From: Rhodopila sp.
GTDB taxonomy: Bacteria > Pseudomonadota > Alphaproteobacteria > Acetobacterales > Acetobacteraceae
Assembly: GCA_025355085.1 (NCBI GenBank)
Contig: JANXLQ010000287.1
Coordinates: 1-49,468, forward strand
Direction: 5' to 3'
DNA: 49,468 bases
Numbering within the stretch: position 1 is the first letter of the stretch; every line of letters starts with the position of its first letter. The position numbers were made by a program, and so were the translations under genes. The notes under the pieces were generated by a model. That model saw only the letters and a list, made by a program, of their open reading frames with translations, was not told the origin of the DNA and did not search any database. Shown here piece after piece: positions 1 through 49,468 of this stretch.

Positions 1-8
1 TGGCGCAC
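1..8 (-). CDS. possible start of a ParE-type toxin gene (cut by window edge)
   Basis: A GTG codon on the minus strand (complement of 6-8) lies immediately after the stop of the ParD-like antitoxin at 9-11. In ParDE operons the toxin gene follows the antitoxin directly or overlaps it, so a toxin start here would be expected. Only two to three codons are visible, so the assignment is inference from position alone. Confidence 0.25.
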
Positions 9-254
9 TCAGTAGCCGGCCTTCGCCAACTCCGCTGCCTTTGCGTCGAGTGCTGCTGTCAGGTCATCGTCGGTGCCGGGGTCGCCCTCTGCGATCGAGG
101 CGTTGAGGGTATCGCGTAGCGCTTGTAGCTTGGCCTCGCGCTCTTCGACGAGGCGCAGACCTTCGCGAACGACCTCGCTGGCCGAGCCGTACCGGCCGCT
201 TTTGACGGTGTTATCGACGAAGGTTTCCCAACGGGGACCTAGGGATACGTTCAT
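9..254 (-). CDS. parD: type II antitoxin, ParD/CopG family
   Basis: An 81-residue protein starting at MNVSLGPRWE. It has the ParD pattern: an N-terminal beta strand, the central RYGSASEVVREGLRLVEERE ribbon-helix-helix segment (about residues 20-40), and an acidic alanine-rich C-terminal tail that would wrap the toxin. ParD proteins neutralise a ParE gyrase-targeting toxin and repress their own promoter. An upstream in-frame extension exists, but the ATG at 252-254 gives the family-typical N terminus. The toxin partner would lie to the left, outside the window. The AT-rich stretch at 262-315 is a reasonable place for the promoter and operator. The family call is firm; the partner is inferred. 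Confidence 0.85.
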   Translation of the reverse strand: MNVSLGPRWETFVDNTVKSGRYGSASEVVREGLRLVEEREAKLQALRDTLNASIAEGDPGTDDDLTAALDAKAAELAKAGY

Positions 255-654
255 GGTCGAGGCTCCATTTTTATATGGATAGCACGATAACATAAATTGC
301 GCAAAAATTGCTAAGCCAAGGTCTCCGTTCGGTGACGATGAGATTACCAAAGCGCGGCCTTGAACCATCACACTTTGTATGACATGGACGATGCAAAGTC
401 GATTGGCGATGCCTTGCGGGGCTTCAAGAACATGTGGTTCCGGCGGTTTTCCACGCTGCCAAAGCATCGAAACCTCCGATTGGCTGTTACCGGAGTCCTA
501 TGGATCACAGATGGCACCCGTGTCGGAATTCCCCCCCCCTGGGGATTCCAGTCAGCCTGAAAATGCTCTAGAACCTCGTTCGGGGATCGAAGAAAGCGCG
601 ATAGCCTCGCTTGCACTGTATTCGGGGGGCTATCCTTCATGGGAAAACCGCGCG
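255..654. other. gap between parD and a truncated antitoxin gene
   Basis: This stretch holds the AT-rich upstream region of parD (about 262-315) and then higher-GC sequence with short open frames on both strands. None of those frames gives a recognisable protein or a convincing ribosome binding site. A run of nine C residues occurs near 530-538. It may be eroded sequence from a lost gene, but I see nothing specific. Confidence 0.4.
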
Positions 655-900
655 ATGAAAAGGCAGAAGGTAACCACGATGTACCGCAGCGAGATCGCAG
701 GAGCAGTCCATGAGATGATGGAGGGTTTCCATGCCGTCGGGCTGATCGGCGAAAAGACGATGCAAGAGTTCGACGCATCCTGCCTGATCCCGGCGATATC
801 GGACGAAAAGGTCGAGACCCAAATTGCTCAAGACCACACTGCCGTTGACGGCAGATTTTCAGCGATGCGCGAAATCCGAGAGGGAAGCCATGCAAGATAG
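655..900 (+). pseudogene. truncated HTH-type (HigA-like) antitoxin gene
   Basis: The reading frame starts with the hallmark N terminus of a common XRE antitoxin family: YRSEIAGAVHEMMEGFHAVG, then LIGEKTMQEFDASCLIPAI. In intact relatives this is followed by an acidic stretch and a helix-turn-helix domain (ALREREGVSQ... type). Here the similarity stops at about position 783, and the remaining roughly 40 residues are unrelated. The DNA-binding domain is therefore missing and the product cannot act as the usual repressor. The start could be ATG 655 or the internal ATG 679. No toxin gene sits upstream. The truncation is seen directly; the family call rests on the N-terminal motif. Confidence 0.6.
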
Positions 901-1267
901 TGCCATACAAAGCGTGATCGACCAAAATTTCACCCCGAAAGACAGGGCCGATAAATGGCGCGTATGGTTCGGGGCAAACACGTCGTCGGGCTACGACTTC
1001 TCGCTAATGATCGAGAATCCTGAGACGAAAGTCAGCTATGAGGTCGAGCTCGGGATCATGGAGGATGGGCGGCTTTGTGGCCAGATCGTAGCTGACCAGG
1101 GTGGCACTGGTCCTGATGCCCTGATTCTTTTCGATGCCACACCCGAAACTGCCCGGGTATCGGGCAATAAAGGTGGCGCAAAGCTGGTTATCAGCGTCAA
1201 TGACGTTGCGGGACCGAGAGTCATCGACGCTTACGAACAAACGGGCGCGCCCCAAGGCTTCGATTGA
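890..1267 (+). CDS. hypothetical protein overlapping the truncated antitoxin frame
   Basis: A 125-residue frame starting MQDSAIQSVIDQ, preceded by a purine-rich GAGAGGGAAG ribosome binding site. The start overlaps the last 11 bases of the truncated antitoxin frame. The protein is soluble and acidic, without membrane segments. It has an alternating pattern (SYEVELGIMEDGRLCGQIVAD, ALILFDATPE) that suggests a small beta-rich fold. I do not recognise a family. It converges on the HNH nuclease gene with an 8-base gap. It may be a small accessory gene carried with the surrounding defence or toxin-antitoxin fragments; this is only positional. Confidence 0.5.
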   Translation: MQDSAIQSVIDQNFTPKDRADKWRVWFGANTSSGYDFSLMIENPETKVSYEVELGIMEDGRLCGQIVADQGGTGPDALILFDATPETARVSGNKGGAKLVISVNDVAGPRVIDAYEQTGAPQGFD

Positions 1268-1274
1268 CCGAACG

Positions 1275-2174
1275 TCAGCCTTTAAAGATTTCCTCACGAT
1301 GATATCGGAGCCATTGCGGATTGGGCCGAAGGTCTGGTTGCGGCGGCAGTATCATCCGACGATCCGGGTTGATCAATCGTTGGACCATGTCAGGGACTTT
1401 CCCTTCCGCCAGCAGAATATTGTAGTCGTCGTCAAGCGACAACAGCCCTCGGTCGAACATCCAGTGAACCGTGCCGCATAACGCCACGCCATTACGGACT
1501 GAATCGGTTCCAGAATGACTGACGGGTCGGATATGCGCTGCCTGAACCTCGGATCGTCCGCCACCGTTGATGATCTTCAGGCCGGTCATTGCGCAGGTAT
1601 TCCCATAGGCCGTTTTGACGACTGACGAGAACACCTTATCGCGGAACGGTCTGGCGACAACGCTTTCAACGATAGGTCTTTCGAAGGTGGCAGGTTCATC
1701 AGCAAAGACGAAGGCAGCCGGTTCTTGGATCGGCTTTTCCTCGCCAATAATGTGCGCGAAGCCGGCGCGGAGGATGTTGTTATATTCGCCTTCGGATATG
1801 CGTCGAACGGAGCGGCCAAAGGCGCCCTTGCTGGTTCCTCCGTCGTTCCGGCGAAGACCACTTTCAAAGTAATGTTCGCCCTCCTTGAACGGCACAGGAC
1901 GATCGAACGGAAGAAAATCCTCTACATAGGCGTAGAAATGATCGTCCAAACGATCGTCACGTTCGATACGAACCACGCGGGCGGTCCCAAAGTACGACGA
2001 CCGTCCGCCTCGGCTGCTCAACGCGCCGGAACTGCGACGGGGCTCATAGTAAACGATCCAATCTCCGCGCGCCTCTTCGATCGCTCGCAGATATGTCTTC
2101 GGAAAATGATACCTCTGCTCCGGCAAATCATCGTAACTCGGGTCGATCTTGGTCGCGAAAACAGCTTTGGTCAC
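1275..2174 (-). CDS. HNH endonuclease (HNH_2 / COG3440-type)
   Basis: A 299-residue protein, GTG start, with a GGAAAG ribosome binding site 8 bases upstream. The C-terminal third carries an HNH_2 nuclease domain: TCAMTGLKI (Cys194), VQAAHIRPVSH (His214), NGVALCGTVHWMFDRGLLSL (Asn228, His237). This is the layout of 'putative restriction endonuclease' proteins of the COG3440 type. The N-terminal 170 residues contain a domain beginning FATKIDPSYDDLPEQRYHFP that usually accompanies this nuclease and may recognise the target. No methyltransferase or other partner is adjacent, so a solitary modification-dependent or anti-phage role is possible but unproven. The catalytic residues look intact. Confidence 0.8.
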   Translation of the reverse strand: MTKAVFATKIDPSYDDLPEQRYHFPKTYLRAIEEARGDWIVYYEPRRSSGALSSRGGRSSYFGTARVVRIERDDRLDDHFYAYVEDFLPFDRPVPFKEGEHYFESGLRRNDGGTSKGAFGRSVRRISEGEYNNILRAGFAHIIGEEKPIQEPAAFVFADEPATFERPIVESVVARPFRDKVFSSVVKTAYGNTCAMTGLKIINGGGRSEVQAAHIRPVSHSGTDSVRNGVALCGTVHWMFDRGLLSLDDDYNILLAEGKVPDMVQRLINPDRRMILPPQPDLRPNPQWLRYHREEIFKG

Positions 2175-2284
2175 AGGCTCATCTTTCCGAAAAGCTGCAA
2201 CCGTTTACGGCCGGGTCTGCATCGACCGGTCGTTACTGGTTCACGGACGATTTTTTGCCGCTTCCCACCAGAAACGACCACCCC

Positions 2285-3187
2285 CTACAACCCACACGCA
2301 ATATCCAACGCCATCCGGATCAGCTTATCGCTCGCCTCCGGCGTCCGGAACGCACTATGCGCCGACAGCGTCACATTCGGCAGCGTCGTCAACTTATGTC
2401 CCGCCGGCAGCGGCTCCACCCCGAACACATCCAGCGCCGCATGCCGCAGGTGCCCCGACTCCAACCCCGCGATCATCGCGTCCTCATCCACCAGCGCCCC
2501 CCGCGCCGTGTTCACCAGGATCGCCCCCTGCCGCATCCGCGCCAACCGTTCCGCGCTCAGGAACCCCCGAGTCTCATCGTTCAGCAACAGATGCACCGAC
2601 AGCACCTGGCTCTCTGCCAGCAGCGTGTCCAAATCCACGAACTCCACCCCCGGCGCCGCTTTCGCGGTACGGTTCCACGCCAGCACCCGCATCCCGGACC
2701 CGCCGGCAATCCGCGCCACCTCCGCCGCGATTCCGCCAAAACCGAGCAACCCGAGGGTCTTGCCGGTCAGTTCCATGCCTTCGGTTCGCAACCACCGTCC
2801 CTCACGCATGCCACCGTCCATCCGAGCCAACCCGCGCGCCGCCGCCCACATTAACGCAATGGTATGCTCCGCCACCGCCGTATCGCCATACCCCTTTATG
2901 ATATGGACGGTGATCCCCAGCGCGGCCAACGCCTCGGGGTCCATGTAACTCCGGGCGCCGGTGCCCAGGAAGATCACATGCTTCAGGCCGGTACACAGGC
3001 GCATCGCCTCCACCGGCATTTGCGTATGGTCGTCGAAACAGAAATCGTAGCCCGCGAGCAACCCCGGCAGCGCCTCAGGCGGGATGTCCCCTTGCTCATT
3101 CACGTCCATCGCCGGGTCACCGGCACGGGACACGTTCCGGAAAACGGAGGCCAAATCGTCAACGGCATCCAGAAAAAGACCCTTCAT
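2285..3187 (-). CDS. D-isomer-specific 2-hydroxyacid dehydrogenase (NAD-dependent)
   Basis: 300 residues, with a good GGGAGG ribosome binding site before ATG 3187. The NAD-binding Rossmann motif lies around residues 146-155 (GLLGFGGIAAE; the last glycine of GxGxxG is replaced by alanine). The catalytic triad of the family is present: Arg229 in VNTARGAL, Glu258 in DVFGVEPL and His277 in LSAHSAF. The enzyme is expected to reduce a 2-keto acid to a D-2-hydroxy acid in the cytoplasm; the substrate cannot be read from sequence. It stands alone, with the decayed DUF29 fragment upstream. The C terminus is short compared with phosphoglycerate dehydrogenase, and no ACT domain follows. Confidence 0.85.
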   Translation of the reverse strand: MKGLFLDAVDDLASVFRNVSRAGDPAMDVNEQGDIPPEALPGLLAGYDFCFDDHTQMPVEAMRLCTGLKHVIFLGTGARSYMDPEALAALGITVHIIKGYGDTAVAEHTIALMWAAARGLARMDGGMREGRWLRTEGMELTGKTLGLLGFGGIAAEVARIAGGSGMRVLAWNRTAKAAPGVEFVDLDTLLAESQVLSVHLLLNDETRGFLSAERLARMRQGAILVNTARGALVDEDAMIAGLESGHLRHAALDVFGVEPLPAGHKLTTLPNVTLSAHSAFRTPEASDKLIRMALDIACGL

Positions 3188-3764
3188 CGCATCCTCCCGA
3201 CGTGAAAACACCACAAGCTTGCGCAGCGACCCGATCCAGAGCAAGCGGGCGCGGCGATAAATCGCGAAATCAGGTCGCTGACGGGCATCAGGCGGATGGC
3301 AGCGATGTGGGTCGTGGAGCGCACTGGTCAGCCGGTTGACCGGGCTTCTCCTGCATCTGCTCAAATGGCAGTGCCAGCCCGGTTTGCGGGGCAATAGCTG
3401 GCGCTATACAATCAAGGTGCAACGCCGCGATCTTGCTTGCCATCTGGCCGACAATCCAAGCCTGACGGCTCAACTGCCCGCGATCCTGGCGGATGCCTAC
3501 GCTTCGGCGATCTTGTTGGCCGCTGGCGAAACAGGGCTACCGGAAGCAACGTTTCCGGCCGAGTGCCCATGGTCCCACAAACATGCCTCCGATCCCGATT
3601 TTTGGCCTGAATTCGCCAACTGACCCACCGCGTCATGCGATCGCAGGTGCGACCAACACCAACCAGCCTGAACCATCGTGGTCCCGGCTTGGGTTCGGCG
3701 ATTTGCAGACGGATTTTCCAATGAAAAGAGTGCGCGGCGGACCAATCTGCTAGACTGAGCCAGC
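3188..3764. other. gap between hydroxyacid dehydrogenase and PBP genes
   Basis: Apart from the DUF29 remnant (listed separately, 3321-3623), this gap holds the leader of the minus-strand dehydrogenase and, from 3624, the leader of the penicillin-binding protein gene. No hairpin or repeat stands out. Confidence 0.4.
3321..3623 (+). pseudogene. remnant of a DUF29 family gene
   Basis: The frame reads ALVSRLTGLLLHLLKWQCQP, then SWRYTIKVQRRDLACHLADN, LPAILADAYASAILLAAGET and GLPEATFPAECPW. These are the characteristic second half of DUF29 proteins (HLLKWQ..P, SWR.TI..QR, A...A..ETGL.E..FP..CPW). The normal N-terminal half (about 60 residues beginning near a LYDxDF motif) is absent; the same frame runs into a stop at 3279-3281, and no start with a ribosome binding site precedes the conserved part. 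DUF29 genes are often multicopy and of unknown function. I call it a 5'-truncated pseudogene; a leaky TTG start at 3336 is possible but unlikely to give a complete fold. Confidence 0.65.
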
Positions 3765-5570
3765 ATGCCGCGCCCCGCCCCCACCGTTCCCCGGTTCTAT
3801 CCGCCCAAACCGGCAGCCAACAGAAACCGCCCCTCTGGCCCGGCCCGCCCGTCGCGCCGCCGCCGCCTGCTGTTCTGGACGTTGCGCTGGGGCTTCATCG
3901 CCTCGGTCTGGCTTACGCTGGCGCTCACGGTGACAGTGCTGTGGTATGCCCGCGACCTACCCCGCCCCGAGTCGGCACTCGATGCCGCCCGCCGCCCAAG
4001 CCTGACGCTACAGGACCGATCGGGCCACACCATCGCGACATTCGGCGATATCGTCGGTGAACCTTTACGTCTGAAAGATTTCGCCCCCGCCCTGCCCGCC
4101 GCCGTCGTCGCGGTCGAAGACCGGCGCTTCTGGAACCATTTTGGTATCGATCCTATCGGTTTACTGCGAGCCGCCTGGGTCAACCTCACCGCCGGCCGGG
4201 TCGTGCAAGGCGGCTCCACCCTGACGCAGCAGGTCGCAAAAACGTTATTCCTGACCAACGCCCGGACCACCAAGCGCAAGGTGCAGGAACTGCTGCTGAC
4301 GCTATGGCTGGAACGCCACTTCACCAAGAAGGAAATTCTCGAGATCTACCTCAACCGAGTCTATCTCGGCTCCGGCGCCTGGGGAATGGACGCTGCCGCA
4401 AAGATGTATTTCGGGGTATCGGCGCGCCGGGTGACATTGCCGCAGGCGGCCGTGCTGGCCGGATTGCCCAAGGCACCCTCCCGCTTCAACCCCCGCGTCA
4501 ATCCCGGCGCCGCATTGGCCAGAGCCAGGGACGTGCTCGGTACCATGGTCGATTCCGGTGTGATTGCCGCCGAACAGGCCACCACTGCCGCAGCCCAGAT
4601 TGTGTTCCCGCCCAGCCCGGTCGCCCCCGGCTGGTTCGCCGACTGGATCGCCGATCAGTCGCAATCGCTGCTGGCACCCGACACCGACGCGGTGCTGCGA
4701 ACCACGTTGGACGGCCGCTATCAGGCCGTCGCGGAACGAAATCTGGCCGCCCTGCTCGACGGACCCGGCGCCGCCGCCATGGTCGGTCAGGGTGCGGTTG
4801 TCATCATTGACGCCACCAACGGCGCGGTCCGCGCCATGGTCGGCGGCCATAATTTCCGCACCAGCCCATTCAACCGAGCGGTGCTGGCAAGGCGCCAACC
4901 GGGGTCGTCGTTCAAACCGTTCGTCTGGCTGACCGCCCTGGAAACCGGCATGACACCCGACGACACCGTCCTTGACGCCCCCCTGCGCATCGGCACCTGG
5001 AGCCCGTCCAACTTCGAACATCGTTACATGGGGGAGATCACGTTGGAGGAAGCCCTCGCCCAATCGGTCAATACCGCATCCGTCCGCATCCTGATGCGCT
5101 CCGGCGGCCCCAAAGCCGTCGCCGCCACGGCCGCCAGATTGGGTATCGCCGGTAAAATGCCAAAAGACGCCTCCCTGGCGCTGGGCACTGGAGAGGTCGG
5201 TTTGTTGGAACTCACCGCCGCCTACGCCCCGTTCTTCAATGGCGGCAACCGCGTAACACCGTTCGGACTGGACAAGACCCCGCACCCGGCCGAACCCGTA
5301 ATCACCCCCGCAACAGCCTCCATGATGGCAAAAATGCTCGGTGCCGTCGTGACCCGAGGCACCGGACGCGCCGCCGCCGTGCCCGGGCGAGTGGTCGCCG
5401 GCAAGACAGGCACAACGCAGGATTACAAGGACGCCTGGTTCATTGGTTCGGTCAAAGGCGTGCTGATCGGTATCTGGCTGGGTAACGACGACAATCTGCC
5501 AATGAAAGGCGTCCTGGGCGGCGGCATGCCGGCTCGTTTGTTCCATGACATCGCGATCGGCATCGACTGA
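3765..5570 (+). CDS. class A penicillin-binding protein (PBP1-type glycosyltransferase/transpeptidase)
   Basis: 601 residues. A basic proline-rich cytoplasmic tail is followed by one membrane anchor (about residues 36-60) and two periplasmic catalytic domains. The glycosyltransferase domain (about 80-260) carries AVEDRRFWNHFGID with catalytic Glu118, QGGSTLTQQVAK (148-159), and the second glutamate in LERHFTKKEILEIYLN (Glu183). The transpeptidase domain has the active-site SSFK (381-384), SVN (434-436) and KTGT (547-550). It polymerises lipid II and cross-links peptidoglycan on the outer face of the inner membrane. At 601 residues it lacks the large insertions of E. coli PBP1a/1b, like the compact alphaproteobacterial PBPs. 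A peptidoglycan-binding lipoprotein gene follows within 100 bases. Confidence 0.93.
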   Translation: MPRPAPTVPRFYPPKPAANRNRPSGPARPSRRRRLLFWTLRWGFIASVWLTLALTVTVLWYARDLPRPESALDAARRPSLTLQDRSGHTIATFGDIVGEPLRLKDFAPALPAAVVAVEDRRFWNHFGIDPIGLLRAAWVNLTAGRVVQGGSTLTQQVAKTLFLTNARTTKRKVQELLLTLWLERHFTKKEILEIYLNRVYLGSGAWGMDAAAKMYFGVSARRVTLPQAAVLAGLPKAPSRFNPRVNPGAALARARDVLGTMVDSGVIAAEQATTAAAQIVFPPSPVAPGWFADWIADQSQSLLAPDTDAVLRTTLDGRYQAVAERNLAALLDGPGAAAMVGQGAVVIIDATNGAVRAMVGGHNFRTSPFNRAVLARRQPGSSFKPFVWLTALETGMTPDDTVLDAPLRIGTWSPSNFEHRYMGEITLEEALAQSVNTASVRILMRSGGPKAVAATAARLGIAGKMPKDASLALGTGEVGLLELTAAYAPFFNGGNRVTPFGLDKTPHPAEPVITPATASMMAKMLGAVVTRGTGRAAAVPGRVVAGKTGTTQDYKDAWFIGSVKGVLIGIWLGNDDNLPMKGVLGGGMPARLFHDIAIGID

Positions 5571-5659
5571 ACCCATCCTCGCCGTTTCGCGATTGATCGG
5601 TGATGCAACCAAACGGGTGCCCCAGCGTTTCTACCTTTTCGAAATCGCAGGAGGAAGCG

Positions 5660-6100
5660 TTGAAAATAATGCGATCTACCGTAGCCTTGGGTCTTTTGAT
5701 CGGCCTGGGCGCGTGTTCGAACATGATGGGTGGTTCAGGTTCGGCCCCTCGGGCAACAGCCGCTGCCACGCAACCAACCGTGGCGCCCGACATGGTCAGG
5801 CAGGTGCAGTTGAAATTGCGTGACGATGGTTACTACAAGCTGGACAACATCGATGGCGTATGGGGTTCGGGCACCGAAGCCGCCGTGCGCTCCTACCAGC
5901 GCGATCATAACCTGATCGGCAGCGGGCAGTTGGATGTGCCGACGCTACAGGCAATGAATTTGCCCGGCGGCGCGCAGGCTACCACCCACAGCGGACCGTC
6001 GGATCGCCCCGCGAACACGGAGTCCACCATAACGCAACCGATGCGGACCGATCAGTATAGAGCGCCGGGGGACAACACCGTCGTTCCCCCGCCGCGTTGA
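5660..6100 (+). CDS. lipoprotein with peptidoglycan-binding (PG_binding_1) domain
   Basis: 146 residues from a TTG start at 5660 with GGAGG 5 bases upstream; an in-frame ATG at 5669 is the alternative. A short signal sequence ends in the lipobox LGAC (Cys19), so the product is probably a lipoprotein. Residues about 45-95 (PDMVRQVQLKLRDDGYYKLD, then IDGVWGSGTEAAVRSYQRDH) form a PG_binding_1 three-helix domain that holds peptidoglycan stem peptides. The C-terminal tail is rich in Pro, Thr and Ser and has no other domain. Position just behind the PBP gene suggests a supporting role in cell-wall assembly or anchoring; that link is inferred from neighbourhood. Confidence 0.8.
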   Translation: MKIMRSTVALGLLIGLGACSNMMGGSGSAPRATAAATQPTVAPDMVRQVQLKLRDDGYYKLDNIDGVWGSGTEAAVRSYQRDHNLIGSGQLDVPTLQAMNLPGGAQATTHSGPSDRPANTESTITQPMRTDQYRAPGDNTVVPPPR

Positions 6101-6106
6101 TCGATA

Positions 6107-6188
6107 GACCTGTTGCAACAGTCAGTTTCGGCGATTGGTAGCTATTAGACCTGTTGCGAAAGTCAGCTTCAGCGATTGTTAACTATTA
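6107..6188 (+). repeat. 41-bp tandem duplication containing a MITE end
   Basis: Two consecutive 41-base units, 6107-6147 and 6148-6188. Both begin GACCTGTTGC, share CAGTCAG/AAGTCAG and CGATTG cores, and end CTATTA; they differ at about eight positions. The second unit is the left part of the inverted-repeat element at 6148-6234. It looks like a nested or abortive second insertion of the same element. Confidence 0.75.
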
Positions 6189-6234
6189 ATTTTGTTGAAT
6201 AGTTTTGAATTGTATGAGACTTCTGCAACAGGTC
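6148..6234 (+). mobile_element. 87-bp MITE-like element, copy 1
   Basis: The element starts GACCTGTTGCGAAAGTC and ends GACTTCTGCAACAGGTC, giving imperfect terminal inverted repeats of about 17 bases. TA dinucleotides flank both ends (6146-6147 and 6235-6236). The interior is AT-rich and has no coding capacity. A second copy in inverse orientation lies at 17331-17418. The right end, together with the flanking TA, supplies the TAG stop of the acyl-CoA dehydrogenase gene (6234-6236). Short length, terminal inverted repeats and a TA flank fit a non-autonomous element mobilised by an IS630- or IS5-type transposase elsewhere; the family is inference. Confidence 0.7.
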
Positions 6235-7340
6235 TAATAACCCATGATTCCGGCGTAGCGGTCCCGGCAGAAGCGCGTGTCGCCAAACGAAACTTCGGCG
6301 ACACGGCTCCGTTTCATGAAAAATCCAATCTCATGCTCGTCGGTCATGCCGATGCCGCCATGCATCTGCACGCCCTCATTACCGCACAGGTACAGCGTCG
6401 CGTTGGCCTTGGCTTTGGCCAGCGCGACCAGTGCGGCCGCATCGTTGCTGCCCTGATCCAGCGCCGAGGCAGCCGCCAGCACCGCCGAACGGGTTATCTC
6501 CACCTCGCAGAACATTTCCGCCGCGCGGTGCTTCATCGCCTGAAAACTGCCGATCGCAACACCGAATTGCTTGCGGTCTTTCAGATACTGAATCGTCCGG
6601 TCGAATGCTTCCTGCGCACTGCCCAGCATCTCCGCCGCTAAACCAACACGCGCCCTGTCCAGCGCCAGTTCCAGGGCAATAGCCCCGCCCCCCAGCACGG
6701 CGTCCGGACCAACCAGCACATTATCGAAACGGATCAGCGCGGCGTTCCGGCTATCCACCATGGACAGGCGGGTGCGGCTGGCCGCCTCGCCCGGAACCAG
6801 AAACAACATGACGGCATCGCCAGTTCGCGCCGCGACAATCAGAGTGTCGGCGATATGCCCGTCCAGCACGAATGTCTTCTGACCATTCAGCCGATAGCCG
6901 GCGCCATCCCGTTCCGCTGTCGTCCCGATCTGGTCCGGCGCATGGCGGGAACCTTCATCCACGGCCAGGGCTGTAATATGCTCGCCGGCAAGTAGCCGTG
7001 GCAGATAATCCGCCTTTTGGCCTTTTGTTCCCCCAATGGACAATAACGACGCCCCCAACAGAGCGGTGGACAACAACGGAGTCGCCGCCAGCGTGCGTCC
7101 CGCGGCCTCCATCACTTGTGTCAGACCAGTCATGCCGAACGCCGAACCGCCGTCGTCCTCGTTAACCAGGAACCCGGTCCAGCCGAGTTCCGCCATCTGG
7201 CGCCATAAATCGCGTGAGAACCCATCGGGATCGTTGTCGTCCCGCAATTTTCTCATCGCCGTGATCGGGCTGCGCTCACGGAAGAAATCGAGCGCGGTGT
7301 CGCGCACCATCTGCGCTTCTTCGTTCAGGATCAGGGCCAT
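6234..7340 (-). CDS. acyl-CoA dehydrogenase (second of a pair)
   Basis: 368 residues starting MALILNEEAQMV. It has the acyl-CoA dehydrogenase layout: an N-terminal helical domain, a middle beta domain (GYRLNGQKTFVLDGHIADTL) and a C-terminal helical domain (DRKQFGVAIGSFQAMKHRAA, then LCGNEGVQMHGGIGMTDEHE). The enzyme would oxidise an acyl-CoA to the 2-enoyl-CoA with FAD. It starts 4 bases after the stop of the neighbouring acyl-CoA dehydrogenase, so the two are translationally coupled. Such unequal pairs (about 370 and 390 residues) form heterotetramers in steroid and branched-chain acyl-CoA degradation; that complex is inferred here. The stop codon is formed at the junction with a MITE. Confidence 0.85.
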   Translation of the reverse strand: MALILNEEAQMVRDTALDFFRERSPITAMRKLRDDNDPDGFSRDLWRQMAELGWTGFLVNEDDGGSAFGMTGLTQVMEAAGRTLAATPLLSTALLGASLLSIGGTKGQKADYLPRLLAGEHITALAVDEGSRHAPDQIGTTAERDGAGYRLNGQKTFVLDGHIADTLIVAARTGDAVMLFLVPGEAASRTRLSMVDSRNAALIRFDNVLVGPDAVLGGGAIALELALDRARVGLAAEMLGSAQEAFDRTIQYLKDRKQFGVAIGSFQAMKHRAAEMFCEVEITRSAVLAAASALDQGSNDAAALVALAKAKANATLYLCGNEGVQMHGGIGMTDEHEIGFFMKRSRVAEVSFGDTRFCRDRYAGIMGY

Positions 7341-7344
7341 GGGA

Positions 7345-8526
7345 TCAATCCGGCAAGCCAAGCACGCGCTTGGCAATAATGTTCAACTGGACCTCGGACG
7401 TTCCGCCCTCGATTGAATTGGCCTTCGACCGCAGCCATTCGCGGGTGAAACGAAGTTGGTCCGGAGTAAAGGCATCGCCTTCCCAACCGAGGCCCTGGAA
7501 ACCTTCCGCTTCCAACAGCATCTCGTACCGGCGTTTGTTCAGTTCGGTGCCTTGCAGCTTGAACATCGCCGATAACGGGCCGGGTGCGGCACCGGATTCC
7601 GCTTCCTCCGCCGCTCGGCGGCGCGTCAGTTGGAAGGCGTGCGCGTCCATACTATAGGCGGCGACACGGTCTCGCAGGATAGGATCGGCGATTTTCCCGT
7701 CTTGCTCGCCCGCGAAGTGTTTCGCCACCGCTTCCAGGGGAATTTCGAACTTGGCGGCGTTGCGGGCGGCAATGCCGCCGATGCCTTTGCGCTCGTGCTC
7801 CAGCAGGCGTTTGGCGATGGTCCAGCCCTTGTTCAGCGGGCCGACCAGATTCCCCGCCGGCACCCGGACGTTCTCAATAAACGTTTCGCAGAACACGGAC
7901 GCGCCGCTGATCAGCCGGATCGGGCGCGGCCGGACTCCGGGGTCGTCCATGTCGATCAGCAGAAAACTTATGCCCTCATGCTTTTTCGCCGCCGGATCGG
8001 TGCGGACAAGGCAGAATATCCAGTCGGAATGATGCGCGTTCGATGTCCATATCTTATGGCCGTTGACCAGGAAATGGTCGCCCTGCAACACGGCGCGGGT
8101 GCGCAGGCTGGCAAGGTCCGATCCGGCCTCGGGTTCGGAGTATCCCTGGCACCAGCGGATATCGCCGCGCACGATCGGCGGAATGTGGGTCTGTCGTTGT
8201 TCTTCCGTGCCGTATTCCAGCAGGACCGGACCAAGCATCGACAACCCCATGCCACGCAGGGGAATGCGGCAACCGAGGTCCTGCATTTCCTCTTCCAGCA
8301 CAAGGGCCTCGTCACCGGACAACCCGCCCCCGCCGTATTTCGCCGGCCATGTCGGGGCGGTCCAACCCTTGGCGGCCATGCGGTCCAGCCAGATTTTCTG
8401 CTCCGGCCGCACGTAGTGGGCGCGGTTGCCGCCGGCGACCTGCTCATTCTCCGGCATAAAGGTGCGCATGGCGGGCGGGCAGTTTTCCTCCAGCCAGCTT
8501 CGGATCGCGGCGCGGAAAATGGGCAT
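7345..8526 (-). CDS. acyl-CoA dehydrogenase (first of a pair)
   Basis: 393 residues from ATG 8526 (MPIFRAAIRSWLEENCP). Family signatures include QGYSEPEAGSDLASL for the substrate and FAD pocket, FLVNGHKIWTSNAHHSDWIF, and the C-terminal SIEGGTSEVQLNIIAKRVLG. The longer in-frame extension upstream lacks the family pattern. The conserved GGTSE end is present here, whereas the partner gene carries the HGGIGMTDEHE end. This complementary distribution is seen in heteromeric FadE-type pairs. It is transcribed together with the downstream partner. The substrate is unknown; the CoA-transferase gene further upstream on the same strand suggests a shared carboxylic-acid degradation route. Confidence 0.87.
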   Translation of the reverse strand: MPIFRAAIRSWLEENCPPAMRTFMPENEQVAGGNRAHYVRPEQKIWLDRMAAKGWTAPTWPAKYGGGGLSGDEALVLEEEMQDLGCRIPLRGMGLSMLGPVLLEYGTEEQRQTHIPPIVRGDIRWCQGYSEPEAGSDLASLRTRAVLQGDHFLVNGHKIWTSNAHHSDWIFCLVRTDPAAKKHEGISFLLIDMDDPGVRPRPIRLISGASVFCETFIENVRVPAGNLVGPLNKGWTIAKRLLEHERKGIGGIAARNAAKFEIPLEAVAKHFAGEQDGKIADPILRDRVAAYSMDAHAFQLTRRRAAEEAESGAAPGPLSAMFKLQGTELNKRRYEMLLEAEGFQGLGWEGDAFTPDQLRFTREWLRSKANSIEGGTSEVQLNIIAKRVLGLPD

Positions 8527-8603
8527 GGGCGGTTTCCTTGTGTTTCCGCTGGGGAACGAAGATGGCCATCGTATCCGAAGATCGGCAAGAGGCACGGCTG
8601 GCT

Positions 8604-9149
8604 CTAGCCGTCGCGCCCGCCGTAAACGTCTGCCACATTGAGCACGATCCCGGGCGGGTCGAGCCTGATCGCACCGACATTGACTGTACGCGAAACAATC
8701 TCGTCCCCCGACCGCCTGTGGTGAATAATCTCCTGACGGCGAGACCGGACGATAAGATAGTGCTGGATCGACGGAACCCGGAAATAGTCGGCCAGCTTCT
8801 CGCTGCTATCGACCGACTGGGTTGACGGTGACAAGACCTCCACGACGATAACCGGATCGGTCGCGGCAATGGCGTCCGGCGGCAGCCGAGGACCGCAGTT
8901 CACCAGGGCATCCGGCTCGTAATCGGTGTCCTCATCGACTTCAATGGTAACGCCGTCCCCAAGCGCCTCGCAGTCCAGCCCGCCCTCGCGAACTGCGCGA
9001 TCCAAAGCAGCCCAGACGCGACTTTTGATCCGGACGTGCTGAATACGTTCCAGCGACATCGCGACCGGCTCGCCGCCGACACGCTCGTATCGCTGGGTTT
9101 GCCCCTCGGCCCAACGATGGAACTCCTCACGGGTCAGGCGTAGCGCCAT
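8604..9149 (-). CDS. Uma2 family (DUF820) PD-(D/E)xK nuclease-fold protein
   Basis: 181 residues from ATG 9149, with AGGAGG placed well upstream. The motif order matches Uma2 proteins: LTREEFHRWAEG at the N terminus, YEPDALV (Glu78, Asp80), IVVEVLSPSTQSVDSSEKLA (Glu104, with Lys118 further on), YFRVPSIQHYLIV. The family has a restriction-endonuclease-like fold and is highly expanded in cyanobacteria and some alphaproteobacteria; its biological role is unclear. The gene sits between the acyl-CoA dehydrogenase pair and the CoA-transferase without an obvious functional link, so it may be a later insertion in that island. Confidence 0.82.
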   Translation of the reverse strand: MALRLTREEFHRWAEGQTQRYERVGGEPVAMSLERIQHVRIKSRVWAALDRAVREGGLDCEALGDGVTIEVDEDTDYEPDALVNCGPRLPPDAIAATDPVIVVEVLSPSTQSVDSSEKLADYFRVPSIQHYLIVRSRRQEIIHHRRSGDEIVSRTVNVGAIRLDPPGIVLNVADVYGGRDG

Positions 9150-9206
9150 ACAATCCTCCTGCTGATAAATGCATAGCACGCTTCGCCCGACCGAGGCAGC
9201 GCCCTC

Positions 9207-10451
9207 TTAAACCGCCCCGTCCGTCCGCAACACCTCCACCGCCTGCGCGTTCAACCCCAGCCACTCGCCCAACACCGCCTCCGTATGCTCTCCCAGCACC
9301 GGGGAGGACCGGATCGCCGGCGGTTTACCGTCCACCCGCACCGGCCAGCCCGGCATTTTGAAGTCCTGATGCACCGGGTGACGCATCACCTGCATGATCC
9401 CCCGGTCCTCGAACGTCTTGTCGTTCTGTAGCTCCATTGTATCCAGCACAGCACCAGCCGGAATCCCCGCCTCCCCAACCACGCGCATCGCCTCGTGCTT
9501 GGTCCGGGTCCGGGTCCATGCCGTAATGATCTCGTCCACCTCATCCTGGCGATCGACGCGATCCTGAGGCGTCAGGTAACGAGTATCTCCGATCAGTTCT
9601 TCCCGCCCGATAACCTTCAACAAACGATCCCAATGCTCCGGATTTGCGCGGCTTGTCATAATATAGACGTAGTCGTTCGATCCGCCCGGCGCGCAGGGAT
9701 ACAGTCCCATCGGCGCATTGCTGATCCCCGGCACCTTGCTGCCGGCACGCCCGACGACTTCCCCCGTTCGGCCCTGAGTGGCAAAGTTGATACGCATGTA
9801 GTGCATAATCGCATCCTGCATCGCGACTTGCAGCCGGCACCCTTGCCCTGTCTCCCGCCGCTTGTACAGCGCGGCCAGGATCGTGATCGCCATAGTCATT
9901 CCGGTTCCGGTATCGCCCAGCGAGATGCCGGGACGGATCGGCGGGCCGTCAGCCTCGCCGGTAACGCTGAACGTGCCGCCGCACGCTTGGGCAATCATGT
10001 CGAACGCGAGGTTCTTCTCATACGGACTGCCTTCGCCGAAGCCTTTGATTTGGGCATAAATGATCGCCGGGTTCAGTTCCCGAGCCACATCGTAACCCAA
10101 TCCGAGACGCTCGATGGCACCCGGTGCAAAATTCTCGATGCAGACGTCGGCCTGACGGATCATGTCCTTCACCAGCGCCAAACCCTTCGGCGACTTCAGG
10201 TTGACTGTAACCGAGCGCTTATTCGCGTTGAACACATGGAAATAATACGGATCGTTGTCCGGCTGCCCCGGCCGAAGGCGCCGGCCCGGATCGCCCATCC
10301 TGGGGTTCTCGACCTTCACCACATCGGCACCCAGCCAGGCCAGCGCCTCGGTGCAGGAAGGGCCGGCTTCGAATTGCGTCAGATCGACGATCTTCACGCC
10401 GGACAGGAACTGAACGGTGGCGACGGCTGCGGACTGTTGGTTTTCGGACAT
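9207..10451 (-). CDS. CaiB/BaiF family CoA-transferase (class III)
   Basis: 414 residues with AAGGAGG six bases before ATG 10451. Features of class III CoA-transferases are clear: VKIVDLTQFEAGPSCTEALA and WLGADVVKVENP at the N terminus, FNANKRSVTVNLKSPKG (74-90), and catalytic Asp180 in SLGDTGTG. The enzyme moves CoA between carboxylic acids through an aspartyl-CoA thioester intermediate. Formyl-CoA:oxalate transferase is the archetype, but the acceptor here is not known. It is followed on the same strand by Uma2 and two acyl-CoA dehydrogenases. Together these could activate and then desaturate an organic acid; the pathway is inference. Confidence 0.88.
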   Translation of the reverse strand: MSENQQSAAVATVQFLSGVKIVDLTQFEAGPSCTEALAWLGADVVKVENPRMGDPGRRLRPGQPDNDPYYFHVFNANKRSVTVNLKSPKGLALVKDMIRQADVCIENFAPGAIERLGLGYDVARELNPAIIYAQIKGFGEGSPYEKNLAFDMIAQACGGTFSVTGEADGPPIRPGISLGDTGTGMTMAITILAALYKRRETGQGCRLQVAMQDAIMHYMRINFATQGRTGEVVGRAGSKVPGISNAPMGLYPCAPGGSNDYVYIMTSRANPEHWDRLLKVIGREELIGDTRYLTPQDRVDRQDEVDEIITAWTRTRTKHEAMRVVGEAGIPAGAVLDTMELQNDKTFEDRGIMQVMRHPVHQDFKMPGWPVRVDGKPPAIRSSPVLGEHTEAVLGEWLGLNAQAVEVLRTDGAV

Positions 10452-10547
10452 TTTTAGCCTCCTTGGGTGTTTCCCGAAGTTGCGATCCCGGTTGTGGAGA
10501 AGCCTGCCACACCCCGGGCCGGTCGGCCAGTGACGCGCCGGTCATTC

Positions 10548-10866
10548 AGCAGTTCTCATTTTAGTGTTAGCGGCCGCGATCACTTTCCCCGTCATGCCGA
10601 CGAAGGTCGGCATCCATGTCTTTTGTTAGTAAAAAAAGACATGGATGGTGCCGCACCATGACGATGCAAGGGCGGTCGGCGTGTGTCGATGTCAACGCCG
10701 GGTAGTATAACTCCGTATAAACCCCGTGTCACTTTGTGTGCGCTTGATGACTTTCCCCGCAAATGGCACCAAGACCCGGACGAACATAGGTTTACCGCCG
10801 CCGCAGTGACCCTTTGCCAAAGCGACGATGGTGTCTCCGTGTGCGAACGCCAAAATGAGAACTGCT
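10548..10866. mobile_element. 319-bp element bounded by 24-bp inverted repeats
   Basis: The left end begins AGCAGTTCTCATTTT at 10548. The right end finishes AAAATGAGAACTGCT at 10866. The inverted match runs 24 bases with three mismatches. No credible open frame lies inside, and no clear target duplication flanks it. A single further end of the same sequence occurs at 23803-23827 upstream of aspS. This suggests a non-autonomous insertion element or an IS remnant. Confidence 0.6.
10590..10663. repeat. cruciform palindromic repeat
   Basis: The outer arms CGTCATG and CATGACG pair across 74 bases. Inside are a small hairpin (ATGCCGAC-GAAG-GTCGGCAT), a long stem (CATCCATGTCTTTT against AAAAAAAGACATGGATG) and a short TGGTG/CACCA hairpin. 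The folded form resembles a clover leaf. The organisation matches the core of the repeats at 17468-17625, 20666-20796 and 26825-26950. Confidence 0.7.
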
Positions 10867-10886
10867 AAAGCGGAATGGGGTTTCGG

Positions 10887-10922
10887 ACCGGGAGCCGAGG
10901 AATAATAACCTCGGTCTCCGGT
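10887..10922 (-). terminator. terminator-like hairpin behind rpoH
   Basis: The minus strand reads ACCGGAGACCGAGG, an 8-base AT-rich loop TTATTATT, then CCTCGGCTCCCGGT: a 14-base stem with two imperfections. It begins 27 bases beyond the rpoH stop. A U-run is not obvious, so it may stabilise the 3' end rather than terminate on its own. Confidence 0.5.
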
Positions 10923-10948
10923 AGTCCATCGGATAATCGGGCGGCCGA

Positions 10949-11863
10949 TTAAGCGAGCGAGTAAGCGGGTGACTGAACCGCTGGGCGAACCGCCTGCCGG
11001 CGCTCCGCGACCTGGGTTTTCATCGCCTTCTGCAATTTTTCGAACGCGCGAACCTCAATCTGACGAACACGCTCACGAGAAATGTTATACTGCCTCGACA
11101 ATTTTTCCAGCGTGGACGCCTCGTCCTTCAGCCTACGTTCAGTCAGAATATGGCGCTCCCGAGCGTTCAGCGTTTTCAACGCATTAGGCAACAATGCCTG
11201 ACGGCCCGACATCTCTTCGTGCTCAGCCAAGACCGTTTCCTGGCTGTCGGTGTCATCAACCAGCCAATCCTGCCACTCGCCCTCACCATCCAGGCGAACC
11301 GGCGAATTCAGGCTATTATCGGGCCCGGCGAGGCGGCGGTTCATTGTCACCACATCCTGTTCAGGCACCGCCAAAGCCTTGGCGATTTTGGTCACCTGTT
11401 CGGGTTGCAGATCGCCGTCATCAATTGCCTGCATCTGACCCTTCAGTCGGCGCAGATTGAAAAATAACTTCTTCTGCGCCCCCGTGGTGCCCATTTTAAC
11501 CAGGGACCAACTATGCAGTATGTATTCTTGAATTGCCGCGCGGATCCACCACATCGAATAGGTCGCTAATCGAAATCCACGATCTGGATCAAATCGTTTC
11601 ACCGCTTGCATCATGCCGACGTGGCCCTCGCTTATCAGTTCGCCCACAGGCAAACCGTAGCCGCGATAGCCCATCGCGATTTTCGCAACGAGGCGCAGAT
11701 GCGACGTGACCAACCGGTGTGCTGCGTCGATATCTTGGTGATCGCGCCAGCGATGCGAAAGCGCCAGTTCTTCTTCTGGCGTCAGCATCGGGAATTTACG
11801 GATCTCCTGGAGATACCGTGTCAGGTTGCCCTCGGGGGCAATATTGAACATGGCGGTGGCCAT
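10949..11863 (-). CDS. rpoH: RNA polymerase heat-shock sigma factor RpoH (sigma-32)
   Basis: 304 residues from ATG 11863 with AGGAG six bases upstream; upstream in-frame residues do not fit the family. Region 2 is intact (ELISEGHVGMMQAVKRFDPD, then FRLATYSMWWIRAAIQEYIL at about 98-117). The RpoH box that distinguishes this group from RpoD reads QKKLFFNLR at 130-138. Region 4.2 carries the helix-turn-helix TLEKLSRQYNISRERVRQIE. The protein directs RNA polymerase to heat-shock promoters. It is divergent from leuS across a 678-base gap. Alphaproteobacteria often have two rpoH copies; only this one is in view. Confidence 0.95.
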   Translation of the reverse strand: MATAMFNIAPEGNLTRYLQEIRKFPMLTPEEELALSHRWRDHQDIDAAHRLVTSHLRLVAKIAMGYRGYGLPVGELISEGHVGMMQAVKRFDPDRGFRLATYSMWWIRAAIQEYILHSWSLVKMGTTGAQKKLFFNLRRLKGQMQAIDDGDLQPEQVTKIAKALAVPEQDVVTMNRRLAGPDNSLNSPVRLDGEGEWQDWLVDDTDSQETVLAEHEEMSGRQALLPNALKTLNARERHILTERRLKDEASTLEKLSRQYNISRERVRQIEVRAFEKLQKAMKTQVAERRQAVRPAVQSPAYSLA

Positions 11864-12541
11864 GATGGGCTCCTTTCGCCAGATGTCGACCATCTGCTGT
11901 CCATATACGGCGCAGGTGAACGACTGGATTACCCGAGGATTAAAACTTCTACAGACGCCACAATTTACGTGCCCCCGCCCTTGATTAGTAAGCTTCGGTC
12001 CCACCGGTTGGTGCTAAATCCCGGTAGCGAAGCCTGTTTTCGGTAGCGCAAGGTTTCCGTGCCAGGGTGCGACCGATTCAGATGCGGACGGTATCGAAAT
12101 AATACAGGATTGAATTTGTCCTGTAAATTTTTCAGGCGCGGGGCTCGGGTAGCCCGATCCAGACCAACGATCAGCGCCGGCATTGTCCGGGATGACCAGC
12201 CCGGGCGAACTGTGTCAATTTGCGATAAAGGTGATCACCATGGCAATGGCTCCCTTGACTGGCGGCTTATTTCAAAGCCGGTCCAAAGCGCCCTGTCGGT
12301 TCCCGCCGCATGCAAGACCGTCCCGCGACCAGCGCCGCGCCGCCGAACGCATCACGGCCAACCCGATGCGGAACAAGGCCGAACAGAACCGTCGCGACGC
12401 CGCCAAGGCAGCCTCTGCCGCGGCAACGCAAGCGGAACCCGCCCGCCAGAATGCCGTCCTGTAAGGCTCGCCTCTCAACGGCGCCCGCCTCGCCGCCATA
12501 CAGGCTTGCAACCGGCCGCGCCCCGCCCGATACATCCCTTC
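11864..12541. other. gap between divergent rpoH and leuS
   Basis: This 678-base region should contain both promoters. A small inverted repeat (ACAGGA...TCCTGT, about 12106-12127) followed by AAATTTTT resembles a weak plus-strand terminator. A plus-strand frame at 12241-12474 would give a basic, alanine-rich peptide ([20 protein letters not shown]), but it has no strong ribosome binding site or recognised family and is not called. The rest shows nothing I can support. Confidence 0.4.
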
Positions 12542-15154
12542 ATGAACGACACGACCACACAAGTCCCGGAATCCGGCCCCCGCTACGATTTCACCGCCGC
12601 CGAACCCAAATGGCAGGCCGCCTGGGCCGGTCGCGCCTGCTTCCGCGTGGAAGACGTCCCCACCGACGGCAAACCGAAATACTACGTGCTGGAAATGTTC
12701 CCCTACCCATCGGGGAAAATCCACATGGGCCACGTCCGCAACTACACGCTTGGCGATGTTGTCGCCCGCTACAAGCGCGCCCGAGGTTATTCCGTCATGC
12801 ACCCGATGGGCTGGGACGCCTTCGGCCTGCCCGCCGAGAACGCCGCCCGAGAACGCGGCATCCACCCCGCCAAATGGACCTTCGATAATATCGCCGCCAT
12901 GCGCACCGAACTCCAGCGCATGGGCCTGTCGCTGGAATGGGAGCGTGAATTCGCCACCTGCCAGCCGGAATACTACTGCCATCAACAGAAGTTGTTCCTC
13001 GATTTCCTGCAAGCCGGCCTCGTCGAGCGCAAGGAAAGCTGGGTCAACTGGGACCCCGTCGATAACACCGTGCTGGCGAATGAGCAGGTGATCGACGGCA
13101 AGGGTTGGCGCTCCGGCGCCCCGGTCGAGAAAAAACAGCTTAGCCAGTGGTTCTTCAGCATCACACAGTACGCGCCCGAACTCCTCGACGCGCTGGACCA
13201 CCTCGACCGCTGGCCGGAACGCGTCCGCCTGATGCAGGCCAACTGGATTGGCCGCAGTGAGGGCGCCAAGGTGACGTTCGCCCTGGCCGGCAGCACCGAA
13301 ACCGTCGAAGTCTATACCACCCGCCCCGACACCCTGTTCGGCATGTCGTTCCTGGCAATAGCCCCGGAACACCCCCTGGCCGCCGCCGCTGTCGCGCATG
13401 ACGCGCAAGCGGCTGAATTTGTCGCGGAATGCCGCAGCCGGGGCACCTCCGAGGTCACCATCGAAGCTGGCGAGAAGCTGGGCTACGACACCGGCCTGCG
13501 CGTCGAACACCCGTTCATCGAAGGCGCCACCTACCCGGTCTGGATCGCCAACTTCGTCCTCATGGAATACGGCACCGGCGCCATTTTCGGCTGCCCCGCC
13601 CACGACCAGCGCGACCTCGACTTCGCTCGGAAATACGGTCTGGACGTGACGCCCGTGGTGCTGCCCCCGGCCGCCGATCCGGCCAGCTTCAGCCTTGGCA
13701 AGGACGCCTACACCGGCCCCGGCACTGCGTTCAATTCCGGCTTCCTGGACGGGCTGGACGTTGACGCCTCCAAGCGCGCCGCCATCGAAAAGCTGGAATC
13801 CCTGGGCGTTGGCAAGGGCCTCACTAACTGGCGCCTGCGGGACTGGGGCGTTTCCCGTCAACGCTACTGGGGCTGCCCGATCCCGGTCATCCACTGCGGC
13901 GCATGCGGCACAGTCCCGGTGCCAGACGACCAGTTGCCGGTGCGCCTGCCAGAGGACGTGACGTTCGATCGCCCCGGCAACCCGCTGGATCACCACCCAA
14001 CCTGGAAGCTCGTCGATTGCCCGTCCTGCGGCAAGCCGGCCCGCCGGGAAACCGACACCTTCGACACCTTCGTGGACAGTTCCTGGTATTTCGCCCGCTA
14101 CTGCTCGCCCAAGGCCGATGTGCCGCTGGTCAAGGCGGCGGTCGATCACTGGATGCCGGTCGATCAGTATATCGGCGGCATTGAACACGCGATCCTGCAC
14201 CTGCTGTATTCCCGCTTCTTCACCCGCGCGATGAAGGACACCGGCCACGTCTCGGTCGAAGAACCCTTCGCCGGCCTGTTCACCCAGGGCATGGTGAACC
14301 ACGAATCCTACCGCGCGCCCGACAACCGCTGGCTGTATCCGGAAGAGATCGAAAAACACGCAGACGGCTCCGTTACCATGCGCGACACCGGCCAACCGGT
14401 CACCGTCGGCCGGGTTGAGGCGATGAGCAAGTCCAGGCGCAACACCATCGACCCCGGCGCGATCATCGCCCGCTACGGCGCCGACACCGCCCGCTGGTTC
14501 ATCCTGTCCGACAACCCGCCCGAACGCGACATGGAGTGGACGGAATCCGGCGCTGCGGGAGCATTCCGCTTCACCCAGCGCATCTACCGCCTCGCCGAAG
14601 CCCTGGACGGCATACCCGCCGAGATCATGCCGGACGCGTTCGGCCCCGCCGGCCGCACCCTGCGTCGCGCCACCCACCGCTGCATCGCGGCGGTGACTGA
14701 ATCACTCGAAAACTTCACCTACAACGTTGCCGTCGCGCGCTTGTACGAACTCGCCAACGCCATCACCGATGGCGAACGCGCGACGCCGGAGGCTGGCCTC
14801 GCCTGGGCACGGCGTGAAGCCGTGGAAGCCCTGGCCCGTCTGTCCAGTCCCATGATGCCGCATCTGGCCGAGGAAATTTACGCCCGCCTGTACCCTGACA
14901 GCAGCCATCTTGTCGCGGAACTAAGCTGGCCCGAAGCCGATCGGGCGCTGCTGGTATCCGAAACCGTTACCATCGCCGTTCAGGTCATGGGCAAGCTGCG
15001 CGGTACGATAGAAGTCGCGCCCAACGCGCCTGCCGACGTGGTGTTGGCAGCGGCGGAAGCAGACCCCAACGTTGCCAAGGCATTGGAGGGCAAGCGCATC
15101 GTCAAGCGCGTGCATGTTCCCAACCGTATCGTCAACTTCGTGGTGGCCGGATGA
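12542..15154 (+). CDS. leuS: leucyl-tRNA synthetase
   Basis: 870 residues from ATG 12542 ([17 protein letters not shown]). Class I signatures: [15 protein letters not shown] with the HIGH-equivalent HMGH at 61-64, and the KMSKS-equivalent AMSKS at 627-631 (the first lysine is alanine; the catalytic second lysine is kept). The editing CP1 domain lies between them (threonine-rich [20 protein letters not shown]). Also present are the zinc-binding segment [10 protein letters not shown] and the [14 protein letters not shown] block. The enzyme charges tRNA-Leu. Length matches bacterial LeuRS. The stop overlaps the lptE start by four bases (ATGA), and holA follows, an order conserved in alphaproteobacteria. 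Confidence 0.96.
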
Positions 15155-15783
15155 AACCCCCTGCTAACGACGTCATGGGGGGCGCGGGCCCACCATCCCA
15201 GCCTGCTCGGATTGGCCGCAATAAAGGCGTGAATGGCGGCCCTTCATTCCCCGGGGCATCGAACACACGCCGCGGCCTCTGTCTGGGGCTGGTTCTGACC
15301 TTGGCGGGCTGCGGCTTCCAGCCCGTCTATATGCCAACCGCCTCCGGCAATCCCGGGGTGGCGCAGCGCGGACTGGCGTCGGTCAACGTCCCGGTCATCG
15401 CGGAACGTCCCGGGCAGCTTCTGCGGCAGGCGTTGCAGGAGCGGTTTGGCAACGATTCCGGTGTTCCCTCGGAATACGATTTGACCGTCTCGTACTCCAT
15501 CGCGGGTGAGGGCGTTGCGATCCAGAACAGTTCGCTTGCCACCAGAATCAGGCTGACCGGCACCGCGAATTGGACCCTGGCCGGTCGAGACAACAAGCGA
15601 ACCACCTTAACCTCCGGTTCCGCCCGGGCGATCGACGGCGTGAACGTTTTCGGTTCGCAGTATTTCGCGTCCGATCTGGAAACCGAGGCAAAGCAAAAGA
15701 GCATAGCCGAGAATCTCGCCACCCAGATCGCGACGCAGCTCGCGATATGGTTCCGCCAGCAGGCGGCGAAACAGGCAGGATAG
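15151..15783 (+). CDS. lptE: LPS-assembly lipoprotein LptE
   Basis: The protein has a lipoprotein signal [13 protein letters not shown] (Cys54 from the first start) followed by [12 protein letters not shown], the usual LptE opening. The rest ([29 protein letters not shown], then [13 protein letters not shown]) fits the LptE beta-sandwich that plugs the LptD barrel and helps insert LPS in the outer membrane. The ATG at 15151 overlaps leuS but puts an unusual 40-residue tail before the signal peptide. A GTG at 15229 would give a more normal signal sequence, so the true start is uncertain. Gene order leuS-lptE-holA supports the call. Confidence 0.85.
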
Positions 15784-15788
15784 CGCCG

Positions 15789-16814
15789 GTGAAACTCGTC
15801 GCGGCCCGCATTCCGTCTTTCCTGCGCGATCCGGGGGATTGCCGGGTCGTGCTGCTGTTCGGCGAAGATGCCGGCATGATCCGCGACCGCGCCGAAATCC
15901 TGGTGCGCGCGGTCGCAGGCTCCCTGGACGATCCGTTCCTGGTCACCGACCTGCCGCGTGAGGAAATCAAGCATCTCACCAACGAAGCGGCGGGACTGTC
16001 GCTGATGGGCGGCCGCCGCGTGGTGCGGGTGCGCGATGTCACCGATGCCGCGACCGAACCGGTGCAGGCAATGCTGAAAACCAAGGCCGGGGCGCTTGTG
16101 GTGCTGGAGGGGCCGGCAATCGCCTCCCGTTCCAAGCTGCGGACCGCGCTGGAGGCCGCACCCGATTGCGCCGCCATCGGGTGCTATCCGGAAGAAGGCC
16201 GAGTGCTGGAGGAAACAATCCGGGAAACCCTGCGGGCCAATGGCGCGGGGATAGAACCAGATGCTCTGACATGGCTGACCCGGCAACTCGGCGCGGATCG
16301 GGCCTCCACCCGTTCGGAGCTGGAGAAGCTGGCGCTATACGTCGGACGAGGGAACCGGGTCGATATTGATGCAGCGATGACCTGTGTGGGCGATTTGGCC
16401 GGATTGTCGCTGGACGACGCAGTGTACGCCGCGACCACCGGCGATGTCGCAACTGCCGATCGTGCGCTAGAGGCTGCCGTCGCCGAAGGGGCCGCCCCCG
16501 TTCAGGTTCTCCGCGTCACGCTCGGGCACCTCCAAAAACTGCACAGAGCGCGGTTGGCGATGGAGGAGCAGGGGCTTACGGCAGGCGATGCCGTCAAAGG
16601 TGTCAGGCCGCCGGTATTTTACCAAAAAGTCGGCGCCTTCACCCGATCCCTGAGTTTATGGCCAGCCGCGACGTTAATGGCGGCGATGGCGGCGCTGGCC
16701 GAGGCGGAACGCGGTTGCAAGCGCACCGGCTGGCCCGACCATGCGCTGTGCCGCAATGCAGTGCTGACTTTGGCCCGGCGATCGGCTGCCGCATCCCGAT
16801 CGGCGCGACGATAA
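15789..16814 (+). CDS. holA: DNA polymerase III subunit delta
   Basis: 341 residues from GTG 15789, five bases after the lptE stop. Family pattern: VKLVAARIPSFL, then VVLLFGEDAGMIRDRAEILV (a modified nucleotide-binding fold without a Walker A lysine), DLPREEIKHLTNEAAGLSLM, RRVVRVRDVTDA, and the helical C-terminal collar domain ending WPDHALCRNAVLTLARR. The delta subunit opens the beta sliding clamp in the clamp-loader complex. Length is typical. It is the last gene of the leuS-lptE-holA unit; an AT-rich stretch follows at about 16812-16885. Confidence 0.92.
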   Translation: MKLVAARIPSFLRDPGDCRVVLLFGEDAGMIRDRAEILVRAVAGSLDDPFLVTDLPREEIKHLTNEAAGLSLMGGRRVVRVRDVTDAATEPVQAMLKTKAGALVVLEGPAIASRSKLRTALEAAPDCAAIGCYPEEGRVLEETIRETLRANGAGIEPDALTWLTRQLGADRASTRSELEKLALYVGRGNRVDIDAAMTCVGDLAGLSLDDAVYAATTGDVATADRALEAAVAEGAAPVQVLRVTLGHLQKLHRARLAMEEQGLTAGDAVKGVRPPVFYQKVGAFTRSLSLWPAATLMAAMAALAEAERGCKRTGWPDHALCRNAVLTLARRSAAASRSARR

Positions 16815-16941
16815 ATTAATATTGAGATTGAATGTATCTAATATTATACGTTATCTGATTAAAGAAACTAGTTTTTCTCTCTCCAGTGTGCAAGAACACC
16901 CTACGTTCTAGCTGCGACCCCGCCTACACCTGGAGATTGCA

Positions 16942-17319
16942 ATGCCCATCAAGCGGTCCGGATTCCAGACCAGCCTCGATCTACCGTTCAACATGCCGGT
17001 GCGTCCGCTGGGCGATGCCGATCTGGCGTCCATGCAGTTCGTGCTCGCCGAGATCGCCCCCGAGTGGTCGGTGGAGCTGCAAGGCATTTGCGCCGAGGAA
17101 GCCACGCTGATCCTGTTGCCGGACGATGGCGACGACGAGAACGGTCCCAGCTTCGTGATCAGCCGGGAGACGTACGGGTTCCGCCTGGACCAGGTGCATT
17201 GGGATACGATGACCGAGGTCGGGGTGTTCGATTCTCTGACCGATGTGGTATCCGCGTTGCGTCCGCGCGTCGCGTTCTGCACCGCCATGGCCGCGCCGGC
17301 CGGGGTAACATTGCATTAA
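16942..17319 (+). CDS. conserved-looking hypothetical protein
   Basis: 125 residues starting MPIKRSGFQTSLDLPF with GGAG seven bases upstream. The protein is acidic and soluble. It has a mixed alpha/beta appearance (LASMQFVLAEIAPEWSVELQ, ATLILLPDDGDDENGPSFVI, VSALRPRVAFCTAMA), and its base composition matches the chromosome. I do not recognise a family. A MITE copy begins 12 bases after its stop. It is separated from holA by an AT-rich leader (16815-16941), so it probably has its own promoter. Confidence 0.65.
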   Translation: MPIKRSGFQTSLDLPFNMPVRPLGDADLASMQFVLAEIAPEWSVELQGICAEEATLILLPDDGDDENGPSFVISRETYGFRLDQVHWDTMTEVGVFDSLTDVVSALRPRVAFCTAMAAPAGVTLH

Positions 17320-17330
17320 CCGGTTCAACA

Positions 17331-17418
17331 GACCCGTTGCGGAAATCCCATACAAGCCAATATAATTAAATAAAATCAATAGATTGCAATCGACCCAACC
17401 GACTGGTCGCAACAGGTC
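17331..17418 (-). mobile_element. 88-bp MITE-like element, copy 2
   Basis: The reverse complement starts GACCTGTTGCGACCAGTC and aligns along its whole length with the element at 6148-6234, one base longer. Shared blocks include CGATTG, CTATT, ATTTT and TTGTATG. The ends read GACCCGTTGC and GCAACAGGTC. The flanks are CA on the left and TA on the right, so a target duplication has eroded. It sits just behind the hypothetical gene. Confidence 0.7.
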
Positions 17419-17467
17419 TATCCCACCGGCCCCTTTCCTTCGCCGCGCAATCCGATAGGGTTGTCTC

Positions 17468-17625
17468 ATACCAACGGCCCAATATTTTGACCGTTCGGCC
17501 CCTTCTTGTCATGGCAGGCGAAGGCCTGCCATCCACGCCTTTGTCTGAACCAGCATCGCGTTTCGTGGATGGCGGGACTTCGCCCGCCATGACGGTGACA
17601 GGTCAGAATATAAAGCCGTTGGTAT
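17468..17625. repeat. 158-bp palindromic repeat, copy 1 of ATACCAACGGC family
   Basis: The ends are ATACCAACGGC and GCCGTTGGTAT. Inside, GTCATGG and CCATGAC arms enclose two hairpins (GGCAGGC-GAAG-GCCTGCC and GGCGGG-ACTTCG-CCCGCC) and a CCATCCACG/CGTGGATGG stem, giving a branched cruciform. The segment CTTTGTCTGAACCAGCATCG is shared with copies 2 and 3. No coding capacity. Confidence 0.8.
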
Positions 17626-17838
17626 CAGTGGACCGCAGGCACGCTTGGCGCGGTCGATTGGCTGAACAAGGTCGCTACACAGGTTGCGACGTTTGTGCGC
17701 GGAGCCGCTATGTTACATTAGCCTAGGGCGGGTCGGAACGGCCCGAACGGGACTTGGCCGGATGTTATCCGCGCCAACCGCCGGGTTGCCGTCCACAATG
17801 CATACCGGCATGGTTCCCGAGGAACAGCGGGACCCCAA

Positions 17839-19041
17839 ATGCGATTGCTAACCATCCAAACGCCGCGCAGGCGCGCGCGGGCGCCGTTTCTCTTGCTGGT
17901 TGCAATCACAGCCTGCGGCACATTGGGGATGCACATCATCATACCGGCACTGCCCGCAACGGCGCGAGCGTTGGATATGTCGATCGGTACCTCGCAGTTG
18001 ACGATCACCCTGTACCTGATCGGTCTCGCCATCGGACAATTGATCTACGGCCCCTTATCCGACCGGTTCGGCCGGCGGCCCGTGCTGCTGGCGGGTCTGT
18101 CACTGTTCACAGTCGCCAGCATCGTGACGGCTCTGGCGCCCAGCGCAACCATCCTGATCGGCGCCCGCATCATGCAATCGCTCGGTGGCTGTGCCGGCCT
18201 GGTCCTCGGGCGAGCAGCGGTGCGCGACGGAGCAACCGCCGACAAGGCGGCCGGACAGCTTGCCCTGCTGACGCTGGTCATGGTGATGGTGCCGTCGATA
18301 GCCCCGGCGGTCGGCGGTTATCTTACCGCCTACATCCACTGGCGAGCCAGCTACATGCTGCTCGCGCTGTTCGGCGCAGTGACGTTGGCGGCCTGTTTCC
18401 TGCTAATGCCGGAGACATTGTCCCAGCCGCTGGGCCCCCGGCGCTCGATGGTGACCGCCTACGTACGGCTGCTGCGCTCACCCCGGTTCCTCGGGTACGC
18501 GGTGGGCGGAGCGTGTTCGACCACCGCATTTTACGGTTTCATGTCGGCCTCGCCGTTCATATTCGAGACTCAACTGCATCAGCCGCCGCAACGGGTCGGC
18601 CTGTATTACCTCGTGCTGATGCTGGGAGTCGCCGTCGGCAGCCTGGGGGCCAACCGGCTCGCAGGGCGGCTATCGCTCCGGACGGCGCTGCGGATCGCCA
18701 ATGCCCTGGGAATCCTGGGGGCGGCATTGTTCGCTTTGGCCGATGCGATGGACATGCTGTCGGTCGTGACGGTGGTCCTGCCGGTCAGCCTGTTCATGGT
18801 CGGGGCTGGGATGGCCAGCCCGTTCGCCCTGGCCGGATCGGTCAGCGTCAACCCACAGGCGATCGGCGCGGCCTCCGGGATGTACGGCTTCATCCAGATG
18901 GGCTACGGGATGCTTTGCACGGTGGTGGTCGAAACATGGCATCCCGGCGCGGTCTATCCCGTCGCCGCCGTGTTGCTGGGTTCCGCGCTGTTGGGCCAGG
19001 TGGCCATGTCAATATCGATGCGGGCCGAGCGGCGGCGTTAG
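17839..19041 (+). CDS. Bcr/CflA family multidrug efflux MFS transporter
   Basis: 400 residues with twelve predicted membrane segments. Features of the family: the MFS motif A loop GPLSDRFGRRPVLLAG between segments 2 and 3; the opening FLLLVAITACGTLGMHIIIP with ALPATARALDMS; TLYLIGLAIGQLIYGPLSDR; and RIMQSLGGCAGLVLGRAAVR in segment 4. It would export drugs or metabolites from the cytoplasm by proton antiport; the substrate cannot be predicted. It is monocistronic as far as can be seen, and no regulator is adjacent. Confidence 0.9.
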   Translation: MRLLTIQTPRRRARAPFLLLVAITACGTLGMHIIIPALPATARALDMSIGTSQLTITLYLIGLAIGQLIYGPLSDRFGRRPVLLAGLSLFTVASIVTALAPSATILIGARIMQSLGGCAGLVLGRAAVRDGATADKAAGQLALLTLVMVMVPSIAPAVGGYLTAYIHWRASYMLLALFGAVTLAACFLLMPETLSQPLGPRRSMVTAYVRLLRSPRFLGYAVGGACSTTAFYGFMSASPFIFETQLHQPPQRVGLYYLVLMLGVAVGSLGANRLAGRLSLRTALRIANALGILGAALFALADAMDMLSVVTVVLPVSLFMVGAGMASPFALAGSVSVNPQAIGAASGMYGFIQMGYGMLCTVVVETWHPGAVYPVAAVLLGSALLGQVAMSISMRAERRR

Positions 19042-19137
19042 AAAGGGGCCTGAAAGCGAACCTTCTGGCATCTCGTGCGTTCCGGCGGCCCAGGGGCTGC
19101 GATTCCGGAGATCCCTACTGCATGGAAAGGTTTCTCG

Positions 19138-19377
19138 ATGGCCATTCAACCAAGCGCTTCCGAACGTAAGCTTGACAAGGCGCTGGAGGACAGCTTCCCA
19201 GCCAGCGATCCACCGGCCAATTCCGGCATAACCGGCGCAGATCCGACGGACAAGCCGTCTCATCGGCGGACAATCGAGGAACGACCGGCGGGCACGCCAA
19301 CTTCTGATCGGCATGCGACCAAAACCGTGCATCGGCGGGAAGGCAAGGAAGTGCCCCCGGAAGACCAAAGCAGTTAG
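19138..19377 (+). CDS. small protein with DSFPASDPP motif
   Basis: 79 residues starting MAIQPSASERKLDKALEDSF, with GGAAAGG upstream of ATG 19138. The sequence LDKALEDSFPASDPPANS is the signature of a widespread family of very small, highly polar, probably disordered proteins in proteobacteria, of unknown function. The rest is rich in Arg, Thr and Pro with no fold visible. It lies between the efflux gene and the TRAP binding protein with spacers on both sides and may be transcribed alone. Confidence 0.7.
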   Translation: MAIQPSASERKLDKALEDSFPASDPPANSGITGADPTDKPSHRRTIEERPAGTPTSDRHATKTVHRREGKEVPPEDQSS

Positions 19378-19462
19378 GCCGGAAGCCGATAAGTTCGATT
19401 AGCAGATAGATTTACAGGTGGAATATGTGTGAAGTGTCTCCCGCTCAAGGAGGCTCAATTTC

Positions 19463-20518
19463 ATGTATTTCGCCCAACGGTCTGACACTCTCTCGCCAAC
19501 CCGGTTTCGGTCGCTTTCCAGGCGGGCGCTCGGGCGGGCGGCGCTGGCTGGTTTGGCGATCCCATTCTTGCCACGCGGGGCCAGGGCAGCCGAGATCGTA
19601 TGGCGCGTAGGACATAACGCTCCGGTCGATTTTGCGCTTCATCTGCGTCTTCTCGAAGTAGCCAACACGGTTGCCACGCGGTCCGAGGGCAAAATGGCGA
19701 TCAAGATCTATCCCGACGGCGAACTCGGCAGCACGGTCGGTTTGCTGGCTCAGGCTCGCGCCGGGAAGATCGACGCGGTGCCGCTGTCAAACCAGGTTCT
19801 TTCCGCCACTTTGGCGGTCGCGGCGTTACCGATGCTGGGGTTCGCGTTCAGCGGTTACGATCAGATGTGGCCCGCGCTCGATGGCGGCGTCGGCACACTC
19901 CTCCGGACCCAAATCCAGCAGCGGTTAGGTTTGGTCCCGATGGAACGTATTTGGGATTTCGGTTTCCGCCAGATCACCACCGGCGACAAACCAATCTACA
20001 CTGCTGCGGACCTGGAAGGATTGCGCCTTCGCACACCGCCTGAAGCTGATTTCTTCGCTCTGTTCCAGGCGCTGAAAGCCTTGCCTATGGCCATGCCGCT
20101 GAGCGGGTTGGAGGAAGCGTTGACCACAGGTGCTTTCGATGGCCAGGAAAGCGTGCTGCAACTGGTGAAGGCGGCATCGTTGCAAAACGTGCAATCTTTT
20201 TGCGCATTGACCAACCATCTGTGGGACGGTCAATGGATCTGCGTCAGCGGGTCGTCTTGGTCCAAATTGTCGCCGAAACTGAAGGATATTGTTACGGCGG
20301 CATTCGATGAGAGCGGTCTGAAGCACCGCCAGGACACCGCATTATCGGAGGCCGGCATTCGCGTTGAACTTGAAGCGGCGGGAATGAAGTTCAACGGCGT
20401 GGACCCGAAAACCTTTCGAGCCGCCCTTCGCAAGGCGGGTTATTATGCTGCGTGGAAGGCGAAGATGGGGGAGGAAAGCTGGGCTCTGCTGGAGAAATAC
20501 ACCGGTTCTCTGGCCTGA
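19463..20518 (+). CDS. TRAP transporter solute-binding protein (DctP family), orphan
   Basis: 351 residues with AAGGAGG nine bases before ATG 19463. A twin-arginine-type leader (SRRALGRAALAGLAIPFLPR, Arg20-Arg21) ends near ARA at 40-42. The mature part shows DctP features: VWRVGHNAPVDFALHLRLLE, IKIYPDGELGS, KIDAVPLSNQVLSA, and ADLEGLRLRTPP, where the conserved arginine pairs with the ligand carboxylate. It should deliver an organic acid to a DctQM permease, but no DctQ or DctM gene is near. Tat export would imply folding before export, which is unusual but known for some TRAP proteins. Confidence 0.85.
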   Translation: MYFAQRSDTLSPTRFRSLSRRALGRAALAGLAIPFLPRGARAAEIVWRVGHNAPVDFALHLRLLEVANTVATRSEGKMAIKIYPDGELGSTVGLLAQARAGKIDAVPLSNQVLSATLAVAALPMLGFAFSGYDQMWPALDGGVGTLLRTQIQQRLGLVPMERIWDFGFRQITTGDKPIYTAADLEGLRLRTPPEADFFALFQALKALPMAMPLSGLEEALTTGAFDGQESVLQLVKAASLQNVQSFCALTNHLWDGQWICVSGSSWSKLSPKLKDIVTAAFDESGLKHRQDTALSEAGIRVELEAAGMKFNGVDPKTFRAALRKAGYYAAWKAKMGEESWALLEKYTGSLA

Positions 20519-20941
20519 TGTGCCACAGGGTTGCGCGTTGGCTGGTAAATAGAAACGATAAAGAAACGTATAAGCGGCACCGCGCGGGGTCCGGAAAAGT
20601 ATCGGCCCGGAAATCCCTGCGCGGAGCGGCTTAAAATCAGGAGCAGGGGCGGCCCAAAGTCCCTGACACCACCGGCCCAATGTTTCGACCGTTCGGCCCC
20701 TTCTCCACGTCTTTGTCCAAACCAGCATCGCGAGGCGTGGATGGCGGGCCTTCGCCCGCCATGACTGTGACGGGTTAGGACATACGGCGTTGGTATGAGC
20801 GGGTCCGAGCCGCACCGATAATCCGCTGGCAGCGACGGGATTGGGACGCGCCGTAGAATCCGCTGGCAGCGGCGGGGTTGGTCCGAGTCATGCCATACAA
20901 TCCGCTGGTAGCGACGGGGTTGGGACGTGCCGTAGAATTCG
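20519..20941. other. repeat-rich gap before eipB
   Basis: This 423-base gap is made up of a short leaderless stretch (20519-20665), palindromic repeat copy 2 (20666-20796) and a tandem repeat array (20820 onward) that runs into the 3' end of the minus-strand eipB gene. No gene is supported. Confidence 0.6.
20666..20796. repeat. 131-bp palindromic repeat, copy 2 of ATACCAACGGC family
   Basis: The left end has decayed to ACACCACCGGC; the right end is GGCGTTGGTAT. It shares GACCGTTCGGCCCCTTCT and CCAGCATCG with copy 1 but has lost one hairpin arm. The remaining hairpin is GGCGGG-CCTTCG-CCCGCC. Confidence 0.75.
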
Positions 20942-20960
20942 CTAGCAGCGGCGGGGTTGC
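20820..20960. repeat. tandem array of four AATCCGCTGGCAGCG units
   Basis: Units begin at about 20820, 20857, 20899 and 20936, each with AATCCGCTGGCAGCG(A/G)CGGGGTTG or a close variant. Spacing alternates 37, 42 and 37 bases, so the larger period is 79 bases. The last unit contains the TAG stop (20942-20944) and the last codons of eipB. Confidence 0.8.
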
Positions 20961-21796
20961 GGCGCGAAATCCTTCATCTTGGCGTTCATCACGAAGTCGC
21001 CGAAGTTCATTTTCATGTCGTCCGCCACACCGTTCTCCCAGTAGCGCATGCCGACCTCATAGGTTGGGGTGATAGCGGTCGGCGCACGGTCGAAAAACGC
21101 GATCCGCACCCGTGTGCTCGGTAGTGGCGCCAGGACCGGCCACTTGCCGGGGGCGGGCGCCTTCCAGTCCAAAACGACGATGAAGCTGTCCTGGACGCCG
21201 TTTTCGTCGGTGCCGTCGAACAGCGGCAAATTGACAAAACGCTTCTTGTCCCGAGCGGCGGCGATGATCGCGGCGGTGTGGGCCATAGGGAAAACAGTGC
21301 CGGCCGGCAACGTGCTGGTGGTGTCGCGCGGCGTCGTGTAGTGCGCCGAACCGGGGCCGCCGGCCTTCTGCAACACCGCCTCGCCATCGGTTTGGCTGGT
21401 CACGGCGGTGTCGGTAGTCTGCCGCATATGGAAGCGGAACTTCAAGCCGTCCTTGGATTCCCAGGTCGCGTAGTCCGACGCCATCTCGATATCCTGGCCA
21501 TCCGCATTGGTCAGCGTCATCCGCAACCGCTGGCGCACCGCCCAACCGTCACAGACGTCGGTCACCTCATACCCCATGGTGCCGCGGGCCGCGATCACGT
21601 CGTTGCCCTTCGCCGTATCCAGCGTCAGCGTATAAAGTGCCTTGTGCGCCAGCAATGCGCCCGGACCCGGCACCGGTGCAGGTGCGGGCGCATTAGCGGC
21701 GAAGGCTGGGGCGGCGAAGGCTGGGGCAACCAGTGCGGAGTGAACCAGGACCGAAGCCGTCAGGATAAGCGCGCCGAGGACGGCGGGAAGGCGCAT
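20942..21796 (-). CDS. eipB: DUF1849 / EipB family periplasmic envelope-integrity protein
   Basis: 284 residues from ATG 21796 with GGAG seven bases upstream. A signal peptide (MRLPAVLGALILTASVLVHS, cleavage near AFA) is followed by an Ala/Pro linker with a repeated APAFAA block. The mature domain has LLAHKALYTLTLDTAKGNDV, then ARGTMGYEVTDVCDGWAVRQ, matching the beta-spiral DUF1849 fold of Brucella EipB. EipB supports cell envelope integrity in alphaproteobacteria. The conserved early cysteine (CDGW) is present, and the second is close to the C terminus (PQPRRC). The last four codons lie in a tandem DNA repeat, so the native C terminus may have been altered. Confidence 0.82.
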   Translation of the reverse strand: MRLPAVLGALILTASVLVHSALVAPAFAAPAFAANAPAPAPVPGPGALLAHKALYTLTLDTAKGNDVIAARGTMGYEVTDVCDGWAVRQRLRMTLTNADGQDIEMASDYATWESKDGLKFRFHMRQTTDTAVTSQTDGEAVLQKAGGPGSAHYTTPRDTTSTLPAGTVFPMAHTAAIIAAARDKKRFVNLPLFDGTDENGVQDSFIVVLDWKAPAPGKWPVLAPLPSTRVRIAFFDRAPTAITPTYEVGMRYWENGVADDMKMNFGDFVMNAKMKDFAPQPRRC

Positions 21797-21900
21797 GAAG
21801 AACTCCGCTGGAACAATTGGGCAAGGATTGGGCGCATCGCAGGGCAGAATAGGCAACGCGAGCGAACCGCGCCATCGCTTAGGGCCGGAGGAGTACCGGC

Positions 21901-23697
21901 TCAACCAACCGTTACTTTGGGTTTTGCCGGAGGAAGTTCAATCTTCAGGGACAATTCCTTCATCCTGGCCGGCGGAATTTCGGCGGGGGCGCCCATCATG
22001 AGGTCCTGGCCCTGCTGATTAAGCGGGAACAGGATGACCTCGCGGATGTTGGGTTCATCGGCCAGCAGCATCACCATGCGGTCGATGCCGGGGGCCGATC
22101 CGCCATGGGGCGGGGCGCCGTAGCGGAAGGCGTTCAGCATGCCGCCGAAATGTTCCTCCACATGCTCCGCCGTGTAGCCGGCGATCTCGAACGCACGGAT
22201 CATAATGTCCGGGCGATGGTTGCGAATGGCGCCGGACGACAGTTCTATGCCGTTGCACACGATATCGTATTGGAAAGCCTTGATGGTCAGCGGGTCTTGC
22301 GTGTTCAGCGCGTGGAGCTCCCCCTGAGGCATGCTGAAAGGGTTGTGGCTGAAATCGACCAGGCCGGTTTCCTCGTTCAGTTCGAACATTGGGAAATCGA
22401 CCACCCAGCAGAAGCGGAAGGTGCCTTTCTCCAGTAACCCGAGTTCATCGCACAAGCGCGTGCGAACCGCCCCGGCGAACTTTGGGGCGACATCTTTCTT
22501 GCCGCCGGCGAAGAATACGGCGTCTCCGGCCTTCAGGCCGCAGGCGACGCGGATGGCCTCGGCACGGTCGGCTTCCAGGTTGCGGGCGATCGGGCCTTTC
22601 GGGCCTTCGGCGTCGAATGTGATGTAGCCCAGACCGCCCTGGCCCTCGGCTTTCGCCCAGTCATTGAGTTTGTCGAAGAAGCTGCGGGGGTTGGCGCCCG
22701 CGCCGGGGGCGGGGATGGCGCGCACCACGCCCCCGGACGCGGCGATCCTGGCGAACAGGCCGAAGCCGGAGCCGGCATACTGTGCGGTGACATCCGTTAT
22801 CCGCAGCGGGTTGCGCAGGTCGGGCTTGTCGGAGCCGAATTCCAGCATCGACTGGTCGTACGGGATGCGCGGGAACGGCGGTTTGGTGACCGTCCGGCCG
22901 TCGGCGAATTCCTCGAACACCCCGGCGATGACGGGTTCGATGGTATTGAACACATCTTCCTGGGTGACGTAGCTCATCTCAAAATCGAGCTGGTAGAATT
23001 CTCCGGGGGAGCGGTCGGCGCGGGAGGCTTCGTCGCGGAAGCACGGCGCGATCTGGAAGTAGCGGTCGAAACCGGCGACCATAAGCAACTGCTTGAACTG
23101 CTGCGGCGCCTGGGGCAGCGCGTAGAACTTGCCGGGGTGCATGCGCGACGGCACCAGGAAGTCGCGCGCACCCTCCGGCGAGGACGCGGTCAGGATCGGG
23201 GTTTGGTATTCCAGGAAGCCTTGCTCGATCATCCGCTGGCGGACGGAGGTGATAACCTGCGACCGCAGCATCATGTTCTTGTGCAGCTTCTCCCGCCGCA
23301 GATCGATGAAGCGGTATTTGAGGCGGATGTCTTCGGGGAATTTCTCGTCGCCGGCGACCTGCATCGGCAAGACCTCGGCGGCGGATTGCACGGTCATTTC
23401 GGCGACCTGTAGCTCTATTTCGCCGGTGGGCAGGCGCGGGTTTATCGTTCCGGCTTCGCGCATGACCACCTGGCCGGTGACGGTTATGACGCTTTCCGGA
23501 CGCACTGCGTCGATGGCCTCGAACGCGGGGGAGCCGGCGGCGAACACGCACTGGGTCAGGCCGTAATGGTCCCGCAGGTCGATGAACAGCAGACCGCCAT
23601 GGTCGCGCTTGGCATGCACCCAGCCCGAGAGGCGGGCGACGTTGGAGGCATCGGCGGCGCGAAGGGCGCCACAAGTGTGGGTGCGGTACGCGTGCAT
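21901..23697 (-). CDS. aspS: aspartyl-tRNA synthetase
   Basis: 598 residues. The N-terminal OB-fold anticodon domain ([20 protein letters not shown]) is followed by class II motifs: [16 protein letters not shown]; motif 2 as [20 protein letters not shown]; and motif 3 as [20 protein letters not shown]. The bacterial GAD insertion domain is present (about 285-420). The enzyme charges tRNA-Asp; in bacteria that use GatCAB it can also mischarge tRNA-Asn, and which applies here is not decided by this sequence. Length is typical. Downstream, 104 bases separate it from the eipB start on the same strand. Confidence 0.95.
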
Positions 23698-23802
23698 GGT
23701 CAGGGTATCCCGTGGAAATTCGGCCGCTTACCGAGCGACTCTGTCAGGGACGGGACAGAAGCCTTGGTGGGGAGGGGGTGTCAAGCGGTAGGTTCGATTG
23801 GC

Positions 23803-23827
23803 AGCAGTTCTCATTTTGACGTTCGCC
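23803..23827 (+). repeat. solitary end of the 10548-10866 element
   Basis: AGCAGTTCTCATTTTGACGT and the following bases match both inverted ends of the 319-base element near 10.5 kb. No partner end is found nearby. It lies in the 159-base spacer upstream of aspS, next to a GCCTTCGAGAAAAGGC hairpin (23824-23839). Confidence 0.6.
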
Positions 23828-23856
23828 TTCGAGAAAAGGCGGTGAATTAAGATGGG

Positions 23857-24993
23857 CTAGCAGGCCAGAGGCACCGACCATGCGTCATAGTCATACACCC
23901 AGTCGGCATCATGCGGCTCTTTTAGCCAGGTGTTCCGGGCGGAGGTTTGCTGAATGCGGGACGTGCGGGGCTTGCGCGTCGCCTCATACCGCCGCAGCGC
24001 GTCATGCAAACCGTCACGATCCACGCCATCCAGGCACCGTGACAGGATGGCACCGTCCTCGATCGAGGTGGAGGCGCCCTGTGCCATATATGGGGTCATC
24101 GGGTGGCATGCATCGCCTAACAGCGCGACGTTGCCCTCTACCCAGGTTGGCAACGGATCGCGTTCCACCAGCGCCCATTTGTGGACCTCTGGGCATGCGG
24201 TCAGGATGGCGCGCACCCGCGGATGGAAATCCGCATAGGCGGCGCGCAAAGTGACGAGATCGCCCTTGGCCGACCAGGATTCGACGTTGAACGCCGGCTC
24301 TGGCGTGCTGGTGACGAAATACAGCTCGTCGCGGCGCGGATTGACGTAGTAGCTGACGATATGGCGGTCCGGCCCCCACCATTTGACGCACGGATCGGGT
24401 GTCATGCCGCCCAACAGGGACGTCGGGAATACGGTGCGGTACGCGACGCGACCGCTGAATCTGGGTTGTTCCTTTCCAAGCATGAATTCACGCACAACGG
24501 AATGAACGCCGTCCGCACCGATCACGGCATCGGCATCGGCGGTTTCCCCGTTGGTGAATGTCATACGGACGCTGCGATCCGGACGATGCTCCAGCCCGGC
24601 CAATTTGTGATTCTGGCGGATGATATCGGCTGGCACGAGATTGGCCAGCATGGCGTGCAGATCGCCCCGGTGCATCAGAAAATAGGGCACGCCGTGGCGG
24701 TCCAGCACGGACTGCCCAAGCGATAGGGAATTGGTGAGTTTTCCGGTGTCATAGTCTCGGGAATCGTTAGTCTCGGGCTGGAACGCCCGGGCCAGGAGCT
24801 TGTCTTTCAAGCCAAGGGCATACAGCACCCGGATTGAATTGGGTGCCTGCTGAATACCGGCGCCGAGACGGGTGAATCCCCTCGCCTGCTCATAGATACG
24901 AACGTCGATGCCGATACGCCGCAGACACGCCGCAGCGGTCAGGCCACCGATGCCGGCGCCGATGATGGCAATATGGGGTCTCCGAGGTGTCAT
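23857..24993 (-). CDS. FAD-dependent aromatic monooxygenase, 6-hydroxynicotinate 3-monooxygenase (NicC)-like
   Basis: 378 residues with CGGAGG six bases before ATG 24993. The FAD-binding GxGxxG is at 12-17 (GAGIGG), the DG motif reads GADGVHSVVREF, and the GD motif is ALLGDACHPMTPYMAQGAST. This is the class A flavoprotein hydroxylase layout. The blocks MHRGDLHAMLANL, GRVAYRTVFPTSLL, KWWGPDRHIVSYYVNPRRDE and YFVTSTPEPAF resemble NicC of nicotinate degradation more than salicylate hydroxylase. NicC carries out decarboxylative hydroxylation of 6-hydroxynicotinate. No other nicotinate genes are nearby, so the substrate is tentative. It is divergent from the esterase gene across 144 bases. Confidence 0.8.
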   Translation of the reverse strand: MTPRRPHIAIIGAGIGGLTAAACLRRIGIDVRIYEQARGFTRLGAGIQQAPNSIRVLYALGLKDKLLARAFQPETNDSRDYDTGKLTNSLSLGQSVLDRHGVPYFLMHRGDLHAMLANLVPADIIRQNHKLAGLEHRPDRSVRMTFTNGETADADAVIGADGVHSVVREFMLGKEQPRFSGRVAYRTVFPTSLLGGMTPDPCVKWWGPDRHIVSYYVNPRRDELYFVTSTPEPAFNVESWSAKGDLVTLRAAYADFHPRVRAILTACPEVHKWALVERDPLPTWVEGNVALLGDACHPMTPYMAQGASTSIEDGAILSRCLDGVDRDGLHDALRRYEATRKPRTSRIQQTSARNTWLKEPHDADWVYDYDAWSVPLAC

Positions 24994-25137
24994 TCGCGTC
25001 CTCCGTTGCGGCGATGGTGTCCGGTTTCGACACGACCGGCAAGGTCGTTCCGGATTTATCAGTGCCGCATTTTATCAGTAGTGGACAAACAGGTGCGATT
25101 TCGGTTTTGATCGCGACCGGATCGGGGAAAGAAGACA

Positions 25138-26571
25138 ATGGACATCAAGCACGTCGTCGTCCTTATGCTGGAAAATCGCTCCTTCGACTCAATGCTCGGT
25201 ATGCTTTATGCAAGTGACGATTCGTTCGACGGGTTGACGGGAACCGAGCAGAATACCTGGCATAAACCGGGGGGATTGGCGCAGTCGGTTCCGGTGTGGA
25301 AGTCTCCCGACTTTACGCCCGCCGCCGCATGCATCCCCGATCCCGATCCCGGTGAGCTGTTCACCGATATTCACATGCAGATCCAGGGTCTGACCGCCGA
25401 CGGCTCACCCAACACGGGACCGGGAACGATGGATGGTTTCGTGGATAACTACATGCGCCAGCCCCCGGGCGATCCGGCCGACACCCCTGCCCCCGACCCC
25501 GCCGCGCCGATGCATTACTTTACACCGGATCAAGTGCCGGTGATCAGCCAATTGGCGCGGGAATTCGGCGTGTCGGATCGCTGGCATGCCTCGGCACCGT
25601 GCCAAACCTGGCCCAACCGGTTCTTTGCCCATACTGCGACGGCGAACGGATATGCGAACAACTCGCCGACGCATTTTCCTTATCTTATGGAAACGGTTTT
25701 CAACCGGCTGGACGATGCGAAACAATCCTGGCGGGTGTATTTTCACGATGTGCCGCAGGCCATTACGCTGGGCCGGCTTTGGGACAAGGCCCTGACGCAT
25801 TTCCGCTACTTCGAGGAAGACTTCGTCAACGACGCCAAAAACGGCACATTGCCGGCGTACAGCTTCATCGAGCCTCGGTACTTCACCGATCCGGTCTGGG
25901 GGCGGATGCCAAACGATCAGCATCCGCCGCACGATGTGACGTATGGAGAGGCGCTGATCGCCACTATCTATAACGCCGTGCGGGGCGGTAAAGGTTGGGT
26001 GAATACTTTATTGATCATCACGTACGATGAACATGGCGGGTGTTTCGACCATGTGGTGCCACCTAAGGCAACGCCTCCCGGCGGTACGGCGCATGACGGG
26101 TTTGCATTCGATTCGTTCGGCGTAAGGGTGCCGGCGGTGATCATTTCGCCTTATGTGGCGAAAGGCGCGAAAATTCGGCCGGCAGGTGAAACGCCGTTCG
26201 ATCACACCTCTATTTTCGCGACGCTGCGCAAGCTGTTCGGGTTGCAATCACTAACCCCGCGGGATGCCGCCGCGCCCGACCTGCTGCATGCGCTGACCGA
26301 TGTCGCCAGGACGGACTGCCTGGAGTCGATCCCGGTTCCGGCGATCACGCCGACGCAGCCTCAGATTGCCCGGTCGGCGGCGCGTGGCCCCAACGGGATG
26401 CAGCACGGGCTGAATGTGACGGCCATGGTGTTGCCGACGGCGGGGGCGAATATCGGCGCGCAGATCCAGCGTCTGGCGGCCACGACGGACCCGACGCCGC
26501 CAACCACCTCGGTAAACGGGGCGGCGGCCGATATTGCTACTCATATGAAGGCCTTCCTGGGACGGGTGTAA
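25138..26571 (+). CDS. phosphoesterase family protein (phospholipase C / acid phosphatase type)
   Basis: 477 residues with GGGGAAAG upstream of ATG 25138. It carries PF04185-type motifs: IKHVVVLMLENRSFDSMLG (Glu12, Asn13 for metal binding), SDRWHASAPCQTWPNRFFAH, and TYDEHGGCFDHVVPP (Asp297, Glu298, His299). Relatives hydrolyse phosphate esters of phospholipids or small molecules. There is no signal peptide: the catalytic domain starts at residue 1, unlike secreted phospholipase C. The enzyme may be cytoplasmic, or the true N terminus may be missing. The C-terminal 90 residues are Ala/Thr/Pro-rich without a known domain. Confidence 0.83.
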   Translation: MDIKHVVVLMLENRSFDSMLGMLYASDDSFDGLTGTEQNTWHKPGGLAQSVPVWKSPDFTPAAACIPDPDPGELFTDIHMQIQGLTADGSPNTGPGTMDGFVDNYMRQPPGDPADTPAPDPAAPMHYFTPDQVPVISQLAREFGVSDRWHASAPCQTWPNRFFAHTATANGYANNSPTHFPYLMETVFNRLDDAKQSWRVYFHDVPQAITLGRLWDKALTHFRYFEEDFVNDAKNGTLPAYSFIEPRYFTDPVWGRMPNDQHPPHDVTYGEALIATIYNAVRGGKGWVNTLLIITYDEHGGCFDHVVPPKATPPGGTAHDGFAFDSFGVRVPAVIISPYVAKGAKIRPAGETPFDHTSIFATLRKLFGLQSLTPRDAAAPDLLHALTDVARTDCLESIPVPAITPTQPQIARSAARGPNGMQHGLNVTAMVLPTAGANIGAQIQRLAATTDPTPPTTSVNGAAADIATHMKAFLGRV

Positions 26572-26949
26572 CCGTCAGGCGCGCCGAAGTCAGCCGCCGA
26601 CACGGTATTTCTCCGGGGGGTGTGACCGGATTCACAAATTTGTAGGTCTGGACACACAAGTTTGGACGCATCACCCGGGAGGGCATCTCGATTCGCCACG
26701 GTCTTTTGCTGCCAGCCACGGTCTTGCCGATACGCGCTGGTATGCACCGCCGTGGTGGGATGTTGGATCTTGAGTTGGGGACTGAATAATCGCCGGGTGC
26801 TGCTATGGCCGCAACGGAGGACTTATACCAACGGCCTTATATTCTGACCCGTCACCGTCATGGCGGCGAAGTTCCGCCATCCACGAATCGCGATGCTGGT
26901 TCAGACAAAGACGTGGATGGTAACGGGTCAGAACATAGGGCTGTTGGTA
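26572..26949. other. gap between esterase and lolD
   Basis: 26572-26824 shows short inverted segments (CACAAATTTGTAGGTC...CACACAAGTTTGGAC) and no gene. 26825-26950 is palindromic repeat copy 3. In many alphaproteobacteria dnaE follows lolD; here it does not. Confidence 0.5.
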
Positions 26950-26950
26950 T
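26825..26950. repeat. 126-bp palindromic repeat, copy 3 of ATACCAACGGC family
   Basis: The ends are ATACCAACGGC and GCTGTTGGTAT. The internal CATGGCGG...CCGCCATCCACG and ACGTGGATGG arms and the segment GCGATGCTGGTTCAGACAAAG are the reverse complement of copy 1 features, so this copy is inverted relative to it. Its last T at 26950 is the first base of the complement of the lolD TAA stop. Confidence 0.8.
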
Positions 26951-27621
26951 TAGACCAGACGTCCGTTCCGCAGAGTCACGGTCCGATCCATTCTGGCCGC
27001 CAGATCCGGGTTGTGCGTCGCGATCAGTGCCGCCAGCCCGTGATCGCGCACGATGGCCAGTAGTTCGGCGAACACGCCCTCGGCGGTCGCGACATCCAGG
27101 TTGCCCGTGGGTTCATCGGCCAGCAGCAGTTTTGGCCCGTTCGCCAGGGCACGGGCGATCGCGACCCGCTGTTGCTCGCCGCCCGACAATTTTCCCGGGA
27201 GGTGGTTGAGCCGCGATGCGAGACCGAACGTGGTCAGCAGCGACCGGGCGCGATCCTCGGCCGCTTTGCGAGGCGCCCCGGCGATCATCTGCGGCAGAAC
27301 GACGTTTTCCAACGCGGTGAACTCGGGCAGCAGGTGATGGAACTGATAGACGAAGCCGATGGTATCGCGGCGGATGGCAGTGCGGTCGAGGTCGGGCAGA
27401 TTGCCGGCATCGCGGCCCTCGATCAGCACAGAGCCGCCGTCCGGGCGGTCGAGCAGGCCGGCGACGTGCAGCAACGTGGATTTGCCGGCGCCGGATGGTG
27501 CGACCAAGGCGACGATTTCACCTGCGCGGATGGTCAGATCGGCGCCTTGCAGCACCGGCAGTTCCCCCGCGTCGCTGCGATAGATGCGGGTGACGGCGCG
27601 CAGGACCAGGGGATCACTCAT
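26950..27621 (-). CDS. lolD: lipoprotein-releasing ABC transporter ATPase LolD
   Basis: 223 residues. Walker A reads APSGAGKS (41-48; the first glycine is alanine, common in LolD), Q-loop [17 protein letters not shown], signature LSGGEQQR (145-152), Walker B LLLADE (165-170), H-loop ATHNPDL. LolD powers extraction of outer-membrane lipoproteins from the inner membrane through LolC/E. It overlaps the upstream lolC frame by 8 bases, giving coupled translation. The stop codon lies at the edge of a palindromic repeat. Confidence 0.94.
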
Positions 27622-28867
27622 GCCGCAACGCCTCCACCGGATCGGTGCGCGCGGCCCGCCAGCTTGGATACAACGTCGCCAGCAGCGACAGGATCAAACC
27701 GAGGGCCACGACCCGGGCAACGTCGCCCCAGTCGATGGCGTTCGGAAGTTCCGACAGCATGAACACGGACGCATCGAATACGCGGCCGCCGGTCATGCGC
27801 TCCACGAAATGCTGCACCCCGTGGATATTCCAGCAAAACAGCACGCCGATGATAGTGCCGATGACCGTGCCGCTGACGCCGACGAAGGCACCGCACATCA
27901 GGAAGATGCGCATGACGGACGAACTGCTGGCACCGATGGTCCGCAAGACGGCGATGTCGGCGCGTTTGTCTTTTACGAGCATGATCAGCGACGATACGAC
28001 GTTGAATGCGGCAACCAGGACGATCATGCCCAGAACGATGAACATCGTGTCCTTCTGCACCTGTAGCACGCCGATGATGGTGTCGTTGGCGTGGCGCCAG
28101 TCGCGGGCATAGACCGGGCGGTCCTTCATGAGCGGAAGCAGGTCTCGCCCTACGGTATTCACCTTATCCGGGTCGTGCAGGCGGATTTCGATGCCGGTGA
28201 TCGCGTTGGTCTTCTGGAAGAACACCTGCGCCGCCGGCAGCGGCAGGAAGACAACGCTGTTGTTGTAGTCACTGAGGCCGGCGTCGAAGACTGCCACCAC
28301 TTTGTATGCACGGACGCGAGGGATCGTGCCGAACGCGGTTGCCGCACCCTCGGGGGAGATCACGGTCAGCGGGGCGCCGATTTGCAGGCGGTAGGTGGTG
28401 GCCAGGCCAACCCCTACGACGATCGCGTCGTCGCCGGTGAAATCGTCCAGGCTGCCTATAACGATATGGTCGCTGATCGGGCGCAGCGCGCGCAGGTCGC
28501 CCAGCGCGATGCCGCGAACCAGTCCGCCGCGAGAGCCGCCGCCTTCCTTGCTGAGTAACGCCTGACCGTCCAGCACGGGCGTAGCGGACGCGACATCCGG
28601 CAGCGAGCGGATTTTGTCCACCACCGGCTGGTAGTCCGTTACTTTCTGGCCGGCGTAGGCCTCCACCGTGATGTGGCCATTCACGCCCAGGATGCGGGAT
28701 ACCAGTTCGGCCTGGAAGCCGCTCATGACCGAGGTGACGACGATCAGGGTGGCGACACCGAGCGCTATGCCGACGAGGGAGAAGATGGCGATGATGGAGA
28801 CGAAACGCTCGCCTTTGCGGGCGCGCAGGTAGCGGCCGGCGACCATCCGTTCGAAGGGACCGAACAT
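27614..28867 (-). CDS. lolC: lipoprotein-releasing ABC transporter permease LolC/E
   Basis: 417 residues with a LolC/E topology: one N-terminal membrane helix ([20 protein letters not shown], about 23-45), a large periplasmic domain, and three C-terminal helices (about 270-400). Conserved features are [19 protein letters not shown] at the start, [20 protein letters not shown] with the coupling helix, and the ending [18 protein letters not shown]. In alphaproteobacteria a single LolC/E-like permease often serves with LolD, which fits a single permease here. It is followed by lolD and preceded by proS, a conserved order. Confidence 0.92.
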
Positions 28868-28950
28868 TTAGCGGGTGCCTCTCACGACTGGCGGGTTCCG
28901 GACATTAGGCTGGACACGGCCGGCAATGACGGAGCGGCACGCCACGACCG

Positions 28951-30258
28951 CTAACCGATCCGGCTCAACGCCTCTTCCGGGGTAAGTTCCACCCGCTCCC
29001 CCGTTGCTCGGCGTTTCAGTTCGACCTTACCGGCTGCGGCACCGCGCGGGCCGACGACGATCTGCCAGGGGTGGCCCATCAGGTCGGCCTCGGCGAACTT
29101 GGCGCCTGCCCGGTCGTTGCGGTCATCGTATAAGGCGTTGTCACCGAGCGCGGCGTAAAGTTGCTCGCACAGCGCGTCGCAGGTGGCGTCGCCGACTTTG
29201 AGGTTCAGGATCGCGGCTTTGAACGGGGCGATGCTGTCGGGCCAGATAATGCCGTTGTCATCGTGGCTGGCCTCGATCACCGCACCGACGAGACGAGACA
29301 CGCCGATGCCGTAGCTGCCCATTTCGGGGTGGACCGGCTTGCCGTCGGGGCCGGCGACCGTGGCACCCATGGATTTGGTGTATTTGGTGCCGAAGTAGAA
29401 AATGTGGCCGACTTCAATCCCGCGGCCCTCGCGCTTGTTTTCGACCCGATCCCAGCGGGCAATGTCGTGCTTTTCGTCGGTGGCGGCGTAGTGGGTGGTC
29501 ATCTCGGTGAAGAATCGCGCGAGGTCTTCGGGCTTGTCGTGGCTGAAACTGCCGGCACCGAGGTAGTCGATCTCCTCAAACGCGGCGTCGAAATACACCT
29601 GACTTTCACCGGTGGGGGCCAGGATGATGAATTCGTGGCTGAGATCGCCGCCGATCGGGCCGGTGCCGGCTTCCATCGGGATGGCCTTCAGGCCCATCCG
29701 CTGGAAGGTGCGCATGTAAGCCAGCATCATTTTGCGGTAGCTGATTACCGCGGCGTCCTGATCGAGATCGAAGGAATACGCATCCTTCATCAGGAATTCG
29801 CGACCGCGCATCACGCCAAAGCGGGGCCGGACCTCATCACGGAACTTCCACTGAATGTGGTAGAGGATTTGGGGTAATTCCTTGTAGCTTTTGACGGACT
29901 GGCGGAACAGGTCGGTGACCATTTCCTCATTGGTCGGTCCATACAGCATGTCGCGGCCGTGGCGGTCGGCGATGCGCAGCATCTCCTTGCCGTAATCCTC
30001 ATACCGCCCGCTTTCGCGCCAGAGTTCGGCCGGCTGGATTGTCGGCATCAGGATTTCCTGCGCGCCGGCGCCGTTCTGCTCTTCGCGTACGATGTTCTCA
30101 ATATTGCGCAGTACGCGCAGGCCCAGCGGCAGCCAGGCGTAGATGCCGGCCGAGGTCTGACGCACCAGACCTGCCCGCAGCATCAACCGGTGGGAGGCGA
30201 TCTGCGCCTCATTCGGCGTTTCCTTGAGCGTGGGGATGAAACCGCTGGACAGACGCAT
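28951..30258 (-). CDS. proS: prolyl-tRNA synthetase (short alphaproteobacterial type)
   Basis: 435 residues. Class II motifs are clear: [20 protein letters not shown], then the proline pocket [15 protein letters not shown], motif 2 [20 protein letters not shown] with LMKDAYSFD, and motif 3 [16 protein letters not shown]. The roughly 180-residue INS editing domain of E. coli ProRS is absent, as in other alphaproteobacteria, where free-standing YbaK/ProX-type editors compensate. The C-terminal anticodon-binding domain ends in EEALSRIG. It lies upstream of lolC with an 83-base spacer. Confidence 0.95.
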
Positions 30259-30655
30259 CGGGAGGGAATTCCGTTTTCTATGGCGAAGGGAGAGGTCGTA
30301 ACGCGTTTGGACGAATCCCGCTACCGGGCTGTGCGGCGAAAGCGTCGGCGCGGCGAGCGGAGTCTTTCAAATACTGAGTGTAAATGTTGCATTGCAGCAC
30401 ACAATAGAGAGCCGTTGGAGATTGGCATTTTGATGCACTGCACAATGGAACCTGGCAATAAACTCCCTGTTATCGTTCAAAAAATAACAATACAGGGTGA
30501 CAGGCGCAGTGAGTTTGGTTAACAAGGCCATGGGTTGCTTACTCACCAGTAGGCAGGCCAGGTTTGGGGAGGAAACGCCATCCGCCCGGACGGTCGAGAA
30601 CATAGTTCTCTGCTTGTCCGAGGCGGGGCAGCGTCATAAAAGATCGTAAAAGCGA
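30259..30655. other. 397-base gap between proS and the DUF1467 gene
   Basis: Most of this stretch is less GC-rich than its surroundings (about 30360-30540). It contains an inverted repeat CCCTGT...ACAGGG with an inner TGTTAT...ATAACA (30465-30497). No start with a ribosome binding site and no known protein is seen. The otherwise compact operon block is interrupted here, so an insertion remnant or a proS leader is possible. Confidence 0.4.
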
Positions 30656-30916
30656 TCAATTTTCCGGTTCGGCGAAAATACCGTGCCGGAAGCTTACGTA
30701 GTCGGTCGTGATCAGCACGTAACTGCCGGTCCAGAGAATACTCGCGACTATCGTGGTAACGATAACCTTCATCATGATTCGGGGGCGTTCCGGCGCACCG
30801 CGCCAGCCGCTTTTGTCGTCGGCCTGCGCCACCGGCTTTGTGCCGATGGGCAGGACCGCAAACAAAGCGACCCACCAAATGACCACAAACAGAATGATCG
30901 CGGTGAACCAACTCAT
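30656..30916 (-). CDS. DUF1467 family membrane protein
   Basis: 86 residues from ATG 30916. There are two membrane helices (about 4-26, AIILFVVIWWVALFAVLPIG; and 48-70, IVASILWTGSYVLITTD), separated by a short basic loop with KSGWRGAPERPRI. This is the complete DUF1467 pattern. The function is unknown, but the gene is nearly always found between rnj and proS in alphaproteobacteria, which supports the call. The protein should be in the inner membrane. Confidence 0.85.
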   Translation of the reverse strand: MSWFTAIILFVVIWWVALFAVLPIGTKPVAQADDKSGWRGAPERPRIMMKVIVTTIVASILWTGSYVLITTDYVSFRHGIFAEPEN

Positions 30917-31070
30917 GGCTGGCGCCCGCATTTTATCGCATTCAATGCGCGCCGTTTTTGCATCGTCATGGCCCGGCTTGTCCGGGCCACTTGCCGAGGC
31001 ATGTGCGGGGAATCGGTGGGCCGAGCCAAATGAGGGGCCTGACAACCGATTCGGTTATTGGTGGGCGACA

Positions 31071-32729
31071 TTAGACTCGGATCAGATGCACATCGACCAT
31101 GGGGCGCTTGCCCATCTTGCGGCCCAGGGTCCGGCGAAGCGCGGATCGCGCCGCGTCCAACAGGGCTGTATCGTCGCGGCGCAGGTTGGCCGGTAGATTC
31201 TGGAGCGAATCGGCAAAGTCGGACGCGACGCGATCGGTTTCGGGGTCCTCGGGGTCCAACAGACCAGGAGCAGTGACCTTCGGCCGGCCACGCACATTGC
31301 CGCTTTGATCGACGGCGACGCTCGCGACGACGATACCGTTGAACAGCATGCGGCGACGGGCGGACATCACCTCGCCTTTCAGCGGGACCAGACGGGTGCC
31401 GTCCAGCACCAGGCGGCCGACGGGGGCGCTGTCGGTGATGGCGGGACGGCCGGGCGACAGGGTGATGATGTCGCCGTCTTCCATCATGAACGGGGTGGAG
31501 CCGGCTTCGCGCGCCAGTTCGGCATGGGCGGACAGATGCCGCCACTCACCATGGACGGGCACAGAATAGCGCGGCTTGACCAATTTGTAGATCCGGCGGA
31601 GTTCGTCGCGGGCGGGATGGCCGGAGACATGGACCAGATGGTCGTCGTCGGTCATCAGCCGGACGCCGCGGCGGACAAGGTTGTCCTGGACGGTGCCGAT
31701 GGCGCGTTCGTTGCCGGGGATCATGCGGGACGAATAGATGACGGTGTCGCCTTCACCCAGCGACACACGCGGGTGATCGTCGCGAGCGATGCGGGTTAGG
31801 GCGCTGCGGTCCTCCCCCTGGCTGCCGGTGATCAACATCAGGATGTTGTCGTCGGCAACGTCGTCGATGTCATCCTCTGTCAGGAACGGCGGCAGAGTCT
31901 TTAGATAGCCGCACTCGCGGGCGGCGGCATCCATGTTGCGCAGCGAACGGCCGACGATGGCAACGCTTCGGCCGGCATCCCTGGCGGCGAGCGCCACGGA
32001 TTCCATGCGGGCGACGTTGCTGGCGAAGCAGGTGACGGCGACACGGCCGCTCAGGTCGCGGATCAGTGCGGACAGGCTGCGGCGCACGTCCAGTTCGCTG
32101 CCGGAGTGGCCTTCGACCATCGCGTTGGTGGAGTCGCACACGATTGCCAGAACGCCCTTTTCGCCGAGTGCTGCGAGAGCGGCTTCGTCGGTCGGGGCGC
32201 CGATCAGCGGATTGGCGTCGATTTTCCAGTCGCCGGTGTGCAGCACGGTGCCGGCGGGCGTGTCGATCACCAGCGCCTGGGCCTCGGGGATCGAGTGCGC
32301 CATGGTGATGAATCGCAGGGCAAACGGCTTGATGTCGAAGCTGCCGCCGGGTTGGATCACATTGATCTTGACCTGGTTGGCAAGGCCGTTCTCGGCCAGC
32401 TTGCGGCGCAGCACGGCGGCGGCGAACGGGGTACACCAAATCGGGCATTTCAGGCGCGGCCACAGCCACGCAACGGCGCCGATGTGGTCTTCATGCGCGT
32501 GGGTAATCACCAGCCCGACCAGCTTATCCTTGCGGTCGGCGATGAAGCCCGGGTCGGCCATCATGACCTCGACCTCCGGCAGTTCGCTGCCGCCGAAGCC
32601 GATGCCGCAATCCACGGCCAGCCACTTTTCGGTACCTGCCTCGCGCCAGCGATACAGGTTGAGGTTCATACCGATTTCGCCCGTCCCGCCCAGCGGCAGG
32701 AAGGCCAGTTCGCCTGTTTCAGAATCCAT
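31071..32729 (-). CDS. rnj: ribonuclease J
   Basis: 552 residues. The metallo-beta-lactamase core has LPLGGTGEIGMN, HAHEDH (77-82) with the zinc ligands, and the beta-CASP domain with TGSQGEDRSALTRIA and HVSGHPARDELRRIYKLVKP, then VPVHGEWRHLSAHAEL. It degrades and processes RNA 5' to 3' and endonucleolytically, including rRNA maturation in alphaproteobacteria. The C-terminal 90 residues form the small dimerisation-type domain. It follows coaX with a 17-base gap on the same strand. The ribosome binding site is weak. Confidence 0.94.
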   Translation of the reverse strand: MDSETGELAFLPLGGTGEIGMNLNLYRWREAGTEKWLAVDCGIGFGGSELPEVEVMMADPGFIADRKDKLVGLVITHAHEDHIGAVAWLWPRLKCPIWCTPFAAAVLRRKLAENGLANQVKINVIQPGGSFDIKPFALRFITMAHSIPEAQALVIDTPAGTVLHTGDWKIDANPLIGAPTDEAALAALGEKGVLAIVCDSTNAMVEGHSGSELDVRRSLSALIRDLSGRVAVTCFASNVARMESVALAARDAGRSVAIVGRSLRNMDAAARECGYLKTLPPFLTEDDIDDVADDNILMLITGSQGEDRSALTRIARDDHPRVSLGEGDTVIYSSRMIPGNERAIGTVQDNLVRRGVRLMTDDDHLVHVSGHPARDELRRIYKLVKPRYSVPVHGEWRHLSAHAELAREAGSTPFMMEDGDIITLSPGRPAITDSAPVGRLVLDGTRLVPLKGEVMSARRRMLFNGIVVASVAVDQSGNVRGRPKVTAPGLLDPEDPETDRVASDFADSLQNLPANLRRDDTALLDAARSALRRTLGRKMGKRPMVDVHLIRV

Positions 32730-32746
32730 ATTTTAGTTTCGTTCCG

Positions 32747-33556
32747 TTATTCGTGTTCAATCAATCGCGTTCTCTCCCGGGGTAATGTGGGCGCTGGGTT
32801 GCGCTCCGCCAACATCCGCAGGCCATCCAAAGTCAGATCGGGCTCGATATGCTCGATCATAAGTGTTCCCTCGGCGAACAAAGGGGCCAGTCCGCCGGTT
32901 GCGACGACCTTCATGGGGCCGCCGAATTCAGCTTTAATCCGGGTCACCAGCCCTTCGATCAGGCCGACATAACCCCAGTACATACCCGATTGCATCGCGG
33001 GGACGGTGGAGCGGCCGATCACCGATTGCGGCCGGCCTATGCCGATACGCGGCAGGCGGGCTGCGGCCTGATGAAGGGCCTCCAGAGACAGGTTTATGCC
33101 GGGGCAGATCACGCCGCCAAGATAGGCACCAGAGGTATCTACCACATCGAAGGTGGTAGCGGTACCGAAATCGACAACGATCATTGGGCCGCCAAAATTC
33201 CGGTGGCCGGCCATGGCGTTCAGCAGGCGATCGGCCCCGACCTCATTCGGGTTGTCGATCTTGATCTCAAAACCCCAGTCGAGCGAGGCTCGGGCGATCA
33301 GCGGCTCCACATGGAACCAATCGCGGCAAAGGCGGCGGAGATGATACAGCGCGGCGGGCACGACGGTGCCGATGACGGCTGTGTTGATCTGCCCCCGCTT
33401 CAGGTCGCACAGGGTCAACAGGCTGTTCAGCCAGACCGCGTATTCGTCGGATGTGCGTTGCGCATCGGTGCGGATGCGCCAGACGCCGCGCCAGCCGGAT
33501 GGGTCGTGGACCGCGAACACGATGTTGGTGTTGCCGGCATCGATGACGAGAAGCAT
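32747..33556 (-). CDS. coaX: type III pantothenate kinase
   Basis: 269 residues starting at [18 protein letters not shown], which carries the DxGNTN phosphate-binding motif (Asp6). Other features are [29 protein letters not shown], and [17 protein letters not shown]. The enzyme phosphorylates pantothenate in the first step of CoA synthesis. A longer in-frame extension upstream does not fit the family. It is the first gene of the coaX-rnj-DUF1467-proS-lolC-lolD block. In many relatives birA precedes it; here a restriction-modification system does. Confidence 0.93.
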
Positions 33557-33806
33557 GGCTAGGTGACCGATTTCGGGCAGGCTCGAAGGACGCGCATGAC
33601 CTGTAACCCGGTCTGTTGGTGAAAGCAGAGCCACATGATCGATTGGATGGGTGGAAGTCAATATATCGGGGATTAGCGGCAGATGGCGGCGGCCCTTCGA
33701 CCCGCCACGGCTGCAATACGCCATAGGACGAGCATTTTGAGATTTAGACTCGACTCATGGTTGCAAAAAAGTGAATAGAAAAAACTCGTGATGGAGGTCC
33801 GATTCT

Positions 33807-34511
33807 TTGCTCCGATCCAAACTCGACAAAATTGCGCCGCAACACGTCCTTGAGCGGCAAACAGCACCGAACGGCTTTGTAAATCGGGAGGCTTTAGACG
33901 CCATCGGGATCGGTAGTGAGAAATTGGCCCAGGCCATTCTGGCGACCTACCGCTTATTGGACCGAATCGATGAAACGCTAACTTCTGACGGAGTTGAGCC
34001 ACTTTGCCAGGTCGTCGAACTCGCTAACCTCAGTTCGATGATCGGGAATATCTTCGGAGCGGAACTAGCAAAATGTAGCGTCGGTCTCTATCGACGAAAT
34101 GGGCCACACAAATTTCCCGACCTGTTATCGGTGGGTAAGGGATCCATAGAAGGCGGCATCGAGATCAAGATGGCCTTGGGTCGAAATAAGCCTAAGGGCC
34201 ATCTCGTCAAGCCAGGCCATTATCTCACATGTAGGTATGTCCTGATTGACGAAGTTGGAATGATAATTGCGGAGAAGGCCGACAGGCCCAAGGCACACAA
34301 GCCTATTTTTTGGGAGATTCGCACGGGGCCTCTGACCGAGCAGCACTTCAATGTGAGCAATACAGCCGGTGACAGCGGCAAGACAGCCGTTGTCAATGAG
34401 GAAGGGATGAAGTCGCTTCGCGTCGTTTATGTCGATTTGGCTATGGTGCCTGGCGCTCAGCGGGGTGCAAACTGGGAAGCCTACAAAGCCCTGGTTGCCG
34501 CGGGTATCTAA
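33807..34511 (+). CDS. putative type II restriction endonuclease (PD-(D/E)xK)
   Basis: 234 residues from a TTG start at 33807 with GGAGG nine bases upstream; no in-frame ATG is better placed. I do not recognise a named family, but residues 104-121 read PDLL...IEIK, that is Pro104-Asp105, 13 residues, Glu119-Ile-Lys121, the PD-(D/E)xK nuclease core. The N-terminal half is helical (EKLAQAILATYRLLDRIDET), and the C-terminal half may hold target recognition. It is tail-to-tail with a cytosine methyltransferase; the stop codons overlap (34508-34511). Base composition is lower in GC than its neighbours, in line with transfer. The restriction role is inferred from motif and partner. Confidence 0.7.
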   Translation: MLRSKLDKIAPQHVLERQTAPNGFVNREALDAIGIGSEKLAQAILATYRLLDRIDETLTSDGVEPLCQVVELANLSSMIGNIFGAELAKCSVGLYRRNGPHKFPDLLSVGKGSIEGGIEIKMALGRNKPKGHLVKPGHYLTCRYVLIDEVGMIIAEKADRPKAHKPIFWEIRTGPLTEQHFNVSNTAGDSGKTAVVNEEGMKSLRVVYVDLAMVPGAQRGANWEAYKALVAAGI

Positions 34512-35908
34512 TCTGCATCGAGCAGGGCCTCCGCGATGCATCGCCCCAAAATCGGCGGAACGGCGTTCCCGATTTGCTTCACAATTTGGCTTCGCGTCCC
34601 CCGAAAATTGAAGGTATCAGAAAAACCTTGTAGTCTGGCACCTTCCCTGGGCGTTAACGCTCGGTCCTGATAAGGATGAATGCAGCGGTTGCTGGCCGGG
34701 TGAACAAAATTCACCGTGATTGTATTCGCTGGCTCATTCGGAGCCAAGCGGCTGTAGCACGAGCTAAACCCGGAAGTTACCATGCCGGGCGGCAATGCGT
34801 TAATATTGTCACCAGCATGCCGAATAATATTAAGCATTTCCGGAGAATGAGCCGTGCCATCATGCATCGTCAGAATTTTAGCCCCTGCCCGAATCAGTTC
34901 TTGATAGCGTGTTTCGGGAATATCGAGGTATTGATCTGTCGTTTGCCCCGCTGAAACCGGCGGGAGGTTTCCGATAGCCTCCAACAAAGTCACTGCCGGC
35001 TCAGTTGCCTCCAGAAGGCCTAACTCCGGCGCCAGCAGGAGACGAGACGAGCCAGCCATCGAGCGCCGACCATGATTGTGGGTTGGAACGGGCCATTCGA
35101 ACGTCTTACCTTCCAAACTCCCAACGATTATCAATCGTTCTCGGCGTTGAGGCAGACCATGGAATGCCGCATTCATAACCCGGGCAGATACCTTGTACCC
35201 TATTCCCTCAAATGCACCCTGCAGCATCTCAACGGTTTTTCCGCCATTGTGTGTGAGGAGCCCCACGACATTCTCAAAAACAAGCCACTTGGGCCGTGCT
35301 GCAGCCACGACGCGGCAGAACTCCTCTGCCAGGTTGTTTCTAAGGTCACCCCATTCCACGTTCCTAAAAGGACGTATCGATGAAAAACCTTGGCAGGGAG
35401 GGCCGCCAATAACGGCAAATGGGCGCTCATTTTCGCCAAGGAGAGTATCTGTGGTAATATTGCGGATATCGCCACCGTATGCATTGGCCGCGCCGTGGTT
35501 GGCAGTAAATGTTTCCAGGCGATCACCCAGCAAATCCAACCCAGCGACTACCTCGAACTCACCGGTAGCCTCAAATCCGGCACTGAACCCGCCAACCCCG
35601 CAAAATAAATCCCAGACTGGCCGCAAGCCCATATCATGATCGCGGGTCCGCCGAATGAGACGCCCCTCAGCCGACATTGAAGTTACGTAGCCTTCGCCCG
35701 AAATCGGAGCCATCGCCGCTTTAGGGAGAACGCCGAGGACCCGCTCAAGCGACCGGGTTTGGTCGGCCGACGGAACAAGTAGTCCGCGCTCGATACGCAT
35801 TATATAATTCAACGACAGCCCCGCAGCCTCAGCCAAAACTGCCTGAGGCATCTGCAAAGCCTTCCGGCGGGAGCGGACATCCACAAAAAGAGGGGATAAT
35901 TCATTCAA
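34508..35908 (-). CDS. DNA (cytosine-5-)-methyltransferase with N-terminal HTH domain
   Basis: 466 residues from TTG 35908, which has GGAG eight bases upstream; a TTG at 35932 would add eight residues without a ribosome binding site. Residues about 12-57 form an XRE helix-turn-helix (RRKALQMPQAVLAEAAGLSL, NYIMRIERG). The catalytic domain has motif I DLFCGVGGFSAGF (100-112), motif IV GGPPCQGFS with catalytic Cys172, motif VI FENV (211-214), motif VIII QRRER, motif IX region LTPREGARLQGF, and motif X QIGNAVPP. It protects host DNA by methylating cytosine C5; the HTH probably represses its own or the nuclease promoter, as in M.SsoII/M.EcoRII-type enzymes. Target sequence unknown. Confidence 0.93.
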   Translation of the reverse strand: MNELSPLFVDVRSRRKALQMPQAVLAEAAGLSLNYIMRIERGLLVPSADQTRSLERVLGVLPKAAMAPISGEGYVTSMSAEGRLIRRTRDHDMGLRPVWDLFCGVGGFSAGFEATGEFEVVAGLDLLGDRLETFTANHGAANAYGGDIRNITTDTLLGENERPFAVIGGPPCQGFSSIRPFRNVEWGDLRNNLAEEFCRVVAAARPKWLVFENVVGLLTHNGGKTVEMLQGAFEGIGYKVSARVMNAAFHGLPQRRERLIIVGSLEGKTFEWPVPTHNHGRRSMAGSSRLLLAPELGLLEATEPAVTLLEAIGNLPPVSAGQTTDQYLDIPETRYQELIRAGAKILTMHDGTAHSPEMLNIIRHAGDNINALPPGMVTSGFSSCYSRLAPNEPANTITVNFVHPASNRCIHPYQDRALTPREGARLQGFSDTFNFRGTRSQIVKQIGNAVPPILGRCIAEALLDAD

Positions 35909-35932
35909 AGACTTTACTCCGTTTCCAGTCAA

Positions 35933-36216
35933 GTCTCATTACATTCATATCCCCAGTCATCAACTTTGCATACATTGGTATTGATGATCACCTATTATGG
36001 CACTTACTATCACATCGTGCGTGTCTTTTTTCACTGGGCACCTATTCTCCGGTATCGTTGACATTAGCCCAGCCTTCAAGCTTTTCGTCCATCACACGAG
36101 CCGTTGCGCCCTTAGTGAGACCAATCCCTTGTGCATGTCCTGACATTCTATAACGATTCGCACTCACTGATGATATCCACACGCTATGGGGAGATGGCCG
36201 GACGCGGTGATTTCTT
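35933..36216. other. gap upstream of the methyltransferase
   Basis: 35933-36040 is AT-rich and is the likely promoter region of the methyltransferase (ATTGGTATTGATGATCACC near 35974-35992 is a possible operator core). 36041-36216 is open on the minus strand, but the encoded sequence matches nothing I know. Confidence 0.35.
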
Positions 36217-36455
36217 ACCCCTTTGCCACGTTCCAGAAAACCGACATAGCCCCCCTTGAGACCCCAACAGGTTTGAGCGCCACGCCGCTGGCGGCAGATA
36301 CTGCCTAAACGGAATAAACGGCACCGCCTCGAACGCTCGGGACTGGATTTCGGCGTCCAGATGATGGCATTCCCCAGGTCGGTGCTGTTGATCCATGTGG
36401 TGCGCATGCCCTCCAGTTCCGGATCAGAGGGCAGCCAAACCACGCGTCCGGCCCG
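36217..36455 (-). pseudogene. C-terminal fragment of a family 5 extracellular solute-binding protein
   Basis: On the minus strand, one frame reads SDPELEGMRTTWINSTDL (about 36385-36440) and the next frame continues HLDAEIQSRAFEAVPFIPFR, QYLPPAAWRSNLLGSQGG. The combined sequence is the C-terminal end of ABC peptide/nickel-type binding proteins (pattern I...AF..VP.IP..QY..P.A.R..L.G). The switch of frame near 36385 marks at least one frameshift. The front 450 or so residues of such a protein are missing. The fragment is non-functional and abuts a broken htrA on the other strand. Confidence 0.6.
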
Positions 36456-36833
36456 AGGCGGCAGACCATTGTTATTCCGGCCGCGACGGTGGCCCGTGTC
36501 GTCGATTCCCTGCTGACAGAAGGTCGCATCGCCAAGGGATGGCTGGGAATTGGTCTGCAACCGGTGATGATTCCTGACAGTTTTCGTCAGACCGCCGAAC
36601 GAGACAGCTGCCTGATGGTGGTTGGGCTGGTTGGCGCGGGCCCCGCTGAGACGGCCGGTGTACTGCCCGGAGACATCGTGCTGGACATTGATGGAACGCC
36701 AGCCGGCCGGCCCCGCGTGCTGACTGCCCTACTGGGTCTGGATCGGATCGGTCAAATTGTGACTCTGCGGCTACTGCGGGCGGACGCCGTGCAGACAATC
36801 GCGGTCACGATCGCCGCTCGTCCACCGGCATGA
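36456..36833 (+). pseudogene. C-terminal (PDZ) fragment of an HtrA/DegP-type serine protease
   Basis: The frame reads TIVIPAATVARVVDSLLTEG, then RIAKGWLGIGLQPV, GLVGAGPAETAGVLPGDIVL and DIDGTPAGRPRVLTALLGLD. This is the end of a trypsin-like protease followed by a complete PDZ domain (about 36520-36830). The protease domain with its His-Asp-Ser triad is missing; upstream sequence in this frame is unrelated. A GTG at 36489 could start a free PDZ peptide, but there is no good ribosome binding site. The stop overlaps the start of the next frame (ATGA at 36830-36833), as in intact protease/regulator pairs. Confidence 0.7.
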
Positions 36834-37129
36834 GCAACGGCCTCCGCATCCGGGTTCATGCGACCGATCCGGTTCGCCGCCGGGGTCTGACGGGGATGCT
36901 GGAGGCGGTCGGGCATGTCCTGACCGACGAAACGCCGGATGTGGAGTTGTGTGACCTGGACCGGACGTCCTCGCCGCTTCCCAAAGAGGCCGAGGCGCCG
37001 GTTGTCGCGCTCTGGAACGGCGCACTTGGGGTGTTGGCTGAGAAGGAATTTTACCACGAAGGCACGAAGTTTTCAGTGAAATCCCAGGCTTGGCGCTGGG
37101 TGTTCGCATCCTTCGTGGCTTCGTGGTGA
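36830..37129 (+). pseudogene. response-regulator receiver remnant interrupted by an inverted-repeat element
   Basis: The N-terminal part (LRIRVHATDPVRRRGLTGML, EAVGHVLTDETPDVELCDLD) looks like a degenerate receiver domain of the kind found behind HtrA genes in relatives. Similarity ends near 37035. The remaining 30 codons are translated from a palindromic element (37053-37127) that supplies the stop TGA at 37127-37129. Normally a DNA-binding output domain would follow. The truncation by insertion is seen in the sequence; the receiver assignment is moderate. Confidence 0.5.
37053..37127. mobile_element. 75-bp inverted-repeat element with CACGAAG ends
   Basis: Left end ACCACGAAGGCACGAAG, right end CTTCGTGGCTTCGTGGT: 17-base inverted repeats with one mismatch, and pairing extends outward with ATTT/AAAT. 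The interior is 41 bases, noncoding. It interrupts the receiver-domain remnant. Similar CCACGAAGGCACGAAG palindromes are known as dispersed repeats in several unrelated bacteria, so recent mobility is plausible. Confidence 0.7.
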
Positions 37130-37275
37130 AATAGGAGATTCCTCGCACACCCACGCTGAGCCAACCAACACAGCAAGAAGCCCTTCATCCGATTACCCCG
37201 GCCCGGGCTTCCTTCTGTTTGACATTCCCCCCCAGCGATGCGATCCGGTTACCGAACAGTAGCTTGGAGTTGGAC

Positions 37276-38238
37276 GTGAACGATGCGCTGCCGCCGGGGA
37301 TTGCGCCCCTGCGATCGATCGATGCTGTCGAACAAGGCCTGAGTGAGGCCGGATATATCGCCAATCGCCAAATTTCGACCGCGATCTATATGGCGCACCA
37401 CCTTCAGAAGCCGATCCTGGTGGAAGGTCCGGCCGGCGTGGGCAAGACCGAACTGGCGAAGTCGGTGGCGTCCTGGCTGAAGCTGCCGCTGATCCGGATG
37501 CAGTGTTATGAGGGGCTCGACGAGTCCAAGGCATTGTATGAGTGGAAATACGGCAAGCAATTGCTCTACACGCAAATCCTGAAGGACAAGATCAACTCCG
37601 TCATCGGCGATGCGGACGATCTGGCGACCGCGCTGGATAAGCTGCATTCGTTCGGCGATGTGTTCTTCTCCCACCAGTTCCTGGAGCCTCGGCCGCTGCT
37701 GCGGTCATTGCAGGAACCGGGCGGTTCAGTGCTGTTGATCGACGAAATCGACAAATCGGATCAGGAGTTTGAGGCATTTCTGCTGGAAATCCTGTCCGAT
37801 TATCAGGTGACAATCCCCGAGATCGGTACCGTTCACGCGATCGTGCCGCCGATCGTTCTGCTGACGTCGAACAGCACCCGGGATCTCGGCGATGCGTTGA
37901 AACGCCGTTGTTTGCACCTGCATATCGGCTTCCCGGACGACAAGCTGGAGGCGAAGATCATTTCCTCCCGCGTTCCCGGTATCGATGGCCGGTTGTTGAA
38001 ACAGTTAGTCAGCTTCGTCCAGCAACTGCGGGCGCTGGACCTGAAGAAAGTTCCGTCTGTTAGCGAAACGATAGATTGGGCCAAGATCATGCTGTTGCTG
38101 CACGTCTCGGTGCTGGATGTCGATATGGTGCGCGATACGCTGAATGTACTGCTGAAGTTCGAGGCCGACATTGAGGCGGCCGGCAAACAACTCGCCGGGT
38201 TGACGCATAAGGCAAGGCAGGACGCAGGGGTCGCATGA
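37276..38238 (+). CDS. MoxR-family AAA+ ATPase
   Basis: 320 residues from GTG 37276 with GGAG six bases upstream; a TTG at 37219 would extend it without a ribosome binding site. Walker A GPAGVGKT (51-58), Walker B VLLIDEID (152-159), sensor 1 LLTSNSTRDLGDAL, arginine finger region ALKRRCLHLHIGFP. MoxR ATPases act as chaperones for metal-cofactor insertion or complex maturation together with VWA proteins; the CoxD/CoxE pair of CO dehydrogenase is the archetype. The stop overlaps the start of the VWA gene by four bases. The client protein is unknown and no molybdenum hydroxylase is in the window. Confidence 0.92.
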   Translation: MNDALPPGIAPLRSIDAVEQGLSEAGYIANRQISTAIYMAHHLQKPILVEGPAGVGKTELAKSVASWLKLPLIRMQCYEGLDESKALYEWKYGKQLLYTQILKDKINSVIGDADDLATALDKLHSFGDVFFSHQFLEPRPLLRSLQEPGGSVLLIDEIDKSDQEFEAFLLEILSDYQVTIPEIGTVHAIVPPIVLLTSNSTRDLGDALKRRCLHLHIGFPDDKLEAKIISSRVPGIDGRLLKQLVSFVQQLRALDLKKVPSVSETIDWAKIMLLLHVSVLDVDMVRDTLNVLLKFEADIEAAGKQLAGLTHKARQDAGVA

Positions 38239-39635
38239 TCGCGGCCCCTGCCAGTGAGCCGCTACGCCGATTCCTACAGGTCGCGCGCGGCGCCGGGCTG
38301 AAGGTTTCGGCGGCCGAGGGCATCGATGCGGCCCGAGCAGTGGACCTCGTCGGGTTTGAGGACCGGACGGTGTTGAAGGATACGCTTGGGCTGGTATTGG
38401 CGAAAACGCCCGACGAAAAGGCGCTGTACAACGAAGCGTTCGATCTTTATTTCAAACGTGACGAGTTCAGCACCGGCAAAGCCGAAACTGAGGACGACTT
38501 ATCGGATTCGGAACAGGACCCGTTCTCCAGCCCGTCGAACGGATCGGGTGGCGACGGAATGGGTGGTCAGGGCGGCCAGTCGCTCGGTTTTTTGCTGGCG
38601 AACGACGATCGCGCCGCATTGGCAACCGCGACGGAGCAAGCGGCGCGAGAGGCCGGGATCGAAAATATCCGGTTCTTTACACAGAAAAATCTCTATGCGC
38701 GCCGAATCCTTGACCGCATGGGCCTGCGGGCCTTGGAACGCGATATGGAGGCGATGCGGCAGACCGGCACACCGGAAGGGTTGGGCAGAGCGCAATTTCT
38801 GGACGGTCGTATAGACGTGCTGCGGGATTCGATTCGTGACTTTGTCGAACGGCACCTGCTGCTGTTCGGCAAAGGCGACACCGAAAAATTCCGCGAAGAA
38901 CTACTGAAATCCGCTCGGTTGTCTAACATCGAGCGGCGCGATCTGGACCGGATGCGAATACTGGTCCGGCAGATGGCGAAGAAACTGGCTGCGCGGTATG
39001 CGAAAACCAGACGGCGGCGGCTGCGCGGGCAACTCGATACCCGGCGGACGTTGCGGCGGAATATGGGCTGGGGCGGCATTCCATTCATTACGGTCTGGAA
39101 GCAAAAACGCATCGACAAGCCCCGCGTCATGGTACTGTGCGACGTGTCCGGATCGGTCGCCGCGATGTCGCAGTTCCTGTTGATGTTCATGTATGCGATC
39201 AATGAGGCGCTGTCCGACATTCGGTCTTTTGCGTTCGCCGGGTCGCTGATCGAAGTGTCCGAGATTTTGGAAAAGGCACCGGTTGAGGAGGCGATCACCA
39301 AGATCATGTCACTGATCGGGTTCGGGTCGTCGAATTACGGCAACTCTTTCGCCGACTTCGAAGACGGGTGGATGCGTCACGTTACGAACAAGACCACTGT
39401 CATCATCCTGGGCGACGCGCGCGGCAACCGCACCGATCCCCGGACGGATGTGATCGGCCGCCTTTCGCAGAGATCGAAGCGGGTTATCTGGCTGAACCCC
39501 GAGTATAAATCGGCCTGGGGCACGGGCGATTCGGATATGTACCGGTATGCGCCATTCTGCAATCTGGTTTCGGTATGCAACACGCTACGGCATCTGGAAC
39601 GGGCGATTACGGATATTCTGGAGGATGCGACTTAG
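38235..39635 (+). CDS. VWA domain protein, CoxE-like partner of MoxR ATPase
   Basis: 466 residues overlapping the MoxR gene. The N-terminal 230 residues are helical and charged, with a low-complexity Gly/Ser/Asp linker at about 90-120 (SPSNGSGGDGMGGQGGQS). The C-terminal von Willebrand A domain has the metal-binding MIDAS CDVSGSV (Asp303, Ser305, Ser307), and a basic RRRRLRGQLDTRRTLRRNMG block before it. These features match CoxE-like proteins, cytoplasmic partners that couple MoxR activity to a client. No signal peptide. It probably forms a two-gene operon with moxR and ends before a strong hairpin. Confidence 0.9.
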   Translation: MIAAPASEPLRRFLQVARGAGLKVSAAEGIDAARAVDLVGFEDRTVLKDTLGLVLAKTPDEKALYNEAFDLYFKRDEFSTGKAETEDDLSDSEQDPFSSPSNGSGGDGMGGQGGQSLGFLLANDDRAALATATEQAAREAGIENIRFFTQKNLYARRILDRMGLRALERDMEAMRQTGTPEGLGRAQFLDGRIDVLRDSIRDFVERHLLLFGKGDTEKFREELLKSARLSNIERRDLDRMRILVRQMAKKLAARYAKTRRRRLRGQLDTRRTLRRNMGWGGIPFITVWKQKRIDKPRVMVLCDVSGSVAAMSQFLLMFMYAINEALSDIRSFAFAGSLIEVSEILEKAPVEEAITKIMSLIGFGSSNYGNSFADFEDGWMRHVTNKTTVIILGDARGNRTDPRTDVIGRLSQRSKRVIWLNPEYKSAWGTGDSDMYRYAPFCNLVSVCNTLRHLERAITDILEDAT

Positions 39636-39642
39636 GCCATCA

Positions 39643-39744
39643 TCGTTTGATGATTAGACCCTCTTTTGTGTCGATCATGGTCTAATTCTATGTTTGATCG
39701 CGTGATCGTTTGAGGTGGAAGCAACCTCAAACGATCACGCTCTG
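39643..39744 (+). repeat. about 100-bp repeat with 16-bp hairpin, copy 1
   Basis: Contains ATCGTTTGATGATTAG, CGATCATGGTCTAATT, TATGTTTGATCGCGTG and a perfect hairpin CGTGATCGTTTGAGGT-GGAAGCA-ACCTCAAACGATCACG (39701-39739). The same order recurs at 40727-40828. Located between two converging genes, the hairpin may also end transcription from both sides. Confidence 0.75.
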
Positions 39745-39769
39745 GACCACTCCCAGTATTATAAGCGAG

Positions 39770-40702
39770 TCAGCCGTCAACCAAACTATCGGACGATACC
39801 GCCGCCCGGATCATCCGCTGCATTACGCCATACCGCAGGTTTAGATCGTAGGTGACTCCGTCGGTGCCCAGAACAGGCATTGTCGCGGTGACGTCCCTGC
39901 GCATCTCATTCTTGGCCGACATGTGGACGATGCCGACCTTGCGGTAGGGATAATAGAACTCCACCAACTCCCCGCGCGATGGATCGACCCGGAACGGCGC
40001 GATGTAGTTACACCAGTCGGACAGCAGTTCCACCGGGTGGCCGTCGGTGTAAACCGCCAGGGCCATGGCGAGTTGGTCGGACGTGAACGGTTTGCCGTGG
40101 CGCAATATCTGTTTTTGCCAGCGACGCATGGCTGACCAGTGCGGCGCATCGGTACGCAATGCAAATGCGCCGGCGTTCAACAGCGCGCGTGTGCCGATGT
40201 CCCTGGAAATTCCCAGCGGCAACCGCGCATTGCGGGCGTTCTTGTAATTGAAGGACCGATTTTCCCCCAGTCCGCCCAGCCACCAGCGAATATCGATCAG
40301 ACGCGGCCAGCAACGCCCCGAACCGGGAACGATCGCCAGCGCACCGTTTCGGGATGCCCCCAGCAATTCAGCAATGGCGGCGCCATCCTGAACCCAGGCG
40401 TCTGCGTCGAGCCACACCAGAGTCTCGTAGCCTGGAAAGCAGAGATCCAGCCACAGCTTTCCCAGATTGACCGCGAGCGCGGGGCGCTTGCGAACCGCTG
40501 CCGCCGCTGCGTCGGGAACCGGCGGCTGAGCCACCGAAACGCCCTGCGCTTCCAGCCAGCTAACCTGTTCAGGTAACAATCCGCCGTCGAGCACGCCGAT
40601 CGATACGATTTCCGCCCGCATCGCGTTGCCGACCGAAGCTATCAACTCCTGAATCAACGGAAAATATCCAGCATCCGCGCCCGTGGCGAGGAGAAACGAC
40701 AT
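39770..40702 (-). CDS. putative glycosyltransferase (GT-A fold, DxD motif)
   Basis: 310 residues from ATG 40702 (MSFLLATGADAGYFPLIQEL). The core has the DxD nucleotide-sugar motif LVWLDADAWV (Asp99, Asp101) after KLWLDLCFPGYET, and a later block NAGAFALRTDAPHWSAMRRW then GKPFTSDQLAMALAVY, as in GT8/GT-A transferases that read a stored acceptor. The protein has no membrane segment. The substrate is unknown. The gene is isolated between two copies of a 100-base repeat, which could mean it was inserted or duplicated as a unit. The ribosome binding site is poor, so an earlier start cannot be excluded. Confidence 0.7.
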   Translation of the reverse strand: MSFLLATGADAGYFPLIQELIASVGNAMRAEIVSIGVLDGGLLPEQVSWLEAQGVSVAQPPVPDAAAAAVRKRPALAVNLGKLWLDLCFPGYETLVWLDADAWVQDGAAIAELLGASRNGALAIVPGSGRCWPRLIDIRWWLGGLGENRSFNYKNARNARLPLGISRDIGTRALLNAGAFALRTDAPHWSAMRRWQKQILRHGKPFTSDQLAMALAVYTDGHPVELLSDWCNYIAPFRVDPSRGELVEFYYPYRKVGIVHMSAKNEMRRDVTATMPVLGTDGVTYDLNLRYGVMQRMIRAAVSSDSLVDG

Positions 40703-41042
40703 TGAGAACAGCCCTACACCAGACCAGGATCGTTTGAGATCGAACTCTCTCCCATGCCGATCATGCTCTAACTTTATGTTTGATCGCATGATCGTTTGAG
40801 GTGGAAGCAACCTCAAACGATCACACTCTAAGCGGAAACCCATGCTGGTTGTAGCAAACCGCATCGATTGTCAAAAGTATTCTGCCAGTTCCCCACTGCG
40901 GAACATCGGCAGTCCGCGCTTCTACCCAGGCCAAATCATTGCAGCCGGGGTATCCGAAAATTATCGGTGCCGGGGTCGGATTAAGCCGTCGGGGACAGGT
41001 GGAGACTGGCTTCTTGCCCGGGTAGTGCCCAACGATCACGCC
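40703..41042. other. gap between glycosyltransferase and copD
   Basis: Holds repeat copy 2 (40727-40828). The remaining 214 bases have no gene. The last bases before copD (AACGATCACGCCCTAAG, 41032-41048) resemble the end of the same repeat and include the copD stop. Confidence 0.5.
40727..40828 (+). repeat. about 100-bp repeat with hairpin, copy 2
   Basis: The same layout as 39643-39744: GATCGTTTGAGATCG, CGATCATGCTCTAACT, TATGTTTGATCGCATG, and hairpin TGATCGTTTGAGGT-GGAAGCA-ACCTCAAACGATCA (40789-40823). Both copies point the same way, so they are direct repeats on either side of the glycosyltransferase gene. Confidence 0.75.
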
Positions 41043-42701
41043 CTAAGCCTCCCGATACGACAGCAACAGAAGCCCACAAAACAGGATACATGCGGGCCAG
41101 ACCCAACCGGCGATTTGCCACGCGACAGGGTTTTCACGCGGGTTCAACCTTATCTCCAGCCAGCGGCCCCAGCCGGCGGCGATTCCGGCCAGAGCCAGAG
41201 GCGTGTGAGTCAGTTCGATCAGCAACTGATCTTTGACGTTGGCGATCGCGTGGCTGTGCGTCAGCAGCATCGTTCCGCCCACGGCGCATAACAGAGGAAA
41301 CACCAGCCGGGCATATCGGTTGTTCCAATTCGTTGCCCGCACGCGCCATTCAAAGAACGTGAACACCAATAGCAACAGTACGAAAAAGCGATGCTGCACC
41401 ACCTCCACGTCGCGGAAACTTTCCAGAAATCCCACATCGCCCATCGGCCATGTTTCCGGATCCGACCGAAAGAACAGGAACACCGCCAGCCCCAGGAAGC
41501 TCAACGGCCAATGCCGAGCCCAGCGGAGTCCGGCGCGGTTGAGCAAGGCCAGCAGGCCGACCGCCACGACGAACAGGCCGGACCAGTGGTGATTGTATTC
41601 GGACCACGCGATGTCGTCGGCGTTGCGCGGCGGCATATCCCCTGCCCCCGGTATGAACGCGACCTGAGGTGCGCCTTTTTTCGCCGCTGCCTCCGCATCC
41701 AGCTTCGCCTGCAACGCGGGCAGCGCGAGCGAGTCGTGGTCCGGGCTGCTCAGGCGTGGCCATTCCGGGGTGTTGCGTTCGACGATTTCTTGCCAGCTAA
41801 CGCGGTCCTGCGTCAGGTCCACGGCGGGGGGCACCGACGTCAGGGACGCGGCGGCAAAGAAGATGGCGATGCCGATGCCGAACTCCACTTCCGCGAAGCG
41901 TCGCAGGCGATTGATGGATGTGCCGGGGTTGGTGCGCAGGCGTTCCACCAGCAGGAAGTTCATGCCGCCGAGCGCCAGCAGCATCAGGAACATGCCGATC
42001 TTGGCGCTGACCATGACGCCGAACGCGGTGCTGTAGAAGCCTTGCAAACTGCCGACATACATCACGCTCATGGTGACGCCGCTGGCCAGGATGCAGGCAA
42101 CGCCGGCCATCGACATGCGGGAAAAACGTGCGCCGACCAGCCGGAAGGCCACCCCGTCGCGGACCCTTGCAAGCGTGAGCAGAAAGCATGGGATACCGCC
42201 GATCCAGAGGGCGGCACCCAGTTGATGCAGCCCTTCTACGACCAGCAGCCATTCGCGGCCTTCCAGGCGGGCGGCGGCATGCGTGGTCAGCGTGGCAGCG
42301 GTGAGTTCGATCAATGTCAGTGCCAGCAACGGCAGTGCCGGCGCCCGTTCGCGCAATACCAGCAGGACGACGGCCATTGCAGCGGCGGCAACTGTCTTGA
42401 CCAAACCGGCGACCGCAAAATCCGCGCTCAGGACATTACGGAATCCGAGACCGACCGTGTCCATCAGAACCGCGGTTTGCAGCGCGACGGTGGCGGCTTC
42501 GCACAACAGCAACGCCAGGGCCGCATACCCGGCGATGCGTGCGGTGCCGGCGGCGATTTCGAAACGGTCGAGGCGCGGACCCAGCGACCGTGCGAGCAGG
42601 ATCAGGAATAAGGCCCCGCCAAGCGCCATGGATTGCGAGACGATCGTCAGGCCGTGAACGATAATCGACAGGTAGCCAAACAGATCGATCAGCAGTTCCA
42701 T
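41043..42701 (-). CDS. copD: copper resistance protein D (CopD-like) membrane protein
   Basis: 552 residues, mostly membrane helices (about 12 to 14). The first 290 residues hold the CopD pattern (ALGGALFLILLARSLGPRLD, GLHQLGAALWIGGIPCFLLT, FGVMVSAKIGMFLMLLALGG). A periplasmic loop (about 300-370) follows, then a further helical half with LTHSHAIANVKDQLLIELTH, histidines that may carry metal. CopD moves copper across the inner membrane together with CopC. It follows copC by three bases on the same strand. The final stop sits in a repeat-like sequence. Confidence 0.85.
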   Translation of the reverse strand: MELLIDLFGYLSIIVHGLTIVSQSMALGGALFLILLARSLGPRLDRFEIAAGTARIAGYAALALLLCEAATVALQTAVLMDTVGLGFRNVLSADFAVAGLVKTVAAAAMAVVLLVLRERAPALPLLALTLIELTAATLTTHAAARLEGREWLLVVEGLHQLGAALWIGGIPCFLLTLARVRDGVAFRLVGARFSRMSMAGVACILASGVTMSVMYVGSLQGFYSTAFGVMVSAKIGMFLMLLALGGMNFLLVERLRTNPGTSINRLRRFAEVEFGIGIAIFFAAASLTSVPPAVDLTQDRVSWQEIVERNTPEWPRLSSPDHDSLALPALQAKLDAEAAAKKGAPQVAFIPGAGDMPPRNADDIAWSEYNHHWSGLFVVAVGLLALLNRAGLRWARHWPLSFLGLAVFLFFRSDPETWPMGDVGFLESFRDVEVVQHRFFVLLLLVFTFFEWRVRATNWNNRYARLVFPLLCAVGGTMLLTHSHAIANVKDQLLIELTHTPLALAGIAAGWGRWLEIRLNPRENPVAWQIAGWVWPACILFCGLLLLSYREA

Positions 42702-42704
42702 GAC

Positions 42705-43067
42705 TTAGGGCGCCGTAACGGTGAAGGGAACGTCGCCCCGGGTGATGTGGCCGTCCACCGCCAGCACCTGCCAGCGAACAACGTAGGCCCCTGGTATCAG
42801 GTCCAAATGGGAGGCGACGATATCGGGTGGACCACTTGCGGCGATGGGAATGGTCTCACGGCTATGGTCCGAACGGATCAGCGTCAAGCGGGAGCGCCCC
42901 CGGTCGATCCGGATGTTGTAGCGGAACTTCAGGTCCACCCGGCCGGCCTTGATGGAGGCCCCGATCGGCGGCGCACTGTCCTCCAGGATCGCATGGGCGG
43001 ATGCGAGAGCCGGCATGAGCATCCCGGACAGCAAAACCAACGTCGATATCTTCAGGTAATACGGCAC
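42705..43067 (-). CDS. copC: periplasmic copper-binding protein CopC
   Basis: 120 residues with a signal peptide (MPYYLKISTLVLLSGMLMPA, cleavage after ASA at 24). The mature protein would start HAILEDSAPPIGAS, so His25 becomes the N-terminal residue; with Asp105 and His107 in AVDGHITRG it forms the Cu(II) brace site of CopC. The Met-rich Cu(I) site of longer CopC proteins is absent. It acts in the periplasm to pass copper to CopD. The gene precedes copD and probably shares its promoter, which would lie in 43068-43182. Confidence 0.9.
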   Translation of the reverse strand: MPYYLKISTLVLLSGMLMPALASAHAILEDSAPPIGASIKAGRVDLKFRYNIRIDRGRSRLTLIRSDHSRETIPIAASGPPDIVASHLDLIPGAYVVRWQVLAVDGHITRGDVPFTVTAP

Positions 43068-43182
43068 TTCCAGTCCTTTCCGAACAGGCGCGCCGTGTAG
43101 CGCCTGATGCCGGTGCTGTCCAATGACCGTCCGTTCGGGTATGGGAAAGAACCCAGGTCATTCATGCAGGATTACGCCCACG

Positions 43183-43617
43183 ATGAGCCGTCAACCGCCC
43201 GGACACCGCGCCGACTACCGCTGGTTTCATGCCATCACCACCCGGTGGATGGACAACGATGTATTCCAGCACGTGAATAATGTGAACTACTTCTCATTTT
43301 TCGATACGGCGGTCACCTATTACGAGATGACCGAAAAAGTCGTCGGGCTGCTGGAGGGGCCGGTGCATTGCGTGGTGGCCGAGGTCGCGTGCCGCTATCA
43401 TTCGTCGCTGGCATTTCCCGACCGGGTGAATGTCGGCATCCGTGTCGCGGCGATCGGACGCAGCTCTGTCCGTTACGAAATCGGGATATTTCGGAACGAT
43501 GAGGATGTCGCGGCTGCCGAAGGTCATTTCGTCCATGTTTTCGTGGCGCGTGGCGTCCAGAAACCGGTTCCGATTCCGGACGAGGCGCGGACGAAACTTG
43601 GGTTGATCGCCGTCTGA
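43183..43617 (+). CDS. acyl-CoA thioesterase (4HBT / YbgC-FadM type)
   Basis: 144 residues starting MSRQPPGHRADYRWFHAITT. The hot-dog fold signature TRWMDNDVFQHVNNVNYFSF (Asp24 or Asp26 as likely catalytic base) and EVACRYHSSLAFPDRVNVGI with the YEIGIFRNDEDVAAAEGHFV strand are clear. Such enzymes hydrolyse medium-chain or aromatic acyl-CoA thioesters. A GTG-initiated longer frame exists upstream, but the ATG at 43183 matches the family. It is divergent from copC across 115 bases and stands alone. Confidence 0.85.
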   Translation: MSRQPPGHRADYRWFHAITTRWMDNDVFQHVNNVNYFSFFDTAVTYYEMTEKVVGLLEGPVHCVVAEVACRYHSSLAFPDRVNVGIRVAAIGRSSVRYEIGIFRNDEDVAAAEGHFVHVFVARGVQKPVPIPDEARTKLGLIAV

Positions 43618-43792
43618 ATGTTTCCCGCGCGGACCTGATCCAATCTTCCGGAATGTTCAGGTCCCGCGCATCATCGGATTAGTGCCGATCGCCGCCGGAC
43701 TGGCAGTGTGGTAGCCGATAAGCTGGCCGTGGCTAACAGAACTTCTTGTTATGTCGCTTATATCACCGCTCGCAGTCATTGCGAGGGGCGTA

Positions 43793-43829
43793 GAAATCCC
43801 CAAAAATGCATCGTTTTCTGGGGGATTTC
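43793..43829 (-). terminator. terminator-like hairpin behind the PEP-CTERM gene
   Basis: GAAATCCCC (43793-43801) pairs perfectly with GGGGATTTC (43821-43829), with A-rich against T-rich inner arms. It begins eight bases past the minus-strand gene end. No clean U-run follows. The adjacent GTCATTGCGAGG (43775-43786) resembles a dispersed bacterial repeat motif. Confidence 0.5.
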
Positions 43830-43836
43830 AGGACAC

Positions 43837-45120
43837 TTATGCCGCGACGTTACGCACGCGCGTCCGGCGCCGCATGGCGATGCCTGTGAAGAGTAAGCCC
43901 GTTATCAGCAGCGCCCACGATGCAGGCTCCGGGATACCCGCCACAATGCCGGCCGGAGGGACAACGGCACTTGCGAAGAAGGCCGTGCCAGTCGGATCGA
44001 CACTGAAGCTGCCGCCGGTATCTGTGCAACCGTTGCCACCAACGATGGCGGTGTCACCGGTCGAAACATACGACGTTGCTGAATACAGACCGCCGCAGGA
44101 GTTGCCGACGCCGAATACGTCGGCGTTTGCGCCAACGCTGATATATGTGTTGGCAAGGATCGTGCCGATAAATGTCGAACTCGCGCCGAGACTTGCGTAG
44201 CCACCGGTGTTCCAGATCACACCGCTGTTGGAACCGGCATTTATGAGCACGATGCTGGTCGATGCACCGGTCACAAGAATGTCTTTGATATTGAAAACCC
44301 AGTATTGATTGTTGAGACCTTGGCCGTCGAGATAAAGGGTTGTCCCCGCTGTTGTCGAAAGGCTGGCCGCGCTATAAACGCCAGAAGTAAGCGTTCGGTT
44401 GGTTGTGATCGTCGCAGCGAGCGCGGTGCCGCTACCCATTCTTGTCAAAGCGGACTGAGCGGCGGTGACCTGCGTAGCATCGCCTGACACCGTCGAATTT
44501 ATCGCCGCTGTGTTTGCGGTGGAATTAATGGGTGACGACCCGAGCGTGGTTCGGGAACCGACCGTGGAGCCGGCACCCACGGTGATAGCACCGACCGCCG
44601 CTACATTGCCGGCGACAGAAGCTGTTGCGCCAATGCTGGCGGCTCCACCCGTCTGAATATTACCACTGACCGTTGATGAGGCACCCGTAGTCGCAACGCC
44701 GCCTGCAACCATGTTGCCGCCGATCTGGGAGTTTGCGCCAACGGTGGATGCTCCACTGGAGGTGATATTGGCCCCAACAACCGCATGGTCACCGGTTGTC
44801 AGCACGTCACCGGATAAGATGGATCCACTGACTGTGGCATTTCGGCCGCTGGTACCTAGGCCGCCCAGGTTCGCGGCACCGACGGACACGAGGTTGCCGG
44901 AAACGCTACCGCTGGCACCGACCGTAGATACATCGCCCGAAAGGACATTGCCGTAAACTTTTGAATTTGCGCCGGTTGTTGTGTAGGTCTTTGAAAATAC
45001 CGTCTGAGCCTGCAAATCTGGCCCCAGCAACGGGCCAGCAACAGCCGTGTGCGGAGCATAGGCCAGCGCCAGCACGAGTGGCAAAGCCGCTTTCAAAGTT
45101 GTCATGCTCGGTCCAGTCAT
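43837..45120 (-). CDS. PEP-CTERM protein with 18-residue repeats and a DUF3494 ice-binding-like domain
   Basis: 427 residues from ATG 45120 with AGGA nine bases upstream (a second ATG at 45105 is possible). Order: signal peptide (cleavage near AVA, residue 28); about seven repeats of 18 residues at 48-190 (pattern xGAxSxVxGNxxxGGxxT), like bactofilin-type beta-helix turns; a DUF3494 domain at about 225-365 (LTSGVYSAASLSTTAGTTLY, VIWNTGGYASLGASSTFIGT, ILANTYISVGANADVFG); and the C-terminal sorting signal IPEPASWALLITGLLFTGIA followed by MRRR. DUF3494 proteins bind ice or act as adhesins; PEP-CTERM proteins are processed by exosortase. No exosortase is in view. Surface function is inferred. Confidence 0.85.
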   Translation of the reverse strand: MTGPSMTTLKAALPLVLALAYAPHTAVAGPLLGPDLQAQTVFSKTYTTTGANSKVYGNVLSGDVSTVGASGSVSGNLVSVGAANLGGLGTSGRNATVSGSILSGDVLTTGDHAVVGANITSSGASTVGANSQIGGNMVAGGVATTGASSTVSGNIQTGGAASIGATASVAGNVAAVGAITVGAGSTVGSRTTLGSSPINSTANTAAINSTVSGDATQVTAAQSALTRMGSGTALAATITTNRTLTSGVYSAASLSTTAGTTLYLDGQGLNNQYWVFNIKDILVTGASTSIVLINAGSNSGVIWNTGGYASLGASSTFIGTILANTYISVGANADVFGVGNSCGGLYSATSYVSTGDTAIVGGNGCTDTGGSFSVDPTGTAFFASAVVPPAGIVAGIPEPASWALLITGLLFTGIAMRRRTRVRNVAA

Positions 45121-45988
45121 CGAGTTACATCCTACGTTGCAAAATTTAGATTTTACATTAAATTTTTCTCTAAGGCAGTCTATTCGCAAGATCATACTGG
45201 TGTCTATACCTATTCGGAGCGGCGATATCGCATCACCCGTTGCGCCTCAGTGGATACGGACATAAAATTGAATACTCGCGTATTTTTTTGATATCGGCAA
45301 CCATTGTGCCAGAAGAAACTGACCGTGCCTTTAGTGCCGAATGCAGACCCTAAATGCGTGATTTTCGCATATTGCGATGCGTACAGAGGAACAATTTCAG
45401 ATTGCGCGTTGCTAACCGTGAACGGGTTGGGTGCCCTGCGTTGCCAGGCTCCGGCAAGCTTTTTTCCGGTAACTACCGAGGTAGCCTATCCAGGCTCCAT
45501 TCTCGACATACTGGGGCACGGAAAGATAGCCCCCGGATTTCGCAGCCAATTGGCGGAGTCGGGGGAGATATACCCGGTCTCCCGGGGAACCCGAAAAGCC
45601 CGAATCGGCTAAACGGTGGAAAAGCCGAGTGGAGGTCGCTTCGATTTTTCGGGCTTTCCTATGAACGGGGTACAGCAATTGACTTAGGGCGGGCGTGTTG
45701 ATTCACGGATTCGGATAACCAATTCATTATGCTGTTGCTGACGCAAGAAGCCCACATCGCCGAATTGGGGCGCCGTCTCTCGGGTGGCAGTAACGGCGGT
45801 GCTCTGGTAGGGACGTGCTGCCGGGGCTTGGGGGTGGCGCAATGGTGGGCCTATTATGCCTTACCGTCGTGAGCCTCTTATGCGCCTCCGCCAGCGTACT
45901 AATGCCCGCCACCTTCATATTACGACCAATAAACCGACCTCGCTACGGGTCAGCCGACCCGCTTTCGACCATCGCACGGAGACCCAAC
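45121..45988. other. 868-base gap with nested inverted repeats
   Basis: 45121-45300 is AT-rich and probably holds the promoter of the minus-strand PEP-CTERM gene. 45300-45720 contains several stem-forming segments, including GGGAGA...TCTCCC (45563-45583) and a nested structure at 45593-45658. Short frames on both strands give no recognisable protein. An in-frame hydrophobic extension (from 45815) upstream of the LTXXQ gene is rejected because that gene has its own signal peptide. Confidence 0.45.
45593..45658. other. 66-base nested inverted repeat (possible structured RNA or terminator)
   Basis: The outer arms GAAAAGCCCGAATCG and CGATTTTTCGGGCTTTC pair with a two-base bulge. Inside, CGGCT (45606-45610) pairs with AGCCG (45623-45627). 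It could fold from either strand. No known riboswitch consensus was recognised. Confidence 0.4.
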
Positions 45989-46486
45989 ATGGCTATCAAG
46001 ACAACCACCTTCGCCGCCATTCTAACGGCCAGCCTGCTGCTGCCGGCGGTGGCTTTGCCTATCAGCGCATTCGCCCAAACCGAAACCCCGGCCGGCGGCC
46101 CCAGCGCCGCAGCCAAGCCGAAACCGCCGATAGCGAAGCCAATGTCCGGACCCGAGCGGGTGGAACAGCGCATCACACATCTGCACACGCAGTTACGCAT
46201 TACCCCGGCGCAACAGAGCCAATGGGATCAGTTTGCCCGGGTCATGCGCGAGAATTCCAATGACATGTACCAAACGTTGGAGCAGCGGGGTACCGGCTTT
46301 AACGCGATGAACGCCGCCGAGAACATGCAGTCCTACGCTAAGATCGCCCAGCAGCATGCGGAGAACACGCAGAAGCTGGCGACGACGTTCCAGGCGCTGT
46401 ACGAGTCCATGTCGGACGAGCAAAAGAAGAATGCGGATACCGTCTTCCGTGCGCGTGGAGAACACCACGGGCACATGAAGAAGTAA
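45989..46486 (+). CDS. periplasmic LTXXQ-motif (Spy/CpxP-like) protein
   Basis: 165 residues from ATG 45989 with GGAGA upstream. A signal peptide (MAIKTTTFAAILTASLLLPA, cleavage near AFA) precedes a Pro/Ala/Lys-rich spacer and a helical domain with LRITPAQQSQWDQFARVMRE (an LTXXQ-type motif), NAAENMQSYAKIAQQHAENT and YESMSDEQKKNADTVFRARG. The protein ends with HHGHMKK. Relatives are periplasmic chaperones or metal-responsive envelope proteins. The terminal histidines may bind metal, and copCD lie 3 kb away, but a shared role is only a suggestion. Confidence 0.82.
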   Translation: MAIKTTTFAAILTASLLLPAVALPISAFAQTETPAGGPSAAAKPKPPIAKPMSGPERVEQRITHLHTQLRITPAQQSQWDQFARVMRENSNDMYQTLEQRGTGFNAMNAAENMQSYAKIAQQHAENTQKLATTFQALYESMSDEQKKNADTVFRARGEHHGHMKK

Positions 46487-46493
46487 CGGATGT

Positions 46494-46524
46494 CCCGCGC
46501 TGGCGCCCGGATCGCCAGCGCGGG
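46494..46524 (+). terminator. strong hairpin between converging genes
   Basis: CCCGCGCTGGCG-CCCGGAT-CGCCAGCGCGGG forms a perfect 12-base GC-rich stem starting seven bases after the LTXXQ stop. No U-run follows on either strand. It lies between that gene and the 3' end of nirB and could end both transcripts. Confidence 0.55.
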
Positions 46525-46636
46525 GTTCGGTGTGTCACCCGTTTTCGCGGGTTGGTAAAACAGTCCGCTCTGAACAGCACAGGATATCGTGCAGCCGCAG
46601 GTTTCGACCCAATCCGGACGGATCGCGTTCGTCGTC

Positions 46637-49099
46637 CTAACCCACTACGGCCAACGTGTTGAATTCGTGAGCGTCAACCCCCTTGCTGGCCCGTTCGGCC
46701 CACGGATCGTCCTGCAAGAAGCTTTGGGCGAACAGGAACCGTTGGTGCAGCGCCTGCCGGCCTGCCGCGTCCTCGACGATACGCCGGCGAATGTAGTCGA
46801 TCCCGGCGCGTTCGACGTAGGGCGCGGTGCGATCGAGATAGCGGGCTTCCTCGCGATAGAGTTGCATGAAGGCGGCGGCGTATTCCAACACCTCGGCCTC
46901 GGTCGCGACGTGGCATAGTTTGTCGGTGCCGCGCAGGTCGATGCCGCCATTGCCGCCGATCAGCAGATCGAAGCCGGACTCCACGCAGATGACGCCGAAG
47001 TCCTTGATCGATGATTCCGCACAATTACGCGGGCAGCCGGACACACCCATCTTGAACTTGTGCGGCGTCCAGTTGCCCCAGGTCATCCGCTCCAGGTTTT
47101 TCCCCAGCGTGGTGGAATCCTGAGTGCCGAAGCGGCACCATTCCAGGCCGACGCAGGTCTTTACCGTGCGCAACGACTTGCCATACGCATGTCCCGACAC
47201 CAGCCCCGCGCCGTTCAATTCGCCCCACACGGCGGGCAGGTCGTTTTTCTTGATGCCGTAAAGACCCAGGCGCTGGCCGCCGGTGATCTTTACCTCCGCC
47301 ACGTTGTATTTGCTGGCGACGGTGGCGATGGCGGCGAGTTCTCCCGGCGTCGCGGTGCCGCCCCAGAGGCGCGGGATCACCGAGTAGGTCCCGTCCTTCT
47401 GGATGTTCGCGTGCATGCGCTCGTTGACGAACCGGGAGCGGCTGTCGTCCTGATATTCTCCCGGCCAGGCGCACAGCAGATAGAAGTTCAGGGCCGGGCG
47501 GCAGGACGCGCAGCCGTCGGCGGTGCGCCAGCCCATGGTTGTCCGCACTTCTTCCTGCGTCTTCAGGCCGTTCGAAACGATCGCGGCGCGGACTTCCTCG
47601 TGCGTGTGATCGGTGCATTTGCAGATTGTCGGGATGGCCGGGCCTGCGACCTCGATCCCAAGCGTATCGGCCAGGATTTGACGCACCAAGGGCGCGCAGG
47701 TGCCGCACGACGCCGAGGCTTTGGTGTGGGCCTTCACCGCGTCGTAGGTCGTCAGGCCCTTGGTCTTGATCGTTTCAACGATGGCCCCCTTGCAGACGCC
47801 GTTGCAGCCGCAGATCTGCATGTCGTCCGGCATTGCGGCAACGTCTAGTGCCACCGGTCCGCCGGCTGCCTGTGTGGCCGCCTGCCCCATGATCATGCGG
47901 CCGGCAAACTCGGAAACGTCGGTCTGGCGGCGGATCAGATCGAAATACCAGGCGCCGTCGTTGACATCGCCATATAGAACCGTGCCGACGACTTTGCCGT
48001 CCCGCATGACCAGCTTGCGGTAGGCGCGGCGGCGGGCGTCGCGCAGAATGATTTCGTCCTCATCCTCACCGGCTGCGAGTTGGCCGGCTGAGTAAACGTC
48101 GATGCCGGTGATCTTCAGCCGGGTCGCGGTGGCCTGTGCGGCGTAGGACAGCGCGTTTCCGCCAGCGAGATGATGGGCACAGACGCGCGCCATGTCCCAG
48201 ATCGGCGCGACCAGTCCTACCACTACGCCACGATGTTCGGCGCACTCGCCTATCGCGAAGATGTCGGGGTCGGACGTGCTCATGTTGTCGCCGACGACGA
48301 TGCCGCGGTTGACGTCCAACCCGGCGGCGCGGGCCAGTTCGACGTCCGGACGAATGCCGATGGCGACAACAACCAGATCGGCCGGCGCGTCGCGGCCGTC
48401 GGCGAGGCGGACGCCGGTGACGCGATCGGTACCGGTGACCTCCTCGGTCTGGCCGTTGGTGAAGAACGAAATACCGCGTTCGGTCAGGTCGCGTTGCAGC
48501 AGGCGGCCGGCGGTTTCGTCGAGTTGCCGTTCCATCAGGGTCGGCATCAGGTGAATGACGGCGACCTCCATCCCGCGCCGCTTCAGGCCCCACGCGGCTT
48601 CCAAACCAAGCAGACCGCCGCCGATGACGGCGGCGCGGCGATAGGTGCCGGCGGCGTCGATCATGGTGTCCACGTCCTTGATGTCACGAAAGGCGCAGAC
48701 ACCGGGCAGGTTCAAACCGGGGATTGGCGGCACGATGGGTTTGGACCCGGTGGCGAGCAGCAGGCGATCATAGCCCACGGTAATGCCAGCGGCGGAAGTT
48801 ACCGTGCGAGCGGCGGGATCGATGGCTATGGCTGCGTCGCCGGAATGCAGGACGATGTTGTTCTCGTCGTACCAGGATCGCGGATTGATGGTGATGTCGT
48901 CGATCTGTTTTTCACCGGCCAGGACCGACGACAGCATGATGCGGTCGTAGTTCACATGCGGCTCGGCGCCAAAGACCGTAATGTCGAAGCGGGTGGGGTC
49001 CAGCTTCAGCAATTCCTCGACCGTGCGCATGCCGGCCATGCCGTTGCCGATGACAACAAGGCGCTCACGGGTGGTCGAGGGTATGGATAAAAGCATCAT
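46637..49099 (-). CDS. nirB: assimilatory NADH nitrite reductase large subunit
   Basis: 820 residues from ATG 49099. Order: FAD/NADH-binding pyridine nucleotide-disulfide oxidoreductase module (LVVIGNGMAGMRTVEELLKL; second Rossmann AAVIGGGLLGLEAAWGLKRR); BFD-like [2Fe-2S] segments CGCNGVCKGAIVE...SCGTCAPL and CKCTDHTHEEV...GCASCRP; then the sulfite/nitrite reductase module with siroheme/4Fe-4S cysteines CVGLEWC and CPRNC. It reduces nitrite to ammonium in the cytoplasm. No nirD small subunit, transporter or siroheme synthase gene lies downstream within the window. The N-terminal extension above ATG 49099 is not supported. Confidence 0.93.
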   Translation of the reverse strand: MMLLSIPSTTRERLVVIGNGMAGMRTVEELLKLDPTRFDITVFGAEPHVNYDRIMLSSVLAGEKQIDDITINPRSWYDENNIVLHSGDAAIAIDPAARTVTSAAGITVGYDRLLLATGSKPIVPPIPGLNLPGVCAFRDIKDVDTMIDAAGTYRRAAVIGGGLLGLEAAWGLKRRGMEVAVIHLMPTLMERQLDETAGRLLQRDLTERGISFFTNGQTEEVTGTDRVTGVRLADGRDAPADLVVVAIGIRPDVELARAAGLDVNRGIVVGDNMSTSDPDIFAIGECAEHRGVVVGLVAPIWDMARVCAHHLAGGNALSYAAQATATRLKITGIDVYSAGQLAAGEDEDEIILRDARRRAYRKLVMRDGKVVGTVLYGDVNDGAWYFDLIRRQTDVSEFAGRMIMGQAATQAAGGPVALDVAAMPDDMQICGCNGVCKGAIVETIKTKGLTTYDAVKAHTKASASCGTCAPLVRQILADTLGIEVAGPAIPTICKCTDHTHEEVRAAIVSNGLKTQEEVRTTMGWRTADGCASCRPALNFYLLCAWPGEYQDDSRSRFVNERMHANIQKDGTYSVIPRLWGGTATPGELAAIATVASKYNVAEVKITGGQRLGLYGIKKNDLPAVWGELNGAGLVSGHAYGKSLRTVKTCVGLEWCRFGTQDSTTLGKNLERMTWGNWTPHKFKMGVSGCPRNCAESSIKDFGVICVESGFDLLIGGNGGIDLRGTDKLCHVATEAEVLEYAAAFMQLYREEARYLDRTAPYVERAGIDYIRRRIVEDAAGRQALHQRFLFAQSFLQDDPWAERASKGVDAHEFNTLAVVG

Positions 49100-49332
49100 G
49101 CACCATGGTCGGATAAGCCCGTCTTCGTTGACAAGCGGGTCGGGTCGTGCGGGACCGGCGGTGCCGTTTAGGGGTACGGCGACCGCTGCCAGGCCGATCC
49201 GACGCCATTGCCGGATGAAGACTGACTCGCGTATGGCTGCGAGGTCAGTTGGGTATCGCAAGTGCCGTGCCATGATGGATTTCCAGGCATACCGTGCTGA
49301 TTATTTTTTTGAATTAGGCATATGATTATAAA

Positions 49333-49352
49333 TTAATCGATTTGGTTAATCG
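49333..49352 (-). promoter_or_regulatory. possible operator upstream of nirB
   Basis: The heptamer TTAATCG occurs twice 13 bases apart (49333-49339 and 49346-49352), and CGATT-TGGTT-AATCG forms a short dyad. It is in the AT-rich region about 240 bases upstream of the nirB start. No promoter boxes could be placed with confidence, so a regulatory role is tentative. Confidence 0.3.
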
Positions 49353-49468
49353 GCGGGCTGGATATGAGCGTAATGCGACCATACCCGACCCACCATGACA
49401 GATTACTGCACCGTTACGCGATCATTGCAGCCGTTTTCATCTGAAACGGATTAACCGAACGGCAGGCT

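What the first reader, a model, noticed from the sequence alone, without database searches (positions are those of the whole stretch)
33807..35932. Apparently uncharacterised tail-to-tail restriction-modification pair with overlapping stop codons
Seen: a 234-residue protein with PD-X13-EIK meets an HTH-C5 methyltransferase end to end, and the TAA of one and the TAG of the other share the four bases 34508-34511. I do not recognise the nuclease family. Known: C5 methyltransferases with N-terminal HTH domains often regulate their own operons. Inference: a mobile type II system inserted upstream of coaX, where birA often lies in relatives. The overlapping 3' ends would produce complementary transcript tails and might add antisense control between the two genes.
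Basis: partly seen in the sequence, partly recalled or inferred. Interest (0 to 1): 0.6.

Follow-up and report, generated by a model that had tools for sequence, protein, structure and literature searches.

The report
Compact inserted restriction-modification gene pair
Two genes set tail to tail look like an ordinary bacterial defence kit, a DNA-cutting enzyme from a sparsely described family plus the DNA-marking enzyme that protects the cell and may also control its own gene, acquired from elsewhere; solid but not a surprise.

Summary
In detail: a 234-aa ORF (+, 33807-34511) and a 474-aa HTH + C5-methyltransferase ORF (-, 34508-35932) converge and overlap by 4 nt. The small protein has no Pfam, NCBIfam or PDB sequence match, but is very probably a PD-(D/E)XK restriction endonuclease: weak PADLOC REase match; P104, D105, E119, K121 invariant in 8 aligned sequences; second AlphaFold model (pLDDT 84) closest to NaeI (Z 9.4). 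In 17 of 18 related loci a DNA methyltransferase gene, or part of one, lies within 0.7 kb; the 18th keeps a methyltransferase HTH remnant. The pair is an approximately 2.6-kb low-GC insert beside coaX, not found there in 17 genus relatives. birA was found at coaX only in two relatives from other families. An HTH-C5 methyltransferase tail to tail with a REase, stops overlapping, is already in print (PMC3346939). Antisense control is untested. Of 19 family loci 15 are convergent and 7 of these overlap, even where the methyltransferase is of another class; in C5 members the HTH sits on the methyltransferase in convergent pairs and on the REase in two divergent ones. Verdict: new member of a known kind.

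The parts
33807..34511 (+). Type II restriction endonuclease, 234 aa, PD-X13-EIK, TTG start with GGAGG 9 nt upstream
34508..35932 (-). C5-cytosine DNA methyltransferase, 474 aa (or 466 aa from a second TTG at 35908), with N-terminal HTH
35723..35878 (-). HTH (HTH_31/HTH_3) domain of the methyltransferase, residues 19-70
34508..34511 (.). 4-nt overlap of the two convergent ORFs (TAA on +, TAG on -)
33662..36220 (.). Approximate extent of the inserted DNA between the conserved coaX leader and the 3' remnant of a solute-binding-protein gene; GC 53% against 61% for the window
   Evidence: 33662-36213 measured for GC
35957..35987 (-). Inverted repeat TCATCAA-N17-TTGATGA upstream of the methyltransferase; possible operator, not significant
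   Evidence: 11.7% of simulated sequences reach it

Best explanation
A horizontally acquired type IIP-like restriction-modification module. The 234-aa protein cuts unmethylated DNA at a specific site using a PD-(D/E)XK active site (D105, E119, K121) on an EcoRV/NaeI-like (beta-branch) fold. The convergent methyltransferase puts 5-methylcytosine in the same site and so protects the host. Its N-terminal HTH most likely binds its own promoter region and represses methyltransferase transcription once enough protein has been made, as reported for M.Ecl18kI, M.SsoII and M.EcoRII. Shown by computation: gene identity, conserved active-site residues, fold, linkage to methyltransferases, insertion. Inferred: enzymatic activity, shared target site, autorepression. 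Unknown: the recognition sequence.
For: PADLOC REase_II PDLC03564 matches the query at E 2.3e-5 and 10 of 10 family members scanned (E 7e-101 to 4.5e-3); it matches 2 of 5 (L004 6.8e-4; the R.SnaBI-labelled ORF 1.7e-96). P104, D105, E119 and K121 are invariant in 8 aligned sequences, two of them only 22-23% identical to ours. Second fold: pLDDT 84.3, pTM 0.86; best VIA match NaeI, Z 9.4 (149 residues, 3.7 A); 49 of the 50 listed entries are restriction endonucleases (12 different enzymes, with 23 EcoRV and 11 HincII entries) and the other a Holliday-junction resolvase. Linkage: of 18 loci with a relative, 17 have a DNA MTase gene or part of one within 0.7 kb and 1 an MTase HTH remnant; this includes all 5 weak profile hits, found by REase profile alone. 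MTase: PF00145 E 2.5e-57, HTH above gathering score, catalytic blocks intact. The C-terminal third, where I place the target-recognition domain from memory of C5 MTases, is strongly conserved in 7 aligned MTases. Foreign origin: GC3 0.55-0.59 against 0.72-0.82 for five neighbours; neither gene found in 30 other coaX-flank loci.
Against: No PDB sequence match. Foldseek alone gives no PDB match at E <= 0.001 (best 1.6e-2); only 3 chains reach Z 8, and the tool warns that lower Z may mean only a common arrangement. The good model depends on adding two distant relatives, and one of its five replicas scored only 45.8. Catalytic geometry was not measured. PADLOC scores of the close relatives are weak, and three of five members were not listed. 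Nothing shows expression or activity; relatives L003, L006, L007 and L008 are interrupted, truncated or frameshifted. No operator reaches significance.
Confidence: 0.88

Rival explanations
1. The convergent overlapping 3' ends are themselves regulatory: read-through of either gene makes antisense RNA against the other, coupling endonuclease output inversely to methyltransferase output.
For: No room for a terminator between the two stops (sequence). Convergent arrangement in 15 of 19 family loci, ORFs overlapping in 7 of the 15, including two pairs (L030, L058) whose methyltransferase is of the amino type rather than C5. Antisense control of R-M genes exists (EcoRI, Eco29kI; PMC3874152, passages).
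Against: The known antisense cases use reverse promoters inside the REase gene, not 3' overlaps. Terminator-like and promoter-like sites are no more frequent than in shuffles. Seven other convergent loci have gaps of 0 to 677 nt and one is a remnant, so overlap is not required. Compaction explains it as well. The loci are related, not independent.
Confidence: 0.15
2. The 234-aa protein is an inactivated or non-nuclease partner and the methyltransferase acts as a solitary regulator.
For: Decayed copies exist: L006 fragment, L007 truncated, L008 frameshifted, L003 interrupted.
Against: Here both ORFs are full length, with invariant active-site residues and a Shine-Dalgarno match.
Confidence: 0.07
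3. Vsr-like, homing or other PD-(D/E)XK nuclease (for example a resolvase) that sits beside the methyltransferase by chance.
For: One Hjc resolvase appears among the 50 listed fold matches.
Against: Methyltransferase linkage in nearly all family loci held here; the best fold matches are type II REases; a separate Vsr gene is present beside the pair in L005, L007 and L034, so that role is filled by another protein there.
Confidence: 0.03

Closest known systems
pP62BP1 R-M1/R-M2 of Psychrobacter sp. DAB_AL62B (PMC3346939, section 18 read)
   Same: C5 MTase with N-terminal HTH_XRE placed tail to tail with a PD-(D/E)XK REase, termination codons overlapping
   Different: That REase is assigned to the LlaMI family, predicted CCNGG, with a 4-residue spacer between PD and (D/E)XK; ours has 13. 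The paper calls the overlapping tail-to-tail arrangement rather uncommon.
REase family PADLOC PDLC03564, with the R.SnaBI-labelled ORF of Streptococcus phage phi-SsuHCJ31_comEC
   Same: Shared region NLSxxxG ... PD ... (D/E)xK; beside a C5 MTase and mostly convergent
   Different: 22-23% identity in the 8-row alignment, 26-44% in short BLAST segments; a longer insert between PD and ExK; the MTases of three core members compared (SsuM, PsimM1, EcM) are of another C5 subfamily, 24-28% identical to ours. The SnaBI label is the depositor's and was not tested.
M.SsoII / M.Ecl18kI / M.EcoRII regulatory C5 methyltransferases (PMC12707154 section 11 read; PMC3978073 abstract in a listing)
   Same: N-terminal regulatory domain fused to a C5 methyltransferase, reported to regulate its own R-M genes
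   Different: Our pair is convergent, so the two genes cannot share a promoter region; any control of the REase would need a second binding site (inference).
C-REase fusions such as CR.NsoJS138I (PMC3850674, abstract and passages)
   Same: Relatives L002, L005 and L035 carry an HTH on the endonuclease, control-protein-like by PADLOC in L002 and L005
   Different: Those are PvuII orthologues; the window's HTH is on the methyltransferase, not on the endonuclease.
NaeI (PDB 1iaw, 1ev7)
   Same: Closest solved fold to the model, Z 9.4 over 149 residues
   Different: 8% identity; only residues 16-169 of a 304-residue chain align; a type IIE enzyme by PMC4081073 (passages).
NruI / Sbo13I (PMC2890505, passages)
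   Same: Predicted PD-X21-EVK or DD-X21-EVK REases next to oppositely transcribed MTase genes; a homologue is annotated as an HTH XRE protein
   Different: Amino-methyltransferase partners; I did not compare the sequences, so any relation to this family or to L030, L032, L033, L058 is untested.

Membership tests
Type II restriction-modification system | Separate REase and MTase genes side by side | tested here: met
   conserved in related loci
Type II restriction-modification system | REase cleaves and MTase methylates the same sequence | not testable with these tools
   needs enzymology or methylome
PD-(D/E)XK nuclease, beta (EcoRV/NaeI-like) branch | Conserved PD...(D/E)xK residues in homologues | tested here: met
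   P104, D105, E119, K121 invariant in 8 sequences
PD-(D/E)XK nuclease, beta (EcoRV/NaeI-like) branch | PD-(D/E)XK core fold | tested here: met
   49 of 50 listed VIA entries are type II REases of 12 kinds, best NaeI Z 9.4; the branch assignment rests on PMC4081073 (passages), which lists BglI, EcoRV, HincII, NaeI and PvuII as beta; most Z values lie below 8
REase family PDLC03564 (SnaBI-labelled) | Profile match over most of the length | tested here: not met
   matches residues 35-130 only, E 2.3e-5; relative of the family, not a core member
C5-cytosine DNA methyltransferase | PF00145 / TIGR00675 above cut-off, with catalytic PCQ and ENV motifs | tested here: met
   195.2 bits vs 22; 189.7 vs 100.65; motifs seen
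Regulatory (SsoII/EcoRII-type) C5 methyltransferase | N-terminal HTH domain | tested here: met
   HTH_31 30.9 bits vs cut-off 27, HTH_3 26.4 vs 23
Regulatory (SsoII/EcoRII-type) C5 methyltransferase | Operator in its own promoter | tested here: inconclusive
   one 7-bp inverted repeat, reached by 11.7% of 2000 simulated sequences; no repeat of 7 bp or more found upstream of the MTases of L004 or L034
LlaMI-type (CCNGG) system as in pP62BP1 | PD-X4-(D/E)XK spacer as described for that REase | tested here: not met
   spacer here is 13; no Pfam family matches the REase
Antisense-controlled R-M system (EcoRI, Eco29kI) | Reverse promoter or antisense RNA acting on REase mRNA | not tested
   only a consensus scan, at shuffle level; no transcript data

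The most novel reading that the evidence does not exclude
This REase family keeps a convergent, often 3'-overlapping gene pair even when the partner changes from a C5 to an amino (N4/N6) methyltransferase, and moves the HTH regulator between methyltransferase (convergent) and endonuclease (divergent). That would mean that gene orientation and the seat of the regulator co-evolve, with 3' overlap acting as a built-in antisense link between toxin-like and antitoxin-like genes.
Probability: 0.15. Interest if true: 0.55.

Novelty: new member of a known kind. Interest (0 to 1): 0.3.

Why it matters
It puts an endonuclease without a Pfam, NCBIfam or PDB sequence match among the PD-(D/E)XK restriction enzymes and points to a small, scattered family (by record titles: Rhodospirillaceae, Novosphingobium, Altererythrobacter, Deltaproteobacteria and Phycisphaerales assemblies, a Psychrobacter plasmid, a Streptococcus phage, viral contigs) that could be mined for a new cutting specificity. 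The family is also a natural series for asking how the place of a regulatory HTH and the gene orientation go together in R-M systems.

Tried and rejected
Led nowhere or rejected. (1) Pfam, NCBIfam and PDB sequence searches with the REase: nothing up to E 1; a profile of 4 sequences against PDB gave only chance-level hits, E >= 0.28. (2) First fold from 5 sequences: pLDDT 66.7, no useful match (SfiI only at Z 2.8, rank 18). (3) Recognition sequence: no REBASE is held; paper searches for SnaBI/BsaAI-type systems showed no paper on this family among the listed rows (15 of 22 and 15 of 104); a SnaBI-like TACGTA site would be only a guess from one depositor's label. (4) Terminal repeats or target duplications of the insert: only short repeats of a chance-like kind. 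(5) Operator inverted repeat: not significant. (6) birA as the displaced neighbour: not supported in this genus. (7) Promoter and terminator scan: at shuffle level. (8) viral-contig scans with the query REase, the query MTase and L035 gave no new relative; the profile scan gave L034 and L035, the SnaBI-labelled ORF gave L050 and L051. (9) The viral structure library gave 4 matches at E <= 0.001, best an unnamed 116-aa protein, 38% identical over 108 columns; not followed up.

Rows and selection. The 18 comparison loci were found with three kinds of query: our REase, its profile and the SnaBI-labelled ORF. Counts describe these loci, not an unbiased sample. L049 is L035 again and was not counted. 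Twenty plasmid records found with the L033 REase were not examined for neighbours and are in no count. Gene ends are open frames (L030 and L008), not verified genes. L003 was counted by its SnaBI-labelled REase, with the interrupted window-type copy just upstream. L005 has 677 nt and another open frame between the two genes. L006 and L007 are remnants. In one search, 31 of 40 genomes had a coaX match and only the best 20 loci were fetched.

Full report
What is there. The + strand ORF 33807-34511 (234 aa, TTG start, GGAGG 9 nt upstream) and the - strand ORF 34508-35932 (474 aa) are convergent and overlap by 4 nt. TAA occupies 34509-34511 and TAG, on the minus strand, 34510-34508; the two stop codons share two bases. 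The longer protein is a C5 methyltransferase (PF00145 195 bits against a cut-off of 22) with an N-terminal HTH above gathering score; its DLFCGVGG, PPCQGFSS, ENV, QRRER and GNAVPP blocks are present.

The small protein. It matches no Pfam, NCBIfam or PDB sequence up to E 1. PADLOC gives REase_II PDLC03564 at E 2.3e-5 over residues 35-130, and a helicase model at 0.054. The same REase model hits at E 1.7e-96 an ORF of a Streptococcus suis phage that its depositors call R.SnaBI, and it hits 10 of 10 further family members scanned (E 7e-101 to 4.5e-3). In one search it hit 2 of the 5 proteins given (L004 and the R.SnaBI-labelled ORF) and was not listed for L005, L002 or L007. A direct BLASTP of our protein with the R.SnaBI-labelled ORF gives E 4e-4 over NLSSMIGN...PDLL.

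Relatives and active site. Close relatives came from genome contigs (5 loci), one plasmid, one phage and viral contigs (2 loci); best segments are 40-66% identical. In the 8-row alignment A4, which includes two SnaBI-type sequences 22-23% identical to ours, twelve columns are invariant, among them P104, D105, E119 and K121.

Fold. A model from five close sequences was poor (pLDDT 66.7) and matched nothing useful. With the eight sequences the best model reached pLDDT 84.3 and pTM 0.86; the five scored 84.3, 82.7, 82.0, 80.8 and 45.8. Foldseek against PDB put NaeI and EcoRV first but without significance (best E 1.6e-2). VIA-align, which re-aligns chains that Foldseek preselects, gave NaeI Z 9.4 (149 residues, 3.7 A); SwaI, DpnI, SfiI, BglI, HincII and EcoRV follow at Z 5.5-6.7. 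Of the 50 listed entries 49 are restriction endonucleases, of 12 kinds with many EcoRV and HincII entries, and the other is Hjc, a Holliday-junction resolvase. Only 3 chains reach Z 8. BglI, EcoRV, HincII, NaeI and PvuII are named as the beta branch of PD...D/ExK REases in PMC4081073 (passages).

Linkage. I hold 18 other loci with a relative of this REase. In 17 of 18 a DNA methyltransferase gene, or in L007 and L008 a truncated or frameshifted one, lies within 0.7 kb; in L006 only the HTH part of a methyltransferase remains, 48% identical over 50 residues to that of L004. The five weakest loci (L030-L033, L058; E 8e-6 to 5e-4) are all the non-own matches of those three searches, found by REase profile alone, and all five have a methyltransferase alongside. 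In L030, L032, L033 and L058 it is of the DPPY amino type (PF01555 for L032 and L058; by motif for the other two), not C5. So the endonuclease family appears with more than one chemistry of protection.

Gene order. Of the 19 loci (window included) 15 are convergent and 4 divergent (L002, L007, L035, L036). In 7 of the 15 the ORFs overlap: window 4 nt, L004 20, L008 20 (broken genes), L030 15, L031 57, L037 11, L058 48. Seven others have gaps: L033 0, L034 5, L050 19, L051 52, L003 58, L032 92, L005 677; L006 is a remnant. Among loci with a C5 methyltransferase close to ours and an assessable N-terminus, convergent pairs carry the HTH on the methyltransferase (window, L004, L034, L005 by Pfam; L008 by sequence; L006 as a remnant), and the divergent pairs L002 and L035 carry it on the endonuclease, with none listed on the methyltransferase. 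L005 has both. In L036 none is listed on the close methyltransferase (Pfam) or on the two REases (PADLOC only), and a separate HTH gene is annotated nearby. Numbers are small and the loci are related.

Context. The coaX leader is conserved in relatives up to about 33661. From 36221 the window matches the 3' end of a solute-binding-protein gene (PF00496) that lies directly upstream of coaX in relative G014. In between lie about 2.6 kb of 53% GC, against 61% for the window, with GC3 0.55-0.59 in the two genes against 0.72-0.82 in five neighbours. Neither gene was found in any of 30 other coaX-flank loci scanned: 17 genus genomes with flanks up to 1.5 kb (two of these contigs end within 250 nt of coaX), 11 of the same genomes again with longer stretches, and 2 genomes of other families. 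At 36445-36453 the solute-binding-protein remnant meets a 3' remnant of an HtrA-like gene; in G014 about 4.5 kb with a pyridoxamine-oxidase-like gene, a GST, a trypsin-like protease and the 5' part of the HtrA-like gene lie between. So a deletion probably also happened there. In the closest relative, G010, other genes fill the interval and no solute-binding-protein match was seen, so the order of events is not resolved. birA was found beside coaX only in L027 and L028, from other families; in this genome the birA-like gene is on contig C34. The REase family is rare in the genomes searched: genus 2 of 33 (own, and one weak match), family 1 of 100 (own), class 3 of 385 and phylum 4 of 398 (own included, the rest weak; the samples overlap).

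How it works. Best reading: a mobile type II R-M module whose methyltransferase protects and, through its HTH, probably represses its own transcription. Methyltransferases with a fused regulatory domain are established: Ecl18kI, SsoII and EcoRII in PMC12707154 (section 11 read); PMC3346939 (section 18 read) cites M.ScrFI for DNA binding by such an HTH. Operator evidence here is weak: one inverted repeat 25-55 nt upstream of the first start, reached by 11.7% of simulated sequences. In three related loci (L005, L007, L034) a Vsr gene adjoins the pair, which fits 5-methylcytosine.

Precedent. [quoted passage not shown] C protein-REase fusions are described in PMC3850674 (abstract and passages). 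Convergent R-M systems such as AhdI are discussed in PMC5333194 (passages). [quoted passage not shown] Hence the layout is not new; the REase sequence family is thinly described. The rows listed by my six paper searches showed nothing on this family, but several lists were capped and REBASE was not available, so I do not claim that it is unnamed.

Verdict. Observation confirmed; interpretation partly supported. A new member of a known kind, interest 0.3. The boldest open reading is that gene orientation, 3' overlap and the seat of the regulator co-evolve in this family.

Noticed in passing
window 36221-36833: Fused gene remnants: 3' end of an SBP_bac_5 gene meets, at 36445-36453, the 3' (PDZ) part of an HtrA-like gene; about 4.5 kb present in relative G014 is missing.
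   Followed up: partly
L036:412-4474 (Peribacillus simplex plasmid pSHB26): Two related REases in tandem with overlapping ORFs, divergent from two C5 methyltransferases of different subfamilies; looks like a candidate heterodimeric REase for an asymmetric site (BbvCI-like, recalled).
   Followed up: no
L030, L032, L033, L058: Distant relatives of the REase paired tail to tail with amino (DPPY) methyltransferases, two with PF01555 confirmed; L058 is in another genome of the same genus.
   Followed up: partly
L005:4127-4573, L007:5388-5801, L034:3398-3898: Vsr mismatch endonuclease genes next to the R-M pair.
   Followed up: partly
window 34508-35932 (-): The stretch DPRN that follows the PCQ motif in all six aligned relatives reads DLRN here (DLRNNLAEE against DPRNNLGEE in L004 and L034); effect unknown.
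   Followed up: no
L003:4980-5529 (Streptococcus phage phi-SsuHCJ31_comEC): An interrupted copy of the window-type REase lies directly upstream of an intact SnaBI-labelled REase and its methyltransferase.
   Followed up: no
G000 contigs C89, C117, C21, C49: Four further PF00145 methyltransferase matches in the same genome; they would complicate reading the methylome.
   Followed up: no
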